From NCBI GenBank assembly GCA_020847735.1, contig JADLBL010000023.1, positions 62,001 through 126,000 on the forward strand: DNA of 64,000 nt, written 5' to 3'. Below the pieces are notes generated by a model. The model was not told the origin of the DNA. It ran no database searches and saw nothing but the letters and a program-made list of their open reading frames with translations. The position numbers were made by a program, and so were the translations under genes. Positions 1 through 64,000 of this stretch are shown here, one piece after another; the stretch's first letter is position 1, and each line of letters opens with the position of its first letter. This stretch comes from Candidatus Eisenbacteria bacterium (GTDB taxonomy: Bacteria; Eisenbacteria; RBG-16-71-46).

Positions 1-643
1 TCGCGCCCAGCGCCAGCCACGGCACCAGGCGGGGCACGACGTTGCCGTGGCGGTGGTGTTCGATGGCGCCGACCGGCGCGGTGGCGAGGATCAGCGCGAG
101 GGAGGTGCCCTGCGCCGTCTGCTGGGGGGCGCCGAAGAGCAGCGCGAGGGCCGGCACCGCGAGCAGCCCGCCACCCACGCCCATGAAGCCGGAAAGCAGC
201 CCGACGGCCGCGCCCACGAGCATGGCGACCAGCGCGCCCGCCACCCCCGCGAGCAGCGGAGCACCCGTGTGCATGGGCGTACGCCAGAACAGCCGCGCGG
301 CGACGATCGCGAGCAGCACCGCGAAGGCCCGCGTGAGCGCCACGCGACTCGTCCGTGCCGCGAGGCGCGCGCCCAGGCGCGCGCACAGCACGCTCGTGAC
401 CGCCATGATCGCGCCGATCACCCATGCGACGTGGCCGCCGGCCGCGTAGACGATCAGGCCCGCGACCGCGGTCGCGCCGACTGCGGCGAGCGAGGTGCCG
501 TGCGCCTCGTGCTGGGTCAGCGAGAACAGGCCGGTCAGCATCGGCACGAGCACGATGCCGCCGCCGACGCCGAACAGTCCGCCGGCCAGCCCGGCCGCGA
601 GCCCCGTGAGGATCCCGCGCCAGCGCTCGCCGGACGGCGTCAC
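1..643 (-). CDS. TauE/SafE-family permease (3' end beyond window)
   Basis: This gene encodes an inner-membrane anion exporter or permease of the sulfite exporter TauE/SafE family. The visible 214 residues show the duplicated glycine-rich repeat of that family, GGLFGVGGGIVLVP near the N-terminus and GFMGVGGGLLAVP in the second half, separated by hydrophobic helices. The family is usually about 250 residues, so roughly 40 are missing past position 1. The start is GTG at 643, one base after the TGA of the upstream D,D-carboxypeptidase, so the two genes are probably co-transcribed and coupled. The substrate cannot be read from sequence; family members export sulfite, sulfoacetate or related organosulfur anions. 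Confidence 0.88.
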   Translation of the reverse strand, partial: MTPSGERWRGILTGLAAGLAGGLFGVGGGIVLVPMLTGLFSLTQHEAHGTSLAAVGATAVAGLIVYAAGGHVAWVIGAIMAVTSVLCARLGARLAARTSRVALTRAFAVLLAIVAARLFWRTPMHTGAPLLAGVAGALVAMLVGAAVGLLSGFMGVGGGLLAVPALALLFGAPQQTAQGTSLALILATAPVGAIEHHRHGNVVPRLVPWLALGA

Positions 644-644
644 G

Positions 645-1580
645 TCACGTGCCGGCGTGGGCGCCGGCCGGGGCGGTGGACTTCTGCAGCAGCCGCACCG
701 TGTCGGCGAATCGCGTGGCGTTCGTCGGCGCGCCGAGGACAACCGCGATCAGGTCGCGGCCCTGGGTGCGCACCCAGGTCGCGAAGCAGTAGCCCGCCTC
801 GAGGATGAAGCCCGTCTTGCCGCCGAGGATCTCGTAGCGGCCGTAAAGCATGCGGTTCGTGTTGTGAACGGCGTGCATGCGGCGGCCGGTCGCGAACTGG
901 TACTGCCGCGTCGTGGTGATTTCCTGGATCAGCGGTTCGTGGGCCGCCGCGTGCAGGAGCCGCGCGACGTCGGCCGCGGTCGAGACGTTGCGCTCGTCGA
1001 GGCCCGTGAACTCGACGAACCGCGTGTCCTGCAGTCCGAGCTCGGCCGCCTTGCGGTTCATGCGCGCGACGAACTCGCCGGCCGTCAGGCCCGCCTCGCG
1101 CGCGAGCACGCGCGTCGCGACGTTGTCCGAGGACATGAGGCTCATGTGCAGCAGGTCGCCGAGCGCCACGCGGTCGCCGCGGCGCAGCTGGGTGTGGCCC
1201 GCGCCGTCGAGCTCGACCGCCGTCACCTCGACCTCGCGATCGAGCGCCGGCTTCTGCTCTAGGAAGACGAGCGCGGTCATGAGCTTCGTCAGGCTGGCGA
1301 TGGGCACCTGCCGGTCGCTGTTCTTGGCGAACAGGACTTCTCCCGTTCCCGGATCCACGAGAATGGCGTTGCGCGCGTAGACACCGCCCGGCGGCGGGCG
1401 CCGGGCACGGCGGCGAACCCGCCGCTTGGTCGCACGGGCCGCGGATTTCGCGGTGGCGGTCAGGCTCGTCTGTCCGGAGCGGGTGGTCTGACGGGTGGCG
1501 GCGTCGGCCATCGTGGCCGTGCCGGCCAGCAGGGCGAGCAGGAACGACACGCCCAGCATGCGCAGCGCGCGGAACATCAT
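645..1580 (-). CDS. D-alanyl-D-alanine carboxypeptidase (peptidase S11, PBP5/6-like)
   Basis: This is a periplasmic low-molecular-weight penicillin-binding protein that trims the terminal D-Ala of peptidoglycan stem peptides. A signal peptide covers about residues 1-28. A basic Arg/Lys-rich linker follows at about 45-62, and then the catalytic domain with S96-x-x-K99 (ASLTK), S151-D-N153 and a late KTG (GGKTGF). At 311 residues it lacks room for a long C-terminal anchor domain. I chose ATG 1580 because AGGAGG lies 5 nt upstream; a second ATG follows directly. The basic linker after the signal peptide is unusual and may bind wall or nucleic-acid polyanions (inference). Confidence 0.92.
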   Translation of the reverse strand: MMFRALRMLGVSFLLALLAGTATMADAATRQTTRSGQTSLTATAKSAARATKRRVRRRARRPPPGGVYARNAILVDPGTGEVLFAKNSDRQVPIASLTKLMTALVFLEQKPALDREVEVTAVELDGAGHTQLRRGDRVALGDLLHMSLMSSDNVATRVLAREAGLTAGEFVARMNRKAAELGLQDTRFVEFTGLDERNVSTAADVARLLHAAAHEPLIQEITTTRQYQFATGRRMHAVHNTNRMLYGRYEILGGKTGFILEAGYCFATWVRTQGRDLIAVVLGAPTNATRFADTVRLLQKSTAPAGAHAGT

Positions 1581-1595
1581 GAGCTCCTCCTGAAT

Positions 1596-1611
1596 CTCCC
1601 CTCGCGGGGAG
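1596..1611 (-). promoter_or_regulatory. 5' UTR hairpin ahead of the D,D-carboxypeptidase
   Basis: CTCCCC-GCGA-GGGGAG forms a 6-bp all-GC stem closed by a GNRA-type tetraloop. It ends 4 nt before the AGGAGG ribosome-binding site of the gene starting at 1580. It may stabilise the mRNA or tune initiation. No ligand-binding architecture is visible. Confidence 0.35.
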
Positions 1612-1708
1612 GGCACCGATTCCGTCCATGGTATCGGAGACTTCAACGTCGAAACTTAGGGGCGGACGCGGGACGCGTCAACGCATTTGCCGGCCGGCGC
1701 GTGAAATT

Positions 1709-2467
1709 TCAGTCGCCCGCACCGGCACCGGCGCGTTCCTCGCGCAGGAATCGCACGAATCGCCCGCAGGCCGCGATCGCGAGCGAATCGGCCTCGACGA
1801 GGTCGGCTTCCCGCGAGGGCTCGCGGCAGGCCGCGAGCCGCGCGGGAAGGGCGCGCAGCGAGTCCATCGCGGCACGCCAGGGCGCCGCGAGGGACTCGGC
1901 GACGGCCGCGTTGGCGACCGGAAGGGCGCGCAGCGTGACGCGCGCGGCGCGCAGCACTTCGGGCAGCGCGCGCATCCGCCGCGTGGCGTGGCGCGTGCGC
2001 GCGCAGGCGCCGGCGCCGCGCAGTCTCGCGGACTCGAACACCGCGCCGGGTCCGAGCTCGAGGTAGAGCGCGGGGTCGCGCGCCCACGCGCCGCTCTCGT
2101 GCGGCGCGAGCTCGCGCGCCACCTGCGCGCGCAGCGAGTCGAGGCGCGCAGCTTCGCGCGCCGTCAGTCGCCGGCCGTCCAGCGCCGCGAGCCGCGACGC
2201 CAGGCGCGTGAGCCAGGCCGGATCGCTGCGCAGCGTCGCCTCGGTCACGGGCACGAGCCTCGACTCGGCGCCGCGCACGCCGAAACGCGTGGCGAGGTCG
2301 GGACGGTCGCGCAGGAGGTGCCCGTGGTATTCGGCCTCGGCGTGCCGCAACGCCGCGGCGTCGTCTTCGGCGGTCGCCGCCCACGCACGCGGCGCCGCGC
2401 CCGGCCGGCCGAGGAGCGCGACGGCGAGCAGGGCGGCCGCCGCGGGGCCGGGGCGCGGAAGTCTCAG
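1709..2467 (-). CDS. secreted DUF885-like protein, N-terminal half only
   Basis: This predicted exported protein of about 252 residues has a hydrophobic signal (AAAALLAVALL) ending near AWA. The following helical region resembles the N-terminal half of DUF885 proteins (YHGHLLRDRPDLATRFG, then Leu/Arg/Asp-rich helices ending FVRFLREE). Full DUF885 proteins are about 550-600 residues and carry a C-terminal metal-binding HExxxGH region, which is absent here, so this is either a truncated gene or a helical-only variant. The best start is CTG at 2467. It overlaps the TGA of the upstream deacetylase by 4 bp (CTGA), as other couplings here do, and it leads straight into the signal peptide. An ATG at 2566 would add 33 unlikely residues. 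Confidence 0.6.
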   Translation of the reverse strand: MRLPRPGPAAAALLAVALLGRPGAAPRAWAATAEDDAAALRHAEAEYHGHLLRDRPDLATRFGVRGAESRLVPVTEATLRSDPAWLTRLASRLAALDGRRLTAREAARLDSLRAQVARELAPHESGAWARDPALYLELGPGAVFESARLRGAGACARTRHATRRMRALPEVLRAARVTLRALPVANAAVAESLAAPWRAAMDSLRALPARLAACREPSREADLVEADSLAIAACGRFVRFLREERAGAGAGD

Positions 2468-3192
2468 GGCCGTGGGATCACCGTCTGCACGAGCGTGAGC
2501 GGATCGTCCACCTTGAGCGGCGACGCGGCGATGTACGCCTGGCCGAACTTCGCCCCGATCTGCCATCCCCAGTAGCGCGCGTTCGCCTCGAACGCCTCGC
2601 GCGGGTGCGGCAGGTGCGCGGGGCGGGGACGATCGGGGTTGTAGAACTGGCTCTTGTGGCAGTCCACGGCCGCGAGCCAGTCGCCGTAGTCGTCGGAGAT
2701 GTCCACGATGAACGTGGGCATGTGCCCCGGGGGGATGAAGTAGAAGTAGATCGCCTTGGCCTGGTGGGGCTCCCCTTCGACCGGCGCCTTCGCGAGGTGC
2801 GCGAGGTTGTAGGCGTTCGCGACGATCTGGCCCGACTTGTAATGATCGTTGTGCCCCAGGCCACGCCCGATCGGCAGGTCGTAGTAGGGCGCCAGCACGA
2901 TCTGCGGGCGATGCCGTCGGAGCACGCCGGCGATCGCACAGCGGCGTTCGAACGTGTCCTCGACCCGGCAGTCGCCGAAATCGAGGGTCTCGCGCACGTC
3001 GAGCTGAAGCAGTTTCGCGGCGGCGGCACTCTCGCCGGCGCGGATCTCCGGCGTGCCCCAGCCCATGTCCCCGGTCGTCAGATCAATGATGCCGGTGGTG
3101 TGACCGTAGCGCTTCATCTTGCGGAGCAGCCCGCCGCAGCCGATCTCGGCGTCGTCGGGATGCGGACCGAATGCGAGGAAATCGACGGACAT
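2464..3192 (-). CDS. bshB1: BshB1-like PIG-L deacetylase
   Basis: This is a zinc-dependent N-deacetylase of the PIG-L/LmbE superfamily, cytosolic. The N-terminal HPDDAE motif (residues 11-16) supplies the metal ligands and catalytic Asp. GHNDHYKSG near residue 115 supplies the third metal ligand. The overall layout and length (242 residues) match BshB1, which deacetylates GlcNAc-malate during bacillithiol synthesis: LAFGPHPDDAEIGCGGLL, KSQFYNP, then a C-terminal GWQIGAKFGQAY. No bshA or bshC lies nearby, so the bacillithiol role is inferred from similarity alone. ATG 3192 is the only good start. A -10-like TAAGGT sits about 55 nt upstream on this strand. Confidence 0.85.
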   Translation of the reverse strand: MSVDFLAFGPHPDDAEIGCGGLLRKMKRYGHTTGIIDLTTGDMGWGTPEIRAGESAAAAKLLQLDVRETLDFGDCRVEDTFERRCAIAGVLRRHRPQIVLAPYYDLPIGRGLGHNDHYKSGQIVANAYNLAHLAKAPVEGEPHQAKAIYFYFIPPGHMPTFIVDISDDYGDWLAAVDCHKSQFYNPDRPRPAHLPHPREAFEANARYWGWQIGAKFGQAYIAASPLKVDDPLTLVQTVIPRP

Positions 3193-3399
3193 CGCGTACT
3201 CCAGTCGAGGCGGAGAGGAATGCGGTGCGGAACCGGCACCTTAGCCCCACCGGTTCCAGGTCCGCCAGCCGGAGGCCGCGAGAGCATGGATCGCCGCGGC
3301 GGCGCCGCCGTCGCGCGACCGGGCAACTCGGCCATCCCGGGCCGCGGGTGTTTTGGTTATCCTCCGCGGCGGTCACGAGCCCGCGCACCGGGGAGTCGG

Positions 3400-3876
3400 A
3401 TGCTCTACTTCGCCTACGGTTCCAACCTGAGTACCGAGCAGATGCAGAGCCGCTGCCCGGGGCACACGGTCGTCGGCATGGGCGTGCTGCGCGACCACCG
3501 TCTCGCGTTCCCACTCACGTCGCACGACTGGGGCGGCGGCGTCGCGAGCGTCGTGCCCTCGCACGGCGCGAACGTCTGGGGCATGGTCTTCGATCTCAGC
3601 GAAGCGCACCTCGCGTCGCTCGACCGCTACGAGGGCTACCGGGGGCCGGACGACCAGCACAACCTGTACGACCGCCTGCCGGTGTTCGTGGACCTGATCC
3701 GGCCCGACGACGGCTCGATTCCGCGCCGCGTGCGCGCGGCCTGCTACCTCGCGCGGCCGGCGAACCCGGCGCCGCCTTCGCGCCGCTATCGGGACACGAT
3801 CCTCTCCGGCGCCCGGCACCACCGCCTGCCCGACGAGTACGTCGCGGCCCTCGAGCAGATCGCGACCGCCGACTGA
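3400..3876 (+). CDS. gamma-glutamylcyclotransferase family protein
   Basis: This small cytosolic enzyme (158 residues) has the gamma-glutamylcyclotransferase/AIG2 fold, which releases 5-oxoproline from gamma-glutamyl compounds. The diagnostic YFAYGSNLS (residues 3-11) forms the substrate loop. LDRYEGYRG in the middle contains the conserved glutamate, which is the catalytic acid/base in the family, and aromatic neighbours follow. ATG 3400 is preceded by GGGGAG at 5-nt spacing. A -10-like TATCCT lies about 40 nt upstream. The gene converges with the membrane-protein gene on the other strand, only 3 bp apart. Confidence 0.88.
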   Translation: MLYFAYGSNLSTEQMQSRCPGHTVVGMGVLRDHRLAFPLTSHDWGGGVASVVPSHGANVWGMVFDLSEAHLASLDRYEGYRGPDDQHNLYDRLPVFVDLIRPDDGSIPRRVRAACYLARPANPAPPSRRYRDTILSGARHHRLPDEYVAALEQIATAD

Positions 3877-3879
3877 GGC

Positions 3880-4626
3880 TCAGGTCCGCTCGCGCAATTG
3901 CCGGTAGAGGTGCGCCCAGCCGTAGTAGGTCACGGTGGCTGCGGGAATCACCCCCACGCACAGGGCGAGCACGCCGATCAGCATCACGGGGACGGTGAGC
4001 AGCGTGAATCCGACGATCCTCCAGAAACGGCCGGCCGTGAGCGCGAACGAACGGCGGATGGATTCGATCGCGCCCGGACGCTCGGGTTCCATGAGCACGA
4101 AGATCGTCATGGCGGAGCGCAGCGACCACCACAGCATGAGCGGGTAGATCACCAGCATCGCCAGCCACAACAGGCCGAAGCCGGCCGGCTGGAAGTTGGG
4201 CGACGCTCCGGGCTGCCGCTCCACGATCGCGGCGAGCCCGGCGGCCCCGAACATCGCGAGCAGGACGGGCAGCAGGATCAGCATGGACACGAGGCTGACG
4301 ATCACCAGCGCGCCGGTCGCGCTCGCCCAGCGCTGGAAGCCTTCGAACGCGGACTCGAAGGACGCCCGCTCTCCGCGGGAGCCGCGCAGGAAGTAGCCCG
4401 CCCCGCCGGCGGCGACGGCCGGCGCGACGAGCAGCAGGAACAGCACGTTCACGAACGGAATCAGCTGTCCGACGACGAAGATCGCCATCAGCACCAGCGT
4501 GACGCCGATACAGGTCCACAGGTTCGCCTTGAAGGTGTTCCACCCGTCGGTCATGGCGCGGATCGGGTCCAGCGGGGCGTGGGTCGCGTGGACGGGGGCG
4601 GGCGGCGTTTCCTGGGTCGAGTCCAT
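3880..4626 (-). CDS. polytopic inner-membrane protein, DUF975/GDPD-membrane-domain-like
   Basis: This 248-residue membrane protein has about five or six hydrophobic segments (around residues 38-60, 60-80, 105-130, 150-175, 205-235). Its pattern, WNTFKANLW near the N-terminus and IESIRRSFALTAGRFWRIVGF near the C-terminus, is typical of the DUF975-like family and the membrane domain of glycerophosphodiester phosphodiesterases. No catalytic residues are visible and the function is unknown. The start is ATG 4626 after an AGGAG site. A TAGACT -10 lies at 4722-4727, and the 40-bp element at 4751-4790 lies further upstream. Confidence 0.78.
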   Translation of the reverse strand: MDSTQETPPAPVHATHAPLDPIRAMTDGWNTFKANLWTCIGVTLVLMAIFVVGQLIPFVNVLFLLLVAPAVAAGGAGYFLRGSRGERASFESAFEGFQRWASATGALVIVSLVSMLILLPVLLAMFGAAGLAAIVERQPGASPNFQPAGFGLLWLAMLVIYPLMLWWSLRSAMTIFVLMEPERPGAIESIRRSFALTAGRFWRIVGFTLLTVPVMLIGVLALCVGVIPAATVTYYGWAHLYRQLRERT

Positions 4627-4721
4627 CGAGGAGCTCCTGTTCTCACGTGCGGGTGACGGGAAAACGGTGGCTTCCGGCTCGATGCGGTGCGCGGGTGCAG
4701 CGCGGCGACGCGGACGGCGGC

Positions 4722-4727
4722 AGTCTA
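4722..4727 (-). promoter_or_regulatory. -10 box TAGACT for the membrane protein at 3880-4626
   Basis: On the minus strand TAGACT matches the -10 hexamers used elsewhere in this window. It lies about 95 nt before the ATG at 4626, leaving a long 5' leader. No convincing TTGACA-like -35 is present. Instead a 40-bp element shared with the aroH-tyrA promoter ends exactly 23 nt upstream, which suggests an activator-dependent promoter. Confidence 0.5.
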
Positions 4728-4750
4728 GGCGCTACGGGCGGGTCCCGATA

Positions 4751-4790
4751 CGGGAATCGTGCCGGGCGTCCCGCCACCGGCAGGGGCGGC
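4751..4790 (-). repeat. upstream promoter element, copy A
   Basis: This 40-bp stretch is closely similar to 6223-6262. On the minus strand both read GCCGGTGGCGGG, then a variable few bases, then CGGCACGATTCC. Both end 23 nt upstream of a TAGACT -10 box. Identical spacing to two promoters argues for a protein-binding or UP-like site rather than chance similarity. Confidence 0.5.
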
Positions 4791-4832
4791 CGCGGCGAAC
4801 CTCCGTCGGGACCTCCGGCGGGGAAGGAGTCG

Positions 4833-6032
4833 TCACCGCCCCTGGACGCGTCGTGCGGCACCGAGCGCGGCGAGTTCGCGCTCGATCTCACGACGCAGCT
4901 CGCGCCATGCGGCGGCGACGTTCCGGTGGTTCGCCGCGACGTAGGCGCGCGCCATGCGCGGATCGCTCCTTGCCAGGCGCGTCATGTCCGCGAAGCCCGG
5001 CCCGGCGAGCCGGCGGCGCGCCGCGGCCGCTCCGGTGCGTGCGAGCGCGCGCGCGAGGACCCACGGCAGGTGGCTGGTGCGCGCCAGCGCCGCGTCGTGC
5101 GCCGACGGCGAGACGACGAGCGGCACGCCGCCGAGATCGGCGACCAGCGCGCGGACCCGCCGCGGCACGCCGCGACCGCACGGCAGCAGCGCGAACGGCG
5201 CGCCCCGGAAGAGCGAGGCCTTCGCCCCCGCGAGCCCGCGCCCCTCGCTGCCCGCGAGCGGGTGTCCGCCGCACGCGCGCACCCCGCGCGCGGCGGCGGC
5301 GCGCAGCGCCCCGCCGAGGTCGGCGCGGGTGCTGCCGGTATCCAGCAGCGCCGCGCCGCGCGGCAGCGCCGCCGCGACGCGCGCGATCACGCCGGGCAGC
5401 ACGTCCACCGGCACCGCGACCAGGGCGAGGTCGGCGCCCGCGCAGGCGGACGCGAGCGAGCGCGCCGCCTCGTCAATCGCGCCCGCGCGCAGCGCCGCGC
5501 GCGTCGCGGCGGAACGGGCGTCGAAGCCGATGCGCCGCCAGCGCGGGCGACCCGCCAGCGCGAGCCCGGCGGAGCCGCCGATCAGCCCGAGCCCGATGAG
5601 CGCGATGCGCCACGGCGCCGGACGGGCCCGGCCGCGCCGCCCGGTGCCCGCGCCCGCCGCGCTCCCGGCGAGGTCGGGCCGCAGCGCGGCGGCCCCGTCC
5701 AGGTAGACGGGCTCGAGTCGCGGTGCGCGGCCGCGCACGCGCGCCGTCACGAGCACGCGCACGATGCGCGCGGGCGCGCCGGGCACGTCGCTCTCGGTCG
5801 CGCCGAGGAGCGGCACGTCGGTCCAGCCGAGCCGCCGCGCGGCGTGCGCCGGGAAGTCGGCCGTCAGGTCCGGGGTCGTCGTGAAGAGCGCGCTCACGAT
5901 CGCCGACGGCGCGAGCCGGTTGCGCCCGAGCAGTTCCACGAGCAGGCGCGACGTCGCCTCCTGGATGGCCGCGCGCGTGTTCGCGCGCACCGACACGGCG
6001 CCGCGCACGGCGGCGATGGTTTCCCTCGGCAT
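4833..6032 (-). CDS. AroH-type chorismate mutase fused to prephenate dehydrogenase
   Basis: This 399-residue bifunctional enzyme carries out two steps of tyrosine synthesis: chorismate to prephenate, then NAD(P)-dependent oxidative decarboxylation to 4-hydroxyphenylpyruvate. Residues 1-121 are an AroH-class (trimeric beta-barrel) mutase with the equivalents of the B. subtilis catalytic residues: R10 (AVRG), E80 (TESDV), R92 (IVRV) and Y110 (VYLD). After a basic linker, residues 141-399 are TyrA, with the Rossmann GLGLIGGSAG at 147-156, DTGSTR at 231-236 and HPLAGSEG from H257. Known T-proteins fuse TyrA to the unrelated AroQ mutase, so this combination is unusual. The start is ATG 6032 behind GGGAGG. 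An attenuator-like leader precedes it. Confidence 0.93.
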   Translation of the reverse strand: MPRETIAAVRGAVSVRANTRAAIQEATSRLLVELLGRNRLAPSAIVSALFTTTPDLTADFPAHAARRLGWTDVPLLGATESDVPGAPARIVRVLVTARVRGRAPRLEPVYLDGAAALRPDLAGSAAGAGTGRRGRARPAPWRIALIGLGLIGGSAGLALAGRPRWRRIGFDARSAATRAALRAGAIDEAARSLASACAGADLALVAVPVDVLPGVIARVAAALPRGAALLDTGSTRADLGGALRAAAARGVRACGGHPLAGSEGRGLAGAKASLFRGAPFALLPCGRGVPRRVRALVADLGGVPLVVSPSAHDAALARTSHLPWVLARALARTGAAAARRRLAGPGFADMTRLARSDPRMARAYVAANHRNVAAAWRELRREIERELAALGAARRVQGR

Positions 6033-6061
6033 GAGTCCTCCCGGAGCGGCGGCGGGCGACG

Positions 6062-6096
6062 AAAAAAACCCGCCTCCGCGGTGGCGGAGACGGGTT
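6062..6096 (-). terminator. Rho-independent terminator / attenuator ahead of aroH-tyrA
   Basis: On the minus strand AACCCGTCTCCGC (6096-6084) pairs with GCGGAGGCGGGTT (6079-6067) around a CACC loop: 13 bp with one G-U. Seven T residues follow at 6068-6062. It lies 30 nt before the ATG of aroH-tyrA on the same strand, downstream of a short Tyr-containing ORF. It could simply end glgP transcription. The alternative pairing at 6131-6139 with 6086-6094 makes an attenuator the better reading. Confidence 0.85.
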
Positions 6097-6111
6097 CCTG
6101 GTGGGCGCCGC

Positions 6112-6186
6112 TTACGCGCGCACGTCCGGTCCCGTCCCCGCGCGGGGATAGGAGCGGCGATACGAACGGTCGGAGCGGATCGGCAT
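6112..6186 (-). CDS. putative leader peptide with two Tyr codons
   Basis: This 24-codon ORF starts at ATG 6186 and stops at TAA 6114. It has tyrosine at positions 9 and 13, both the rare codon TAT (6160-6162 and 6148-6150). The second Tyr codon directly precedes CCCCGCGCGGGG, a possible 1:2 hairpin. GGGGACGGG (6139-6131) can pair with CCCGTCTCC (6094-6086), the first arm of the terminator, so it could act as an antiterminator. This is the layout of amino-acid attenuators. There is no Shine-Dalgarno, but TAGACT lies 7 nt before the ATG, as at other apparently leaderless genes here. Five arginines also occur, so Arg cannot be excluded as the sensed residue. Confidence 0.6.
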   Translation of the reverse strand: MPIRSDRSYRRSYPRAGTGPDVRA

Positions 6187-6193
6187 GGCGGAA

Positions 6194-6199
6194 AGTCTA
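6194..6199 (-). promoter_or_regulatory. -10 box TAGACT, leaderless start of the aroH-tyrA leader
   Basis: TAGACT on the minus strand ends 7 nt before the leader-peptide ATG at 6186, so transcription should begin at or next to that A. Its first three bases are also the TAG stop codon of glgP. No good -35 hexamer is visible. The shared 40-bp element (6223-6262) ends 23 nt upstream. Confidence 0.55.
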
Positions 6200-7855
6200 C
6201 CGGAGCCCCGGCGATCCGGCACCCGGAATCGTGCCGGCCGCCCCGCCACCGGCCTGGGCGGCTCCCGCCTCCAGCCCGTAGAGGCGCTCGAAGTACTCGC
6301 GCATCATGCGCGTCATGCTGAACTTCGTCGTCGCCATCTCGACGCTGGCGGCCATCATGCGGCGCCAGCGCGGCGGATCGTTCCAGGCGGGCAGCACCTT
6401 CTGCTCGAGCGTGTCGTAGAGCGCCTCCAGGTCGCGCGCGTCGTCGCCGGGCTCGCCCTTGCCGATGGCCCAGCCGTTGACGCCGTCCTCGCAGGCCTCC
6501 GGCCACCAGCCGTCGAGAATGCTGACGTTGAGCACGCCGTTCATCGCCGCCTTCATGCCCGAGGTGCCGCTCGCCTCGAGCGGCCGCACCGGGTTGTTGA
6601 GCCACACGTCGCAGCCGCGCGTCAGCAGCCGGCCGAGCGACATGTCGTAGTTCTCCAGAAACAGCACCTTGCCCGGGTGCCGCTTCGCGCCCGCCACGAG
6701 CCGGGCGACGATGTCGCGGCCGGTCGCGTCGTCGGGGTGCGCCTTGCCGGCGAACAGGACGCGCACGCTGTGCTTCTCGAGCAGCCGCTCGAGCCTGGCC
6801 TCGTCGCGCAGGATGAGGTCGCTGCGCTTGTAGCTCGCGGCGCGCCGGGCGAAGCCGACGAGCAGCGCCTTCGGGTCGAGCTCGACGTTGTGGCGCCGGT
6901 CCACTTCTTCGAGCAGCGCCCGCTTGCCGATGACGTGCGCCTGCCACAGCCGGTCCGGATCGTCGCCGGCCGCGGCGATCTCGGGCGACTGCCAGGTCGG
7001 GCGGTGCACCCCGTTCGTGATCGCCCCGATCGGGGCCGCGTTCTCGACGTTCTTCCACATCGCCCGCGCCGTCTCGCCGTGCAGCTGCGCGACCGCGTTC
7101 GCGGCGCGCGCCAGGCGCAGGCCCGCGACGGTCATGTTGAACGGGTCGCCGCCGATGGCGCGCATCTCGGCGCCCGAAAGCTGCAGGCAGGCGCCCATGC
7201 GGCGCAGGTCCTTGAGGTCGTGCACCTCGTTGCCCGCCACGACCGGGGTGTGGGTGGTGAAGACGATGCGCCGGCGCACCGATTCCCACGCGGTCGGGAA
7301 CGGGGCGCCGCCTTCCATCTGGTCGGCGATCATCTCGATCCCGGCGAACACCGCGTGGCCTTCGTTGAAGTGGTAGGTGTGCACGTCGTAGCCGAGCCAC
7401 TGCAGCGCCCGCGTGCCGCCGATGCCGAGCAGCATCTCCTGCGCGATGCGGGTGTCCGTGCCGGCCTCGTAGAGGCGGTGCGTGATCCAGCGGTCCTCGT
7501 GCTTCTCGGGATCGATCAGATAGAGCGGGCAGTGGCCGAAGTGGTCCGTGACCCACACGCGGCACAGGACCTCCTTGCCGCGCACGCGAACGCGAACGCG
7601 CACGCCCGTGTCCTGCAGGAAGCCCGCGTCGAAGCCGGGGAACTCCTCGTAAGGCCGCCCGTCGGCGCCGATGCGCTGCACGCAGTAGCCGCGGGCCCAC
7701 AGCAGCCCGACCGCGACCATCGGCATCTTCAGGTCGCGCGCCTCCTTGATGTAGTCCCCGGCCAGGATCCCGAGCCCGCCCGAATAGATCGGGAAGGACT
7801 CGTGCAGGCCGTATTCCATGCAGAAGTAGGCGACGTGGGGGGTGCGCGGGGGCAT
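6197..7855 (-). CDS. glgP: alpha-glucan phosphorylase, short type
   Basis: This cytosolic enzyme releases glucose-1-phosphate from glycogen or maltodextrin by phosphorolysis. The 552 residues match the short alpha-glucan phosphorylase group rather than the roughly 800-residue GlgP/MalP type. Landmarks are CMEYGLHESFPIYSGGLG at the N-terminus, TYHFNEGHAVF, TTHTPVVAGNE, GFARRAASYKR and, near the C-terminus, EASGTSGMKAAMNG, whose Lys binds pyridoxal phosphate. ATG 7855 has GGAG at 7-nt spacing, and a TATCAT -10 lies about 55 nt upstream. The last residues (AAGTIPGAGSPGLR) are coded by the promoter element of the downstream aroH-tyrA gene. Confidence 0.93.
   Translation of the reverse strand: MPPRTPHVAYFCMEYGLHESFPIYSGGLGILAGDYIKEARDLKMPMVAVGLLWARGYCVQRIGADGRPYEEFPGFDAGFLQDTGVRVRVRVRGKEVLCRVWVTDHFGHCPLYLIDPEKHEDRWITHRLYEAGTDTRIAQEMLLGIGGTRALQWLGYDVHTYHFNEGHAVFAGIEMIADQMEGGAPFPTAWESVRRRIVFTTHTPVVAGNEVHDLKDLRRMGACLQLSGAEMRAIGGDPFNMTVAGLRLARAANAVAQLHGETARAMWKNVENAAPIGAITNGVHRPTWQSPEIAAAGDDPDRLWQAHVIGKRALLEEVDRRHNVELDPKALLVGFARRAASYKRSDLILRDEARLERLLEKHSVRVLFAGKAHPDDATGRDIVARLVAGAKRHPGKVLFLENYDMSLGRLLTRGCDVWLNNPVRPLEASGTSGMKAAMNGVLNVSILDGWWPEACEDGVNGWAIGKGEPGDDARDLEALYDTLEQKVLPAWNDPPRWRRMMAASVEMATTKFSMTRMMREYFERLYGLEAGAAQAGGGAAGTIPGAGSPGLR
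6223..6262 (-). repeat. upstream promoter element, copy B (inside the 3' end of glgP)
   Basis: This is the partner of 4751-4790, about 85% identical over the first 38 bp, and it also ends 23 nt upstream of TAGACT. It overlaps the coding end of glgP. This suggests that selection on the downstream promoter shapes the C-terminal codons of glgP, or that the glgP stop was recruited into the promoter. Confidence 0.5.
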
Positions 7856-8077
7856 CCAGGCTCCGGGAGGCGCGGCGTGATGGGGTTCGGACTTCGAAGC
7901 GCGGCATGATAGGCGCGCGGGGCGCGCGCTGTCACGAGCGGCGCCCGATCGCCGCCGTTATCGGCCGCGCGCGTCCCGCGGATGACGCCGCGCTCGTCGT
8001 GCGAAGGTCCGGGAGGCGCGGCAGCGCCCCCCGGGCCCTCCCGACCCTCCGCGCCGCCGGCGCGAACCCGCTCCGGC

Positions 8078-9790
8078 TCAGCGCACCCGCGCGATGCGCC
8101 GCGTGCCGGCGACGCCGGCGGACTCGATGCGGGCGAAGTAGAGCCCCGGCGAGGCCGCCATGCCGCGCTCGTCGCGCGCGTCCCACGTCACCGCGTGCGC
8201 GCCCGCGGGCAGCGTCCCGTCGAGCAGCGTGCGCACGAGGCGGCCCTGCGCGTCGAGCACGCGCAGCGTCGCGCGGCCCGCGCGCGGCAGCGTGAACGCG
8301 AGCCGCACCGTTCCCGCCGCCGGATTGGGCCACGGCGGCGAGAACGCGAGCGCCGCGGAGGCCGCGGACGCCGCGTCGAGCGGAGCCTGCAGCGCGTGCT
8401 CGATGTTGAGGCGTGGGCCGATCGGGTTGTCGTACGTGCGCGCGTCGCCGTTCAGGACGAGCTGGCGCTGGACCTGCCAGGGCCCGAGGGCGGGAAAGCG
8501 CGAGCGCACGAGCGCCGCCGCGCCCGCGACGATCGGCGAGGAGAACGACGTGCCGTCGTTGTACATGTAGGGATTGATCGTGTCCCAGTACCAGAGGATC
8601 TCGAAGAAGATCTGGCTCACGTCGTCGTAGACGTAGTTGCGGGCGATGCTCGACCACACCGATTCGCCGGGTGCCGCGATGTCCACCCAGTCGCCCCAGT
8701 TGGACCAGTCCGCACGGTTGTTCGCGGAGTTGGTCGCCGCCACCGACAGCACGCTGTCGCAGGCGGCCGGAAAACTGCGCGTGTCCACGCCGTCGTTGCC
8801 GGCCGACGCCACGCACACGATGCCGGCGTCGAACGCCGCCGTCATGAGCGGCTGGAAGAACGCGAGCGCGGTGGTGTCGGAGGTGCCGAGGCTGAAGTTG
8901 AGCACCGAAGCGCCGTTGTCGATCGCGTAACCAACGGCTTCCGTCACCGCCGAGAGGGGAATGTCGCCGGCCGCGTCGGCGACCTTGAGCGGCATCACCG
9001 GGCAGCCCCAGGCGACGCCGGCGATGCCGTCGCCGTTGTTGGTGGCCGCCGCGGCCAGCCCCGCGACGAACGTGCCGTGCCAGCCGACGTCCACGCCGGC
9101 GACCGGATCGATCATCGGAGTCGGGCTCGGATCGGCGTCGCCGTCGCCGAAATCCCAGCCGGTCACGTCGTCCACGTAGCCGTTGCCGTCGTCATCGAGC
9201 CCGTTCGCCGGGATCTCGCCCAGGTTGTGCCAGATCTTGGCCGCGAGGTCGGGATGCGCGACGTCCACGCCGGTGTCCACGATGCCGATGGGCACGTTCG
9301 GCGAGCCGGTCTCGAGGTCCCACGCCGGCCGGGCACGCACCGCCGCGACGCTGGTGCCGAGATGCCACTGGGTCGGCAGGTGGGGATCGTTGGGCACGAG
9401 GTGAAGCGAAAGGTTCAGGTCGGGCGCCGCGGCGAGCACGCCCGGTTGCGCCCGCAGCGCCGCGGCGGCGGCGCGTGGATCGAAGTCCGCCGCGTCGCTG
9501 CGCAGCGAGAAGTACTCGGGACGCCCGGCGCCCGAGCCGCCACGCACGAGCCGGCGGGCGTGCGCGAGGCCGAAGCGCCCGAGCGCCGCGGCGAGCGCCG
9601 GCTCGCGGACGCGCAGCGCGCCGCCCGGCGCGTCCTCGAGCGTCGTGCCCGCGCGCAGCGCGACGAGGACGACGCCGTGGCGGGGTGGCCGCGCGTGCGA
9701 ATGCAGCGGGCTCGAAGGCGGCGCGGCAAGGGCCTGCGCGGCGAGGGAGAGGAGCAGCAGCGCGGGCGCGGCGAAGGGGAGCGGGCGCAT
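8078..9790 (-). CDS. secreted subtilisin-like serine protease (S8) with FlgD-like C-terminal domain
   Basis: This is an exported protease of 570 residues with a signal peptide at 1-22 (ALAA). The propeptide region runs to about residue 125. The S8 catalytic domain has D172 (IVDTGVD), H238 (GWHGTFVAG) and S415 (NDGTSFSSP). From about residue 485 (SPPWPNPAAGTVRLAF) it carries a FlgD-type Ig-like domain ending GLYFARIESAGVAGTRRIARVR. This C-terminal module is common on secreted proteins of Eisenbacteria-like organisms and probably serves surface attachment or sorting (inference). The start is ATG 9790 with AGGGAGG upstream and a TAGCAT -10 about 45 nt away. Confidence 0.93.
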   Translation of the reverse strand: MRPLPFAAPALLLLSLAAQALAAPPSSPLHSHARPPRHGVVLVALRAGTTLEDAPGGALRVREPALAAALGRFGLAHARRLVRGGSGAGRPEYFSLRSDAADFDPRAAAAALRAQPGVLAAAPDLNLSLHLVPNDPHLPTQWHLGTSVAAVRARPAWDLETGSPNVPIGIVDTGVDVAHPDLAAKIWHNLGEIPANGLDDDGNGYVDDVTGWDFGDGDADPSPTPMIDPVAGVDVGWHGTFVAGLAAAATNNGDGIAGVAWGCPVMPLKVADAAGDIPLSAVTEAVGYAIDNGASVLNFSLGTSDTTALAFFQPLMTAAFDAGIVCVASAGNDGVDTRSFPAACDSVLSVAATNSANNRADWSNWGDWVDIAAPGESVWSSIARNYVYDDVSQIFFEILWYWDTINPYMYNDGTSFSSPIVAGAAALVRSRFPALGPWQVQRQLVLNGDARTYDNPIGPRLNIEHALQAPLDAASAASAALAFSPPWPNPAAGTVRLAFTLPRAGRATLRVLDAQGRLVRTLLDGTLPAGAHAVTWDARDERGMAASPGLYFARIESAGVAGTRRIARVR

Positions 9791-9857
9791 GGAACCTCCC
9801 TGAGGGTGGAGTGCCTGCGGAGAATGCTAGCCCGCGCCGGGCAGTCCGCATACGCAA

Positions 9858-9890
9858 ATCGCCGGCCCGGACGCGGTCCGGGCCGGCGAT
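9858..9890 (-). terminator. terminator of the GNAT/di-iron oxygenase unit
   Basis: A perfect 15-bp stem (ATCGCCGGCCCGGAC and its complement) with a 3-nt loop is followed on the minus strand by TTTGCG. It sits 17 bp beyond the stop codon at 9907 and before the promoter of the protease gene. The T tract is short, so termination on this strand is likely but not certain. Confidence 0.7.
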
Positions 9891-9906
9891 CCCCCGGTCG
9901 TCGCGC

Positions 9907-11247
9907 TCAGCGCACGGCGACGGTCGTCTGCTCGCCGCCCGCGTCCTCCATCACCCATCGCACGCCCTTGCTGCACGGGCAGGTTCCGCCCACGCGCTTG
10001 AGCTTGGGCATGGACCGCACCGCGTCCTCGACCGACAGCTCGCCCGCGGCCACCTTCGCCAGGGCCTCGGCGTACATGCGCAGGTCGCGGCTCGCGACGT
10101 AACCCTCGTTGAGGTTCTTCGCCAGGTAGCGCAGGTATTCGTCGGCGCTCGCGAACGTCTCGCCGTCCATGCCGATCATCTGGAACGCGTGCACGCCCTT
10201 GCGCCGGAAGAACCGCTTGTCCGGCACGCGCAGCAGGTCGGACCACGCCACGCCCTGGTGCGTGCCGCGCGAACGCGCGAGTTCGGCCAGCACCTGCTCG
10301 CACTTGTCCGGCGTCATGTCGGGGAAGCGCGCGCGCAGGTAGCGCGTGTTGATGTCGTGCACCATCTTCACGACCTCGTCGTGGTAGGCCGACGAGGCCT
10401 CGTCGTTCTTCATGTCCTTGAATCCGAACTTCACGTTGGTGTCGCCGCCGCGCTCGTCGCCGAACATCTCGAGGCCGCGCGGGACCCACTTGTTGAGCGC
10501 GTGCTGCATCATCGTCATGGTCACGAACACGCTGCCCTGCGCCGCCTTCTGCGCCCAGCGGCGCATCGGGATCACGCCGGCGGCGAGATGGAACGCCTCC
10601 TCGCGCAGCATGGGCGGCATGCTGTCGGCCATCGGCTTGTACGCGCAGACCTTCTGCATCGTCAGCTGGTACTTGCCGACCCGGTCAATGCACGCGGCGA
10701 ACACGACGTTGTCGGTGTACGAGTCGTAGTCGAGGTTGAAGGCGTCGAGGACGTGGCTGCCCGTGGTCATGGACAGGATCTCCTCGACCATCTGCTCGCC
10801 GGTCACGCCGCCGGAGACGTGCGACCAGTCCTCGGAAAGCAGCAGGTGCAGCATCTGGTAGCCGTGGCGCAGCTCCTCGGCCATGACGCGCATGGTCCAG
10901 AACTTGTCCTCGTCCTCGGGCGCGCGGTCCACGGTGCCGGCGTGCTGCTGGATCGAGCCGAACTCGGTCGAAGCCTGCGCCTTGATGATCGCCAGCAGGT
11001 GCTTCGCCTGCTCGGGGGTCATCTCGTCGGGCTTGACGCGCTTCTTCTCGCCCTTGAACTCGCCGACCTGCACCACGTCGGTCGTGCCGATCTCCATCTT
11101 GGCGCACAGGCAGAACGCCTCGTCCTTGGGGAAGAACTTGTCCCAGTACCTGAGCAGGACGTCGTAGTCCTTGAAGTTGTGCCGCTGCCAGTGCTCGACC
11201 GCGTCGTGGTAACGCTTCGGCAGCTCGAGGTTTTCGACCTTGATCAT
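9907..11247 (-). CDS. PaaA/BoxB-like di-iron oxygenase-family protein
   Basis: This 446-residue protein of the phenylacetyl-CoA/benzoyl-CoA epoxidase family has a ferritin-like four-helix fold. The expected carboxylate/His ligands are visible at E95 (STEFGSIQQH), E125-x-x-H128 (EELRH) and E217-x-x-H220 (EEAFH). Family members epoxidise aromatic CoA thioesters with a reductase partner. No reductase (BoxA/PaaE), CoA ligase or ring hydrolase lies nearby, so the substrate is open. The C-terminal part adds CPCSKGVRWV, a Cys pair not needed by the fold. It is downstream of a GNAT gene with 21 bp between them and is probably co-transcribed. ATG 11247 is preceded by a GAGGAAGAGG purine run. Confidence 0.82.
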   Translation of the reverse strand: MIKVENLELPKRYHDAVEHWQRHNFKDYDVLLRYWDKFFPKDEAFCLCAKMEIGTTDVVQVGEFKGEKKRVKPDEMTPEQAKHLLAIIKAQASTEFGSIQQHAGTVDRAPEDEDKFWTMRVMAEELRHGYQMLHLLLSEDWSHVSGGVTGEQMVEEILSMTTGSHVLDAFNLDYDSYTDNVVFAACIDRVGKYQLTMQKVCAYKPMADSMPPMLREEAFHLAAGVIPMRRWAQKAAQGSVFVTMTMMQHALNKWVPRGLEMFGDERGGDTNVKFGFKDMKNDEASSAYHDEVVKMVHDINTRYLRARFPDMTPDKCEQVLAELARSRGTHQGVAWSDLLRVPDKRFFRRKGVHAFQMIGMDGETFASADEYLRYLAKNLNEGYVASRDLRMYAEALAKVAAGELSVEDAVRSMPKLKRVGGTCPCSKGVRWVMEDAGGEQTTVAVR

Positions 11248-11268
11248 GGCTGCTCGTTCCTCTTCCTC

Positions 11269-11718
11269 TCAGATGGCCCGTTCGAGCGCGGTGAGCGGGG
11301 ACTCGCCGAAGCCGATCGCCTTCAGGAATCCGGCGAGCGAGGCGTCGTTGCGGTCCACCAGGGTGCGGACGCTGCTCGCGCCCTCGGCCTTGAAATGGCG
11401 GCACATGGCTTCGAACATCCGGCGGCCGAGATCGCGGCCGCGGTGGTCGGGATCGATGCCGAAGCGCTCGATCCAGCCGCTCGGAGCCTCGAGCCCGAAC
11501 TCGCCGGCGCGGCAGTCGCCGAGCATGAAGCCGACGACCTTGCCGTCCACCTCGGCCACCTGCGAGGCGCCCGGGTCGCGCCGCACGTAGAACATGACGC
11601 GCTGCTCCCACAGTTCGGGCTGGTACCTGCCGGTGATCCGCTCGTCAATGCGGACGATGCCGTTCAGGTCCAGTTCGTCGAGCGGCCGGATGCGCACGGT
11701 GGCGGTGGCGTCGGTCAT
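11269..11718 (-). CDS. GNAT-family N-acetyltransferase
   Basis: This is a cytosolic acyl-CoA N-acyltransferase of 149 residues. The acetyl-CoA binding segment is DPDHRGRDLGRRM (residues about 90-102), matching the R/Q-x-x-G-x-G/A loop, and a typical GNAT C-terminal segment (DASLAGFLKAIGF) follows. The start is ATG 11718 with GGAG 6 nt upstream. It is the first gene of a two-gene unit with the di-iron oxygenase and has its own TTTTCA-18-TAGCCT promoter. The acceptor is unknown; pairing with the oxygenase may indicate processing of a common acyl-CoA product (inference). Confidence 0.85.
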   Translation of the reverse strand: MTDATATVRIRPLDELDLNGIVRIDERITGRYQPELWEQRVMFYVRRDPGASQVAEVDGKVVGFMLGDCRAGEFGLEAPSGWIERFGIDPDHRGRDLGRRMFEAMCRHFKAEGASSVRTLVDRNDASLAGFLKAIGFGESPLTALERAI

Positions 11719-11759
11719 GGCGGGCTCCGGTTCGGGTGGACTCAGCGCGAGCGCGCAAG

Positions 11760-11789
11760 AGGCTAGCAGGTCGGCGGGGACCATGAAAA
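11760..11789 (-). promoter_or_regulatory. promoter of the GNAT/di-iron unit
   Basis: On the minus strand TTTTCA (11789-11784) and TAGCCT (11765-11760) are separated by 18 nt, a housekeeping-sigma layout. It is divergent from the GGDEF promoter, which uses the same TTTTCA -35 and the same 18-nt spacer. Confidence 0.55.
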
Positions 11790-11855
11790 CGCCGCCCGCG
11801 CGGGCTCCCGACGACTTCCGGACGCCCCCAGCCCGGCGCCGGCGAACCTCCGGCC

Positions 11856-11885
11856 TTTTCACCGCCCGCGACTCTCGCGCATAAT
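11856..11885 (+). promoter_or_regulatory. promoter of the GGDEF gene
   Basis: TTTTCA (11856-11861), an 18-nt spacer and CATAAT (11880-11885) form a good housekeeping promoter. Transcription would start near 11893, leaving a leader of about 75 nt before ATG 11969. Confidence 0.6.
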
Positions 11886-11968
11886 CTCGCCGCATTCGTC
11901 ACGAGCCGGACCTCGAGATTCGCGCGCGTCTTCTCCTGCATGGCCGCCCGCGGCGGAACCGGAGGTTC

Positions 11969-12706
11969 ATGAGCAGGATCGATCCGTCTCCATCGCCGCT
12001 CCCCTCGCCGCCGGGAATGGCGCCGCTGCTCGCCGGCGCGCTGGTGCTGGCGATTCTGCCGTGGGCGTCGGCGCTGTTCCGCGACGGCAGCCTGGCCGAG
12101 TCGCCGCGCGCGCTGCTCTCGTCCATCGCCGCGTCGCTCATCGCCGTCGCCTTCGCCGCCTGGGTCATCGTGCTGCTGCGCCGCGAGCGGGCGACGGCGC
12201 GCCGGCACCTCGCCGACCTCGAGGCGCTCACGCTGACCGACGCGCTCACCGGCCTCGGCAACCGCCGCGCGCTCGAACGCGAGCTGGCCAGGGCCATGCT
12301 GCGTTCGCGGCGCATGGACCACCCGCTGTCGCTGCTGTTCCTCGACGTGGACGACCTGAAGACGGTCAACGACCGCTTCGGGCACTCGGGCGGCGACGAA
12401 ACGCTGCGCGTCGTCGCGAACGTGACGCGGGCCTGCTCGCGCGACGGCACCGACATGGGCTACCGGGTCGGCGGCGACGAGTTCGTGCTGATCGTGCTCA
12501 CCGACTTCGCCGGCGCCGAGGTGCTGGCCGGGCGCATCCGCCAGGGTTTCACGGCCCGCTCGCCGTACCAGAGCACGCTGAGCGTCGGCGTGATGGAGTG
12601 GGACGGCGCGATGTCGGCGGGCGAGCTGCTGAGCGAAGCCGACCAGCTCATGTACCGGAGCAAGCAGGCGCACCGCGCGCCCCCGACCACGCAGCGCCAC
12701 GCCTGA
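11969..12706 (+). CDS. membrane-anchored diguanylate cyclase (GGDEF)
   Basis: This enzyme makes cyclic di-GMP from two GTP. It is anchored by two transmembrane helices (about residues 18-37 and 48-70) with a very short intervening loop, followed by a short coil and a GGDEF domain from residue 85 (LTDALTGLGNRRA). The active-site GGDEF is intact at 168-172. The usual inhibitory RxxD site 5 residues before GGDEF is not apparent. The minimal periplasmic loop leaves little room for a sensor, so it may respond to the membrane itself or to a partner. GGAGG precedes ATG 11969. The downstream gene lies 21 bp away on the same strand. Confidence 0.92.
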   Translation: MSRIDPSPSPLPSPPGMAPLLAGALVLAILPWASALFRDGSLAESPRALLSSIAASLIAVAFAAWVIVLLRRERATARRHLADLEALTLTDALTGLGNRRALERELARAMLRSRRMDHPLSLLFLDVDDLKTVNDRFGHSGGDETLRVVANVTRACSRDGTDMGYRVGGDEFVLIVLTDFAGAEVLAGRIRQGFTARSPYQSTLSVGVMEWDGAMSAGELLSEADQLMYRSKQAHRAPPTTQRHA

Positions 12707-12727
12707 CTTCCCGAAGGAGGAGCGCCT

Positions 12728-13417
12728 TTGAACGCCCGCCTGGCCCCCGTCGCGGCGGCGCTCGTGTTGCTGTGCGCGGCTTCGCTCGCCCGCGGCGGCG
12801 CGCGCTTCGCCTCCGGGCCCGAGCCCTCGCATACCGGCGCGCCGGCCGTCGGCGGGCAGCCCGCCGAGCCCACCTGCGCCGAGTGCCATACGGCGGGCGG
12901 CGGCGGCCCGAACCTCGACGCTCCGGGCGGGGCGATCGAGATCCTCGACCTGCCGCGCATGTACGCGCCGGGAATCACCTACCGCCTGCGCGTGCGGCTC
13001 GCGAGCGACAGCACGGCGCGCTTTCCCGACCGGCGCTGGGGCTTTCAGCTGACCGCGGTGCGCGCCGCCGACGGCCTTGGCGCGGGCACGTTCGCCGTGC
13101 GCGGCGCGCAGGGCCCCGGCGATTCGCTGCAGGTCGTGCCCGGCGACCCGGCGCGCAGCTGGCCGACGCGCCAGTACGTCGAGCACCTGTGGGACGGCAT
13201 CCAGGCGGGCGCCGACGGGCCGGTCGAGTGGAGCTTCGAGTGGACCGCGCCCGCGGTGGGCGCGGGCACCGTGCTCTTCTACGCCGCCGGCAACGCCGCC
13301 AACGGCAGCGAGGAGCCCGGCGGCGACTGGATCTACACCACCGCCGACTCGATGCGCGACACCACCACGGCGGCCGCGCCCCGAAGCTGGGGAGCGATCA
13401 AGGCGCTGTGGCGCTGA
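12728..13417 (+). CDS. secreted choice-of-anchor-V-like protein with one CxxCH motif and WGAIK-type C-terminus
   Basis: This exported 229-residue protein starts at TTG 12728 behind GGAGGAG. A signal peptide (to about residue 23) is followed by CAECH (residues about 55-59), a single c-type haem-binding motif. A beta-rich domain of the Reelin/choice-of-anchor-V kind follows (MYAPGITYRLRVRL ... GFQLTAV ... VLFYAAGNAANG). The protein ends APRSWGAIKALWR, very similar to the tags of the secreted pair at 22459-24011. If haem is attached it would be a small periplasmic or surface electron carrier; haem attachment is predicted only from the motif. It probably shares a transcript with the diguanylate cyclase. 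Confidence 0.78.
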   Translation: MNARLAPVAAALVLLCAASLARGGARFASGPEPSHTGAPAVGGQPAEPTCAECHTAGGGGPNLDAPGGAIEILDLPRMYAPGITYRLRVRLASDSTARFPDRRWGFQLTAVRAADGLGAGTFAVRGAQGPGDSLQVVPGDPARSWPTRQYVEHLWDGIQAGADGPVEWSFEWTAPAVGAGTVLFYAAGNAANGSEEPGGDWIYTTADSMRDTTTAAAPRSWGAIKALWR

Positions 13418-13435
13418 GTCGCTGACGGCCGGCGG

Positions 13436-13467
13436 GTCGTCCGCGGGCACGGGACGCGGCGGACGAC
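13436..13467 (+). terminator. hairpin between convergent genes
   Basis: GTCGTCCGC pairs with GCGGACGAC across a 14-nt loop about 20 nt after the stop at 13417. There is no T run, so it may only protect the 3' end or assist Rho-dependent ending. Confidence 0.4.
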
Positions 13468-13515
13468 ATCGCGTGTCGCGGGCGGACCCAGGGACGCCGG
13501 AGCGCGCAGGCGCGC

Positions 13516-14889
13516 CTACCCGCCCGCCGCGCGGGTCACCACCTCGAGCCGGCGTTCCGCGGCCCACGGCCAGCGGAACAGCGCGCCCAGGCTCGGACGT
13601 TCGTTCGAGGCGTGCCACTCGCGCGCGTGGTTGTCGCCGCGCAACTCGTCGGCGAAGTCGGGGTCCACGGCCTCGGCGGCGACCCACGCCGCCTCGCGCG
13701 GCGGCGCCGCGGCGCGCCTCGGGCGCGCCGGCGGATCGGGGTGGTGCCGTTCGAGCTGGCGGGCGAGCCAGCCGATCATGCGCGGCCGCAGGTCGGCGAG
13801 CACGTTGAAGCACTCGTGCGCGCCGCGCGGGTAGAACACCAGCTCGCGCTCGCAGCGCGCCGCCTCGAAGATCCGGTACGCCTCCTCGCCGGGCGTGATC
13901 ATGTCGTGGCCGCCGCCCGCGACCATGAGCGGCCGGTCGAACGTCGGCAGCGTGTCGGCGAGCGTGATGCGCGGAATGTGGCGGTCCATCTCCTCGACCG
14001 GCATGTCGTAGAGCGCGGCCAGCTCGCGGCGCATCGCGAACAGCGTGACGTTCCAGTAGACGTCGGCCGAAAACGGCGGGCTCACCGCCGCGACGGCGCG
14101 CACGCGCGGGTCGTGCGCCGCCATGCGGATCGCGCAGTAGCCGCCGAGCGAGAGCCCGGCGTAGGCGACCGCCTCGGGGTTCAGGTCGGGATGCGACTCG
14201 ATGTGGTTCATGATCGCGACGCCGAGCGGCCGGGGCTCGGCGACGTGGCCGAGACGGTGGAACGTCTCGCCCAGTCCGGGCCCGTCGAACGTCACGACGG
14301 CGAGCCCGCGCGCGAGGAACGCTTCGCTCCACCAGTGCAGCTCCTCCTTGACGCCGTTGGTGCCGTTGAACATCACCACCACCGGGCGCGGGCCGTCGCC
14401 GGGCGGCACGCGCAGGTAGCCGCGCAGCTGGCGCTTGCGGAACGGCACCTCGAAGGGCACCGCGGGCACCTCGAACAGCGGCGCCGCGTGCCCGTAGGCG
14501 CGCACGCAGGCGCGATGCAGGCCCTTCTTGCGCTCGGGGTCGAGGAACACGACGTACTGCGCGAAGTTGTAGGCGGCGGAAGCGGCGACGAAGCTGGCCG
14601 CGGCCTCGCGCGTGCGCACCAGCGCCAGCGCGTCGCGGCCGGCCTGCTCGTGCCTGCGGCCGAGCGCCTCCCACTCGTCGGCCCACGACTCGAGGCTGGT
14701 GACCCTGCCGAGCACGCCGTCGAGGTCGGCGGCCGAGACGCCGTAGGAGAGGAACTGGAGCTTGGCCCAGGTCGGCATCTGGCGGGCGGCGCCGAGGCGC
14801 AGGCTCAGGCGCACGAAGCCGGGCCGCAGGAGCTGGCTGCGCAGCACGTGCGGCACCAGTTGCTCGAGTCGTCCGCCGGCGACCTGCAT
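13516..14889 (-). CDS. alpha/beta hydrolase (FrsA/DUF1100-like)
   Basis: This 457-residue hydrolase has a long helical N-terminal region (residues 1-165), as in FrsA-like and 2,6-dihydroxypseudooxynicotine-hydrolase-like enzymes. The catalytic domain follows: oxyanion region FNGTNGVKEE, nucleophile elbow GLSLGGY, acid loop GGGHDMITP and the His in PRGAHECFN. A roughly 70-residue Pro/Arg/Ala-rich tail after the domain is unexplained. No signal peptide is visible, so it is probably cytosolic; the substrate is unknown. The start is ATG 14889. The 337 bp upstream (14890-15225) holds no credible ORF. It contains a GGTTTC-GGGC-GAAACC hairpin near 15050 and terminator-like stems near pabC. Confidence 0.82.
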   Translation of the reverse strand: MQVAGGRLEQLVPHVLRSQLLRPGFVRLSLRLGAARQMPTWAKLQFLSYGVSAADLDGVLGRVTSLESWADEWEALGRRHEQAGRDALALVRTREAAASFVAASAAYNFAQYVVFLDPERKKGLHRACVRAYGHAAPLFEVPAVPFEVPFRKRQLRGYLRVPPGDGPRPVVVMFNGTNGVKEELHWWSEAFLARGLAVVTFDGPGLGETFHRLGHVAEPRPLGVAIMNHIESHPDLNPEAVAYAGLSLGGYCAIRMAAHDPRVRAVAAVSPPFSADVYWNVTLFAMRRELAALYDMPVEEMDRHIPRITLADTLPTFDRPLMVAGGGHDMITPGEEAYRIFEAARCERELVFYPRGAHECFNVLADLRPRMIGWLARQLERHHPDPPARPRRAAAPPREAAWVAAEAVDPDFADELRGDNHAREWHASNERPSLGALFRWPWAAERRLEVVTRAAGG

Positions 14890-15190
14890 GGGGGTGGGCC
14901 TTCCGCTCGCTCGAGGTGGTCCTGACGGGGCCCGGGGTCTCCGGCGACCGCGGCAGGACCTCGCGTCCTTCAAGATGAGCACACCGTGTGCCACGGAGCG
15001 CACGAGTTGCGAGCCGGTGAGCGTCCCGGGCGGAGGGCCTGGTTTCGGGCGAAACCGGACGCGGCCGGATCCAGGGCCGCCGCCGCGACAGGTTCGTATC
15101 GCCGCGGCTGGGTGCGGCCGCGCAGCACCCGGGGCGAATGCGCCACGCGCCGCGCGCCGGGCATCCGGCATCGCGCCGGCGATCCCGCGG

Positions 15191-15222
15191 CGCGGGCGGG
15201 CCGTGCCGCGGCCCGCCGGGGA
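15191..15222 (-). terminator. GC-rich hairpin downstream of pabC
   Basis: GGCGGGCC and GGCCCGCC pair across a 7-nt loop just past the pabC stop at 15226 on the minus strand. No T tract follows, so it is called on position and stem strength only. Confidence 0.4.
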
Positions 15223-15225
15223 GCT

Positions 15226-16083
15226 TCAGTCCCGGCCGGCCGCCACGCGCTCGCGATACGCGGCGAGGAGCCGCTCGCCCGCCGCCCGGGCCGGCAGCTC
15301 GCGGTCGCCGATCCGGGCGAGCGGCAGGATCTCCTGCGCCGAGTTGGTGAGGAACGCTTCGCCGGCGGAGTCCAGATGCGCGGGCGGAAAGGCCGCCTCG
15401 CGGTGGCGCAGGCCCCGTTCTCGGCACAGCTCGAGCACGATCGCGCGCGTCACTCCCGGCAGCACCGGCAGCGAGAGCGGCGGCGTCACCACTTCGCCTG
15501 CGCTCACGAGGAAGACGTTGCTCGCCGCGCCCTCGAGCACCTGGCCCGCGGGCGAGACGAGGAGCGCCTCGTCCACGCCCGCCGCGCGCGCCTCCTCGCG
15601 CGCCAGATCGAAGGCAAGGCGGCTCGTCGTCTTGTAGCGTCCGAGCCGGCCCGGCTCGAACGGCAGGCGCGAGAGCACCGCGCTGCCGGCCCCGGACCGG
15701 GTGCCGGCCCACAGGCGGCCGCCGAGCGGCTCGGCGTCCACCCATGCGCCGGCGCGCGTCGGCCGTCCGCCGGCGACCCCGCGCGTCACGGTCACGCGCA
15801 CGACCGCGTCGGTCAGGCCCTGCGCTTCGAGCAGCGCGTCCAGCCCCCCGCGCAGCTCCGCGGGCGCCGCGGGCACGGGAAAGCCCAGCTCGGCCGCGGC
15901 GAGCACGAGCCGCTCCATGTGGCGTCGCCAGGCGAACGGGCGGCCGCCGTAGACGCGCAGCGTCTCGAAGATGCCGCCGCCGTCGCGCGCGCCGCGGTCG
16001 AAGACGCTGAGCGTGGCGTCCTCGCCGCGCACGACCCGCCCGTTCACCCACACGGGCCGCCCCGGGAGGCGAACCGCCCGCAC
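15226..16083 (-). CDS. pabC: aminodeoxychorismate lyase-like class IV aminotransferase
   Basis: This PLP enzyme (285 residues) is expected to eliminate pyruvate from 4-amino-4-deoxychorismate to give p-aminobenzoate for folate. K151 in GRYKTTSR is the PLP Schiff-base lysine. The EGAASNVF segment supplies the conserved Glu and phosphate contacts, and SVFDRGARDGGGIFETLR is the class-IV N-terminal signature. The start is GTG 16083, one base after the pabB stop (TGA-G-GTG), so the pair is translationally coupled. Class IV also contains branched-chain and D-amino-acid aminotransferases; the adjacent pabB makes PabC the best call. Confidence 0.88.
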   Translation of the reverse strand: MRAVRLPGRPVWVNGRVVRGEDATLSVFDRGARDGGGIFETLRVYGGRPFAWRRHMERLVLAAAELGFPVPAAPAELRGGLDALLEAQGLTDAVVRVTVTRGVAGGRPTRAGAWVDAEPLGGRLWAGTRSGAGSAVLSRLPFEPGRLGRYKTTSRLAFDLAREEARAAGVDEALLVSPAGQVLEGAASNVFLVSAGEVVTPPLSLPVLPGVTRAIVLELCRERGLRHREAAFPPAHLDSAGEAFLTNSAQEILPLARIGDRELPARAAGERLLAAYRERVAAGRD

Positions 16084-16084
16084 C

Positions 16085-17509
<1,425 letters not shown>

Positions 17510-17516
17510 GCGCGCC

Positions 17517-17545
17517 AAGGTAGGTGCGGCGCGCGGGCAGGTCAA
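17517..17545 (-). promoter_or_regulatory. sigma70-like promoter of pabB-pabC, leaderless
   Basis: Reading the minus strand: TTGACC (17545-17540), a 17-nt spacer, TACCTT (17522-17517), then 7 nt and ATG 17509. The -35 and spacing are near consensus. The predicted start site coincides with the start codon, so pabB mRNA should lack a 5' leader. Confidence 0.72.
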
Positions 17546-17621
17546 CGGCCCCGCGCGGCGGTGCCCGGTTCGCGACGCGCGCCGGCGACGCCGGCGCGGC
17601 CGGGCGCCGCGGCGACGGTGC

Positions 17622-18992
17622 TCAGTTCGCGGCGCGCGCCGGCGCGGGAGCTTCGGCGTCGAGGCCGAGCCCGCGGTGCAGCAGCCGCACCGCGCGGTCC
17701 GAGTCCGCCTCGCGCACGACGAACGACAGGTTCACGCGCGAGGCGCCCTGCGAAATCATCTCGACGCCGATGCCGACGCCGCCGAGCAGCGTGAAGACGT
17801 GGCCCGCGAGCCCGATGCGCTCCGGCGCGCCCTCGCCGACGACCGCGACGATCGCCAGGCCGCCGCGCACCTCGACCCGGCCGATGCCCTCGAGCTCGGC
17901 GAGCGCCTCGTCGAGCCGCGCGACGTCGTCGAGCGTGACCGAGATCGAGACCTCGGAGGTCGTCACCAGGTCCACCACCAGGTGGTGGCGCCCGAACACC
18001 TCGAAGACGCGCGCCAGAAAGCCGTGCGCGGCGAGCATGCGCGTCGAGACGATGGTCACCGCGGTGACGCCGCTGCGGCTGGCGATGCTCTTCACCCGCC
18101 ACGGCGCGTCGGCGGGCCCGGCGGCCGCGGTGATGACCGATCCGGGGTCGTCGGGCCGCGCGGTGTTGAGGATGCGCACGGGGATGCCGCGCTCCATGGC
18201 CGGCTGCAGCGTCTTCGGGTGCAGCACCTTCGCGCCGAAGTAGGCGAGCTCGCTCGCCTCGGCGAACGACAGGCGCGGCACCGGCCGCGCCTCGGGCACG
18301 ACGCGCGGGTCGGCCGAGAGCAGGCCGCTCGTGTCCGTCCAGATCTGGATCTCGTCGGCGCCGACCGCGGCCCCGACGATCGCGGCGCTGAAATCCGAGC
18401 CGCCGCGCCCGAGCGTGGTCGTGCGCCCGTCGAGCGTGACGCCGAGAAAGCCGGTCACCACCGCCACCTCGCGCAGCGGCCCGAGCGCCGACGCCAGGCG
18501 CGCGGCCGATTCGGGCAGCGGGTGAGCGGCGCCGAAGCGTTCGTCGGTGACGAGCCCGGCGTCGCCCGCGACGATCGCCCGCGCCGCCACCCCGCGCGCC
18601 GCGAGCCCGGCCGCGAACAGCGCCGCGGCGCAGCGCTCGCCGAACGCCAGCACGCCGTCGCGCGCCGCGCCGTGCACGGCCGCTTCGCCCGCGAGCGCGG
18701 CCGCCGCCTCGCGCCACCGCGACAGCAGCGATTCGAGCGGCCCCGGGCCGAGGCCGGTCGCCGCCGCGAATTCCTCGTGCCGCGAGACGAAGCGCGCCGC
18801 CAGCGCCACACGGCGCGAGGGCAGCGCGCACCACTCGACGAGCAGGTTCGTCACGCCGGTGAGCGCGCTGACCACCACGATCGGCGGGCGTTCGTCGCGC
18901 ACGGCGCGGTCCGCCGCCAGCGCGACCGCGTGCGCGAAGTTGGCGGCGACGCCGACCGAGGTGCCGCCGAACTTCATCACCACCCGCCGCAT
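17622..18992 (-). CDS. lysC: aspartate kinase
   Basis: This enzyme phosphorylates aspartate, the first step to lysine, threonine and methionine. Of 456 residues, the kinase domain begins KFGGTSVG (7-14). It contains GRGGSDFSAAIVGAAVGADEIQIWTD with the ATP/Asp-binding Ser and Asp, and EASELAYFGAKVLHP. Two ACT domains follow (from about residue 300: VTAVTIVSTRM, then IAVVGEGAPERIGLAGHVF), where lysine or threonine would inhibit. The start is ATG 18992; a GTG at 19004 is an alternative. The gene follows the RibD/DHFR-like gene with 8 bp between them and may be co-transcribed. Confidence 0.94.
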   Translation of the reverse strand: MRRVVMKFGGTSVGVAANFAHAVALAADRAVRDERPPIVVVSALTGVTNLLVEWCALPSRRVALAARFVSRHEEFAAATGLGPGPLESLLSRWREAAAALAGEAAVHGAARDGVLAFGERCAAALFAAGLAARGVAARAIVAGDAGLVTDERFGAAHPLPESAARLASALGPLREVAVVTGFLGVTLDGRTTTLGRGGSDFSAAIVGAAVGADEIQIWTDTSGLLSADPRVVPEARPVPRLSFAEASELAYFGAKVLHPKTLQPAMERGIPVRILNTARPDDPGSVITAAAGPADAPWRVKSIASRSGVTAVTIVSTRMLAAHGFLARVFEVFGRHHLVVDLVTTSEVSISVTLDDVARLDEALAELEGIGRVEVRGGLAIVAVVGEGAPERIGLAGHVFTLLGGVGIGVEMISQGASRVNLSFVVREADSDRAVRLLHRGLGLDAEAPAPARAAN

Positions 18993-19000
18993 CGCGCCGC

Positions 19001-19519
19001 TCACGTCTGCACCACGTAGGTGCTGGAGACGAGGCCCGACGGGTACGAGTTCACCTGCGCGAGGCGCAGCCGGTGGCGCGGCGAGCCCGGCGGGAACAGG
19101 GGAATGCCGCCGCCCAGCACGATGGGGTGCACGGCGATCGTCATTTCGTCCACCAGGCGGGCGTTCAGGAAGTCGCGGATCAACTCGCCGCCGCCGGCCA
19201 CCCACACGTCCCTGCCGGGACCGGCCTCGATCCCGCGCAACCAGTCCTCGGGCGGCTTCGAGGTGAAGTTCACGCTCGCGTCGTGCGGCATGCGCTCGCG
19301 GCGCGTGAACACCCAGGTGGCCTGTCCGGCGTACGGCCACTCGCCGAGGCCGCGGACCACTTCGTACGTGCGGCGGCCCATGGCGATCGTGTCCACCCCG
19401 GCGATGAAGGCGTCGTAGCCGTAGTCGGCGTCGCTGAACAGCCAGTCGAGGGCGTCGTTCGGGCCGGCGATGTAGCCGTCGAGGCTCGTGGCGATGAAGA
19501 GGCGGACCCTGCGGCTCAT
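19001..19519 (-). CDS. dihydrofolate reductase-like / RibD C-terminal domain protein
   Basis: This 172-residue single-domain reductase has the DHFR fold seen in RibD C-terminal and YwjB/YyaP-like proteins. Its signatures are SLDGYIAGPNDALDWL (12-27), AMGRRTYEVV, the NADPH-binding VWVAGGGELIRDFL and the late HPIVLGGGIPLFP. This group is usually annotated as dihydrofolate reductase family but lacks proven substrates; a pteridine or flavin precursor is plausible. The 219 bp to the next divergent gene hold a CATCAT -10-like box on this strand about 30 nt upstream. Confidence 0.87.
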   Translation of the reverse strand: MSRRVRLFIATSLDGYIAGPNDALDWLFSDADYGYDAFIAGVDTIAMGRRTYEVVRGLGEWPYAGQATWVFTRRERMPHDASVNFTSKPPEDWLRGIEAGPGRDVWVAGGGELIRDFLNARLVDEMTIAVHPIVLGGGIPLFPPGSPRHRLRLAQVNSYPSGLVSSTYVVQT

Positions 19520-19737
19520 GAAGGGCGTCTCCGTGGCGAGCGCGCATGATGGACCATGCCCGGGCGGGCGTCACGTTGCGGACGCTGCGGATCGCGCGTG
19601 CGGCGCTGGCTGCGAGCCCTGACGCGCGTCCGCGCACGACGGAGTGCTTGACCCGTCCGGCGGCCGGTGCCACCGTGCGCGCTCGAACGCCGGCACGGAC
19701 GCCGTCGCGCGGAGCTTGATCGCATGGAGGCGGAATC

Positions 19738-21102
19738 CTGAGTTCCCTTCTCGTCGAAGGCGGAACGCTGGTGTGCATGGATGCCGCCGGCACGACCGGA
19801 CCCGGCGACCTGCTGGTCGTGGACGACCGCATCGCCGCGCTCGGCCCCGGAGTGCCCGCCGCGCTGGCGAAGCTGCCGGGCGGCCGTGCCGACCGCACGT
19901 TCGACGCCAGCGATACGCTCGTCACGCCCGGCTTCGTGCACGCGCACCTGCACCTGTGCCAGACGCTGTTCCGCGGGCGCGCCGAGCAGAGCGACCTGCT
20001 GCGCTGGCTGCGCGAGCGCATCTGGCCGCTCGAGTGGCAGCACACCGAGGTCTCGCTCGCGGCCTCGGTGCGGCTCGCGCTGCTCGAGATGCTCTCGGGC
20101 GGGGTGACCTGCTTCAACGACATGGGCACCACGCGCCACACCGACGTGATCGGCCAGGTGCTCGCCGACACCGGCGTGCGCGCGACGTTCGGCCAGGCGC
20201 TGATGGACGTCGGCGAAGGCGTGCCGGCGGGCATGGCGGAGCCGGCCGGCGTCGTGCTCGAGCGCGCGCTCGCGGTGGCGGACCGCTGGCACGGGCACGC
20301 GAACGGACGCCTGCGCGTCTCGCTCGCGCCGCGCTTCATCCTGTCGTGCAGCGAATCGCTGTGGGCCGACGTGCGCGACGCCTCGCGCGAGCGCGGCCTG
20401 CTCGTCCACACGCACATCGCCGAGGCCCCGAGCGAAGGCGCCGCGGTCAAGGCGGCGGTCGGCTGCCATGCCGCGCACTACTTCGCGAAGCACGACCTGC
20501 TCTCGGAGCGCTTCCTCGGCGCGCACGGCGTGTGGCTGGACGACGCCGAGCTGGACCTGGTCGCGCGCGCCGACGCCGCGCTCGTTCACTGTCCGGGCTC
20601 GAACCTCAAGCTCGGCTCCGGTCTCGCCGACGTCGGCGCGTGGCGCGCGAAGGGCATCCGCTGCGGGCTCGGCTCCGACGGGGCGGCGTGCAACAACCGG
20701 CTCGACACGTTCGCCGAGATGGGCCTGGCGGGCGGCATCGCGCGCGTCAAGCGCCGCGACGCGCCGCTCGGCGCGCGGGACGTGCTCGCGCTCGCGACGA
20801 TCGAGGGCGCGCGCGCGCTCGGCATCGCCGACGAGACGGGCTCGCTCGAGGTGGGCAAGCAGGCCGACCTCGCGGTCACAGACGTCGAAGGACCCTATTC
20901 GGCGCCGTTCGCGGCCGAGGACCCGTACACGGCGCTCGTCTACGGCGCCTGCCAGCGCGACGTGCTCCTCACGGTCGTCGCCGGACGCGTGCTCTACGAG
21001 CGCGAGACGTGGTCCACGCTCGATCCCAACCGCGTGAACGCCGAGGCGAAGTCGGAGGCGCGAGCCCTGCTTCGGCGCGCCGAGGCGGCGGGCATGAAGT
21101 GA
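19738..21102 (+). CDS. amidohydrolase, chlorohydrolase/SAH-deaminase-like
   Basis: This zinc-dependent TIM-barrel deaminase or hydrolase (about 454 residues) belongs to the TrzN/AtzA, 8-oxoguanine deaminase and SAH/MTA deaminase group. Metal and catalytic motifs are intact: HAHLHLC in the N-terminal third, HTHIAE, LGAHGVWLDDAEL (the later His) and GLGSDGAACNNRLD. The beta strand SSLLVEGGTLVCMD, which opens this family, requires a start upstream of GTG 19771. Only CTG 19738 is available, and GGAGG sits 7 nt before it. It overlaps the next amidohydrolase by 4 bp. The exact nucleoside or triazine substrate is undetermined. Confidence 0.88.
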   Translation: MSSLLVEGGTLVCMDAAGTTGPGDLLVVDDRIAALGPGVPAALAKLPGGRADRTFDASDTLVTPGFVHAHLHLCQTLFRGRAEQSDLLRWLRERIWPLEWQHTEVSLAASVRLALLEMLSGGVTCFNDMGTTRHTDVIGQVLADTGVRATFGQALMDVGEGVPAGMAEPAGVVLERALAVADRWHGHANGRLRVSLAPRFILSCSESLWADVRDASRERGLLVHTHIAEAPSEGAAVKAAVGCHAAHYFAKHDLLSERFLGAHGVWLDDAELDLVARADAALVHCPGSNLKLGSGLADVGAWRAKGIRCGLGSDGAACNNRLDTFAEMGLAGGIARVKRRDAPLGARDVLALATIEGARALGIADETGSLEVGKQADLAVTDVEGPYSAPFAAEDPYTALVYGACQRDVLLTVVAGRVLYERETWSTLDPNRVNAEAKSEARALLRRAEAAGMK

Positions 21103-22307
21103 TCGTCGGCCCCTGCACGATCGTGACCGGCGGACCCGAGCCGCTGGTCTACGAGAACGGCGCGGTGCGCGTCGTCGGAGCGCACATCGCGGCCGTCTCG
21201 ACCCTCGGCGATCTCGCGCACGCCTATCCCGACGAGATGCTGTGGCCGGCGCGCGGCCGCGTGCTGATGCCCGGGTTCGTCAACACGCACGCCCACCTGG
21301 CTCGCCATCTCGCGCGCGGCCTCGGCCTGCGCTCGCCCAAGGAGTGGGGGCGCTACGACCGCGCGCTGTCGGCCGAGGACGTCGCCTGGGGCGTTCAGGC
21401 CGCGCTCGTCGAGGGCGTGCGGCACGGCGTCACGACGGTCGTGGACTTCCACCGCTCGGGCGCCTGCCTCGATCTGTCGCTCACCGAGGTGGTGGGCGCG
21501 GCCGAGCGCGTGGGCGTGCGCGTCGCGACCTGCTACGGCGCCGCCGAGGACGACACGCCGCTCGAGCGCCGCGCCGCCATTGACGAGTGCGTCGGTTTCG
21601 CGCGCGACCTGGCGCGCACGCGCCGCGGCCGGCTGCGCGGCATGCTCGGCGTGCAGGCGACGAGCCTGCACGGCATCGAGACGCTGCTCGCCGAGGCGCT
21701 CGAGAGCGCCGGCGACTTCTCGGTGCACGTGGACCTGGCGCTCGACCTGACGCCCGCCGAACGCTGGAAGCGGCGCGACGCGCTGCCCGCGACGACGCTG
21801 CCGGCGCTGTGGGCGCACGCCGAGCGTGCGCCGCGCGACCTGGTCGGCGCGGTGCGCGAGCGTGGCGACTCGCTGTGCGCGACCGGCAGCGGGGCGGCTT
21901 CGCTGCTGGTGCGCGAAACGGAGGTCGCCTGGGGCAGCGACGACGGCGCCAACGCGCCGCCCGTGCCCGACGGCGCGTTCGCGCAGGGCATGGCCGAGGC
22001 GCACTACCGGCGGTTGTTCGTGGCCGGCGCGCGCTGGGCGACCGACCACTTCGGCGAGGAGCTGGGCCGCATCCGCCCCGGCGCGCCCGCCGATTTCATC
22101 CTCGTGGACTACAGCCCCGCCACCGAGTTCTCGACCCGCACGCTGCACGCGCACCTGTGGTCCGGCCTGCTGCGCGCGCCGGTCTCGGGCGTGGTCGTCG
22201 CCGGCAACGTGGTGATGGACAACGGCATGCTCGTCACCGCCGACGAGGCCGAGATCGCCATCCGCGCCCGCGAGTGCGCCGGCCGCGTGTGGGAGCGGGT
22301 GGGGTAG
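21099..22307 (+). CDS. divergent SsnA-like amidohydrolase, probably altered active site
   Basis: This 402-residue protein is related to SsnA-like amidohydrolases (FVNTHAHLARHLARGL, GSDDGANAPP, RPGAPADFILVDYSP, a C-terminal GVVVAGNVVMDNGMLV). Compared with its neighbour, the HxHxAE and GHC/GAH metal-site regions are degenerate: the segment reads FSVHVDLALDLTP. About 40-60 residues of the central barrel are missing. It starts at GTG 21099, overlapping the preceding stop (GTGA). Tight coupling to an intact paralogue suggests a heteromeric partner or a regulatory subunit, though a different metal set is possible. Confidence 0.8.
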   Translation: MIVGPCTIVTGGPEPLVYENGAVRVVGAHIAAVSTLGDLAHAYPDEMLWPARGRVLMPGFVNTHAHLARHLARGLGLRSPKEWGRYDRALSAEDVAWGVQAALVEGVRHGVTTVVDFHRSGACLDLSLTEVVGAAERVGVRVATCYGAAEDDTPLERRAAIDECVGFARDLARTRRGRLRGMLGVQATSLHGIETLLAEALESAGDFSVHVDLALDLTPAERWKRRDALPATTLPALWAHAERAPRDLVGAVRERGDSLCATGSGAASLLVRETEVAWGSDDGANAPPVPDGAFAQGMAEAHYRRLFVAGARWATDHFGEELGRIRPGAPADFILVDYSPATEFSTRTLHAHLWSGLLRAPVSGVVVAGNVVMDNGMLVTADEAEIAIRARECAGRVWERVG

Positions 22308-22415
22308 GGGGCCGGACCGACTTTCCCGTTGATGGCCTTCGCGGGCCGATCTTACGATTGTGTGCGTCCCCCGGCTCCCGCCGCGATCAACGGCTCCTTC
22401 GCATGCCGCGGCTTG

Positions 22416-22421
22416 TAGACT
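22416..22421 (+). promoter_or_regulatory. -10 box TAGACT for the tandem secreted genes
   Basis: TAGACT lies 37 nt before the ATG at 22459, in the 151-bp gap after the amidohydrolase pair. No convincing -35 hexamer was found at 17-18 nt. Confidence 0.4.
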
Positions 22422-22458
22422 CGTATTCCGTGACCGCAGCATCGGGAACGAGGTCCGA

Positions 22459-23220
22459 ATGCGTGCGCTGCCGCTCCTGATCCTGATGTTCGTCGCGACC
22501 GACGCGCTCGCCCAGTACGGTTCCGGACTCAACCTGTTCTGGAATCGCTGCCACGCCGGCGGCGGGACGGCATCCGCATCCTTCGCGTGCGACAGCTCCA
22601 CGGGTCCGTCGCTCGACCTGATCGCGTCCATCGTGATTCCGGCGGATATACCCGAGTTCGCGGGCGCAATGGTGACGATGGACATCTGGGTTTCGGGCGC
22701 CGCGTTGCCCCCCTGGTGGCAGACGAACGCGGGCCAGTGCCGCGACGGCGCCATCTCCGCACGGTTCGACGCCGCGGCGCTCCAGGAAACCGGATGTCCG
22801 AGCATCTGGATGAACTCGACGGTGCAGACCGTTTTCCAGGCGATACAGGGCCTGCGCGGTCCGTACACGCTGCGCCTGGCCGCCGCAGCAGCGGTTCCCG
22901 AGGGCGAAGAGATTGCGCTGGTTGCCGACGGCACCGAGTGGACGGTCGCGCGCATCTCGATCTCCCGCGCGAAATCGGCCGGTGCGGACGCCTGTGCCGG
23001 ATGCCGCACTCCAGCCTGCCTGCAGTTCGAAGGGTGCGTGCTGTGGCGACGTGCGGGGGACGACTACTTCAGAGTCACCAATGGCACCACCTATCAGAGC
23101 CAGTTTGCCTTCCTGAACGCGCCCGCCCCGGAGGTCTCGAGCGAGAACGTGTGGTGGCCCTGCGGCATCGTTCCCGCCGTCAACCGCACGTGGGGCGCGA
23201 TCAAGACGCTCTATCGGTGA
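22459..23220 (+). CDS. secreted protein of unknown function, tandem paralogue 1, TWGAIKTLYR tag
   Basis: I do not recognise a named domain. The 253-residue product has a signal peptide (to ALAQ, residue 18). The mature part starts with a LNLFWNRCHAGGG motif; the middle has IPADIPEFAGAMVTMDIWVSG and PPWWQTNAGQCR, the last third has paired cysteines, and the end is VNRTWGAIKTLYR. The next gene codes a paralogue with the same order of motifs (LRLLWDQC, IPADMPQFAA, PPWWQVAAGQCR, LVADGTE, ACxGCR) and an identical final 12 residues. At least eight conserved Cys suggest disulphides outside the cytoplasm. G+C at third positions looks lower than in neighbouring genes. Confidence 0.8.
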   Translation: MRALPLLILMFVATDALAQYGSGLNLFWNRCHAGGGTASASFACDSSTGPSLDLIASIVIPADIPEFAGAMVTMDIWVSGAALPPWWQTNAGQCRDGAISARFDAAALQETGCPSIWMNSTVQTVFQAIQGLRGPYTLRLAAAAAVPEGEEIALVADGTEWTVARISISRAKSAGADACAGCRTPACLQFEGCVLWRRAGDDYFRVTNGTTYQSQFAFLNAPAPEVSSENVWWPCGIVPAVNRTWGAIKTLYR

Positions 23221-23252
23221 CGGCCGCCCCGCCTTCCGCGGGAGGATTCGCG

Positions 23253-24011
23253 ATGCGAAGACTGCTTCTCCTTTCCCTGGCCCTTCTCGGTGCCGGCGCG
23301 CCGCGCGCGTTCGCGCAGAGCGGATTGAGACTGCTCTGGGATCAATGCCTTGCGGACGGCGGCGTCACGCAGACGTTGTTCGACTGCACCAAGAACGCGG
23401 GAGCGGCGGCCCTGAATGCCTCGGTGATCATTCCCGCGGACATGCCGCAGTTCGCGGCGGCCCGGGTGATCATCGACGTCCATGTCGCGGACGGGACGAT
23501 TCCGCCCTGGTGGCAGGTGGCCGCAGGACAGTGCCGGGAGAACAGGCTCACGGCCTCGTACGACCCGACGGGGTTCCCGTGGAGCGAGCACTGCCCGGCG
23601 ATCTGGGGCGAGGTCGCACCGCTCCAGATCCAGACGATCCAGCCGGAGATCTCCGGCCCGGGGATGTTCCGCGCGATCTCCGCCGCCGCCCTGCCGGCCG
23701 GGTCGGAGCGTTCGCTGGTGGCGGACGGCACGGAGTTGACCGTCTGCCGCGTCGTGGTGCTTCACGCCAAGACCGTGGGCCAGGGTGCGTGCGACGGGTG
23801 CCGCGTCGGAGCGTGTTTCTGGCTGAAGGAGATCTACCTCGAGCAGCTGGCGGGCCTCCCCAGTCAGCGGATCACCGATGCGCGCCGGAACGCCATCGTC
23901 GGGCACAATGCCGTCTGGGACTACTCCATCGAATTCCAGTCATCCGGGTTGACCTGCACCACCCCGGCCCTGAACCGCACGTGGGGCGCGATCAAGACGC
24001 TCTACCGATGA
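23253..24011 (+). CDS. secreted protein of unknown function, tandem paralogue 2, TWGAIKTLYR tag
   Basis: This is the second copy of the family above: 252 residues with signal peptide MRRLLLLSLALLGAGAPRAFA. It shares the IPADM/IPADI, PPWWQ, AGQCR, LVADGTE and CxGCR landmarks, and the final NRTWGAIKTLYR is identical. Internal divergence is substantial while the tag is unchanged, so the tag is under separate constraint. ATG 23253 follows GGGAGG, and the gap to paralogue 1 is 32 bp, so they form one unit. No enzymatic motif is visible. A structural, carbohydrate-binding or surface-layer role is only a guess. Confidence 0.8.
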   Translation: MRRLLLLSLALLGAGAPRAFAQSGLRLLWDQCLADGGVTQTLFDCTKNAGAAALNASVIIPADMPQFAAARVIIDVHVADGTIPPWWQVAAGQCRENRLTASYDPTGFPWSEHCPAIWGEVAPLQIQTIQPEISGPGMFRAISAAALPAGSERSLVADGTELTVCRVVVLHAKTVGQGACDGCRVGACFWLKEIYLEQLAGLPSQRITDARRNAIVGHNAVWDYSIEFQSSGLTCTTPALNRTWGAIKTLYR

Positions 24012-24024
24012 GCGCCGGCGCGGC

Positions 24025-24789
24025 TCACCTCGCGCGCAGCTGCTCCGCGATCCACTTCGGCAGCTCCTCCTCGGCGAACGCGGAGTCCCAGCTGTCGTGG
24101 CCGGCGTCGGGGTAGAAGGTGGCGCGCAGGTTCGTCGTGTCGAGTCCGCCGCTGCGCTTCAGCTCGCGCATCCAGCGGACGATCTCCTGCGTCTCGCGCG
24201 GCAGCACGACGTCGTCCTTGAGCCCCTGGAAGCACCACGCGGGCACGTTGCGCACGCGCGTCGCGATGGTCTGCGCCCGCCCGTAGCCGCACACGGGCAC
24301 GAGGCAGCGCCAGCGGTCGGGGTGGCGCGCGCCGATCATCCACGCGCCGTTGCCGCCCTGGGAGATTCCCGCGAGCGCGACACGCCGCTCGTCCACGCCG
24401 TAGCGACGGTGGGCGTCGGCGAGCGTCGCGAAGACGAGGTCCTCGTGCTCCCACCATTCCTCGTCGGCCGTCGGCTTCTGCGGGAACACGACGACGAACG
24501 GCCAGCGTTCCGGGTGCGCCTGCAACGCGGGGCCGAGTCCGACGCGCGTCGGCTTTCCGCCGTCGTCGCCGCACTCGCCCGAGCCGTGCAGGAAGACGAT
24601 TCCCGGCCAGCCGCCGGCGCGCCGCGACCAGCCGGGCGGCAGCCAGACCGCGTAGCGATGCGCCCTGCCCGCGACCCGCACCGTGGAGTGTTCGAAGCGT
24701 CCGGCGTCCGCCGAGGGCGCGCCGCCGCCCTCGAGGAGGAGCGCGAGGGCCAGCAGCGGAAGCGCCGCGAAGAGCGTGAGCGAACTCAT
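24025..24789 (-). CDS. secreted esterase/phospholipase-like alpha/beta hydrolase
   Basis: This exported serine hydrolase of 254 residues has a signal peptide at 1-28. The alpha/beta core resembles the feruloyl-esterase/PHB-depolymerase and dienelactone-hydrolase-like group: oxyanion FLHGSGECGDDGG, nucleophile GISQGGNGAW, acid GLKDDVVLP and catalytic His AGHDSWDSAF. It probably cleaves an ester outside the cytoplasm; carbohydrate esters are typical of this group but not proven here. The start is ATG 24789 after AAGG. It converges with the tagged secreted pair, leaving 13 bp between the stop codons. Confidence 0.86.
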   Translation of the reverse strand: MSSLTLFAALPLLALALLLEGGGAPSADAGRFEHSTVRVAGRAHRYAVWLPPGWSRRAGGWPGIVFLHGSGECGDDGGKPTRVGLGPALQAHPERWPFVVVFPQKPTADEEWWEHEDLVFATLADAHRRYGVDERRVALAGISQGGNGAWMIGARHPDRWRCLVPVCGYGRAQTIATRVRNVPAWCFQGLKDDVVLPRETQEIVRWMRELKRSGGLDTTNLRATFYPDAGHDSWDSAFAEEELPKWIAEQLRAR

Positions 24790-25055
24790 GCCGCGCACCT
24801 TCGCTCGCGCGCGCCGAGGCCGCAACCCGCGGGTCGCTCGAGCGAGGCGAAGCCATGGCGAGCGCCCGGGCGAACGCGCCGCCGCCGGGCCGCCGGGCAG
24901 GAGAGACCCCCGGCTGGCGGTTCATGAAGCGTCCGGGCTAGCGTGGCGCCCATGATCGCCACCCACGAGCCTCGCGCGATGCGGAAGTCCGGCTGCGCGG
25001 CGGTGCGCCGCTCGCGTCACGAAGGTGAGCCGAAGCCCGGGCGGGGGCGCGTGGA

Positions 25056-25292
25056 ATGAAACAGCGCGAGCGTTCACCCTGGCACCGCGACGACCTGCCC
25101 GCGTGGGCGTGGGGGGTGCTGATCGTCGTACGCGCGGGCCAGCTCGCGGCGGCGCTGCTGCCGCTCGCGCTGATCGTGCTGCTGTGGTGGACCTGGACGC
25201 ACCGGCGCGAGCCGGCGGTGCAGCGCGCGCTGCGCGAGGCGACGAAGCAGGTCGGCGCGGTCGTGGACTCGGCGCGCAGCCTCGTGCGCTGA
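25056..25292 (+). CDS. small single-pass membrane protein
   Basis: This 78-residue ORF has a hydrophilic N-terminus, one long hydrophobic segment (about 22-45, rich in Leu/Val/Trp) and a basic amphipathic C-terminal helix (EPAVQRALREATKQVGAVVDSARSLVR). No family is recognised. Only a weak purine stretch precedes ATG 25056. The hydrophobic-then-amphipathic pattern and clean stop make a real protein likelier than not. The 311 bp downstream (25293-25602) contain no further gene that I can support. Confidence 0.5.
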   Translation: MKQRERSPWHRDDLPAWAWGVLIVVRAGQLAAALLPLALIVLLWWTWTHRREPAVQRALREATKQVGAVVDSARSLVR

Positions 25293-25602
25293 AGCCGCGC
25301 CGCGCGCCGCGGCGGCCCGCCCCCCGGCTGCGGCGGCTGCGCCTGCGCGCGAGGACCCATCTGCCCCGATCCGGCCACGCGGGCCGAACGCGGGTGAACG
25401 CCCCGGTTCACCCCGGCGCGGCCGGGGCCGCCCGGAGCCCGCGCAGCCCCGTGGAATTCATGGGTCCTGCGCGATCGGCCGCCCGCGGCACAGGGCCTGC
25501 AACAGGGGTGCTGCGAAGCGGGCGAGGCCCGCGACCGAGTCAGGCAGCTCCCCCGGGCCGTGAGGCCCACCGACGCGAGGCGAGGCCTCGAGGAGACGGC
25601 AC

Positions 25603-25926
25603 ATGAAGACGCTCCAGATTCTCACGCTGGCCATCGCGGCCACCCTGTTCACCGCCACGATCGCTTCCGCCGGCACGGCGACCCCGCGCGTGGACCGCCG
25701 CGAGGCGCGACAGACGGCCCGCATCCACCAGGGCGTCCGCAGCGGCGAGCTGACCCGCGGCGAGGCGCGCTCGCTGCGCGCCGGGCAGCGTCACGTGCAT
25801 CGCATCGAGCGGCGCGCGAAGGCGGACGGCAACGTCAGCGCCCGCGAGCGCGCGCACCTGAACCGCGCGCAGAACCGCCAGAGCCGGCACATCCATCGCC
25901 TCAAGCACAACGGCCGGACGCGCTGA
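25603..25926 (+). CDS. small secreted basic protein
   Basis: This 107-residue exported protein has a clear signal peptide (to ASA, residue 23). The mature part is highly basic and helical: IHQGVRSGELTRGEARSL, then VHRIERRAKADGNVSARERAHLNR, then RQSRHIHRLKHN. Similar small proteins of unknown function occur widely in Gram-negative bacteria. The KADGNVSARER stretch resembles a degenerate EF-hand-like helix-loop-helix. The positive charge suggests binding to wall or nucleic acid, which is unproven. ATG 25603 has GAGGAG at good spacing, and a strong terminator follows at 25986. Confidence 0.8.
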   Translation: MKTLQILTLAIAATLFTATIASAGTATPRVDRREARQTARIHQGVRSGELTRGEARSLRAGQRHVHRIERRAKADGNVSARERAHLNRAQNRQSRHIHRLKHNGRTR

Positions 25927-25985
25927 AGTTTCCTAGCGTCTCCGCCGCCCCGGTGCCAGGGCAAGGGGAACGGGCGGCGTGACGA

Positions 25986-26011
25986 GCCCCGGGGGAGCGA
26001 TCCCCCGGGGC
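25986..26011 (+). terminator. terminator of the small basic protein gene
   Basis: A perfect 11-bp stem, GCCCCGGGGGA with TCCCCCGGGGC, closed by a GCGA tetraloop, is followed by CTCTTGTCG. It sits between convergent genes and may act in both directions. Confidence 0.75.
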
Positions 26012-26061
26012 CTCTTGTCGCCCGCGTCGCGATCCGGCGGCGTGCGCGCCGGCCGCGACGC

Positions 26062-27405
26062 TCAGCGTCCGCTCAGCAGGTGAAGCGTGCGCTTCCAGCT
26101 CACGTACAGCGTCGCGTCGCGATCGCCGGGTCCGAGCGGCCACGCGTAGTCCACGCGCAGCCAGGTCTCGGGATCGGGCAGGCCGGGGCGGTACATCAGG
26201 GACAGTCCGGCCTCGGGCATCCACTCCCCGGCGCGGGGCCAGTTGCGCGCCACGATGCGCGGCGCGCCGGATGCCGGATCGAATCCCCAGCGCGCGGCGG
26301 TGGTGGCGAAGACGCCCGCCTGCAGCGGAAACGCGGGGTTCCGGCGCAGGCCCAGCAGCGTCGGCACGTCGTCCTGAAGCAGCAGGTCCACGCGGGCGAT
26401 CGCCCGCCCGGTGCCGGCGAGCGACTGCGAGGGCACCGTGAGCAGCGAGTACGAGCCGCCCACGTAGAGCGCGTCCTGCGCGAGCGGGGCGCCGCGCAGG
26501 CGCGCGTACTCGAGCTGCGGCGCGAGCGCGAGGTGGGCGCCGAGCGGAATGCCGCCGCCGAACGCGGCGCGGTAGCGGTGGTAGGCGAGATCGCCGCCGA
26601 GCGCGCCGCCGGCGTTCCACAGGGTCGCTTCGGCGGCGAACGGCGCCCACGGCAGCCGCGCGCCCGCCGAGACGCTCAGTTCGCTCGCGCGCCCGAAGAC
26701 CGCCGGCGCGTTGGCTTCGACCTCGAGCCCCGCGCCCGTGAGCGTCCAGCCGGCCGTGGTCGAAAGCGGCGACTCGAGCTCCCAGCGGTAGGCGAGCGCG
26801 CTCCAGCCGGCGGCGCCGCGGTGCGCGAGCTCGGCGCGCACGCCGTCGCGCCGCAGGTAGCTGTGCCGGTCGCTGCCCCAGACCAGCGCGTTGAGCGTCG
26901 CGAAGCCGGAACTGTAGCGGTCGCGGTTGAGCGCCTCGAAGCGCCGGCCGCCGCTCACGCTCAGCGTCACGCTCGCGTCCTGACGCGGCCGCGCCCGCCC
27001 GAGCAGCAGCTCGCCGCCGCCGTACCACTGGTTCGGGCCGTTCGCCCACTGGAGCTGGCCGGCCAGCCGGTTCGGCGCTCGCCCGAGCCCGAGCGCCGCC
27101 GAGCCGCCATAGACCGCGCCGAGCGCGCGGTTGAAGCTGAACGCGGGCGCGAGCGACAGGCGCAGCGCGCCGCGCGGCGCCATGCCCGGCGGCCGCGCGA
27201 GGCCCGCGGCGAGCGCCGAGTCGAGTCCCGCCGTGTCGGCGGGCTGCGCCGAGAGGCCGAAGTAGGCGTCGGTCGAATCCGACAGGGCGCGAAAGTACGA
27301 GTGCATCGTGCTGTCGGCGGGCGATTCGCCGGCGCGCGCCGGCGACGCGGCCGCGCACGCGAGCGCGGCGCACGCGAGCGCGGCCCACGCGGGGCGCGCG
27401 TTCAC
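26062..27405 (-). CDS. predicted outer-membrane beta-barrel protein
   Basis: This exported 447-residue protein has a signal peptide (to about residue 25). A helical linker leads into alternating amphipathic strands rich in Gly, Tyr and Trp (LRLSLAPAFSFNR, VYGGSAALGLG, QWYGGGELLLG ...) that run to the C-terminus (DATLYVSWKRTLHLL). This pattern fits an outer-membrane barrel of unknown family. The start is GTG 27405, overlapping the stop of the LolA-like gene by 4 bp (GTGA), so the two are made together. A dedicated lipoprotein or lipid transfer pair is a reasonable hypothesis; no transport substrate can be inferred. Confidence 0.72.
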   Translation of the reverse strand: MNARPAWAALACAALACAAASPARAGESPADSTMHSYFRALSDSTDAYFGLSAQPADTAGLDSALAAGLARPPGMAPRGALRLSLAPAFSFNRALGAVYGGSAALGLGRAPNRLAGQLQWANGPNQWYGGGELLLGRARPRQDASVTLSVSGGRRFEALNRDRYSSGFATLNALVWGSDRHSYLRRDGVRAELAHRGAAGWSALAYRWELESPLSTTAGWTLTGAGLEVEANAPAVFGRASELSVSAGARLPWAPFAAEATLWNAGGALGGDLAYHRYRAAFGGGIPLGAHLALAPQLEYARLRGAPLAQDALYVGGSYSLLTVPSQSLAGTGRAIARVDLLLQDDVPTLLGLRRNPAFPLQAGVFATTAARWGFDPASGAPRIVARNWPRAGEWMPEAGLSLMYRPGLPDPETWLRVDYAWPLGPGDRDATLYVSWKRTLHLLSGR

Positions 27406-28280
27406 CGCCCGCGTCCTCGCGCCGCGCCGCCCGCGGCCGGGGCGCGGAACAGGGAATCCGGCAGGCCGGTGTTGATCGTGTAGTCGCTGAACTGGATCGC
27501 CAGATCGAAGCTGCTGCCGAACTGCGGCAGCGGAACCGTGGTGCGCACGCGCGCGAGCACTCGTGAGAGCACCCAGAAGCCGTCCACCTGCCGGCGCTCG
27601 ACGACCATGCGGTCGAGCCCGCGCAGCAGCAGCGGCACGGGCGAATGCCGGAAGGAGATTTCCTGGCGCACGATGACGTAGTCCCGGGTGTCCACCCAGA
27701 CCTCGCCGCTCGGCTCGGTGACATCGAGCGGCGAGCGCGGCTCGAAGGCGAGCCGGTAGATCACGTGGTCGCCGAGAATCTCCCGCCCCGCGATCCGGTA
27801 GTTGAAGTTGCGCCGCGCGCCCGGTTGGAACGCGAAGTCCACGATGGTCTCGTCCATGCCGGCCTCGACGCGCACCCCGGCCTTCACGCCGCGCTCGTTC
27901 GGCCGCTTCGCGCGCCAGTGGCGGAGCGGAATCGCGCGAGAGTCGGAGGGCCGCCTCTGGTAGACGCGGGCGACCGTCTCCTCGACGAGTTGCGGGGTCC
28001 TGCCGTCGGCCGCATGGCCGACGGTGCGGACCGTGATCCGATAGCTCCGGTCGCGCAGCAGCGAGTCGCGACGCGCCTCGCCGGCCGCGACGCGGTCGAG
28101 GATCTCGGCGAGCGTCACGCGCCGGGCGTTGACGAGCACCGGCGGGACTTCGGTCCGCATCGTGTCCTCGACCGCGAGCACCGCCCCGGGCGCGGGCGGT
28201 GTCGCCGCCGCGCCCGCGGGCACGGCGAGTCCCGCGGACAGCGCCGCGGCGGTCAGAAACGTCGCGAGGGGTGTTCGCAT
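27402..28280 (-). CDS. LolA-like periplasmic protein
   Basis: This exported protein of 292 residues has a signal peptide at 1-25. The mature part has the strand pattern of LolA/LolB-like outer-membrane lipoprotein-sorting folds (VIYRLAFEPRSPLDVTEPSGEVWVDTRDYVIVRQEISF ... FWVLSRVLARVRTTVPLPQFGSSFDLAIQFSDY). Proteins of this kind carry acyl chains across the periplasm. It is coupled by GTGA to the barrel protein downstream, so both probably serve one envelope process. ATG 28280 lies about 50 nt after a TAGCGT -10-like box. The family call rests on fold pattern, not on a short motif. Confidence 0.65.
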   Translation of the reverse strand: MRTPLATFLTAAALSAGLAVPAGAAATPPAPGAVLAVEDTMRTEVPPVLVNARRVTLAEILDRVAAGEARRDSLLRDRSYRITVRTVGHAADGRTPQLVEETVARVYQRRPSDSRAIPLRHWRAKRPNERGVKAGVRVEAGMDETIVDFAFQPGARRNFNYRIAGREILGDHVIYRLAFEPRSPLDVTEPSGEVWVDTRDYVIVRQEISFRHSPVPLLLRGLDRMVVERRQVDGFWVLSRVLARVRTTVPLPQFGSSFDLAIQFSDYTINTGLPDSLFRAPAAGGAARGRGR

Positions 28281-28537
28281 GTCGTGGGCGCGATCTCGCT
28301 CGGCCGAAGTCCGATGCGCGCCGGCACGCTAACGGGCGTGCGGCGGGGTCGCAACACCGGCGCGATTTGGCAACGGGCTGACCGCGTCGCCGGTCCACGC
28401 AGGGTCCAACTGGGATAGCTTTACGCGCGTACGCGCAGGATCTTGAAGCTCGGCTCCGATACCGGCACGGCGCGTGCCAAGGAAAGGCACGGAAGCAACT
28501 GCCCGGCACCACCTCGTCGCCGGAAGGGAGGACACCC

Positions 28538-29371
28538 ATGAAGTCGCGCATCACCCGTTTCGCCGTGCTCGGCGCGGCGATGCTCACGTTGACCGCGCCG
28601 GCCGCCTTCGCCGCCGCGGCATCCTCGCAGGATCCGTCCGCGTTCACGCTGCCCGCCGAAACGCTCGCGCTCGCCGCGACGCCGGTCGCCTCCGGCCTCG
28701 CGCCCGAAGTGGCCGCGATTCATGTGCCCGGCGTGCCCGAAGTGTCGGTCGCGGGCGTCGCCTATCGCCCGCGCCGCTCCGGCTACGGCCGGCACGTGGA
28801 CTCCTACGGCGTCAGCCAGATCCATCTCGGCTTCTTCGACCCCGACGGCGATCCGCCGCGCAGCTTCCTCGCCGGCATTCGCGGCGGCCCGATGCTCGAT
28901 CCGCACGTCCAGGTCGGTGTCGGCGTGGACTGGGCGCACAGCGGCGACCGCACGGCCTCGGTGCGTTCGACCGAGATCGGACCCGGCGGCACGCCGATCA
29001 CGGTGCAGCGCGAGATCGCGCGCTCCTCGACCGACTTCTTCCCGATCATGGCGTTCATGCAGCTGTCGGCCGACGACGACCTGAGCCTGGTGCCGTACTT
29101 CGGCATCGCCGGCGGCTACCAGGTGTTGAACTTGTCCGCCGACGACTACCAGTCGGGCCAGAGCTTCGACGCAACGTACGGCGGCTGGGGCTGGCAGGCG
29201 TGGGGTGGCGCGGCGATGCCGCTGTCGGGCCGCACGCGTGTCACGGGCGAGGTGTTCTTCAACGGCGGCGAAATGGGTCGCGACGTGGACGACCCGCTGT
29301 TCGGCGGCTACCGCGAGACGGTCAAGGCCGATGGCTTCGGCGCCCGCTTCGGGCTCGCGTGGGGGTTCTGA
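28538..29371 (+). CDS. outer-membrane beta-barrel protein
   Basis: This 277-residue exported protein has a signal peptide to AFAA (about residue 26). An 80-residue Ala/Pro/Val-rich periplasmic stretch follows, then an OmpA/OmpW-like barrel of alternating strands (IHLGFFDPDG, FLAGIRGGPML, VQVGVGVDWA, LVPYFGIAGGYQVL, GGWGWQAWGGAAMPL, RVTGEVFFNGG) ending FGLAWGF. The terminal aromatic residue is the usual barrel-assembly signal. AAGGGAGG precedes ATG 28538, and a TAGCTT -10-like box lies about 130 nt upstream. It appears to be a single-gene unit ended by the hairpin at 29401. Confidence 0.8.
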   Translation: MKSRITRFAVLGAAMLTLTAPAAFAAAASSQDPSAFTLPAETLALAATPVASGLAPEVAAIHVPGVPEVSVAGVAYRPRRSGYGRHVDSYGVSQIHLGFFDPDGDPPRSFLAGIRGGPMLDPHVQVGVGVDWAHSGDRTASVRSTEIGPGGTPITVQREIARSSTDFFPIMAFMQLSADDDLSLVPYFGIAGGYQVLNLSADDYQSGQSFDATYGGWGWQAWGGAAMPLSGRTRVTGEVFFNGGEMGRDVDDPLFGGYRETVKADGFGARFGLAWGF

Positions 29372-29400
29372 GGACCGGGTCGGTTCCTTCACGCGCTGTA

Positions 29401-29439
29401 CACGATCGCCCCGCGGCCCGGAAACCGCGGGGCGTCGTG
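29401..29439 (+). terminator. terminator after the outer-membrane protein gene
   Basis: CGCCCCGCGG pairs with CCGCGGGGCG across CCCGGAAA. Outer CACGA/TCGTG adds five pairs past a single bulged T. It lies 30 nt after the stop codon; no T run follows. Confidence 0.6.
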
Positions 29440-29553
29440 CGTCCGGGGCCATCGTCGTGGCGGCCCGGACCGCGGGCCCGCGCGGCGACAAGCGGTGGCG
29501 CACGCGACGCGCCGTTGCGCCCGCCCGGGCCGCGGCCTACGCTGCCCCGCGCC

Positions 29554-30435
29554 ATGCCCCGCAAGTCCCCCCGATCGCGCCGCACCGCCGGCGCACGGCC
29601 CAGCATGCCGTCCTCGCCACGCGTGCGGTCGGCGCCGGGCAAGTCGCGCACGCGCGCCGCGCGCGCCGCCCACCTTCTGAAGGGCGCGCGGCCGTCGGCC
29701 GCGGCCGCGCGGAAGAAGAAGGCCGCCCCGCGCAAGTCCGCCAAGCCGCGCCGCCCGGTCGCGACCCAGCCGGGGAAGTCGCGGTTCTTCACGCCCGACC
29801 CGGTGCGAGTGGCGGCGGTGATCGAGCAGCTCCGCGAACTGTACCCCGACGCCCGCTGCGCGCTGAACCACGCCTCGGCGCTCGAGCTGCTGGTCGCGAC
29901 GATCCTGTCGGCGCAGTGCACCGACGAGCGCGTGAACCGGGTGACGCCGGCGCTGTTCGCGAAGTACCCCGACGCGGCGGCGTTCGCGAGCGCGAACCCG
30001 AAGGAGCTCGAGGAGGCCATTCACTCGACGGGCTTCTTCCGGCAGAAGGGGCGCTCCATCCGCGAGGCGTGCGCCGACATCGTGACGCGGCACGGCGGCG
30101 AGGTGCCGCGCACGCTCGAAGCGCTGGTCGCGCTGCGAGGTGTCGGCCGCAAGACGGCGAACGTCGTGCTCGGAAACGCCTACGGCATCGCCTCGGGCAT
30201 CGTCGTGGACACGCACGTCGCGCGGCTCGCGAACCGGCTCGGATTCACGAACGAGTCGGACCCGGTGAAGATCGAGTTCGCGCTCCAGCCGCTGGTGCCG
30301 CGGGATCTGTGGACGCTCTTTTCCCACTGGCTGATCCTGCACGGCCGCGCGGTCTGCATCGCGCGCAAGCCGCGCTGCTCCGTGTGCCCGCTGGCGCCGC
30401 ACTGCCCGCGCATCGGCGTGACGCTCTCGCAGTAG
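29554..30435 (+). CDS. nth: endonuclease III with a basic N-terminal tail
   Basis: This is a bifunctional DNA glycosylase/AP lyase for oxidised pyrimidines. The catalytic core starts near residue 78 of 293 and has the helix-hairpin-helix LRGVGRKTANVV with catalytic K200, D219 in VVDTHVARLANRLG, and the 4Fe-4S loop C268-x6-C275-x2-C278-x5-C284. Residues 1-75 are a disordered Lys/Arg/Ala/Pro tail, absent from E. coli Nth (211 residues); histone-like basic tails can speed DNA searching. ATG 29554 is 10 nt past a TACGCT -10-like box. An internal ATG at 29605 would keep most of the tail. Confidence 0.93.
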   Translation: MPRKSPRSRRTAGARPSMPSSPRVRSAPGKSRTRAARAAHLLKGARPSAAAARKKKAAPRKSAKPRRPVATQPGKSRFFTPDPVRVAAVIEQLRELYPDARCALNHASALELLVATILSAQCTDERVNRVTPALFAKYPDAAAFASANPKELEEAIHSTGFFRQKGRSIREACADIVTRHGGEVPRTLEALVALRGVGRKTANVVLGNAYGIASGIVVDTHVARLANRLGFTNESDPVKIEFALQPLVPRDLWTLFSHWLILHGRAVCIARKPRCSVCPLAPHCPRIGVTLSQ

Positions 30436-30443
30436 GGTCCGAC

Positions 30444-32873
30444 GTGCGACCGCTCGCCGCCGCAGCCACCCTCGCGCTCCTCGCGCTGGCCGCCGCGCGC
30501 GCGGACGCGACCGCGCCCACGCCGAACCTGCCGCTGGCGCTGTACGGCGACGAGGGCGTCGCCACCACCGACGACGCGCGCGCGGCGCTCTTCAATCCCG
30601 CGGGGCTCGGGGTGCGTTATCCCGCCGAGCTGTTCGTGGGCTTCTCGCACGCGGGGCCGAAGCAGGAGTGGAACACGACGCTGCTTTCGGCGGGCGGCTT
30701 CGGGTTCATCGCCCTGCGGCAGCGCGACACGACGCAGACCTACGGGCTCGCGTTCGCGGCGGGTGGCGAGAAGCTGCGCGCGGGCTGGGCGCCCTACTGG
30801 GTCGTGACCGGCAAGGCGATCGGCCGCGCGACGACGCCCGACCACCGCTTCGGGCTGCTGTCGCGCCCGTCCCCGTGGCTGTCGGCGGGCGCGGTCGTCG
30901 AGCACGTCCTGCGCCCGAAGTTCCGCGGCGACCGTCTCGCCCGCGAGTACACGCTCGGCGTGGGGCTGCGCCCGCTCGCGCTGAACCGCGCGCGCGCGCA
31001 CGACCTGGGCACGCGCCTGACGCTCGGCGCCGACGTCACGCTGGTCGAGGACGGCGACTGGTCGCAGGCCCGCTCGCGCGTGACCGCCGAGCTCGAGCCC
31101 GTGCCGGGCCTGGCGCTCGCGGCGAGCGTGGCCGACCACCGCGAGCTGCGCGTCGGCCTGACGCTGCGCGGCGTCGGCGGCTCGCTGCACGGCGGCACCG
31201 CGCGCGCCGGCGACCGCCGGCTCTACGACCACTGGGCGGTGTCGCTGCACGCCGGCGAGGAGCCATCCGTTTTCGCCGCGAAGTCCGAACGCCGCGTCGC
31301 GGTCGTGCGCGCGGGCGGGCTGCTCGCCGACGAGGCGCTGGGTGGCGGCCTGCTGGGCGGCGCTTCCACGGTCGCGGGCGCGCCGCTGCACGCGCAGCTT
31401 CGGCGTGCGCTCGAGGACCCGCTGGTGCGGGGCGTGCTGCTCGATCTGCGCGGCGTCGCCGGCATGGCGCAGCTCGAGGAGCTGCGGCCGCGCGTGCAGG
31501 CGTTGCGGCTCGCCGGCAAGCCGGTCGTCGCCTTCCTCGAGACCGGCGGCGGGCGCGGCGATCTCTACCTCGCCAGCGCCTGCGACCGGGTGTTCACCAC
31601 CGAGGAGGCCGACTTCACCGGCCTCGGGCTGCGCGTCGAGCGGCGCTACTACCGCGAGTTCCTCGCCGGGCTGGGCCTGCGCATGGACCGGGTGAGCGTC
31701 GGCGACTACAAGTCCGCGTTCCGCAACTTCAGCGTGGACTCGACCGGCGCCGCCGACACCGAGTCCATCGAGCGGACGCTCGACGTCTCGCAGGCGCTGT
31801 TCACCGAGGCGCTGGCGCAGGGGCGCGGCGTCCCGCGGGAGCGCTTCGCGCACGTGCTCGACGGCCGCGCCTGGCCGGCCGCGGACCTCGTCGCCGCCGG
31901 GCTCGTGGACTCGGTCGGCTGGCGCGAGGACGCGCTGCGCGCGCTCGGACGCCTCGCCGGGCTGGGACCGAAGCCGCGCACGGTGAACCTGCGCCGCGCG
32001 CCGCTCGCCGGCCGCGAGTGGACGCGGCGCTCGCCCGTCGCGGTCGTCTACGCGGGCGGCGCGATCGAGACCGGGCGCAGCGGCGGAAGCCTGCTCACGG
32101 GGCCGTACATGGGCAGCGAGACCATCATCGCCCAGCTCGAACGAGCGTTTCGCGCGCCCGGCGTGCGCGCCGTGGTGCTGCGCATCGAGAGCCCGGGCGG
32201 CTCGGCCATCGCCTCGAACCTGATGGACCACGCGGTCACGCGTCTCAAGCGCGAGACCGGCAAGCCGTGCATCGTCTCGATGGGCTCGGTCGCCGCCAGC
32301 GGCGGCTACTACATCGCCGCGCACGGCGACCGCATCTTCGCCGACCGCGCGACGCGCACCGGCTCGATCGGCGTGCTGTTCGTGAAACCCTCGCTCGAAG
32401 GCTTCTACGCGAAGCACGGCATCCGGCAGGACGACTTCGAACGCGGCGCGTACATGGCCGGCGGATCGCCCGCCCGCGACTGGACGCCCGCGTTCCAGGC
32501 CTCGGCCGACTCGGCCATCCGCAGGCACTACGACCTGTTCGTCGCCCGCGTCGCGCAGGGCCGCGGACTCGATCCCGCCGACGTGTACCGGGCGGCGCAG
32601 GGCCGCGTGTGGCTCGGCGACGACGCGCGCGAGCGCCGGCTCGTGGACGAGATCGGCGGCTTCGAGGCCGCGCTCGCCGAAGCGCGCCGGCGCGCGGGCG
32701 TGCCGCCGGGCGAGAAGATCCGCCTCTTCGAGCTGCACCGGCCCCGCGGCGGCTTCCTCGAGCGGCTGGTCCGCGGCTGGGTCACGGAGACGCTCGAACG
32801 CGACGCGTCGCTGCGCTCGCTGCGCGGCGCGCAGCTTCGCGACGCCGAGTGGCTCGAGGGGCTGGAGGAGTAG
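30444..32873 (+). CDS. sppA: SppA-type signal peptide peptidase fused to a barrel-like N-terminal domain
   Basis: The C-terminal 500 residues are a double-repeat SppA serine protease that degrades leftover signal peptides. It has the general base K423 (VGDYKSAF) in the first repeat and the nucleophile S619 (SVAASGGYYIA) in the second, as in E. coli SppA. Before it, residues 20-270 form a separate exported domain resembling PorV/UPF0164-like outer-membrane proteins (DDARAALFNPAGLGVRYPAELFVGFS and many Gly/aromatic strands). Total length is 809, against about 600 usually. The start is GTG 30444, 9 bp after nth. If the barrel is real the protease would face the periplasm from the outer membrane. 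Confidence 0.88.
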   Translation: MRPLAAAATLALLALAAARADATAPTPNLPLALYGDEGVATTDDARAALFNPAGLGVRYPAELFVGFSHAGPKQEWNTTLLSAGGFGFIALRQRDTTQTYGLAFAAGGEKLRAGWAPYWVVTGKAIGRATTPDHRFGLLSRPSPWLSAGAVVEHVLRPKFRGDRLAREYTLGVGLRPLALNRARAHDLGTRLTLGADVTLVEDGDWSQARSRVTAELEPVPGLALAASVADHRELRVGLTLRGVGGSLHGGTARAGDRRLYDHWAVSLHAGEEPSVFAAKSERRVAVVRAGGLLADEALGGGLLGGASTVAGAPLHAQLRRALEDPLVRGVLLDLRGVAGMAQLEELRPRVQALRLAGKPVVAFLETGGGRGDLYLASACDRVFTTEEADFTGLGLRVERRYYREFLAGLGLRMDRVSVGDYKSAFRNFSVDSTGAADTESIERTLDVSQALFTEALAQGRGVPRERFAHVLDGRAWPAADLVAAGLVDSVGWREDALRALGRLAGLGPKPRTVNLRRAPLAGREWTRRSPVAVVYAGGAIETGRSGGSLLTGPYMGSETIIAQLERAFRAPGVRAVVLRIESPGGSAIASNLMDHAVTRLKRETGKPCIVSMGSVAASGGYYIAAHGDRIFADRATRTGSIGVLFVKPSLEGFYAKHGIRQDDFERGAYMAGGSPARDWTPAFQASADSAIRRHYDLFVARVAQGRGLDPADVYRAAQGRVWLGDDARERRLVDEIGGFEAALAEARRRAGVPPGEKIRLFELHRPRGGFLERLVRGWVTETLERDASLRSLRGAQLRDAEWLEGLEE

Positions 32874-32892
32874 CGCCGGGCGTCGCGGCGGA

Positions 32893-32911
32893 CTTCGCGA
32901 TCCCCGCGAAG
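32893..32911 (+). terminator. hairpin after sppA
   Basis: CTTCGCG pairs with CGCGAAG across a 5-nt loop, 20 nt past the sppA stop. It lacks a T run. The rest of the 334-bp gap (32874-33207) holds no gene; it carries a TAGACA -10-like box at 33074-33079 that probably serves the trehalose operon. Confidence 0.4.
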
Positions 32912-33073
32912 GGCGACTCGGCGCGCCGCACGGTCCTGCGCGTCCCCGAAAGCGCCCGCGCGCCGGAGCCCACGGACAAGCCCACGCAAATTTCCGCGGC
33001 CGCGGCGCGATTCCTCCGCGGGTTGCCGCGCGATCGCGCCCCGGGCCTGTCGCGGGCGCTGCCGGGTTTCTGG

Positions 33074-33079
33074 TAGACA
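33074..33079 (+). promoter_or_regulatory. -10-like box for the trehalose operon
   Basis: TAGACA resembles the TAGACT boxes seen elsewhere here. It lies about 130 nt before ATG 33208 and inside an inverted pair CCTGTC...GACAGG. No clear -35 is present. Confidence 0.3.
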
Positions 33080-33207
33080 GGCGGAAGGCCGCTGGCCGAC
33101 CCTCCGCGGTGATCGCTCGCGAAGCCGCTTCGTCCTGGTCCGTTCCGAACCGCCCGTCCGGGCGCGACGAACCGTCGCCGCCCCCGGTCGCCGGCCAAGG
33201 AGGCGCG

Positions 33208-34005
33208 ATGATGCCGGTTCCCCCGCTTCGAACCGGGCTCGAAGGCTTCCCGCCGGAAGTCTGGAAGCGCATCCGGGGCGCGAACCACCGGCTGCTGCTG
33301 CTCGACTACGACGGCACCCTCGCGCCCTTCGAGGTCGAGCGCATGAGCGCGCGGCTTCCCGAGCGCACGGCGCGCGCGATCCGGCGCATCGTCCGCGAAG
33401 CGGGGGACGTGGTCGCCATCGTCTCGGGCCGCCCGCTCGCCGAGCTCGAGGCGCTCGCGGGCGACCTGCCGATCCATCTCGTCGGCTCCTACGGTTGGGA
33501 GCGGCGCACGGCCGAGGGCGAGCGCATCGTCGTCGCGGTGCCGCATCTCGTCGCCGAGCGCCTCGCGCTCGCCCGCACCGCCGCCGCGGAACAGGGCTGG
33601 GGCGATCGGCTCGAAGCCAAACCCGCGGCGGTGATGCTGCACACGCGCGGGCTCCCGGAGGCCGAGGCGCGGCGGATCGAGAGCGCCTGCGAGGCCCTGT
33701 GGCGGCGGCTGTTCGTGCGCGAAGGACTCGAGCTGCTGCACGCCGACGGCGGGCTGGAGCTGCGCGCGACCGGTTTCGACAAGGGCCGGGTGGTGCGCGA
33801 GCTGACGCGAGCGCACGCCGGCTCGCGCGTGGTCGTGTTCATCGGCGACGACGCGGGCGACGAGAGCGCGTTCGAGGTCCTTCGCGACGGCGGCATCACC
33901 GTGCGCGTCGGCGCCGACGCGCGGCCGACGCGCGCGCTGTGGCGTCTGGAGTCTCCCGGGGCCGTGTGCTCGCTGCTCGAACGCTGGGCCGAGTCGGTCC
34001 ACTGA
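33208..34005 (+). CDS. otsB: trehalose-6-phosphate phosphatase
   Basis: This HAD-superfamily phosphatase (265 residues) removes phosphate from trehalose-6-phosphate. Motif I is DYDGTLAP (nucleophile D33, acid D35), motif II is IVSGRPLAEL, motif III is the Lys in GFDKGRVV, and motif IV is GDDAGDESAF. The start is ATG 33208 because GGAGG lies 4 nt upstream; an ATG at 33109 would add 33 residues without a ribosome-binding site. It is the first gene of a five-gene operon (otsB, otsA, channel-like, DUF5752, treT) with very short gaps. Confidence 0.94.
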   Translation: MMPVPPLRTGLEGFPPEVWKRIRGANHRLLLLDYDGTLAPFEVERMSARLPERTARAIRRIVREAGDVVAIVSGRPLAELEALAGDLPIHLVGSYGWERRTAEGERIVVAVPHLVAERLALARTAAAEQGWGDRLEAKPAAVMLHTRGLPEAEARRIESACEALWRRLFVREGLELLHADGGLELRATGFDKGRVVRELTRAHAGSRVVVFIGDDAGDESAFEVLRDGGITVRVGADARPTRALWRLESPGAVCSLLERWAESVH

Positions 34006-34030
34006 TCCACCCGCACCCCCGGAGGCGGAC

Positions 34031-35656
34031 ATGGGACTGATGCACAACCTGCGGCGCGCCTCGCGGCGCGCGGCGGCGAGCGCCGAGCGCCGCGCGGGGC
34101 TGCCGCCGCACGCGACGCGCGAGTCGCTCGCCGAATGGGCGCGCCGCCACCTCGGCAGGCGGCGCGTGGTGATCGTCTCGAACCGCGAGCCCTACTCGCA
34201 CGAACAGGGACCGGAGGGGCTCCTCTGGCAGCGAAACGCCGGCGGACTCACCGTCGCGCTCGACGCCGTCGCGCAGGCGGTCGGCGGGGTGTGGGTCGCG
34301 CACGGCAGCGGCGGCGGCGATCGCGAGGCGGTGGACGAGCACGACCACGTGCGCTGCCCGCCCGACCGGCCGGCGTACACGCTGCGCCGGTTGTGGCTGT
34401 CGGCCGAGGATCACGAACGCTACTACGCGGGGTTCGCCAACGGCGCGCTCTGGCCGCTGTGCCACATCGTCTACGTTCGGCCCCGCTTCGAGCAGGCGGA
34501 CTGGCTGCGCTACGAGGACGTGAACCGGCGCTTCGCCGAGGCGGTGCTCGAGGAGATCGGCGACGAGCCGGCGTTCGTGTTCATTCAGGACTATCACCTC
34601 GCGCGCGTCGCCCCGTACCTGCGCCGGGCGCGGCCGGACCTGCGCATCGCGCTCTTCTGGCACATCCCGTGGCCGAACGCCGAGGTCGTGCGACGGCTGC
34701 CGTGGCGGAACGAGCTGCTCGAGGGCCTGCTCGCCTGCGACCTCGTCGGCTTCCACATCCCTTACCACGCCCAGAACTTCCTGAGCACGGTGGCCGACTC
34801 GCTCGAGGCGCGCGTGGACTTCGAGCACAACGCGGTCGTCTGCGGAGGACGGCGCACGTGGGTGCGGCACTTCCCGATCGGGACCGATCCGGACGAGATC
34901 GGCGCCATGGCCGAGCGGCCGGCGACGGCGCGCGCCATCGAGGCGTGGAGAGCCGAGCTCGGGCTGGGCGACGCGCTCGTCGGCCTCGGCATTGACCGGC
35001 TCGACTACACCAAGGGGATCCCGGAGCGGCTCGAAGCGCTCGAGCGCTTCTGGGAGCTGCATCCCGAGTGGGTGGGACGCTTCCGCTTCGTGCAGGTCGC
35101 GGTGCCCTCGCGCATCGAGCTCGAGGAATACCAGGCGATCGGCACGCGGGTGCGCGCGCTGGTGCGGCACATCAACGGGCGTTTCGCGCCCGCGGGCCCG
35201 CCGCTCGTCCACCTCATCGAGCGCAACCTCGACTTTCCCAGCCTCGTGCCGCTCTACCGCATGGCCGACCTGTGCATGGTGACCTCGCTGCACGACGGCA
35301 TGAACCTGGTGGCCAAGGAGTACGTCGCCGCCCGGACGGATCACGGCGGCGCGCTGGTGCTGTCGCCGTTCACCGGCGCCGCGCGCGAGTTCCTGCGCGC
35401 GTGGATCGCCTCGCCCTACGATCGCGAGCGGCTCGCCGAGACGATCGCGGCCGCGCTCACCGAGGATCCGGAGGCGCGCGCCGCGCGCATCCGCGACCTG
35501 CGCACGGCCGTGCACCGCCACACGGTTTACGATTGGGCCACCGAAGTCCTCGACACGGCGCTGCGCATGGAGACCGCGTGGCCCGCCGAAACGTCCGCCG
35601 GCGGCGCCGGCCGCACGAAGGCGCCGGTGCGGCGCCGGAAAGGAGCCGGATCATGA
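34031..35656 (+). CDS. otsA: trehalose-6-phosphate synthase (GT20)
   Basis: This GT20 retaining glycosyltransferase joins UDP- or NDP-glucose to glucose-6-phosphate. Signatures: VIVSNREPYSH at the N-terminus, NAGGLTVALDAV, FIQDYHLARVAPYLR, FWHIPWPNAEVVRRLP, GIDRLDYTKGIPERL for the phosphate/nucleotide site, and SLHDGMNLVAKEYVAAR near the donor site. Its 541 residues exceed E. coli OtsA (474) by an N-terminal 40-residue basic helix and a C-terminal Arg/Lys tail. GGAGG precedes ATG 34031. It overlaps the next gene by 4 bp (ATGA). Confidence 0.95.
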   Translation: MGLMHNLRRASRRAAASAERRAGLPPHATRESLAEWARRHLGRRRVVIVSNREPYSHEQGPEGLLWQRNAGGLTVALDAVAQAVGGVWVAHGSGGGDREAVDEHDHVRCPPDRPAYTLRRLWLSAEDHERYYAGFANGALWPLCHIVYVRPRFEQADWLRYEDVNRRFAEAVLEEIGDEPAFVFIQDYHLARVAPYLRRARPDLRIALFWHIPWPNAEVVRRLPWRNELLEGLLACDLVGFHIPYHAQNFLSTVADSLEARVDFEHNAVVCGGRRTWVRHFPIGTDPDEIGAMAERPATARAIEAWRAELGLGDALVGLGIDRLDYTKGIPERLEALERFWELHPEWVGRFRFVQVAVPSRIELEEYQAIGTRVRALVRHINGRFAPAGPPLVHLIERNLDFPSLVPLYRMADLCMVTSLHDGMNLVAKEYVAARTDHGGALVLSPFTGAAREFLRAWIASPYDRERLAETIAAALTEDPEARAARIRDLRTAVHRHTVYDWATEVLDTALRMETAWPAETSAGGAGRTKAPVRRRKGAGS

Positions 35657-36354
35657 TCGGCAGCATCGGAATCGCCTGGATGCCCCTCGACGAGCTGATG
35701 CAGCAGCTCCGGTCGTTCGCCGACGCGGTGGTGCAGGGTCTGCCGTCGTTCCTGCTCGCGGTCGTCGTCGTGGCCGTGGGCTGGCTGATCGCCTCGCTCG
35801 TCGCCCGGCTGCTGCGCGCCGTGCTGCGGCGCGGCGGCTTCAGCAGCGGCGCCCGCAGCCTGCTCGGCCACCGGGCGCTGGGCGCGCACGATCCCGCCCA
35901 CGTGGCGGCGAGCCTGGTGAAGTGGCTGCTGGTCGCCATCGCCGCGCTGCTGGCGCTCGACCTGCTGGGCTTCCAGCTCGGACAGGAGCTGGCGATGCGG
36001 CTGCGCGACGCGCTGCCGCGCGTGGTGGCCGCTTCGATCCTGCTGGTGGTCGGCAGCCTGGTGGCGATGCTGCTGGGCGCGGGCACGCAGCGCTTCTTCG
36101 AAAGCGCCGGTGTGTCGGGGGCGCGGCTGCGCGGGCAGGTCGTGACGGGCGTGTTCACCTTCTTCGCGATGATGGTCGCGCTCGAGCAGCTCGGCTTCGC
36201 CGCCCACTTCGTGACCGCGCTCGGCCTCGTGCTCGCCGGAACGCTCGGGCTGACGCTCGCCCTCGCGGTCGGGATCGGCTGCCGCGAGCTGGCGCGGGAC
36301 TTCGTGATCGAATACCTGAAGACGATGGACGAGGAAAAGCGCGAGCGTGACTGA
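35653..36354 (+). CDS. small membrane protein with MscS-like transmembrane helices
   Basis: This 233-residue integral membrane protein has about five hydrophobic segments (30-55, 88-112, 118-145, 155-180, 183-210). It resembles the conserved TM-helix family related to MscS channels, but the soluble MscS beta domain is missing: after the last helix only CRELARDFVIEYLKTMDEEKRERD remains. Its position between otsA and treT suggests an osmotic release or sensing role (inference). It starts at ATG 35653, overlapping the otsA stop. Confidence 0.75.
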   Translation: MIGSIGIAWMPLDELMQQLRSFADAVVQGLPSFLLAVVVVAVGWLIASLVARLLRAVLRRGGFSSGARSLLGHRALGAHDPAHVAASLVKWLLVAIAALLALDLLGFQLGQELAMRLRDALPRVVAASILLVVGSLVAMLLGAGTQRFFESAGVSGARLRGQVVTGVFTFFAMMVALEQLGFAAHFVTALGLVLAGTLGLTLALAVGIGCRELARDFVIEYLKTMDEEKRERD

Positions 36355-36364
36355 GGACGCCGCC

Positions 36365-37114
36365 ATGCGACCGTTCGAGCTGACGGGCGTCGTGTACCTC
36401 ACCGCGCCGACCGGGGCCGTCGCGACGACGCTCGACGACCTGCGGCGGTGCGTCGCCGACGCCGCGCCGGCGTCGCTCTTCCGCCACACGCAAATGCAGC
36501 GCCTCGACGCCCACGGCGCGGAACCGCCCGCCGACGAGCTGAGCGCGTGGGTGCGCGGCGTCGTGCAGGACGCCGAGACGGCCGAGCGCATCGGCTTCGT
36601 CGTGCAGACCGCTCCGCCCGGCGCCGAGCCGCTGCGCGCCCGGCTGCTCGAGGCGCTCGACACGCTGCCGGCCGCCGCGCGCGAACGCCGCGCCGCGCCC
36701 GAAGGCGGCGCGTTCGCGTTCCTCGCCGCGCGCGCCGTGCCGATCCGCGCGGGAGCGCCCGCGCGGGACGCGCGCGAGCTGGCCCGCGCGCTCGAACGAG
36801 CGACGCGCGACGTGTGGTTCCACCATCTCGTCGAGGAGCCGTGGTTCGCCGGCGGCGAGCCCGCGCTGCTCGCCTGGCTGCGGGCCGCGGGCGGCGAGGC
36901 GCTGGCCGAAACGCTCGCGCGCGAGACGCGGCGCCGCACTTCGATCGACGCCCTTCGCGCCGCCGTCCGCCGGCACGACCGACGCGCCGGCATCGCCGGG
37001 CGCGTGCTCTCGGGCGAGACGGCCGCCACGGCCGCGGACGCCGCGGGCATGCGCTCGCTGGTCCGGCGTCTGGCGCGGCGCCTGGCGGGCGCCGATGCGC
37101 GGAGGGGCGCATGA
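36365..37114 (+). CDS. DUF5752-like protein
   Basis: This 249-residue cytosolic protein of unknown function opens with PFELTGVVYLTAPTGAVATTLDDL, which matches the DUF5752 pattern. It continues with helical segments (FRHTQMQRLDAH, ELSAWVRGVVQDAETAERIG). Such proteins occur beside glycosyltransferases, but their activity is not established. The start is ATG 36365 behind GAGGA; GTG 36347 is an alternative. Its stop overlaps the ATG of treT (ATGA), so it is produced in step with that enzyme and may be its accessory. Confidence 0.7.
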   Translation: MRPFELTGVVYLTAPTGAVATTLDDLRRCVADAAPASLFRHTQMQRLDAHGAEPPADELSAWVRGVVQDAETAERIGFVVQTAPPGAEPLRARLLEALDTLPAAARERRAAPEGGAFAFLAARAVPIRAGAPARDARELARALERATRDVWFHHLVEEPWFAGGEPALLAWLRAAGGEALAETLARETRRRTSIDALRAAVRRHDRRAGIAGRVLSGETAATAADAAGMRSLVRRLARRLAGADARRGA

Positions 37115-38349
37115 TCGTGGACGTCGGTCCGGCGCGCGCGGAGTGGCTGCGGGCGATTCGCGAAGCGGCCGGCGAGGACGCGTTCGGCCAGCTCGAGAAC
37201 CTCGCGCGCTCGCTGCGCGGCCACCGGCTGGCGATGGTCAACTCGACGGCGACCGGAGGCGGCGTGGCCGAGATCCTCCACCGGCTGGTGCGCCTGCTGA
37301 ACGGGCTGGGCGTGGACACGCGCTGGCACGTGCTGCCCGGCGACGAGCGCTACTACCGGATCACCAAGGCGATCCACAACGGCCTGCACGGCGCGCCGGC
37401 GGTGATCACGGACGACGACTGGCGCCACTTTCTCGAGGTCGCCTCCGCCGGCGCCGCCGGGCTCGGGCTCGACGCCGACCTGGTGCTCATCCACGATCCG
37501 CAGCCGGCCGCGCTCGTGCAGATGCTGCGCCGGCCCGGGCAGCCGTGGGTCTGGCGCTGCCACATTGACCTGTCCGCGGCCGACCGCCTCGTCTGGCAAC
37601 GGCTCGCGCCCTACGTCGCGGCCTACGACGCGACGATCTTCTCGCACGCGGCGTTCGTGCCCCCGCTGCCGATTCCGGCCTACCTCGTGCCGCCCTCCAT
37701 TGATCCGCTGTCGGACAAGAACCGCGAGCTCGACGAGGCGGAACAGGAGCGGCTGCTCGCGCCGTTCGGACTGCCCGACGACGTGCCGCTCGTCACCCAG
37801 GTGTCGCGCTTCGACCGGCTCAAGGATCCGATCGGCGTGCTCGAGGCGTTCGACCTCGTGAGCCGCGAGGAATCGGCGCACCTCGTGCTGGCGGGCGGAG
37901 CCGCGGACGACGACCCCGAGGGCCGCGAGGTGCTGGCGGAGGTGCGCGCCCGCGCCGGCGACCGGCGCGACGTCACGCTGCTCGATCTGCCGCCGGACGC
38001 CCATCTCGTGATCAACGCGCTGCAGCGGCGCTCGGCGGTGGTCGTGCAGAAGTCGCTGCGCGAGGGCTTCGCCCTGACGGTCGCCGAGGCGCTGTGGAAG
38101 CGCCGCGCGGTGGTCGCCGGAGCGGTCGGCGGCATCCCGCTGCAGGTGCTGCACGAGCGCACCGGCCTGCTGGTGCGCAGCGTGCCGGGCTGCGCGTACC
38201 AGATCACGCGGCTGCTGCGCTCGCCGGAACTGCGCCGGCGCCTCGCGCTCGCCGGCCGCGAGCACGTGCGCCGGCACTTCCTGCTGCCGCGCGAGGCGTG
38301 CGACTACCTCGCCGTGTTCGCCTCGCTCGCCACCGCCGCCCGGACCTGA
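37111..38349 (+). CDS. treT: trehalose synthase, GT4 (TreT-like)
   Basis: This GT4 glycosyltransferase of 412 residues resembles TreT, which joins NDP-glucose directly to glucose to make trehalose without a phosphate intermediate. The N-terminal domain has VNSTATGGGVAEIL and LVLIHDPQPAAL; the C-terminal domain has QVSRFDRLKDPIGVLEAF, the donor-site KSLREGFALTVAEALWK and GGIPLQV. Its presence in the same operon as otsA-otsB gives the cell two independent trehalose routes. It could instead make another glucoside, since GT4 specificity is hard to read. ATG 37111 overlaps the previous stop. Confidence 0.87.
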   Translation: MIVDVGPARAEWLRAIREAAGEDAFGQLENLARSLRGHRLAMVNSTATGGGVAEILHRLVRLLNGLGVDTRWHVLPGDERYYRITKAIHNGLHGAPAVITDDDWRHFLEVASAGAAGLGLDADLVLIHDPQPAALVQMLRRPGQPWVWRCHIDLSAADRLVWQRLAPYVAAYDATIFSHAAFVPPLPIPAYLVPPSIDPLSDKNRELDEAEQERLLAPFGLPDDVPLVTQVSRFDRLKDPIGVLEAFDLVSREESAHLVLAGGAADDDPEGREVLAEVRARAGDRRDVTLLDLPPDAHLVINALQRRSAVVVQKSLREGFALTVAEALWKRRAVVAGAVGGIPLQVLHERTGLLVRSVPGCAYQITRLLRSPELRRRLALAGREHVRRHFLLPREACDYLAVFASLATAART

Positions 38350-38407
38350 GCCGCCGACTCGTCCGGCGGGCGGGCCGCGCCGGTGGCGCCGACCCGCCGC
38401 ACGCCCG

Positions 38408-39130
38408 TCAATCCGCGAAGCCGTCGCGGCGCAGCGCCTCGCTCCAGGGTCCGTCCGGCTCGCGGGCGATGGCGCGCGACGCCCAGAAGCGCGCCTCGCG
38501 GTCGCGGCCCAGCGCGCGCAGCACGCGCGCGCGGTCGTACAGCGCGTGCGGGTACTCCTGCTGTGTCGAGTCCACCATCGCGAACTGCGCCGCCGCCTCC
38601 AGCCACAGCGCGCGCGCCCGTCCCGGCTCCGCGGTCCGGTCCGCCTCGAGCGCGAGCGCCACGCCCGCCCCCAGCCGGCCCTCGCCGTAGTGCGGCGCCA
38701 GCTCGCACGCACGCCGATAGCGCGCGAGCGCGCGCGGGAAGTCGTGCACGGCCAGATCGAGCGCCGCGAGCGCCGCCAGCAGCCGCGCGTCGCCCCCGCG
38801 CCCGAGCGAGTCGAGTCGCGCGCGCGCGCGCGCGACCCGCGCGAGCATCGCCCGGTCGGGCGCGTCGTTCACCGGCTCGCCGCCCAGCAGCGCGGCGTGC
38901 CAGCGCAGCTCGTTGGTGCGCACGCTCACACCGGCGACGCCGTCCGCGGCCGCCCGGGCGGCCGGACCCTCGGGCAGGCCGCGCGGGTTCTGCTTCGGCA
39001 ACACCAGCGAGACGATCCCCAGCACCAGCAGCGCGGCCAGCACCGCCACGAACACGACCGTGGGCAGCACGCGCCAGCGCAGGCGCTTCTCGATCCCGGC
39101 GATGGGCGGCGGCAGCGGAGATTCGGTCAT
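38408..39130 (-). CDS. membrane-anchored TPR protein
   Basis: This 240-residue protein has one N-terminal transmembrane helix (about 24-45) after a short cytosolic segment. Helical repeats of TPR type follow in the periplasm (LAALAALDLAVHDFPRALARYRRACELAPHYGEGRLG; ALYDRARVLRALGRDREARFWASRAIARE). Such proteins scaffold complexes. The start is ATG 39130. A TATCCT -10 ends 8 nt before it and TTTCGG lies 17 nt further up, so the mRNA is probably leaderless. Confidence 0.8.
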   Translation of the reverse strand: MTESPLPPPIAGIEKRLRWRVLPTVVFVAVLAALLVLGIVSLVLPKQNPRGLPEGPAARAAADGVAGVSVRTNELRWHAALLGGEPVNDAPDRAMLARVARARARLDSLGRGGDARLLAALAALDLAVHDFPRALARYRRACELAPHYGEGRLGAGVALALEADRTAEPGRARALWLEAAAQFAMVDSTQQEYPHALYDRARVLRALGRDREARFWASRAIAREPDGPWSEALRRDGFAD

Positions 39131-39138
39131 GGGCGCGA

Positions 39139-39167
39139 AGGATAGAAGACGGGCGGGGGCTCCGAAA
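39139..39167 (-). promoter_or_regulatory. leaderless promoter of the TPR gene
   Basis: Minus strand: TTTCGG, 17 nt, TATCCT (39144-39139), 8 nt, ATG 39130. The -35 hexamer equals the one proposed for the aspartyl-protease gene at 54393. Confidence 0.5.
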
Positions 39168-39267
39168 GGCGGCCGGGTGGATCGCGCGGGGGGCTTGCCG
39201 GTCGGCGCCTGCATCCGGCGCGTCGGGCCGCGCGCCGGGCGATCCGCCGGCGCGCCCCGGGCGAACC

Positions 39268-41256
39268 CTACCTGCGCCGTGGCGCCCCGCGCGACGCGCC
39301 GGACTCGGCGAGCGCCTTGCGCATCAGCGCGGCGTTCTGCTCCGCGCGCTCGCGCAGCTCGTCGGTGGTCGCCAGCGCCTTCGCGCGCTCGAACGCCGCC
39401 AGCGCGGCGGCCGGGTCGTTGCGCCGGTACGCCTCGAGCGCGGCCTCGTATTCGATCATGCCCGCCAGGTCCGCGAGCCTCGCCGAGGCCTCGCCGCGCA
39501 GCCGCTCGTCGCCGGCCGAATCGCGGGCGGCCGTGAACGCGGCGCGGGCGTCCAGCAGCCGGCTCGCACGCAGCGCGCGCACGCCGTCGTTGTAGCGGTC
39601 CACCCAGCGCTGGCGCTGGCGTGCCGCCGCGAGCTGCGTGCGAAGCGAGCGCACCGCGCCCAGCGTCGGCTCGTCGTCGTGCGTCGCCTCGGTGCGGTCG
39701 AGCAGGCGGTCGAGCGCGGCGTACTCGCCGGCCTTCGCCAGCGCCGTCGCCGAGTCCCGGAAGGCGTCGTAGTCGAGCATCGCGCCGGTCGCGGCGCGGA
39801 TCTCGCGGTCCTGCACGAGGCCGCCGTGCGAGGCCAGCACCTCGCGCGCCCGCTGCGCCTGGCCCGTATGGCTGAGCGCCGCGGCCCACGCGGAGGCGAT
39901 GGGGCCGTCGAACGGCAGCGCCGCCGAGGCGGTCGCGAGCGCGCGCATCGCCCGCGGCGTGAGCCGGTCGCCCGCGAGCGCGGCGCGGCCGTACCAGCCG
40001 AGCGCCACGGCGTCGGTGGAATCGCGCTCGACGCTGCGCTCCAGCAGTCCGTACGCCTCGCCGACGAGCTTCGGCTCGGCCGGGTCCTGGCCGGCGGCCT
40101 GCATGAGCAGCGCGCCGCCGGCGACCGACAGCGCCAGCGCCGAAGCGTCGTCGCGCGCGGCCACCTCGCGAAAGCGCAGCAGCGCCTCCTGCGGTCGCCG
40201 CTCGCGCTGCTCGAGCAGCCCCAGCCCGGCCAGCGCGAGCCCCGGCTCGGCGGTCTCGCCGCGCCCGGACTCGAGCAGCGTCCGGATCGCCTGCGCGTCG
40301 CCCGCTTCATCGAGCACGCCCCACAGGCCGAGCTGCGTCGCGACCTCGGACTCCCGCGCGGCGCGAATCGCGACCGGCAGCTCGCCGGGCGGCACGGTGA
40401 GCCGGATGTTCCAGCCCGTGAGGCGCTCCGCGGACGCGTAGCCGGAGAGCTTGCCCGGGATCTCGTCCCAGTTCTCGCCGGGGAAGGCGTCCGCGAACGC
40501 CCGGCGTGGCGCCACGCCGGCCGCGATCGCCTGCGCCAGCTCGCGAAAGTGGGCGGTGCGGCCGTCGAGGCGCGTCAGGTAGTGCACGAGCGTCCACGAC
40601 TCGGCGTAGAACATCGCCTTCGCGTCGCCGTCCCGCGCGTAAACCGGCGAGTCGCGGTCCACCGCGAACAGCTCGTCGAGCGTGAACGGCCGCTCGCGCT
40701 CGACCACGTACTGGTGCCAGGGAATCGCGTCGCCGTAGTGGCCGCCGCTCGCGCCCGCGCGCCAGGTGCTGAAGAACTCCGCGAGCCCCTCGTTCAGGCA
40801 CAGCGGCGCGCGCCCGAGCGCCGCGTCGGCGATCGCGTGCAGCAGTTCGTGGTGCGCGACCATGCGCCCGCGCTCGTCGTAGCCCGCGAAGGCGATCCAC
40901 GTACCGAAGGGCAGCTTGTGGGCGAGCCCGGCGACCTGCGCGCGCTTGCCGTCGCGCACCGGCAGCAGCGGCAGGAAGTCGCGCTTCGCGGGCACCGCCA
41001 CCATCGTCACGCGCTGGCGCGCGCGCGCGCGCACGCCGAAGCCTTCCACTTCGAGCACGACCGCCATGCTCTCGAGGTTGCGGGCCAGGCGCAGCACCGA
41101 ATCGGCCTCGGCCTTCGCGTAGAGCACGAAGTGGGGCGTCGAGGCGCGCCACCACAACTCGGCGGCGCCCGCCGGCGTGCCCGCGAGCAGGACCGCGAGC
41201 GCGAGCAGCGCGGCCGCGGCGGGCGAACGCCGCGCGCCGGGGGACGCGAGCGTCAC
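39268..41256 (-). CDS. secreted TPR protein with a zinc-peptidase HELLH motif
   Basis: This exported 662-residue protein has a signal peptide to about residue 32 (PAGAA). The N-terminal domain resembles DUF1570/peptidase-MA-like metallopeptidases, with H-H-E-L-L-H in VAHHELLHAIAD and a downstream Glu in LNEGLAEFFSTW as likely third ligand. From about residue 330 to the end it is a superhelix of TPR-like repeats. The combination is seen in envelope proteins of unknown function in FCB bacteria. The start is GTG 41256, overlapping the DUF2306 stop (GTGA). Whether it is an active protease is not established. Confidence 0.8.
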   Translation of the reverse strand: MTLASPGARRSPAAAALLALAVLLAGTPAGAAELWWRASTPHFVLYAKAEADSVLRLARNLESMAVVLEVEGFGVRARARQRVTMVAVPAKRDFLPLLPVRDGKRAQVAGLAHKLPFGTWIAFAGYDERGRMVAHHELLHAIADAALGRAPLCLNEGLAEFFSTWRAGASGGHYGDAIPWHQYVVERERPFTLDELFAVDRDSPVYARDGDAKAMFYAESWTLVHYLTRLDGRTAHFRELAQAIAAGVAPRRAFADAFPGENWDEIPGKLSGYASAERLTGWNIRLTVPPGELPVAIRAARESEVATQLGLWGVLDEAGDAQAIRTLLESGRGETAEPGLALAGLGLLEQRERRPQEALLRFREVAARDDASALALSVAGGALLMQAAGQDPAEPKLVGEAYGLLERSVERDSTDAVALGWYGRAALAGDRLTPRAMRALATASAALPFDGPIASAWAAALSHTGQAQRAREVLASHGGLVQDREIRAATGAMLDYDAFRDSATALAKAGEYAALDRLLDRTEATHDDEPTLGAVRSLRTQLAAARQRQRWVDRYNDGVRALRASRLLDARAAFTAARDSAGDERLRGEASARLADLAGMIEYEAALEAYRRNDPAAALAAFERAKALATTDELRERAEQNAALMRKALAESGASRGAPRRR

Positions 41257-41933
41257 GCGGCGGGCTCCGCCGCGCGCAGTCCCGCGGGGCCGCCCGGGCG
41301 GTTGAAGAACCTCTCCGCGACGAGCAGGTTCGGCACCCAGCAGAGCCAGGCGATGGCGGGGTAGGCCGTCTCGAAGGGCAGGCCCGAGACGACGGACAGC
41401 GGAATCCACAGCCTCAGCGTCACGGCCGCGAACGACAGCGCGTAGTTGCGCACCATCCACCGGCGGTGCGTGGCGAAGTCGCGCGCGCGCACCGCGCGGA
41501 AGGCCCGATACCCGGTGAAGAGCCAGCCGAACGCGAGGCCGCCGAAGCCGAGCCGCGAGACCGGGCCGCCGAACGCGTGCAGCGCCAGGTAAAGGCCCGA
41601 GAGTCCGCCCGCCAGCACCCCGATCGCGAGGTACAGGCGGCCCGTCAGCCGGTGCAGTGCCGGCCGCCGCGCGCGCAGCCTGCTCACGAACTGGAAGGGG
41701 CCGAGCGCGAGCGCGAACATCGCGGCGAAGACGTGCGCGTAGACCGCCGCGCGCTGCGCCGTGAACGACGGACGCATGGCCGGATGAACGGCGGCGCCGA
41801 GCGGGAGGAGCGAGTAGGCGACGAGCGCGTAGGCCGCGACCCCGAGCGAAAGGAACGCGAGCGCGGTGAAGCCGGCGCGACGAGCCGCGCCGCGCCCGGG
41901 TGGCCGGCCGAAGTCCGAGGTCGTGTCCGGCAT
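41253..41933 (-). CDS. DUF2306-family membrane protein
   Basis: This 226-residue integral membrane protein has about six helices and the DUF2306 pattern: SFTAQRAAVYAHVFAAMFALALGPFQF, LHRLTGRLYL, FATHRRWMVRNYALSFAAVTLRL and a final WVPNLLVAERF. His/Arg residues in the helices resemble those of small cytochrome b-like membrane proteins, but the function is unknown. I chose ATG 41933 because a TAGACT -10 ends exactly 7 nt before it; ATG 41951 lies inside that promoter. It heads a two-gene unit with the HELLH/TPR protein. Confidence 0.85.
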   Translation of the reverse strand: MPDTTSDFGRPPGRGAARRAGFTALAFLSLGVAAYALVAYSLLPLGAAVHPAMRPSFTAQRAAVYAHVFAAMFALALGPFQFVSRLRARRPALHRLTGRLYLAIGVLAGGLSGLYLALHAFGGPVSRLGFGGLAFGWLFTGYRAFRAVRARDFATHRRWMVRNYALSFAAVTLRLWIPLSVVSGLPFETAYPAIAWLCWVPNLLVAERFFNRPGGPAGLRAAEPAA

Positions 41934-41940
41934 CGGCGCG

Positions 41941-41946
41941 AGTCTA
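41941..41946 (-). promoter_or_regulatory. -10 box TAGACT, leaderless start of the DUF2306 gene
   Basis: TAGACT on the minus strand followed by 7 nt and ATG 41933, the same geometry as at 6194-6199. No clear -35 box. Confidence 0.55.
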
Positions 41947-42050
41947 TCCACGGAGAGCCGCTCGCGGCCAGGGTTCGTTGCTCCGGCCGCGCGGCGACGG
42001 GGCCGGAGTCCGGGCGCTTTTCCCGCTCAATGGCCGCGCGCCGGCATTGC

Positions 42051-42080
42051 CCCGACCCGCTGGCAGTTGGTAACTTGCGG
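42051..42080 (+). promoter_or_regulatory. promoter of the sbcD-like operon
   Basis: TTGCCC, an 18-nt spacer and TAACTT stand about 75 nt before ATG 42150, a fair housekeeping promoter for the DNA-repair pair. Confidence 0.5.
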
Positions 42081-42149
42081 CTCGATTCGCCGCGCCGGGC
42101 ATCGCGCCCGGAGCGGGAGCCTTCCTCACCGGATGAGGACGTTCGCCGC

Positions 42150-43391
42150 ATGGCCCTCGCGCGATTCCTGCAGGTTTCGGACCTGCACCTCGGGAAGCCC
42201 TTTGCCTGGCTGCCCGCCGACCGGCGCGAGGACCGCCGCCGCGACCAGCAGCGGGCGCTCGAGCAGGCGATCGCGCAGGCGATCGAGCGGGGCGCGCACG
42301 CCATCCTCGTGCCCGGCGACCTGTTCGACTCCGTCAACGTCGAAGCCGGGCTGCTGACCTTCGCGGTCAAGGCGTTCGCGGTCGCCGGCTGCCCGCCGGT
42401 CTTCATCTCGCCCGGCAACCACGACCCGGCGAGCGCGACGAACGCGGCCTGGAGCCAGCGGCTGCTGCAGGCGCGCGGCATCGCCTGGCCGGCGCACGTG
42501 CACGTCTTCGACACGCCGTCCTGGACGGCGGCGACGGTGCCGAGGCTGCAGGGCGTGCGCGTCTGGGGGCGCGGCTTCGCGGCCAACGTCGAGAGCGCCG
42601 AGCGGCCGCTCGCGAAGGAGGCGCTCCGCGAGGTGACCGGAACCAACCCGCTCGGTTTCGAGATCGCCGTCTTTCACGGCTCGCGCGAGGGCTTCTGCCC
42701 GCCGGGACAGAAGGTGACCGCGCCGTTTTCCGACCCCGAGATCGCCGCCTCGCCGTTCGTCTACCACGCCGTCGGCCACTACCACACGCTCCAGCGTCTC
42801 GAGCAGCCGCTCGCCGAGGGCGTCAACTCCGCCGGCGCGCGCCTGGCCTACGCCGGCTCGGGCGTCTCGCTCGACCTGACCGAGACCGGCATCCACGGCG
42901 CGCTCGAGGTGCGGATCGAGTACGGCCACCGCATGCCGTTCATCGAGGTCGAGCCGATCGAGCTGGACCGCCGCCGCGTGTACGACCTGAACGTGGACGT
43001 GACCGGCTCGGCGAGCGCGGATGCGATCGACCGCCGGGTCCTGAAGGCGCTCGACCTGGCGGGCGCGGGCGAGCTGGACCTGGTGACCGTGCGCATCGCC
43101 GGCCGGCTCTCGGCGGGCGTGCGCTGGTCCGGCCCGGGCTCCGACCTGCGCGACCGCACGTTCCACGGGCGCTTCGACACCACCGGCGTCCGGCCCGACT
43201 ACGACCTCGCCTCGTATCGCGGCTCGGAGGCGAAGACGACCGAGGAGCGGTTCGCGCGCGAGCTGCTCTCGCGGATGGACGCCGAGTCCGATCCGGCGCG
43301 CCGCGCGATGCTCGAGCGCGCGCTCTACCACGGCCTCGACGCCTTCAAGCTGCGCGAGGTCGCCCCGGCCTGGGACGAGGTCGCGAAGTGA
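42150..43391 (+). CDS. SbcD/Mre11-like DNA exonuclease subunit
   Basis: This 413-residue calcineurin-like phosphoesterase is the nuclease partner of a Rad50-like ATPase. Metal-binding motifs run in order: VSDLHLGKP (residues 9-17), ILVPGDLFDSVNVE, SPGNHDPAS, then AVFHGS and YHAVGHYH. A capping domain and C-terminal helices follow. It acts on DNA ends in the cytoplasm. ATG 42150 is the only start compatible with the first motif. Its stop overlaps the ATPase start by 4 bp (GTGA). It resembles YhaO as much as SbcD. Confidence 0.9.
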   Translation: MALARFLQVSDLHLGKPFAWLPADRREDRRRDQQRALEQAIAQAIERGAHAILVPGDLFDSVNVEAGLLTFAVKAFAVAGCPPVFISPGNHDPASATNAAWSQRLLQARGIAWPAHVHVFDTPSWTAATVPRLQGVRVWGRGFAANVESAERPLAKEALREVTGTNPLGFEIAVFHGSREGFCPPGQKVTAPFSDPEIAASPFVYHAVGHYHTLQRLEQPLAEGVNSAGARLAYAGSGVSLDLTETGIHGALEVRIEYGHRMPFIEVEPIELDRRRVYDLNVDVTGSASADAIDRRVLKALDLAGAGELDLVTVRIAGRLSAGVRWSGPGSDLRDRTFHGRFDTTGVRPDYDLASYRGSEAKTTEERFARELLSRMDAESDPARRAMLERALYHGLDAFKLREVAPAWDEVAK

Positions 43392-46270
43392 AGATCCTGC
43401 GCCTCAAGGTCGCAGGCTTCGGCCCGCTGCGCGGCGAGTGGAACTTCTCGACCGTCAAGGCCAACGTGGTCGTGGACGACAACGAGCGCGGCAAGACCTC
43501 GATGCTCGCCGCGATCGCGGCCGCGCTCTACGGGCTCGAGGACGACAAGCGCTCCCACCGCGTGCTCACCCCGCTCGAGCGCTGGCGGCCGTGGACGAGC
43601 GGGCCCTACGGCGTCGAGATGGATCTGGACGTCCTCGGGCGGCGCTATCGCATCGTGCGCGACTTCGAGCGCGGAACCGTCGCGGTCTTCGACGGCGCCG
43701 GCCACGAGGTCACCGCCGAGTTCCTCGAGGGCAGGGACCAGTACCCGGTCGGACGCAGGCTGCTCGGCGTGGATTCGGCCGAGTTCGAGAAGTGCTCGTT
43801 CCTGCGTCAGGGCGAAATGGACGGCGTCGTGCCCGGCGACGAAAGGGCCCGCCGCGCCTCGACGCTGCGCGCCCGGCTCGAGAACGCCGCCGACACGCAC
43901 ATCGGCGACACCAACGCTTCCGAGGCGATGCGCGTGCTCGAGGAGGCGCTGCGCCGCTACGAGTCGCCGGAGCTCGAATCCACGCTGACGGTGGACGTGG
44001 CGCTCGACCGCCTCGAGGCGAAGCGCCGGCTGGTCGAGAGCGAGCTGCACGACCTCGACCACCAGCTGGTGCTGGCCCAGGTCCCGCTCGAGTCGCTGGC
44101 GCAGATGGCCGAGGACGAGAACGGCCTCAAGGACCAGCTCCGCCGGCTCGAGGCCGAGCGCCACGCCGGCATGGCCGCCGAGATCCGCCGCCAGATCGAG
44201 GACAACGATCGCGGCCGCGAGGAGCTGCGCCGGCTCGAGGCCGAGGCCGCCGAGCTCGAGGCCGTCGCGCAGATGCCGGCCAACATCGAGACCGAGCTGC
44301 GCGAGACGGTCGCGCGCTTCGAGGAGGGCCAGCGCAACCTGCAGACGTTCGAGACCCGCCGCCGCGAGGAGTGGACCGCCGAGCGCGAGCAGATCGACGC
44401 GGTGCTGGCCGAACGGCGCGCCTACGACAGCTTCAGCGAGGAGGACGCGCGCCGCTGCGACGCGCTCGCCGTCGAGCTGCGCCGCGTGGCGGTCGAGGAC
44501 GCGCACCAGCGCAACCAGGTGTTCGTCCTTCGCGACCAGCTCGCGGCGCAGGGCTACGAGCCCGAACGCATCCAGTTCCTGCGCGGGCGCTTCAGCTCGA
44601 TGCCCGAGGAGCAGCAGCGGCTGCTGCGCCAGCAGACCGACTCGAGCCTGCAGTTCCAGACCGAGGTCGCGCAGCTCGAGCAGGAACGCACCGGGGCGAC
44701 CGAAGCGCTGCGCGCGCTCGACGCGCACCGCAGCGCCCGCCGCGTGCCCGGCTGGTTCTCGCTCGCTCTCGGCCTGGGCGGCGTGATCGCCGGCGGCGTG
44801 GCGTTCGCGCTCAAGTCCGCGCCGCTCGTGTGGGGCGCGCTGTTCGGCGCGGGCGGCGTGGTGGCGCTCGCGGGCGTCGCGATGCTCGCGATCGGCGGGC
44901 GCGCGCAGGCGGCCGAGCGCGACGCGGCCCTGCGCCGGCTGGCCGAAGCGCAGCGGCGGTTGAACCAGCTGCGCACTCAGCGCGGCGAGAACGAGGCCGG
45001 GCTCGCCGAGATGGCGCGGCTGATGGGCTACCGCGACGCCGTGGACCTGATGCGGCACTGGAGCGAGTTCGCCCGCCTGCAGGAGGACAGCTCGCCGCTG
45101 CTGCGCGCGCAGGAGCAGCTCGCGCAGGCGGAGTCGCAGCGGCAGGCCGTGTTCGAGGAGTCGAGGCAGCTCCTGCGCGCGGCCCCCGGCTCGGCGCCCA
45201 CGCCCGAGCTGCTCGAGAAGGCGGCCTACGAGGCGCGCCTGGCCATCAACGCGCGCAAGCGGCTCGATCAGCTCGACCGCAACTGGGAGCTGGTCGAACG
45301 CGAGCGCCGCGTGGACGAGGCCGCGGTCGCGGGCCTGCGCGAGCGCGCGGTGCGCATCCTGCAGAGCGCCGGACTCACGTACGACCCCGAGAAATCGTGG
45401 AGCGAGAACGTGGACGCGCTCGCCCGGCGCTCGGGGGACCGGCTGCGCTGGACGATCCTTTCCGAGGAGCTGATTCCGGCCGCCCGCAAGCGCCTGCTGC
45501 CGGAACTCGAGATCGAGCAGCGACGCCAGAGGATCGCGATGCTCGAAGCGGGCCGCGAGCACATCACCTCGCCGCGCCAGCCGGACGAGATCGAGGTCGA
45601 GGCCCGGCAGTGCCGCGCGCGGCTCGAAGAGACCCAGCAGCGGCGCGGGGACCTGCGGCTCGAGGTCGAGGAAGTCTGGCGGCGGCACACGCAGCTGCGT
45701 CCCGAGCTCGAATCGCAGCTCGAGCGGCTCGCCCGCGCGCTCGCCCGCGCGAAGACCTTCAAGGAGAGCGTCGAGCTCGCCCGCGCGACCATCCAGAAGG
45801 TGGCGACCGACACGCATCGCAAGTGGGCCGACTTCCTCAATGCCCGCGTCGGCGAGCTGCTCACGGGCTTCGGCGCGCAGGTGAACCAGCTTCGCTTCGG
45901 CGAAGACCTCGACTTCTCGGTCCAGCTCGAGGGCGGGCCGCTGGTCTCGCGCGGCAAGGCCCACCTGCAGCTTTCGGCCGGCGCGCGCGACCAGCTCTAC
46001 TTCGCGGTCCGCCTGGCGGTGAGCGAGTTCCTTTCGCGCGGCGGTGAGCCGCTGCCGCTGCTGCTCGACGACGCGTTCGCGACGAGCGACGACGCGCGGC
46101 TTCAGGCCGGCATGAAGACGCTGGTCGAGGGCCTCGCGGGCGGACACCAGGTGATCCTCGTGACCTGCCACCGGGGCCGCTACATGGACCTGAAGCGCCT
46201 CGACCCCGAGCTCTACCGGGAGCGCGTGAACTGGCTGGACGTCGGCGCCGGCACGCCGGCCTCCGCCTGA
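43388..46270 (+). CDS. Rad50/SbcC-like ATPase with a membrane hairpin at the hinge (YhaN-like)
   Basis: This 960-residue SMC-like ATPase is the motor of a DNA-end processing complex with the nuclease upstream. The P-loop is VDDNERGKTS (about 30-39), followed by long coiled coils (about 160-450 and 505-830). The ABC signature is QLSAGARDQLYFAV, and Walker B with D-loop is LPLLLDDAFATSDD, followed by the switch His in VTCH. At the hinge, where SbcC/Rad50 has a CxxC zinc hook, there are two hydrophobic helices (about residues 452-500) and no CxxC. B. subtilis YhaN is the nearest known type. It may tether DNA repair to the membrane. The start is GTG 43388. Confidence 0.9.
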   Translation: MKILRLKVAGFGPLRGEWNFSTVKANVVVDDNERGKTSMLAAIAAALYGLEDDKRSHRVLTPLERWRPWTSGPYGVEMDLDVLGRRYRIVRDFERGTVAVFDGAGHEVTAEFLEGRDQYPVGRRLLGVDSAEFEKCSFLRQGEMDGVVPGDERARRASTLRARLENAADTHIGDTNASEAMRVLEEALRRYESPELESTLTVDVALDRLEAKRRLVESELHDLDHQLVLAQVPLESLAQMAEDENGLKDQLRRLEAERHAGMAAEIRRQIEDNDRGREELRRLEAEAAELEAVAQMPANIETELRETVARFEEGQRNLQTFETRRREEWTAEREQIDAVLAERRAYDSFSEEDARRCDALAVELRRVAVEDAHQRNQVFVLRDQLAAQGYEPERIQFLRGRFSSMPEEQQRLLRQQTDSSLQFQTEVAQLEQERTGATEALRALDAHRSARRVPGWFSLALGLGGVIAGGVAFALKSAPLVWGALFGAGGVVALAGVAMLAIGGRAQAAERDAALRRLAEAQRRLNQLRTQRGENEAGLAEMARLMGYRDAVDLMRHWSEFARLQEDSSPLLRAQEQLAQAESQRQAVFEESRQLLRAAPGSAPTPELLEKAAYEARLAINARKRLDQLDRNWELVERERRVDEAAVAGLRERAVRILQSAGLTYDPEKSWSENVDALARRSGDRLRWTILSEELIPAARKRLLPELEIEQRRQRIAMLEAGREHITSPRQPDEIEVEARQCRARLEETQQRRGDLRLEVEEVWRRHTQLRPELESQLERLARALARAKTFKESVELARATIQKVATDTHRKWADFLNARVGELLTGFGAQVNQLRFGEDLDFSVQLEGGPLVSRGKAHLQLSAGARDQLYFAVRLAVSEFLSRGGEPLPLLLDDAFATSDDARLQAGMKTLVEGLAGGHQVILVTCHRGRYMDLKRLDPELYRERVNWLDVGAGTPASA

Positions 46271-46343
46271 AGGTGACGCGACGCACCGCCTGAGCCGCAC
46301 GCTCGCGCCGCGTGCGCGTCCGCGCGGCGGGGAAGTCCGCGGC

Positions 46344-47102
46344 GTGCGGGCGGAGCAGGCGCCGAACCCGTCGCCCCGCGATCGCGCGGGGAGTCGCCGC
46401 CGGCCGCTTCGGGCGCTCGCGCTGCTCCTCGCGTTCGCCGCGCTGACCGCGGTCGCGCCGCGCGAGCGAAGGGTGCTGCCGACGGATCTGCCGCTCGGTC
46501 AGGCGGCGCCGGACAGCTTCCTCGCCAGCTTCGAGACCACGAAGGGCCGCTTCGTCATGAAGGCCGTGCGCGCCTGGTCGCCGCTCGGCGTGGACCGGCT
46601 GTGGCACCTGACGCGCTCGGGCTACTTCGACGGCCTGACGATCTATCGCGTCGGCGAAACGATGAGCGTCCGCGGCGGGCGCGTGGTCCAGTTCGGCACC
46701 AGCGGCGACACGGCCGTGAGCCATGCGTGGGAGCGGGCGACGTTCGCCGACGAACCGGTCGTGCGAACGCACCGCGCCGGCGCCGTCAGCTTCGCGCGCG
46801 GCGGGCCCGGCACGCGCGGCGTCGAGATCGCGATCAGCACGAACGCCAGCGCCGCCCTCGACACCGTGCGGTACCTGGGCGTCACCGGCTTCCCGGTCGT
46901 CGCCGAGGTGGTCGGGGGGCTGGACGTGCTCGGCCGGCTGAACGGCGAGCACGGCAACGCGCCCATCGCGGGCGATTCGCTGTCGATCGCCGGCGGGGCA
47001 TGGCTCGAACGCGCCTTTCCGCGCCTCGACCGCATCCGCACGGCCCGCATCGTGAAGTCGTGGGGAGGCGGACGGCGGCGGGTCGCCGGGGCGAAGCGGT
47101 GA
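46344..47102 (+). CDS. cyclophilin-type peptidyl-prolyl isomerase, exported
   Basis: This 252-residue protein has an N-terminal Arg-rich segment and a membrane-targeting helix (PLRALALLLAFAALTAVA). A cyclophilin-like domain follows: ASFETTKGRFVMKAVR, GYFDGLTIYRVGETMSVRGG and GAVSFARGGPGTRGVEIAIS. It would assist protein folding in the periplasm. Some residues of the canonical FxxQGG active loop read SVRGGRVVQFG, so isomerase activity may be reduced. It starts at GTG 46344 after GGGGAAG and overlaps the methyltransferase-like gene by 4 bp. Confidence 0.84.
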   Translation: MRAEQAPNPSPRDRAGSRRRPLRALALLLAFAALTAVAPRERRVLPTDLPLGQAAPDSFLASFETTKGRFVMKAVRAWSPLGVDRLWHLTRSGYFDGLTIYRVGETMSVRGGRVVQFGTSGDTAVSHAWERATFADEPVVRTHRAGAVSFARGGPGTRGVEIAISTNASAALDTVRYLGVTGFPVVAEVVGGLDVLGRLNGEHGNAPIAGDSLSIAGGAWLERAFPRLDRIRTARIVKSWGGGRRRVAGAKR

Positions 47103-47530
47103 AGCTCGTCTCACGTTACGCCGGGCCGCTGCACGCGCTCGCGATCCTGTGGCTGCTGCTGTCGCGTCAGCTGCTGTCGCGATCGCCCGGGGTGATCGCC
47201 GTGCAGGTGGCGGCGGTCGCGCTGTCGGTCTGGGCGCGGGCCGCGTTTCCGCCGGGACAGTTCAGCGTCCATCCCGAACCGAAGCAGCCGCGGCTCATCG
47301 AGGCGGGCCCCTACCGCTGGCTGCGGCACCCGATGTACACCGCCGCGCAGGCGCTCGTCTGGTCGGGCGCGCTCCAGCACCGCACGGTCGTCAATCTCGC
47401 GATCGCCGCCGCCCTGCTCGCCGCCGTGATCGTGCGCATCGCCGACGAGGAGAAGCTGCTGCGGGAGCGGATCCCCGGCTACGCCGACTACGCGCTCCGC
47501 ACGAAGCGCTTCGTGCCGTTCGTGTTCTAG
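47099..47530 (+). CDS. isoprenylcysteine carboxyl methyltransferase-like membrane protein
   Basis: This 143-residue membrane protein of the ICMT/phospholipid methyltransferase family has four hydrophobic segments. The SAM-binding signature sits in the second half: GPYRWLRHPMYTAAQ (residues 77-91) and a late EEKLLRERIPGYADYALRTKRFVP. Bacterial members methylate unknown membrane-associated substrates. It starts at GTG 47099, overlapping the cyclophilin stop (GTGA). The palindromic element at 47537 begins 6 bp after its stop codon. Confidence 0.87.
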   Translation: MKLVSRYAGPLHALAILWLLLSRQLLSRSPGVIAVQVAAVALSVWARAAFPPGQFSVHPEPKQPRLIEAGPYRWLRHPMYTAAQALVWSGALQHRTVVNLAIAAALLAAVIVRIADEEKLLRERIPGYADYALRTKRFVPFVF

Positions 47531-47536
47531 CGGACA

Positions 47537-47683
47537 TTCAGCGATTCGGCAGCAGGGGCTCGACGGCGGCCCGCTTGCTCGGCTTCCTGCCTCGCCGCGC
47601 TGCATCCACTCGGACTCTCGCCATCCATGGCTTCGCCCTCGCCGGACGCACCGTCGTCGAGCCCCTGCTGCCGAATCGCTGAA
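47537..47683. repeat. palindromic element 1 (28-bp inverted repeats, 147 bp)
   Basis: The left arm 47537-47564 is an exact reverse complement of the right arm 47656-47683 (it begins TTCAGCGATTCGGCAG), and imperfect pairing continues for several more bases. The 91-bp interior has no credible gene and no transposase. No target-site duplication is obvious. It fills the gap between the methyltransferase stop (47530) and the DUF6249 stop (47690). It may be a MITE-like element or a very long bidirectional terminator. Confidence 0.85.
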
Positions 47684-47689
47684 ACCGAT

Positions 47690-48118
47690 TCAGACCGGCA
47701 TCTTCACCGCGCGCGAGCCGAGCAGCAGGGCGGCGCCGATCGAGAAGGGGATCGCGCCGACGGCCCAGACGTTGTCGTTGCCGGCGACCTGGCCGAGCAG
47801 CAGCGCGAGCGCGAGCCCGAAGAACGCGAACACCAGCCCGGCGATGATGAGGCGCTGGCGGCGGCGCGCGACGAGGATGCGCTCGTCGCCGGCGCCGTTG
47901 CCGAACGCGAGGGCCAGCGCGTGCTCGGAGACCGCCGGCAGCTTGCCGGGCTCGACGCCGCGTTCGATCATCGCGATGCGTTCGCGCTGCACCAGCTCGA
48001 CCAGCCGCTGGCGCTGGTAGCTGCGAAAGATGCCCGACACGATTCCACCGAGGATGGCCGTGCCGCCGAGGATGATTCCGCCCCCCACGACGAGCGCACC
48101 GACGTCTTCTCCGCCCAT
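47690..48118 (-). CDS. DUF6249-like small membrane protein
   Basis: This 142-residue protein has a Gly/Ile-rich N-terminal helix (GALVVGGGIILGGTAILGGIVSGI) and a basic cytosolic middle (RSYQRQRLVELVQRERIAMIERGVEPGKLP). Two C-terminal helices follow. The RIAMIERGVxPxxL segment is typical of DUF6249-like proteins, which are often found beside ECF sigma/anti-sigma genes. It is divergent from the sigma gene 198 bp away and is enclosed by two palindromic elements. ATG 48118 has AAGGGGGAAG at good spacing. Confidence 0.75.
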   Translation of the reverse strand: MGGEDVGALVVGGGIILGGTAILGGIVSGIFRSYQRQRLVELVQRERIAMIERGVEPGKLPAVSEHALALAFGNGAGDERILVARRRQRLIIAGLVFAFFGLALALLLGQVAGNDNVWAVGAIPFSIGAALLLGSRAVKMPV

Positions 48119-48184
48119 GGTCTTCCCCCTTGTGAGTGGTTCCGGCGCGGCGGGGGCCGCGGCCGTTCGATCCGTTTCGCCTGC

Positions 48185-48307
48185 TTGGACGGCGGCCGGG
48201 CGGCCGCGGTTTCAGCCCGGGCGGCCGGAGCCGGGCGCCGGCGGCGAGGTCGGTCCGCGCCGCGCCGGCAGGAACGCCGAAACCCCGGCCGCCCGGCCGC
48301 CGTCCAA
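48185..48307. repeat. palindromic element 2 (29-bp inverted repeats, 123 bp)
   Basis: The left arm 48185-48213 and the right arm 48279-48307 are reverse complements at 28 of 29 positions (beginning TTGGACGGCGGCC). The sequence is unrelated to element 1 but the architecture is the same. The right arm ends 8 bp before the sigma-factor ATG at 48316 and abuts its AGAGG ribosome-binding site, so folding could affect sigma expression. Confidence 0.85.
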
Positions 48308-48315
48308 GAGGCGTG

Positions 48316-48930
48316 ATGGCCATCACGACCACGCTCGAGCAGGCCGCCGCCGCGGCTCCGGCCGCTGAGGATCCGGTGCCCGCTCCCGACGCCGGGGAAC
48401 ACGCGCTGATCGCGCGCGCCCGCGCGGGCGAGTCGGCGGCATTCCGCGAGCTCGTCGAGCGGCACCAGGGCCGCGCGCTCGCGCTCGCGCGGCGTCTGCT
48501 GCGCGACGAGGCGGAGGCCGAGGAGTGCGCGCAGGACGCCTTCCTGCGCGCCTGGTCGGCGCTGCCCGGCTTCCGCGCCGAGTCGAGCTTCGGCACCTGG
48601 CTGCACCGCATCGTCCATCGCCGCGCGCTCGACCGGCTCGACTCGCTGCGCACACGCCGCCGCCACGAGTCGGCGGCTCCCTCGTGGCCCGAGGAAGGCG
48701 CGCGGCCCGCGGCCACGGGGGCCGCCTCGGACGAGCGCGTGCGCCGGCTGGTGGACGCGCTGCCGCACACGCAGCGCGCGGCGGTCACGCTCTTCTATTT
48801 CGAGGACCGCTCCGTGCGGGAGGCGGCGCGGGTGCTCGGCATGCACGAGAACACGGTGAAGACGCACCTGCACCGGGCGCGCGCCTCATTGCGCGCCGCC
48901 TGGGCGCGCGAAGAGGAGAAATCGCGATGA
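48316..48930 (+). CDS. ECF RNA polymerase sigma factor
   Basis: This 204-residue extracytoplasmic-function sigma factor has region 2 at about 35-100 (RELVERHQGRALALARRLLRDEAEAEECAQDAFLRAW, then FGTWLHRIVHRRALDRL). A 20-residue linker leads to region 4 (LPHTQRAAVTLFYFEDRSVREAARVLGMHENTVKTHLHRAR) with its DNA-binding helix-turn-helix. It lacks region 1 and region 3. Its stop overlaps the anti-sigma start (ATGA), as is normal for such pairs. The target promoters are unknown. Confidence 0.92.
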   Translation: MAITTTLEQAAAAAPAAEDPVPAPDAGEHALIARARAGESAAFRELVERHQGRALALARRLLRDEAEAEECAQDAFLRAWSALPGFRAESSFGTWLHRIVHRRALDRLDSLRTRRRHESAAPSWPEEGARPAATGAASDERVRRLVDALPHTQRAAVTLFYFEDRSVREAARVLGMHENTVKTHLHRARASLRAAWAREEEKSR

Positions 48931-49484
48931 ACTGCGGAACGTTCCTGCTGGCGCTCGAGGCCGGCGACGCCGCGTCGCTGAGCCGCGAGGCGCTCGCGCA
49001 CGCGGAAGGCTGCACGCTGTGCGGCCGCGCGCTCGCCGAAGCGCGCGACCTCGAGCGCGCGCTCGCGTCGCATCTGTCCGCCGCGGACGAGACCGTGCCC
49101 GCGGGTTTCACCGACCGGCTCATGACGCGGGTCGAACGCATGCCGCAGGTCCGCCTCGCGCCCTCGGACGTCGCGCGCGCCAGCCTCGCGGCGCTCGCGA
49201 CGCCGCCCATCGCCGCGTCGCTGGCGGCCGGCGTGGCGCTGCTCGGCTTCGCCGCCGCGAACGATTTCGATCCGGTCCGCATCGGCGCGGCCACCGGCGG
49301 GGCCCTCGCGCCGCTCGCCCGCGTCGCCGACGCCGTCGCCCGGCCGCTGACCGCCACCGGGCTTTCCGGCGTGATCGCCGACGCCGGGCTCGTCGCCGGC
49401 CTGCTGCCGCTCGCCGCGGCGCTGCTCGCCGCCGCCTGGTGGCTGGGCCGGCTGATCGGCGAGAAGAGCCCGCGGGCGCTGTAG
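48927..49484 (+). CDS. anti-sigma factor with zinc-binding N-terminus
   Basis: This 185-residue protein is probably membrane-bound. Its N-terminal domain carries HAEGCTLC (the HxxxCxxC of zinc-associated anti-sigma factors) after a Cys near the start (MNCGTFLLALEAGD). The C-terminal half has hydrophobic segments at about 95-115 and 150-175. It should sequester the sigma factor encoded just upstream. ZAS motifs can sense thiol oxidation. The next two genes on this strand encode thiol-disulphide proteins, so redox control is a reasonable hypothesis. Confidence 0.85.
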   Translation: MNCGTFLLALEAGDAASLSREALAHAEGCTLCGRALAEARDLERALASHLSAADETVPAGFTDRLMTRVERMPQVRLAPSDVARASLAALATPPIAASLAAGVALLGFAAANDFDPVRIGAATGGALAPLARVADAVARPLTATGLSGVIADAGLVAGLLPLAAALLAAAWWLGRLIGEKSPRAL

Positions 49485-49549
49485 TTCGGGCCGGGGCCCC
49501 CGCGGCACCGCGCCAGACGTTTCCTGACACGGCGTGCCGCGCGGCCGGG

Positions 49550-49555
49550 CATAAT
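49550..49555 (+). promoter_or_regulatory. -10 box CATAAT, leaderless start of the DUF255 gene
   Basis: CATAAT is followed by 8 nt and ATG 49564. An upstream CTGACA is 20 nt away, too far for an ordinary -35, so a different sigma factor or an activator may be used. Confidence 0.5.
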
Positions 49556-49563
49556 CGCCGCCC

Positions 49564-51648
49564 ATGTCCGCGCCCAACCGACTCGCGCTCGAGAAGAGCC
49601 CCTACCTGCTGCAGCACGCCCACAACCCCGTGGACTGGTACCCGTGGGGCGAGGAGGCGTTCGCGCGCGCGCGCGCCGAGGACAGGCCCATCTTCCTTTC
49701 GATCGGTTACGCGACCTGCCACTGGTGCCACGTCATGGAGCGCGAGTCGTTCGAGGACCCGGAAGTCGCCGCCGCGCTGAACGCGCACTTCGTGTGCATC
49801 AAGGTGGACCGCGAAGAGCGGCCCGACGTGGATCGCGTCTACATGACCGCGATGCAGGCGGCCGGCATGGGCGGCGGCTGGCCGCTCAACGTGTTCCTGA
49901 CCCCGCAGCTCGAGCCGTTCTACGGCGGCACCTACTTTCCTCCGCGCGCCGTGGACTCGCGCCCGGGCATGCTTGAGCTGCTGCCGCGCGTGCACGAAGC
50001 ATGGACGAACGAGCGCGCGGCGCTGGTCCAGCAGGGTTCCCGCGTGCTCGCCGCGGTGGAATCGCTGGCGCGGGCCGGGGGCGAAGCGGCCGCGTACGAC
50101 GAGCTGGCGCGCCAGTGCGCGGCCGCGCTCGAGCGTTCGTTCGACAAGGCGAACGGCGGCTTCGGCGGGCGGCCCAAGTTTCCCTCGACCGTGAACCTGG
50201 CGTTCCTGCTGCGCTGGTGGGCACGCGCGCCGCACGAGCGCGGCAACGCGCTCGACATGGTGCGCGCGCAGCTCGACGCGATGCGGGCGGGCGGCCTGCA
50301 CGACCACCTGGGCGGCGGCTTTCACCGCTACTCGGTGGACGAACGCTGGCTCGTGCCGCACTTCGAGAAGATGCTCTACGACCAGGCGCTGATCGCCGAC
50401 GCGTACCTCGACGCGTTCCACGCCTGCGGCGAAACCGCCTACGCCGACACCGCCCGCGGCGTGTTCCGCTACCTGGCGCGCGACCTGACCGGACCCGGGG
50501 GCGAGTTCCACTCGGCCGAGGACGCCGACTCCGAAGGCGAGGAGGGCCGCTTCTACGTGTGGACGCCGGCGCAGCTCGCCGGCGTGCTCGGAGGCGAGGA
50601 GGCGAGGCTTTTCGCGCTGCGCTACGGCGTGACGCCGCAGGGCAACTTCGAGCACGGCGCGAGCGTCCTGCACGAAGCGCACGCGCTCGACGAGCTCGCG
50701 CGCCGGCTCGGCACGGACGCGGCCGGGCTGGGCGCGCGCCTGGCCAGGGCGCGCGCGGCGCTGCTGTCCGCCCGCGAACTCCGGCCGCGGCCGCTGCGCG
50801 ACGACAAGGTCGTCACCGCCTGGAACGGCCTCGCCATCGCGTCGTGCGCGCGCGGGGCGCGCGTGCTGGGCGAGCCCGCGCTGGCGAAGGCCGCCGCGCG
50901 CGCCGCGACGTTCGTCTGGGAGCGGCTGCGCGATCCGGCGGGTGGCGCGCTGCGCCGGCGCTGGCGCGAGGGCGAAGCGGCGGGCGAGGGCCAGCTCGAC
51001 GACTACGCCTTCCTCGCGCGCGGCATGCTCGAGCTGTACCGCGCGACCTTCGAGCCGCTGTGGCTCGAGCGGGCGGTCGCGCTCACCGAAGCGCAGATCG
51101 AGCGTTTCTGGGACGAGCACGACGGCGCGTTCTTCGAAAGCCCCGCGGGCGACGCTTCGGTGCGCGTGCGCATGAAGGACGGCTTCGACGGCGCCGAGAT
51201 GGCCGGCAACTCGGTCGCCGCCGGGAACCTCGTGCGTCTCTCGGCGCTCGGCGAGCGGCGGGACTGGCGCCTTAAGTCGCGCCGCCTTCTCGACTACTAT
51301 TCCCGGCGCCTTTCCGGGAACGCCTGGGCGATGCCGCAAATGCTCGTCGCGATGGACCTGGCCGCGCACCCGTCGCGCCACGTCGTCGTCGCCGGCGAGC
51401 CGTCGCCCGGGCGGGACGCGCTGCTGGCGGCGGCGCGCGCGCGCTTCCGGCCCTTCGACGACCTGCTGGTGGTGGACGACGCCTCGCGAGAACGCCTTTC
51501 GCGCCTCGCGCCGTTCGCCGCGACGCTCGCGCCGAAGGACGGGCGCGCGACCGGCTACGTGTGCGTGGACCGGGCGTGCCGGCTGCCGGTGACGGAGCCG
51601 GAGGCGTTCGCAGCTCAACTCGACGAGGTCGCGCCCGCGGGCGCCTGA
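49564..51648 (+). CDS. DUF255 thioredoxin-fold protein (YyaL/SPATA20-like)
   Basis: This 694-residue cytosolic protein has an N-terminal thioredoxin-like domain ([23 protein letters not shown], then C52-H-W-C55 in [17 protein letters not shown]). A long alpha/alpha-barrel resembling glucosidase or epimerase folds follows ([45 protein letters not shown]). The biochemical role is not settled in any organism. It stands between a sigma/anti-sigma pair and dsbD, consistent with thiol chemistry. The mRNA is probably leaderless. Confidence 0.92.
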
Positions 51649-51666
51649 GAGAGGGGAATGCAAGCG

Positions 51667-53619
51667 ATGAAGCGACTCCTGTGGGCGCTGCTGGCGGTGG
51701 CGCTCGGCCTCGCGCCGCTGGCGCACGCGCAGCAGGCGCCGGCGCCGGCCGGCGGCGGCGATGCCGGCGCGCAGGCCGGGGGCGAGGAGCCCGGCGACTC
51801 CGGGCCCGCGATTCCGGCCGCGGGCACGCTGGTGCGGGCGAGCGCGACCCCGGTCACGCTCGGGCCCGGCGGCACCGCGACGACGACCGTGACGCTCACC
51901 GTGCTGCCCGGCTGGCACATCAACGCCAACCCGCCGGCGCTCGACTACAACATTCCGACCAGGGTGTTCGTACGCGCCGGCTTCGGCGTCTCCGCCGGAT
52001 CTCCGACGTACCCGGCGCCGAAGAAGGCGAAGTTCGCCTTCGAGGACTCCGAGCTGTGGGTCTGGGACGGCGAGACGAAGGTCACGATCCCGCTCACCGC
52101 TTCCGCCGCGCCCGGCAACGGCGTTCACCTCCTGAGCGGTCGCGTCTCGTACCAGGGCTGTAACGATCAGGTGTGCCTGGCGCCCGCGAACGTGCCGTTC
52201 ACGGTCGCGGTCACGGTGACGGGTGGCGCCGACGGCGCCTTCGACAGCACCGGCCGCCCGCTCGACCGGCCGGCCGGCTCCGACAGCGCCGCCGCGGGCG
52301 CGGCGCCCGCGCCGCAGGCCGGCACGGGCTTTTTCACCGAGCGCCCCGCGGGCGCGGGTGCCGCCACCGCACCCGCCGGCGGAGCGGTGCAGAAGCGGCT
52401 CAGCGACGCGCTCGCCGGCGGCGGGCTCGCCTGGTTCCTCGCGCTGTTCGTGGGCGGGTTGCTGCTCAACCTGACGCCGTGCGTTTTCCCGATGCTCGGC
52501 ATCACGGTCTCGATCTTCGGCGCGCGGCGCAAGGAGGCGCTGCCCAAGGTCCTGCGCAACGCGGTCGTCTACGTGCTGGGCATCTGCGTCACCTATTCGG
52601 CGCTCGGCGCCGTCGCCGCCGCGACCGGCGGGCTGTTCGGCGCGGCGCTGCAGAACACCTGGGTGCTGGTGGGCCTCGGCCTCGTGCTGGTCGCGCTCTC
52701 GCTCTCGATGTTCGGCTTCTACGAGATGTCGCCGCCGACCTGGGTGCTCGACCGTGCGGGCGGCGCGAACACCTCGACGCTCGCCGGCCTGTTCCTCTCG
52801 GGGCTGCTCGTCGGCATCGTCGCCGCGCCCTGCGTCGGGCCCTTCGTGGTCGCGCTGCTCGCGATCCTCGCGCAGCGCGCCGATGTCGGCTTCGGGCTCG
52901 GCTCGATGTTCACGCTCTCGCTCGGCCTCGGGTTCCCGTACCTGTTCCTCGCCACGTTCTCGGGCTCGCTCCAGAGCCTGCCGCGCGCCGGCGAGTGGAT
53001 GGAGTGGGTGAAGAAGCTGTTCGGCGTCGTGCTCGCGACGCTGGGCCTCAATTACGTGCTGCTCGGGCTGGCGCCGAAGCTGGCGCCCTACCTGCTGCCG
53101 GCCGCGCTGGTGCTGGGCGGGCTCTACCTGGGGTTCATGGAGAAGAGCGCGAACGTCCGCAGGGGCTTCCGGCTCCTGAAGAACGTGTGCGGCGGGCTCG
53201 CCGTGCTCGCGGGCGTGTGGCTCACGCTGCAGGTGACGACCGCCGCCTCACGCTCGATCCCGTTCCGGCCCTACGACGAGCAGGCCGTGCAGGCGAGCCT
53301 CGCGGGCGGACGACGCGTGCTGCTCGACTTCTCGGCCGACTGGTGCGTGCCGTGCCACGAGCTCGAGCTGCAGACATTCCCGGACCCGAACGTGGTCGCC
53401 GCCGCGCGTCCGTTCGACGCCTACAAGGTGGACCTCACGAACGACGACTCGCCCGAGACGATCGCCTTCCGCAAGCGCTACGCGGTGCGCGGCGTGCCGA
53501 CGATCGTCTTTCTCGCGCCCGACGGCTCCGAGGTGGGCGACACGCGCGTCGAGGGGTTCGTGAACGCGCCCGAGTTCGTGAAGCGGCTGCGGGCCGCGGG
53601 CGGCGGCGCGAAGGACTGA
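51667..53619 (+). CDS. dsbD: thiol:disulfide interchange protein DsbD
   Basis: This inner-membrane reductase moves electrons from cytosolic thioredoxin to periplasmic thiols. After a signal peptide, the N-terminal periplasmic domain carries a Cys pair in YQGCNDQVCLAP (first Cys about residue 165). Eight transmembrane helices follow from about residue 255, with conserved Cys in NLTPCVFPMLG and AAPCVGPF. The C-terminal thioredoxin domain has W-C560-V-P-C563. Domain order and length match DsbD. I prefer ATG 51667, since GAGAGGGG is 10 nt before it and only 1 nt before ATG 51658. Confidence 0.93.
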   Translation: MKRLLWALLAVALGLAPLAHAQQAPAPAGGGDAGAQAGGEEPGDSGPAIPAAGTLVRASATPVTLGPGGTATTTVTLTVLPGWHINANPPALDYNIPTRVFVRAGFGVSAGSPTYPAPKKAKFAFEDSELWVWDGETKVTIPLTASAAPGNGVHLLSGRVSYQGCNDQVCLAPANVPFTVAVTVTGGADGAFDSTGRPLDRPAGSDSAAAGAAPAPQAGTGFFTERPAGAGAATAPAGGAVQKRLSDALAGGGLAWFLALFVGGLLLNLTPCVFPMLGITVSIFGARRKEALPKVLRNAVVYVLGICVTYSALGAVAAATGGLFGAALQNTWVLVGLGLVLVALSLSMFGFYEMSPPTWVLDRAGGANTSTLAGLFLSGLLVGIVAAPCVGPFVVALLAILAQRADVGFGLGSMFTLSLGLGFPYLFLATFSGSLQSLPRAGEWMEWVKKLFGVVLATLGLNYVLLGLAPKLAPYLLPAALVLGGLYLGFMEKSANVRRGFRLLKNVCGGLAVLAGVWLTLQVTTAASRSIPFRPYDEQAVQASLAGGRRVLLDFSADWCVPCHELELQTFPDPNVVAAARPFDAYKVDLTNDDSPETIAFRKRYAVRGVPTIVFLAPDGSEVGDTRVEGFVNAPEFVKRLRAAGGGAKD

Positions 53620-53631
53620 CGGCCGGCGCAA

Positions 53632-53671
53632 GACATCGCGGGCCGCCTCGATCGAGGCGGCCCGCGATGTC
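53632..53671. terminator. 40-bp perfect palindrome, bidirectional terminator
   Basis: GACATCGCGGGCCGCCTC pairs with its exact complement across GATC (18-bp stem), between the convergent dsbD and 53699 genes. The loop is itself palindromic, so the whole 40 bp reads the same on both strands. GGCCTTTGG follows on the plus side. Position and strength indicate shared termination. Confidence 0.75.
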
Positions 53672-53698
53672 GGCCTTTGGCGAGGTGTCGCGGCGCCG

Positions 53699-54184
53699 CT
53701 ACCGCAGCTTGAAGTGCCAGCCGGCGAGGACCTTGAAGTCCGGGCCGTCGCCCAGGCCGATCTTGCCCTCGACGAAGAAGCGGCTGCCCCGCTGCGTGGG
53801 CACGTCGGCGCCGAAGACGATCGTGCCCTCGGCGACGGTGTCGCTGCTGTCGCCGATGGGCCCCGGAGCGTCCCAGCTCACGAAGTGGACCGCGATGCCG
53901 CCGCCCGCGTAGGGCTGCCAGCTCATGCCCGAGACGGCGATGCGGTAGTGGAAGTCGCCGTTCAGCGACACGATCGTCATGTCGTCGCCGATGCCGAGGT
54001 CCACGCCCGGCACGAAGTCGAGCTGCGGGGCGACGTCGCCCATCTGCAGCTGGCCGCCGAAGACGACCTGGCTCGGGTCGGTCGAGAAGCCGATGTGGGG
54101 GCCGAAGGTCTGGAACGGGTTCGCCCACGCGGCGGCCGGCACGAGCGCGGCGACGGCGAGGGTGAGGACGAGCTTGCGGATCAT
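53699..54184 (-). CDS. small secreted beta-rich (outer-membrane-type) protein
   Basis: This 161-residue exported protein has a signal peptide to AWA (residue 21). The mature part is made of alternating strands (FGPHIGFSTDPSQVVFGGQLQMGDV, LGIGDDMTIVSLNGDFHYRI, WQPYAGGGIAVHFVSW, RFFVEGKIGLGDGPDFKVLAGWHFKL). This resembles a small eight-strand outer-membrane barrel. The terminal strand ends FKLR. ATG 54184 has AAAGGA at 6-nt spacing, and a TACTTG -10-like box lies about 40 nt upstream. No family name can be given. Confidence 0.75.
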   Translation of the reverse strand: MIRKLVLTLAVAALVPAAAWANPFQTFGPHIGFSTDPSQVVFGGQLQMGDVAPQLDFVPGVDLGIGDDMTIVSLNGDFHYRIAVSGMSWQPYAGGGIAVHFVSWDAPGPIGDSSDTVAEGTIVFGADVPTQRGSRFFVEGKIGLGDGPDFKVLAGWHFKLR

Positions 54185-54316
54185 GTCGAGTCCTTTCGTT
54201 GTGGAGGGAGCGGCGCGCCGGGCACAAGTAGCACGGCGGGCGCGCGGGACGCAATGCCCGCCGGCTCCGGCGGGGCCGCGCCCGGACGAGCCGGCGCGGC
54301 GCCCGTGCGGTTCCGG

Positions 54317-54346
54317 TTTCGGCGGGCCCGCGCGCTCCGTTAGACT
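54317..54346 (+). promoter_or_regulatory. promoter of the aspartyl protease/lipoprotein unit
   Basis: TTTCGG (54317-54322), an 18-nt spacer and TAGACT (54341-54346). The leader to ATG 54393 is about 40 nt and carries AGAGGGAG. Confidence 0.5.
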
Positions 54347-54392
54347 TCCCGCCCGTTCGCCTCCTGTCCGCGACCTGTCAGAGGGAGTCCCG

Positions 54393-56309
54393 ATGCCCCG
54401 ATCCTTCGCGCCGCGTGCCGCCGCTGCGTCCGCCGCGCTCGTGGTCGCCATCGCGACCGGGCCGTTCGCACCGGCCGCCCGCGCCGAGATCAGCCCCGAG
54501 GCGGCGCGGGTCGTCGCGCGCTACCTCGAGGTCACGGGCGGGGCCGCCGCCGCGGCGGCCGAGCAGACCACCTACACGCACGCACGCGTGCAGGCCTTCG
54601 GCTTCACGGGCTTCGTCGAGACCTGGTCGGCGCGGCCCGACCGGCACTTCAGCCGCACCGAGCTCGGGCCGTTCAAGCTCTCGGAGGGCAGCGAAGGCGG
54701 AGCGAGCTGGCGCACCGACCCGACGACCGGCCGGGTCGTCAGCCTCGCCGATCGCGACCTGCTCGAATCGCGCGTCGCGACCTGGTTCGAGCTCGAGCGC
54801 TGGAGCGAACCGGACCAGGGCGGCGGCCGGGTGAGCGTCGCGGGCCGCGAGCGCGACACCCTCGGCGCCTGCACGGTGCTGGCGATCGAGGCGCCCGGCG
54901 CGGCCGAGCTCAAGCCGCGCAAGCTGTGGTTCTCGGATTCGACCGGACTGCTCGTGCGCATGGAGGCGCCGCACGACCAGTCGTGGGTCACCACCGACTT
55001 CGCCGACTGGCGGCGCGCCGCCGGCCGGCTGCGGCCGTTCGTCAGCGTCACGGGTGTCTCGAGCATGCCGGCCAACCGCATGCGCGCTGTCGTGGACTCG
55101 GTCACCACGAACGTGAGCGTCGCCGGCGTCGCCTTCGCGCTGCCCGACTCGGGAGGCGGCAACGCGATCACCTGGCTCGGCAAGCCGGGCCGCGCGACGC
55201 TGCCGTTCGACTACACGGCGCGTCACGTGTGGCTCAGGGCCTCGATCAACGGCGGGCCCGAGCAGGACTTCCTGTTCGACACCGGCGCCAGCGTGACGGT
55301 GCTCGACAGCACGTTCGCGGCGACGCACGGCATCGCGACCGAGGGCCGCATGCAGGCGGCGGGCGCGGGGGCCTCGGGCAGCGCCGCGTTCGCGAAGATC
55401 GCCTCGCTCGCCGTGCGCGGCCCCGACGGCGACGGCGTCGAGCTGCACGACCTGCGCGTCGCGGTGCTGTCGGTGAACCCGATGTTCGCGCCCTACTTCT
55501 GGCGCGACATCGCCGGGATCGTCGGCTACGACTTCATCAGCCGCTTCGTGGTGACGCTGGACTACGACCGCGACGTGCTGGTGCTGAACGACCCGAAGAC
55601 GTTCCACTTCGCCGGCAGCGAGGCGCCGCTGCCGATGGTGATGAACGGCGTCGTGCCGGCGCTGCGCGGCACGCTCGACGGCCGGTACGAGGGCCTGTTC
55701 CGGCTCGACGTCGGCAGCAGCTCGACCGTGGACCTGCACTCGCCGTTCGCGAAGAAGCACGGGCTCGAGAAGCGCCTGCGCGACGCGCGCACCGTGACCG
55801 GCGCCGGCTTCGGCGGGCATTTCACCAGCTCGCTCGGCCGCGCCCGCGAGATGGCGTTCGGCCCCTACCACTGGGCCGATCCGATGGTCTCGATCTCGCA
55901 CGCCACCGAGGGCGCGTTCGCGAGCGAGGAGTTCGCGGGCAACGTCGGCAACCGCATCCTCGAGCGCTTCCGCGTGACGCTCGACTACGACGGCCGGCGC
56001 GTGTGGCTCGAGCCCGGCGCGCGCTACCGCGAGCGCGACTCGTTCACGCGCGCCGGGGTGCTGCTGGTGCGCGACGGCGGCCGCGTGCTGGCGCGCTCGG
56101 TGCTGGCCGGCTCGCCGGCGGCGAGGGCCGGCCTGCGCGAGGGCGACGAGGTGACGGCGGTGGACGGCCGCGCGATGGACGACTGGAAGCTGCGCGACCT
56201 CGAGAACCTGTTCGAGCGCGGCGAGAACGGCCGCAAGGTCACGCTGGCGGTCCGGCGCGACGGCGGGACCGAGGCGCTGACCCTGACGCTGCGCGAGATG
56301 CTGAGGTGA
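54393..56309 (+). CDS. secreted retropepsin-like aspartyl protease with PDZ domain
   Basis: This exported 638-residue protein has a signal peptide to ARA (about 29). An LolA-like or unknown domain (40-260) is followed by two retropepsin-like half-sites, FDTGAS with D296 and LDVGSSS with D439. A PDZ domain forms the last 80 residues (GSPAARAGLREGDEVTAVDGRAM). The DTG/DVGSS pair can form one bilobed active site. The domain order matches bacterial aspartyl protease family proteins of unknown substrate. The start is ATG 54393 after AGAGGGAG. It is coupled to the lipoprotein gene by a GTGA overlap. Confidence 0.88.
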   Translation: MPRSFAPRAAAASAALVVAIATGPFAPAARAEISPEAARVVARYLEVTGGAAAAAAEQTTYTHARVQAFGFTGFVETWSARPDRHFSRTELGPFKLSEGSEGGASWRTDPTTGRVVSLADRDLLESRVATWFELERWSEPDQGGGRVSVAGRERDTLGACTVLAIEAPGAAELKPRKLWFSDSTGLLVRMEAPHDQSWVTTDFADWRRAAGRLRPFVSVTGVSSMPANRMRAVVDSVTTNVSVAGVAFALPDSGGGNAITWLGKPGRATLPFDYTARHVWLRASINGGPEQDFLFDTGASVTVLDSTFAATHGIATEGRMQAAGAGASGSAAFAKIASLAVRGPDGDGVELHDLRVAVLSVNPMFAPYFWRDIAGIVGYDFISRFVVTLDYDRDVLVLNDPKTFHFAGSEAPLPMVMNGVVPALRGTLDGRYEGLFRLDVGSSSTVDLHSPFAKKHGLEKRLRDARTVTGAGFGGHFTSSLGRAREMAFGPYHWADPMVSISHATEGAFASEEFAGNVGNRILERFRVTLDYDGRRVWLEPGARYRERDSFTRAGVLLVRDGGRVLARSVLAGSPAARAGLREGDEVTAVDGRAMDDWKLRDLENLFERGENGRKVTLAVRRDGGTEALTLTLREMLR

Positions 56310-58558
56310 GCGACGACCGCCCGCGCCCCCGCGCGGGCCGCCGGCTCGCGCTCGCCGGACTCGTGGCGCTGCTCGCGCTCGGCGGCTGCGGCAAGGGGAA
56401 GTACGTCGGCCTGATGCCGGCCAACCAGCGCCCCGAGTTGGAACTGACGCAGGTTCCCGCCTCGACGACCCAGCCGTACTTCTACGCCTACGAGATCCGC
56501 TGGGCGGGCTTCGACGCCGACGGCGTCGTGGACCACTACCTTTACTGTGTGGACCCGCCGACGACGGCGGGGACCGACACGCCCTGGGTCTCGACCACCG
56601 CGAACCGGCAGACGTTCGTGTTCCGCGCCGACCAGGTGGATTCGGCGACCGCGCGCACCGGGCACGCCTACCACACCTTCGTCATGAAGGCCGTGGACAA
56701 CGGCGGACTCGCCTCGCTGCCCGAGCACCGCTCGTTCAACGCCTTCACGATCACCCCGACGATCAAGATCCAGACGCCGATCCTCAACCACCTGTTCACG
56801 CCGACCTTCGGTTCCTCGTTCCGCGTGACCTGGAAGGGCGAGGACCCCGACGGACGGACCAGCCACGCGCCGGTCCGGTACAAGTACAAGGTCTTCGAGG
56901 ACGGCGGCGAGATCACGCTGCTCAACGTCCTGCTCGAGCCCGACACGCTGCGGCGCCGCTACGGGCCCGCGTTCGCGACCTGGGACTCGGTCGGCGGCGA
57001 CACCACCGATCTCACGCTGCGCGACCTGACCCCCGGGCTCAAGCTCGCCGTGTTCGTGGCGTTCGACGAGGCGGGCGCCTTCTCGCCGGTCTTCAGCCTC
57101 GACGACAACATGCTGCTCTTCAACGTCTCGTACTCGAACGCCCTCGGGCCGGCGTTGACGTTGTGGAACGAGTTCCTCTACTACAAGTTCACCACGCCGA
57201 TCTTCTCGATCGATCCGGCGACCTACATCGGCGCCGAGTTCCCGGCCGGCGTTCCGCTCCGGCTCAACTGGTCGGGCACGACGCACAGCGGCACGTTCGT
57301 CGGCGGCTATCGCTGGAAACTGGACGGGGACGTCTCGGACCAGACTCCGCGCTCCGACGAGGCGCTCGACGTCGGGCACTGGAGCCGCTGGTCGCCGCTC
57401 ACCACGGAATGCGTCCTGCCGCCGATCGTCCCGCCGCAGGGCCAGAGCAGCGAGACCCACTTCTTCTACCTGCAGGCGCGCGACAACGAAGGCCAGATGA
57501 GCATGGCGGTCCTGCGTTTCGACGCCATCCGGGCCACCTTCGACAAGGGCCTGCTGATCGTGGACGACACGCGCTTCAAGCTCGACACGCGCCTCGCCAA
57601 CGGCAACCTCGCCGCCCCGAGCGGCGCGTGGCCGACCGCGGCGGAGTTCGACACCTTCCTGTGCGCGGTCGGCGGCGTGCCCTGGCGCGGCTACGCCGCG
57701 GGCACGCTCAGTCCGCCGGGACTTTTCGCGGGCTACGATTTCGACACGCTCGGCACGCGCTTCCTGCCGGGAGGGCAGCTGCCGCTGGGCCTGCTCAGCC
57801 GCTACCGCCAGATCATCTGGATCGTGGACGGCAGGAGCGCGACCTACCTGAACCCCGTGGACTACCCGCGCGATCCGATGCCCGTGCTGCACGCCGTGTC
57901 GTACCCGGGCAAGTCGAACCCGCTCACGGTCTGGGTCGCGCAGGGCGGGCAGGGCTGGCTGATGGGCGGCGGCGCCGCGATGTGCCTGCAGAAGGAATGG
58001 GAAAAGTACGGCACCAGCGCGTTGACCTTCTCGAGCGCCGACAGCGAGCTCGTCCAGGGCCGGTTCATGTTCGACATCCCGCACTGGCGCAGCGAGATCC
58101 TGACCGGGCTCGGCCGCCAGGCCGCACGCTCGACGGCCGGGCGTTACCCGTGGCCGGGAATGCCCGACTACTCCGCGCTGCCCGCGACGCTGTCGGAGAA
58201 GACCGCGGCCACCGATCCGATCGCGACCTACGCGCCCGGCCGGCTGCTGCCCAACGACTACTACCAGAGCGTCTTCAACGCCGAGGTGCTGAGCAAGGCC
58301 AACACGATCGTGCAGGACAGCGACCCGGACCCGAACTTCCAGCTCATGACGCCGGTGCTCGACACGCTGTACGCGACGTCGGGCGGCGCCGTCGGCTCGG
58401 GCAGACCGATCATGACCCTGTACCACGGCAACGAAAACACGCCGTTCGTGTTCTCGGGATTCCCGCTCTGGTACTTCCAGCGCACGCAGTCCATCGGCGT
58501 TCTCGATTTCGTCCTGCAGCGCCTGTGGGGCGTGCCGCGCCGCCCGGCGCCGCGCTGA
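56306..58558 (+). CDS. large secreted lipoprotein of unknown function
   Basis: This 750-residue protein starts at GTG 56306, overlapping the protease stop. The lipobox is LALGGC with C28 as the lipidated residue. Beta-sandwich segments follow, typical of fibronectin/Ig-like surface proteins (YAYEIRWAGFDADGVVDHYLYCVD, FRVTWKGEDPDGRTSHAPVRYKYKVFEDGG, FFYLQARDNEGQMSMAVLRF). The last 230 residues contain a DDTRFKLD and IWIVDGRSATYLNP region resembling gatase-like glycosyl-hydrolase companions. There is no catalytic motif that I can name. Coupling to a secreted protease suggests a common surface process. Confidence 0.82.
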   Translation: MSDDRPRPRAGRRLALAGLVALLALGGCGKGKYVGLMPANQRPELELTQVPASTTQPYFYAYEIRWAGFDADGVVDHYLYCVDPPTTAGTDTPWVSTTANRQTFVFRADQVDSATARTGHAYHTFVMKAVDNGGLASLPEHRSFNAFTITPTIKIQTPILNHLFTPTFGSSFRVTWKGEDPDGRTSHAPVRYKYKVFEDGGEITLLNVLLEPDTLRRRYGPAFATWDSVGGDTTDLTLRDLTPGLKLAVFVAFDEAGAFSPVFSLDDNMLLFNVSYSNALGPALTLWNEFLYYKFTTPIFSIDPATYIGAEFPAGVPLRLNWSGTTHSGTFVGGYRWKLDGDVSDQTPRSDEALDVGHWSRWSPLTTECVLPPIVPPQGQSSETHFFYLQARDNEGQMSMAVLRFDAIRATFDKGLLIVDDTRFKLDTRLANGNLAAPSGAWPTAAEFDTFLCAVGGVPWRGYAAGTLSPPGLFAGYDFDTLGTRFLPGGQLPLGLLSRYRQIIWIVDGRSATYLNPVDYPRDPMPVLHAVSYPGKSNPLTVWVAQGGQGWLMGGGAAMCLQKEWEKYGTSALTFSSADSELVQGRFMFDIPHWRSEILTGLGRQAARSTAGRYPWPGMPDYSALPATLSEKTAATDPIATYAPGRLLPNDYYQSVFNAEVLSKANTIVQDSDPDPNFQLMTPVLDTLYATSGGAVGSGRPIMTLYHGNENTPFVFSGFPLWYFQRTQSIGVLDFVLQRLWGVPRRPAPR

Positions 58559-58577
58559 CGCCGCAACGCCGGGTGCC

Positions 58578-58597
58578 GGCGCCGCGGCGGCGGCGCC
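58578..58597. terminator. hairpin between convergent genes
   Basis: GGCGCCGC pairs with GCGGCGCC across GGCG between the stop codons at 58558 and 58602. No T run; a weak call. Confidence 0.35.
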
Positions 58598-58601
58598 GAC
58601 C

Positions 58602-59819
58602 TCAGCGCAGTCGTGCGATGCGGCGCGTGAGCATCGCGCCCGGCGCGGTGAGCCGCGCGAAGTAAAGCCCCGGCGCCACGGCGCCGCCCTGCGGTCCGGA
58701 GCCGTCCCAGCGAACGGCGTGAGCGCCCGCGCCCTGCCCGCCTTCGGCCAGCACGCGCACGAGGCGGCCGGCGCAGTCGAGCACCTCGAGCCGCACGCGC
58801 GCCGGCGAGGCGAGCGAGAAGCGCAGCGTCACGCCCGCCGAACTCGGGTTGAGCTCGGGAGGCGCGAACGCGAGCGCGCCCGCGACCGGTGGCGCGACCG
58901 ACAGCGTCACCGGCCCGCGGCGCGCCGCCCAGATCGTGGCGTTCATCAGCAGCAGGCTGTCGCGTCCGCTCGCCTCGCCCCAGCCGTCGTAGATGCTGCT
59001 GTTGCCGGGCTGCGCCGAACCGTCGTCGATCGGCGAGCTGTCACCGAGGAAGAACACGCGGCCGTCGCCGTACTCCGAACGCGCCGCCATCAGGCCGGTG
59101 TTGCCGTGCGCCAGACCGTTCATCCAGATCACGCCGCGCACGCGCGGGTTCGCGACCGGATTCAGCACGAGCGTCGTGCCGTTGTGGAACTCGACGCTGT
59201 CGGCGATCCCCACGGCCCCGTGGACGATCGAATCGGCGGGCGAGGTCCCGACGTTGCCGCTGTTCTGGGTGATGTTGTTGTTCGCTTCGCCGAAGACCTG
59301 CCAGTGGACGCCGAGCGACTGCGTCGGGTCGAACGCGTTCCAGATCTCGGGCGAGTCCCAGCCGTCGCCGTTGCGATCCGAGTTGCCGTGGTCGCCGACC
59401 GCGACCAGCCCGCCGCCGCCGGCGACGAAGGCGAGGATCGCCGCCGCCTCGCCGGCGGTGAAGAGCGTGTTGGGCTCCGGCACGATGAACACGTCGAACT
59501 TCGAGAGGTCGTACGGTTTCGTCGTGTCGCCGAAGGTGATGGCGTTGGGCGCCGAGAGGGTCGTCACCTCGAAGCCGCGCTTGACCAGATCAACGCCCCA
59601 CGACGAAATCGCCCCCAGCCAGTAGGTGCGCGGTGTCGCCGGCCCGACCGTGGACTGATCCGGCAGCGGCAGCGGCATGTCGGTGTCCACGATCCAGTCG
59701 GCGTTGCCCGCGGTCTCCGCGTGCGTGTTGTCGAACAGCGCGCGTTTCGGCGCGGCGGCGGTCGGCGCCGCGAACGACGCGAACGTGGCGGCGAGAAGCA
59801 GAGCGAGGTGCGGGCGCAT
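58602..59819 (-). CDS. secreted gatase-like protein with FlgD-like C-terminal domain
   Basis: This exported 405-residue protein has a signal peptide to AAA (about 23). Its alpha/beta domain resembles ThuA/DUF4350-like glutamine-amidotransferase folds (RALFDNTHAETAGNADW, LVKRGFEVTTLS, FDVFIVPEPNTLFTAGEAAAILAFVAGGGGLVAVGDHGNSDRNGDG, GRVFFLGDSSPIDDGS). The end is a FlgD-type Ig-like module closing GLYFARLTAPGAMLTRRIARLR, nearly the same tail as the protease at 8078. The residues GDHGNSD and GDSSP resemble nuclease or hydrolase loops, but the activity is unknown. ATG 59819 has GAAAGG upstream, and TAGACT is at 59884-59879. Confidence 0.83.
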   Translation of the reverse strand: MRPHLALLLAATFASFAAPTAAAPKRALFDNTHAETAGNADWIVDTDMPLPLPDQSTVGPATPRTYWLGAISSWGVDLVKRGFEVTTLSAPNAITFGDTTKPYDLSKFDVFIVPEPNTLFTAGEAAAILAFVAGGGGLVAVGDHGNSDRNGDGWDSPEIWNAFDPTQSLGVHWQVFGEANNNITQNSGNVGTSPADSIVHGAVGIADSVEFHNGTTLVLNPVANPRVRGVIWMNGLAHGNTGLMAARSEYGDGRVFFLGDSSPIDDGSAQPGNSSIYDGWGEASGRDSLLLMNATIWAARRGPVTLSVAPPVAGALAFAPPELNPSSAGVTLRFSLASPARVRLEVLDCAGRLVRVLAEGGQGAGAHAVRWDGSGPQGGAVAPGLYFARLTAPGAMLTRRIARLR

Positions 59820-59878
59820 GGGACCTTTCGTTCGGGCCGCCGGGCGCGGGAGGATCCCGACGGCGTGGCGGGACGAAA

Positions 59879-59884
59879 AGTCTA
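59879..59884 (-). promoter_or_regulatory. -10 box TAGACT for the gatase-like secreted protein
   Basis: TAGACT on the minus strand lies 59 nt before ATG 59819. A leader with GAAAGG follows. No convincing -35. Confidence 0.45.
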
Positions 59885-59950
59885 GCCCGACCTATTCATG
59901 AACCGTGAGCCGAGAGTGACGGATGCCCGTGAAGCGCTGCGTCGTCGCCG

Positions 59951-60730
59951 TCAGACCGCCGCGAGCAGCCGGCCGGCCGCCTCGAGGCCCATCGGCTCGG
60001 CCGTCGCCTCGTCCAGCACCAGCACCGCCTTCCCGGGAATCCGCGCGTACGGAATGCGGCTCCCGAGCGGCAGCGGCGAGAACTCGGCCACGGCAACGCG
60101 CCACAGCGGCTCGTTCAGCATGAGCGCCCGGCCGGTCTCGGAGCGCGAACCCACGAGCCATGCGCGACAGCCGCTCCCGGGCGCGAGCTGCGCCCGCCGA
60201 TCGCGCACCACCTTTCGCGACAGCGCGCCGAACAACGCGGCCAGCTCGTCCGGGTGCCCGGGCGTGAGTCGGTAGTACGCCGTCCCGCGCGCGTGCCGCA
60301 GCCACCGATCGAACTCGGAATCCAGGGACGGATCGGCCGTCACACCGGCGCCGGCGAGCATCCACCGGTCCTCGAAGGATTTGATCGCGGAGGCGACCAC
60401 GACCGGGAAGACCCCCTCGCGGCGCAACTGTCCCAGCACGCGCACGCGGTCCGGCGTGCTCGTGACGGCCGCGACCGGATCGGTCGCGAGATAGAGGAGG
60501 AGCGCCTCGCTCAGCGCGCCCGGCTCGACCGGTGCGGCCAGGGGCCGCAGCGCCTCGCGCAGCGCCGTGAGTTCGGGCCTGGCCGAGGCGACTTCGGCGA
60601 GGAAGGAGGCCGGCTCCGTCATGCCAGCCAGCAGCGCCTCGGCCCACCCGATCACCTCACGCTCGTGAACGCGGCCGACCAGCAGCGCCGCGCGCAGGAC
60701 GCAGGCTTCGAAGCCGATGTCGGGGATCAT
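59951..60730 (-). CDS. protein of unknown function (259 aa)
   Basis: I do not recognise this protein. The first half is helical and Ala/Leu-rich (FEACVLRAALLVGRVHEREVIGWAEALLAGM ... LRPLAAPVEPGALSEALLLYL). The second half has more strands (VFPVVVASAIKSFEDRWMLAGAGV, RGTAYYRLTPGHPDELAALFGALSRKVVRD, RIPYARIPGKAVLVLDEATAEPMG). There is no signal peptide or membrane helix. The start is ATG 60730 because AGAGGCAGGG precedes it and it overlaps the stop of the small membrane protein upstream (ATGA). The gene pair forms a compact unit; the function is unknown. Confidence 0.72.
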   Translation of the reverse strand: MIPDIGFEACVLRAALLVGRVHEREVIGWAEALLAGMTEPASFLAEVASARPELTALREALRPLAAPVEPGALSEALLLYLATDPVAAVTSTPDRVRVLGQLRREGVFPVVVASAIKSFEDRWMLAGAGVTADPSLDSEFDRWLRHARGTAYYRLTPGHPDELAALFGALSRKVVRDRRAQLAPGSGCRAWLVGSRSETGRALMLNEPLWRVAVAEFSPLPLGSRIPYARIPGKAVLVLDEATAEPMGLEAAGRLLAAV

Positions 60731-60954
60731 GGTCCCTGCCTCTGGCCCGGAGGAGGAAGCATGCACGCCGGGTTCCGCCGGTGGCGCACGTAGCCGGTCA
60801 GCGTGAAGAGCCCGCCCGAGGCGACACCCCAGGCCGCCGCGAACTTCGCCGCGTCCGCCGCAACGTTTCCCCGCAGGAGCCGAACGACGAAGAGCAACGC
60901 GGCCGCGACGAATGTCGCGACGAGAAACCGCACGAGCCAGAATCGAGCACCCAT
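60727..60954 (-). CDS. small two-helix membrane protein
   Basis: This 75-residue protein has two hydrophobic helices (about 5-28 and 38-55), Arg pairs flanking them and a Pro/Gln tail. No family is recognised. ATG 60954 lies after a GGAAGCGGAG purine run. Its TGA overlaps the ATG of the unknown 259-residue protein by 4 bp, so both proteins are made together; this one may anchor the other. The 220 bp upstream hold no gene that I can support. Confidence 0.65.
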   Translation of the reverse strand: MGARFWLVRFLVATFVAAALLFVVRLLRGNVAADAAKFAAAWGVASGGLFTLTGYVRHRRNPACMLPPPGQRQGP

Positions 60955-61174
60955 GTTCGCTCCGCTTCCCGCCGCGCCGTCACGCAACCCGACCCCATCG
61001 CGCCGCCAGGTCGTGCCGGCCCGATCGAAGCCTCGAGTGTGCCGGAGAGTCCCTCCGGCGCCTGCCGGAGGAAATGTACAGGCTCGAGAGGGCGCTGCCC
61101 ATGATTCCCGCAAGGACGAGTGGACCCGCTCGCCGAAGTGCCCGCGCACTTCCGGGCAGGGAACGTCCGGCGCG

Positions 61175-62023
61175 CTACGCGTCGGCCCGGGGGGCGGCGA
61201 ACAGACGCTGGAGGCTCCCGTAATCCAGCGCGGCGTCGAGGCCCTCGAAGCTGCCCGTGCGCCGCAGTCGCTCCGCCGCCTCGCGGGCGCTCGCGAACGC
61301 GATCGTGGACAGCCGCGTGGCCGTGCTGACGCGCGCCACGCCCAGGCGCCCGAGCCCGGCCAGATCCGGCAGGCCGGCGCGGGCGCCGATGTTGACCGGG
61401 CCCGGAATCGCCGCGCACAGCCGGGCGATCACCCCGGGATTCGCGAGGGCGATGGGGTAGATGCAGTCGGCGCCGGCGTCGAGATAGGCGCGTGCCCTTC
61501 GCAGGGTTTCCTCGACGCGCTCCTCCGTGGAGGATTCGCCGCCGACGATCCAGGCATCCACGCGCGCGTTGATCACGATCGGCACCCCCGCCTCGCGCGC
61601 GGCCTGCCGCGCCGCCGCGATCCGCCGGGCCGCGTCGTCCATCGCGCGCAGGCTCTGGTGACGAATCCCGTCCTCGAGATTGATGCCCGCGGCGCCGGCC
61701 TCGATCACCGCCCGGACGCTGGCGGCCACCGCCTCGGGGGAATCGCCGTAGCCCGCCTCGAAGTCCACGCTGAGCGGCAGCGAGGTGACGCGCGCCATGC
61801 GCCGGATCGCCGCCAGCACCTCGCCCAGCGGCGCCTGCTCGCCGTCGGGGTAGCCCAGCGACCAGGCCACGCCGCCGCTCGTGGTGGCGATGGCGTCGAA
61901 GCCGAGGCCGGCGAAGATCGCCGCGCTGCCCGCGTCCCAGGCGTTGGGCAGGAGCAGCACGCGGCCGCGGTCATGGAGCGAGCGAAAGCGTTCCGCACGT
62001 TGCGCCTGCGTGAGGGTGTCCAT
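61175..62023 (-). CDS. isocitrate lyase/PEP mutase-family enzyme
   Basis: This 282-residue TIM-barrel enzyme of the PEP mutase/isocitrate lyase superfamily is cytosolic. Motifs: LLLPNAWDAGSAAIFAGLGFDAIATTSGGVAWSLG for the substrate loop, VDFEAGYGDSPEAV with Mg-binding Asp/Glu, INLEDG and INARVDAW. The isocitrate lyase KKCGH signature is absent, as in the oxaloacetate hydrolase/phosphonomutase-like branch, whose members cleave or rearrange C-C or C-P bonds of alpha-hydroxy acids. The exact substrate is unknown. GGAGGATGGAGG precedes ATG 62023. Confidence 0.87.
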   Translation of the reverse strand: MDTLTQAQRAERFRSLHDRGRVLLLPNAWDAGSAAIFAGLGFDAIATTSGGVAWSLGYPDGEQAPLGEVLAAIRRMARVTSLPLSVDFEAGYGDSPEAVAASVRAVIEAGAAGINLEDGIRHQSLRAMDDAARRIAAARQAAREAGVPIVINARVDAWIVGGESSTEERVEETLRRARAYLDAGADCIYPIALANPGVIARLCAAIPGPVNIGARAGLPDLAGLGRLGVARVSTATRLSTIAFASAREAAERLRRTGSFEGLDAALDYGSLQRLFAAPRADA

Positions 62024-62149
62024 CCTCCATCCTCCTGCCCTTCGGCACGATGATCCGGGGACCGCGACGTGCGGTGACGCGGGTGTGGGGCATGCGCCGC
62101 CACGGACCTGTCCTCCGGCGCTGCGCCGCCTTCGCGGGCGATGCCGGAC

Positions 62150-62695
62150 CTACCGCTTCCTTCTCCCGACGCCCGGCACCGCCGCGACCTGCTTCATCCA
62201 CGCCGCGACCTGGCGCTCGTCGAGATCGTTCACGGACTCGAGCTCCACGCCCCGCGTGGCCCTGCCCATCGCCACCGGCGTCACCGGCGGCACCGGCTCG
62301 AGCGCGGCGCCGTTCACGAACATGAGTTTGACGTGGCCCGCGAAGCCGCCGCAACAGAAGCACCAGCCATCGCCGACGCCGTAGTACGACATGCCCCACT
62401 TCACCGAGCGCTGAAGGCCCGCGAGCGTCCGTGCCGCCAGCGCGTCCACTCGTTCCGCGATGCCGCGCTGGGGCTGGGGCAGGCTGGCGATGTAGGCGAA
62501 GACCGCCGCGTCGCCGACGGCCGCCTTCGCGGGGCTGGCCTTGCCGGTGAGCATGGAATCGGGCAGCGCCTTCGCGGTCCCGCCTCGCGGCTTCGCGCGC
62601 GCGGGCGCCCTCCGGGTCGCGGGCTTCACGGACCTGCCGGTCTTGCGCGCGGGCAACGGGGCCTCCAGTGTTCGAGGGGTGCCTCGACGTGACAC
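62150..62695 (-). CDS. DUF1801-domain protein with basic N-terminal tail
   Basis: This 181-residue protein has an N-terminal basic, disordered region (residues 1-52, rich in Arg/Lys/Pro/Ala). A DUF1801 (YdhG-like) domain follows: VFAYIASLPQPQRGIAERVDALAARTL, VKWGMSYYGVGDGWCFCCGGFAGHVKLMFVNGAAL. The fold is small and its function is not established. The start is GTG 62695; internal starts would shorten the basic tail. The Cys pair in WCFCCGGF is unusual for the domain. Confidence 0.78.
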   Translation of the reverse strand: MSRRGTPRTLEAPLPARKTGRSVKPATRRAPARAKPRGGTAKALPDSMLTGKASPAKAAVGDAAVFAYIASLPQPQRGIAERVDALAARTLAGLQRSVKWGMSYYGVGDGWCFCCGGFAGHVKLMFVNGAALEPVPPVTPVAMGRATRGVELESVNDLDERQVAAWMKQVAAVPGVGRRKR

Positions 62696-62741
62696 ACGAG
62701 TGGAGCTTGATCGATCGTCGGCCGGCGGACGGCGCGCCCGC

Positions 62742-63092
62742 CTATGCGGTGCGACGGGGGGCGGCCGTGGCTGCGTTCCCCGTGTTCGGTGTTCCCGCGA
62801 GCTCGATGAGGAGCAGATGGGCCTCCTCCTCCGCGAAAGGGCAGTGCTCGACGCCCCTGGGCACGACGAATACCTCGCCGGCCGCGAGCGCCACGTCGCC
62901 CTCGCGCATGCGGAGGGTGATGCGGCCCTTGAGCACGAGAAAGAAGTCGTCCGTGGCTTCGTGGCTGTGCCATACGAACTCGCCCTTGACCTTCACGACC
63001 AGCAGGTCGTGCCCGTTGAACCGGCCCACGACGCGTGGCTGCCAGTGATCGGAGAACGTCTCGAGCTTCTGCGCCAGGTTGATCGCGGACAT
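62742..63092 (-). CDS. cupin-domain protein
   Basis: This 116-residue single-cupin protein has metal-binding motif 1 HSHEATDDFFLVLKG (two His and a Glu/Asp) and motif 2 GEVFVVPRGVEHCPF with the fourth ligand His. Small cupins of this type bind Fe, Zn or Mn and act as dioxygenases, isomerases or sensors. I chose ATG 63092 since GAGAAGG lies just upstream. Base composition appears lower in G+C than in most neighbours. It is not in an obvious operon. Confidence 0.85.
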   Translation of the reverse strand: MSAINLAQKLETFSDHWQPRVVGRFNGHDLLVVKVKGEFVWHSHEATDDFFLVLKGRITLRMREGDVALAAGEVFVVPRGVEHCPFAEEEAHLLLIELAGTPNTGNAATAAPRRTA

Positions 63093-63150
63093 GCCTTCTC
63101 GCTTTGGCGGAGGGACTTTCGGTTGGAGGAGCCTGCCGGGTGTGCAGGAA

Positions 63151-63630
63151 CTACTTCCCGGGAGTCTCCGCGACGTTGTTGGCGTGCCTGAACGCCAGAA
63201 GCCACCGGTCGCCCTGTCGCATCCATGCGTTCGTATACCGCCTGCGAAGCACCTTGCCTTCGTTGGGCGCCCCGGGCGCCGGAACCACGGTCTCATCTCC
63301 CATCACGACGACCAGATCCTTGTAGAACAGGAACTTCTCGGGCCTGCGCTCGAAGCGCGTGTAGCGAATCGTGCCTCCGCGAATCAGCTTCAGCAGCTCG
63401 GCCTTCTCCTGAACGATGCGGTTGGTCGGATGATTGACGGTGTGATCGTCCGGCAGCAGCTCCTGCAATGTGATCGAGTCGCCCTTGAAGATCGCCTGTG
63501 CGTGAGCCAGGTCCAGCTTGCGGATCTGCTCCTTCAGTTCGGGATTGTCGGGAAGCTGAAGCTGTCCCGCGAACGACGCGGAGCCGGCCACGCTCAGCAG
63601 GACGGCAAGACCAAAACGGATCCACCTCAT
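63151..63630 (-). CDS. exported NTF2-like (SnoaL/DUF4440) protein
   Basis: This 159-residue protein has a signal peptide to SFA (about residue 20). An NTF2-like cone fold of the DUF4440/SnoaL type follows (IRKLDLAHAQAIFKGDSITLQELLPDDHTVNHPTNRIVQEKAELLKLI ... YTRFERRPEKFLFYKDLVVVMGDETVV ... NAWMRQGDRWLLAFRHAN). Such domains bind small hydrophobic ligands or have isomerase activity; this one would act in the periplasm. Codon use is less GC-biased than neighbouring genes, so recent acquisition is possible. Confidence 0.85.
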   Translation of the reverse strand: MRWIRFGLAVLLSVAGSASFAGQLQLPDNPELKEQIRKLDLAHAQAIFKGDSITLQELLPDDHTVNHPTNRIVQEKAELLKLIRGGTIRYTRFERRPEKFLFYKDLVVVMGDETVVPAPGAPNEGKVLRRRYTNAWMRQGDRWLLAFRHANNVAETPGK

Positions 63631-63738
63631 GTGACACTCCTCCCGCCGTGCGCCACGGCCTGGGTTGCTCCGCGAAATGAAGACTGCCTGAATGTGACGC
63701 CGGGCAACGCGAATCGCCCGCGCCCCGTGCCCCCGCGG

Positions 63739-64000
63739 TCACCCCAGCGTCGCGTGCGCGAGATGATGCTTCGTGACCTTCTGGTACGCGTCGCCGAGGT
63801 CGAGCAGCAGCGCTTCGGAGAAAGGCGCGCCGAGGAGCTGGAACGAAACGGGCAGGCCGCCGCGTCCGGCGCCCGAGGGCAGCGCGAGCGCGGGCAGGCC
63901 GCAGGCGACGCCGATCGCGCCGGCCGGGTCGCCGTAGGGGAGCGCGGCGTTCAGGTCCATGGTCACGGGCGGCGCGACGGACTTGAAGTTGGGCGTCACG
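63739..64000 (-). CDS. amidase C-terminal end (5' part beyond window)
   Basis: Only the last 87 codons are visible. The pattern PYGDPAGAIGVACGLPALALPSGAGRGGLPVSFQLLGAPFSEALLLDLGDAYQKVT is the C-terminal end of amidase-signature enzymes (GatA/amidase family), which hydrolyse amides with a Ser-Ser-Lys triad located upstream, outside the window. Whether it is GatA of the Glu-tRNA amidotransferase or a secondary amidase cannot be told from this part. Confidence 0.85.
   Translation of the reverse strand, partial: VTPNFKSVAPPVTMDLNAALPYGDPAGAIGVACGLPALALPSGAGRGGLPVSFQLLGAPFSEALLLDLGDAYQKVTKHHLAHATLG

Follow-up and report, generated by a model that had tools for sequence, protein, structure and literature searches.

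In the 64,000-nt stretch of DNA analysed here (the window), which comes from a 3.66-Mb genome whose closest named relatives are Candidatus Eisenbacteria, a strong hairpin with a T run lies on the minus strand between glgP and aroH-tyrA. Does this hairpin simply end transcription of the upstream gene, or does it belong to a switch of the downstream gene? A sequence-only reading had proposed a tyrosine-codon attenuator. Indeed, the parts themselves, their conservation together with aroH-tyrA, compensating changes in the pairings and agreement with a folding model of the nascent RNA all support this proposal. Very probably, the element is a ribosome-mediated transcription attenuator of the chorismate mutase/prephenate dehydrogenase fusion, with charged tRNA-Tyr as its signal; a response to tyrosine is predicted from it.

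On the minus strand, a -10-like hexamer, a leader ORF, strands 2, 3 and 4, seven T's, a Shine-Dalgarno sequence and the ATG of aroH-tyrA follow one another in this order (Table 1). The hexamer, of the form TAnnnT, had not been noticed before; it overlaps the stop codon of glgP and ends 7 nt before the leader ATG. The 24-codon ORF with its two TAT codons was located as had been described, and the terminator, AACCCGTCTCCGC-CACC-GCGGAGGCGGGTT, folds with the 13 pairs and is followed by the seven T's ascribed to it. The gene was said to start 30 nt behind the T run; the spacing is indeed short, but 29 nt are counted between 6062 and the ATG at 6032. Similarly, the proposed 1:2 hairpin, CCCC-GCGC-GGGG right after the second Tyr codon, exists, but its stem exceeds 4 bp: TCCTATCCCC-GCGC-GGGGACGGGA forms nine pairs with one mismatch (-14.3 kcal/mol) and overlaps Tyr codon 13. 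Both arms of the 2:3 pairing are at their proposed places, the second being the first arm of the terminator, and the 1:2, 2:3 and 3:4 pairings make up the complete, mutually exclusive set that had been claimed, in which 3:4 is an intrinsic terminator with a U tract. The controlled gene carries CM_1 (1.1e-35), PDH_N (1.2e-20) and PDH_C (8.4e-14) domains of Pfam, and its product makes the precursor of tyrosine, the amino acid predicted to be sensed.

Table 1. Features of the aroH-tyrA leader region in the window, and loci of further amino-acid leaders in the family.
Feature	Position or locus	Strand	Remarks
-10-like hexamer TAGACT	6194..6199	-	overlaps glgP stop codon (6199-6197); sequence
Leader peptide ORF, MPIRSDRSYRRSYPRAGTGPDVRA, 24 codons and stop	6112..6186	-	TAT at codons 9 (6162-6160) and 13 (6150-6148)
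Strand 1, TCCTATCCCC	6144..6153	-	overlaps Tyr codon 13; 1:2 hairpin with 6139-6130
Strand 2, GGGGACGGG	6131..6139	-	5' arm of antiterminator and 3' arm of 1:2
Strand 3, CCCGTCTCC	6086..6094	-	3' arm of antiterminator and 5' arm of terminator
Strand 4, GGAGGCGGG	6069..6077	-	sequence
Intrinsic terminator 3:4	6067..6096	-	13 pairs, -24.8 kcal/mol; folding
Terminator T tract, seven T	6062..6068	-	sequence; first two T inside stem in fold
Shine-Dalgarno GGGAGG of aroH-tyrA	6037..6042	-	sequence
aroH-tyrA, AroH-type chorismate mutase fused to prephenate dehydrogenase, 399 aa	4833..6032	-	putative controlled gene; Pfam
DAHP synthase leaders	L128 (own genome), L125, L127, L129, L130, L131, L132, L134-L137		roughly 400-480 nt before domain
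His-rich leaders, HHHAHRHH type, strong terminators	L146, L147, L148, L150, L151, L152		upstream of hisG

A scan of the whole window on both strands for a terminator combined with a short ORF containing Y..Y and a 2:3 pairing of at least 8 bp matched at one site only, the aroH-tyrA leader, and 120 dinucleotide shuffles gave zero matches. Between 5900 and 6400, the hairpin at 6067..6096 is the sole terminator-like site. No leader family or T-box of Rfam was matched at the gathering score in the window and 19 loci, homologous loci included.

A competing explanation is that the hairpin merely terminates glgP, or any other gene upstream of it, while the ORF and the pairings are coincidental in GC-rich DNA. 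The window hairpin does lie right behind glgP, and GC-rich RNA pairs easily. For this reading, the relatives are informative. Among family genomes with the fusion gene, the upstream region is readable at eleven loci, five of which carry the module (window, L005, L006, L008 and L013; genomes G000, G005, G010, G012 and G013, from five genera). Thus the comparison that had been called for gives a positive result: terminator, Tyr-codon ORF and 2:3 pairing are kept jointly before aroH-tyrA in four other genera. The leaders are MFNRASYVCAYAYPPRGWASA in L005, MNNNAHAARYAYPIPLRGGLPT in L006, MVTARAHRYAYRRPGSGWVPA in L008 and MKHARRESGLYRYACPARGWAGA in L013. The directly upstream gene, however, differs: the window and L005 have glgP there, L006 and L013 a membrane protein gene that by eye resembles HupE/nickel transporters, and at L008 the upstream neighbour is on the opposite strand, which contradicts a glgP terminator. 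Because the whole module is kept before aroH-tyrA under three arrangements of the upstream gene, the hairpin is not the terminator of glgP; at L006, L008 and L013 it does not track glgP.

The other six loci lack the module. The gap between glgP and aroH-tyrA is a few dozen bases in L010, L034 and L035, and a different (membrane protein) gene lies closely upstream in L036. In L002 and L004, which belong to the genus of the window, strong terminator-like hairpins unrelated to that of the module are found within the last 60 nt before aroH-tyrA with no leader ORF; that of L004 sits behind glgP and thus favors the terminator reading. A locus that keeps the terminator while losing the short ORF, its Tyr codons or the 2:3 pairing was looked for as a sign that the hairpin belongs to glgP. 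None was found, since the loci without the module are also without its terminator, and the module is present beside neighbours that are not glgP or are on the opposite strand. Together with the kept and co-varying Tyr codons and 2:3 pairing, and with the absence of such architecture from the shuffles, this makes a coincidental glgP terminator very unlikely. In a protein tree of ten of the eleven loci (L013 was left out) plus L009, for which there is no upstream sequence, both main clades contain copies with the leader, which suggests an ancestral module that was lost several times.

The attenuator reading is further supported by the pairings themselves. The terminator has 12–13 pairs in each of the five copies, and the 1:2 hairpin has about 8–10, with the last Tyr codon overlapping it or directly adjacent. 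When the core blocks are aligned separately from the rest of the alignment, strands 2/3/4 read GGGGACGGG/CCCGTCTCC/GGAGGCGGG in the window and GGGG(G)TGGG/CCCACTTCC/GGAGGTGGG in the others, and two pairs of 2:3 and one of 3:4 differ on both sides. In a swap matrix, the pairing energy for strand 2 of the window is -23.3 kcal/mol when it is combined with its own strand 3 and -10.8 to -12.6 kcal/mol when it is combined with a relative's strand 3; for 3:4, the value is -25.1 with its own strands and -16.1 to -20.3 with those of the relatives. The covariation that had been suggested as a check is therefore visible in that the window differs from the other copies by compensating changes in both 2:3 and 3:4, but a shuffle control was not significant (71/500 and 160/500), at a low power given by three distinct core rows among five sequences. 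Because distinct rows were too few for this control, conservation with compensating changes was assessed by leave-one-out search and by the swap energies. When the window copy is left out of the covariance model, the model ranks it as the best match in the 3.66-Mb genome (47.8 bits, E 6.9e-11), the next match there having an E of 0.02. The five-copy model gives 83–95 bits for its five copies and at most 32 bits for everything else; several of these weak matches elsewhere in the class were read by eye and turned out to be coding sequence or unrelated terminators, with no aromatic leader seen at them. Likewise, the pattern GGGTGGG-N25-55-CCCACTTCC occurs once each in four family genomes, always at aroH-tyrA, and has one further match, in a distant genome, among 47 genomes, no more than the reversed control. 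The alignments and energies point to pairings conserved with compensating changes across the relatives.

How would such a leader work? Transcription would start at or beside the AUG of the leader. In each of the five copies, TAnnnT precedes the leader ATG by 6–8 nt, and a -35 element (TTGACG/TTGACC/TTGCTC) with a spacing of 17–18 nt is visible in L005, L006, L008 and L013; in the window, the -35 is weak and a promoter scan gave no promoter above threshold. From these positions, the leader mRNA is probably leaderless, and a ribosome would load on it as such. With ample Tyr-tRNA, the ribosome is expected to reach the stop codon and keep strand 2 from pairing; strand 3 would then be free for strand 4, and the terminator would turn the gene off. 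With scarce Tyr-tRNA, the ribosome would stall at the Tyr codons and cover strand 1, and strand 2 could pair with strand 3 before transcription reaches strand 4, so that the antiterminator would turn the gene on.

This scheme was followed in a nascent-RNA model, in which the RNA is cut just after strand 3 and the ribosome shields 13 nt from the A-site codon. With a ribosome stalled at any Tyr codon, the probability of 2:3 is 0.64–1.00 in all five copies, and with the ribosome at the stop codon it is 0.00 in all five; in this model, the ribosome position would decide between 2:3 and 3:4. Without a ribosome, 1:2 forms in L005, L006, L008 and L013, but not in the window copy, in which 2:3 forms with a probability of 0.98, so termination there would depend on a ribosome reaching the stop codon. 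The full-length RNA at equilibrium always prefers the terminator, and the choice must therefore be kinetic and made during transcription, like in known attenuators.

Another signal might be sensed by the same device: arginine, tyrosine together with further amino acids, or the overall speed of translation. In the window, the Tyr codons are flanked by Arg codons, of which the leader has six, and a Trp codon (TGG) is in frame within strand 2 in three of the five leaders. Moreover, for the aroR leader before aroF of Corynebacterium glutamicum, which contains Phe-Tyr-Phe, PMC11802643 reports that Phe limitation is effective while tyrosine availability is not (Neshat et al., 2014). However, the five leaders differ in the number and place of their Arg codons, but all have the Tyr pair before strand 1 (Y-x-Y in the relatives, Y-xxx-Y in the window; both TAT and TAC are used, and each leader has two or three Tyr codons with no long run). 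With a ribosome stalled at the Trp codon, strand 2 would be covered and termination favored, and the controlled gene belongs to tyrosine synthesis. A signal other than tyrosine is hence highly improbable. Control at the level of translation, or in trans by a small RNA derived from the terminated leader (a role reported for rhizobial trpL), is extremely improbable as the primary mechanism: the leaderless leader ORF and the terminated transcript do resemble Sinorhizobium meliloti rnTrpL (PMC7298713), but an intrinsic terminator with a U tract lies between leader and gene and competes with 2:3, and the Shine-Dalgarno of aroH-tyrA is outside the structure, although an added role of this kind beside attenuation would be compatible with these observations.

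Tyr-sensing attenuation would not be alone in this family. In the window genome (G000:C21, L097, reverse strand), pheA, with a DAHP synthase gene (L142) behind it, has a Phe leader, MTRDRLTFGFLFTRSRGAGGGRL, whose ATG is about 460 nt before the PDT domain. The logic is the same as in aroH-tyrA: 2:3 is a 10-bp pairing of GGGAGCGGGC/GCCCGCTCCC before a strong terminator, with a modelled probability of 0.88–0.89 upon stalling at Phe codons and 0.00 with the ribosome at the stop codon. A Phe leader is also found at pheA of G002 (L099). In many family genomes, including that of the window, DAHP synthase genes are preceded by a terminator and, before it, a Trp/Tyr/Phe-rich leader (e.g., MKNALQVWIWRWYGYAWRGREPALVR). 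These leaders share a conserved C-terminal end, WRWYG.AWRGRE.ALVR, which may do more than count codons; in the folding model, switching is supported for G005 and only weakly for G000. For hisG, six of seven genes have His leaders (e.g., MFLALHHHAHRHHARTGRGV...) before a terminator. No Rfam leader was matched at the pheA, DAHP synthase and hisG loci scanned. No Trp leader was found before trpE: in the copies read, the gene either begins directly behind or within the preceding one or lacks a leader; in L082, L083, L091 and L093, it begins where the preceding coding sequence ends, or inside that sequence, leaving no room for a Trp attenuator.

Acetolactate synthase had no match over the cut-off in the family genomes, and HisG and prephenate dehydratase are found in 7 and 5 of 20, respectively; either amino-acid auxotrophy is patchy or the models miss enzymes that have diverged too far. 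The window also encodes a second chorismate-binding enzyme (PF04715), at about 17072–17245 on the minus strand, about 11 kb from aroH-tyrA, and in G001, G005, G012 and G013 such an enzyme is also on the aroH-tyrA contig, 8–26 kb upstream.

Tyrosine T-box riboswitches are known to control tyrosine genes at the RNA level upon tRNA-Tyr charging. In contrast to the module, which has no Rfam T-box match, the T-box binds tRNA directly and has no leader peptide. A survey of Actinobacteria refers tyrosine genes to T-boxes and lists no leader-peptide attenuator for tyrosine (PMC1262725), and DAHP synthase genes of Escherichia coli are described in the literature as repressed by TyrR and TrpR. The mechanism proposed here is classical and not new: as in enterobacterial trpL-trpE, pheL-pheA and hisL, a short ORF with codons for the product amino acid overlaps strand 1, and alternative 1:2, 2:3 and 3:4 pairings with an intrinsic terminator precede a biosynthetic gene. 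The Eisenbacteria module differs from these in that tyrosine is predicted to be sensed, that the gene is a fused AroH-TyrA, that regulatory codons are two or three, that the transcript probably starts leaderless, and that no Rfam leader family matches. The C. glutamicum aroR leader, likewise upstream of a gene for aromatic synthesis, has a Tyr codon too, but, according to PMC11802643, it contains Phe-Tyr-Phe, responds to Phe limitation and not to Tyr, and controls DAHP synthase. S. meliloti trpL/rnTrpL shares a leaderless leader ORF within a transcription attenuator, but is a Trp leader before trpE(G) (PMC7298713). The uORFC-13-1 motif before aroF of Acholeplasma is alike in its predicted uORF and terminator before an aromatic pathway gene, but has Phe codons, another gene and another phylum (PMC8632094). 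Leader-peptide attenuators had been known from Proteobacteria and Actinobacteria, and Firmicutes were added (Naville and Gautheret, 2010; PMC2965389). No tyrosine-specific leader attenuator was found in the open-access papers searched, a scope that does not prove priority. The predicted tyrosine specificity, the lineage and the probable leaderless start for a Tyr leader appear to be new, and it is reasonably likely that this is the first classical attenuator for tyrosine alone, leaderless, and part of a lineage-wide set of Tyr, Phe, Trp/aromatic and His leaders in a candidate phylum from which such control had not been reported.

The module represents a compact natural RNA predicted to sense tyrosine, which is amenable to testing in E. 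coli. For the organisms themselves, these leaders suggest ribosome-coupled attenuation for several amino acids in an uncultured candidate phylum, and such control would imply close coupling of transcription and translation there.
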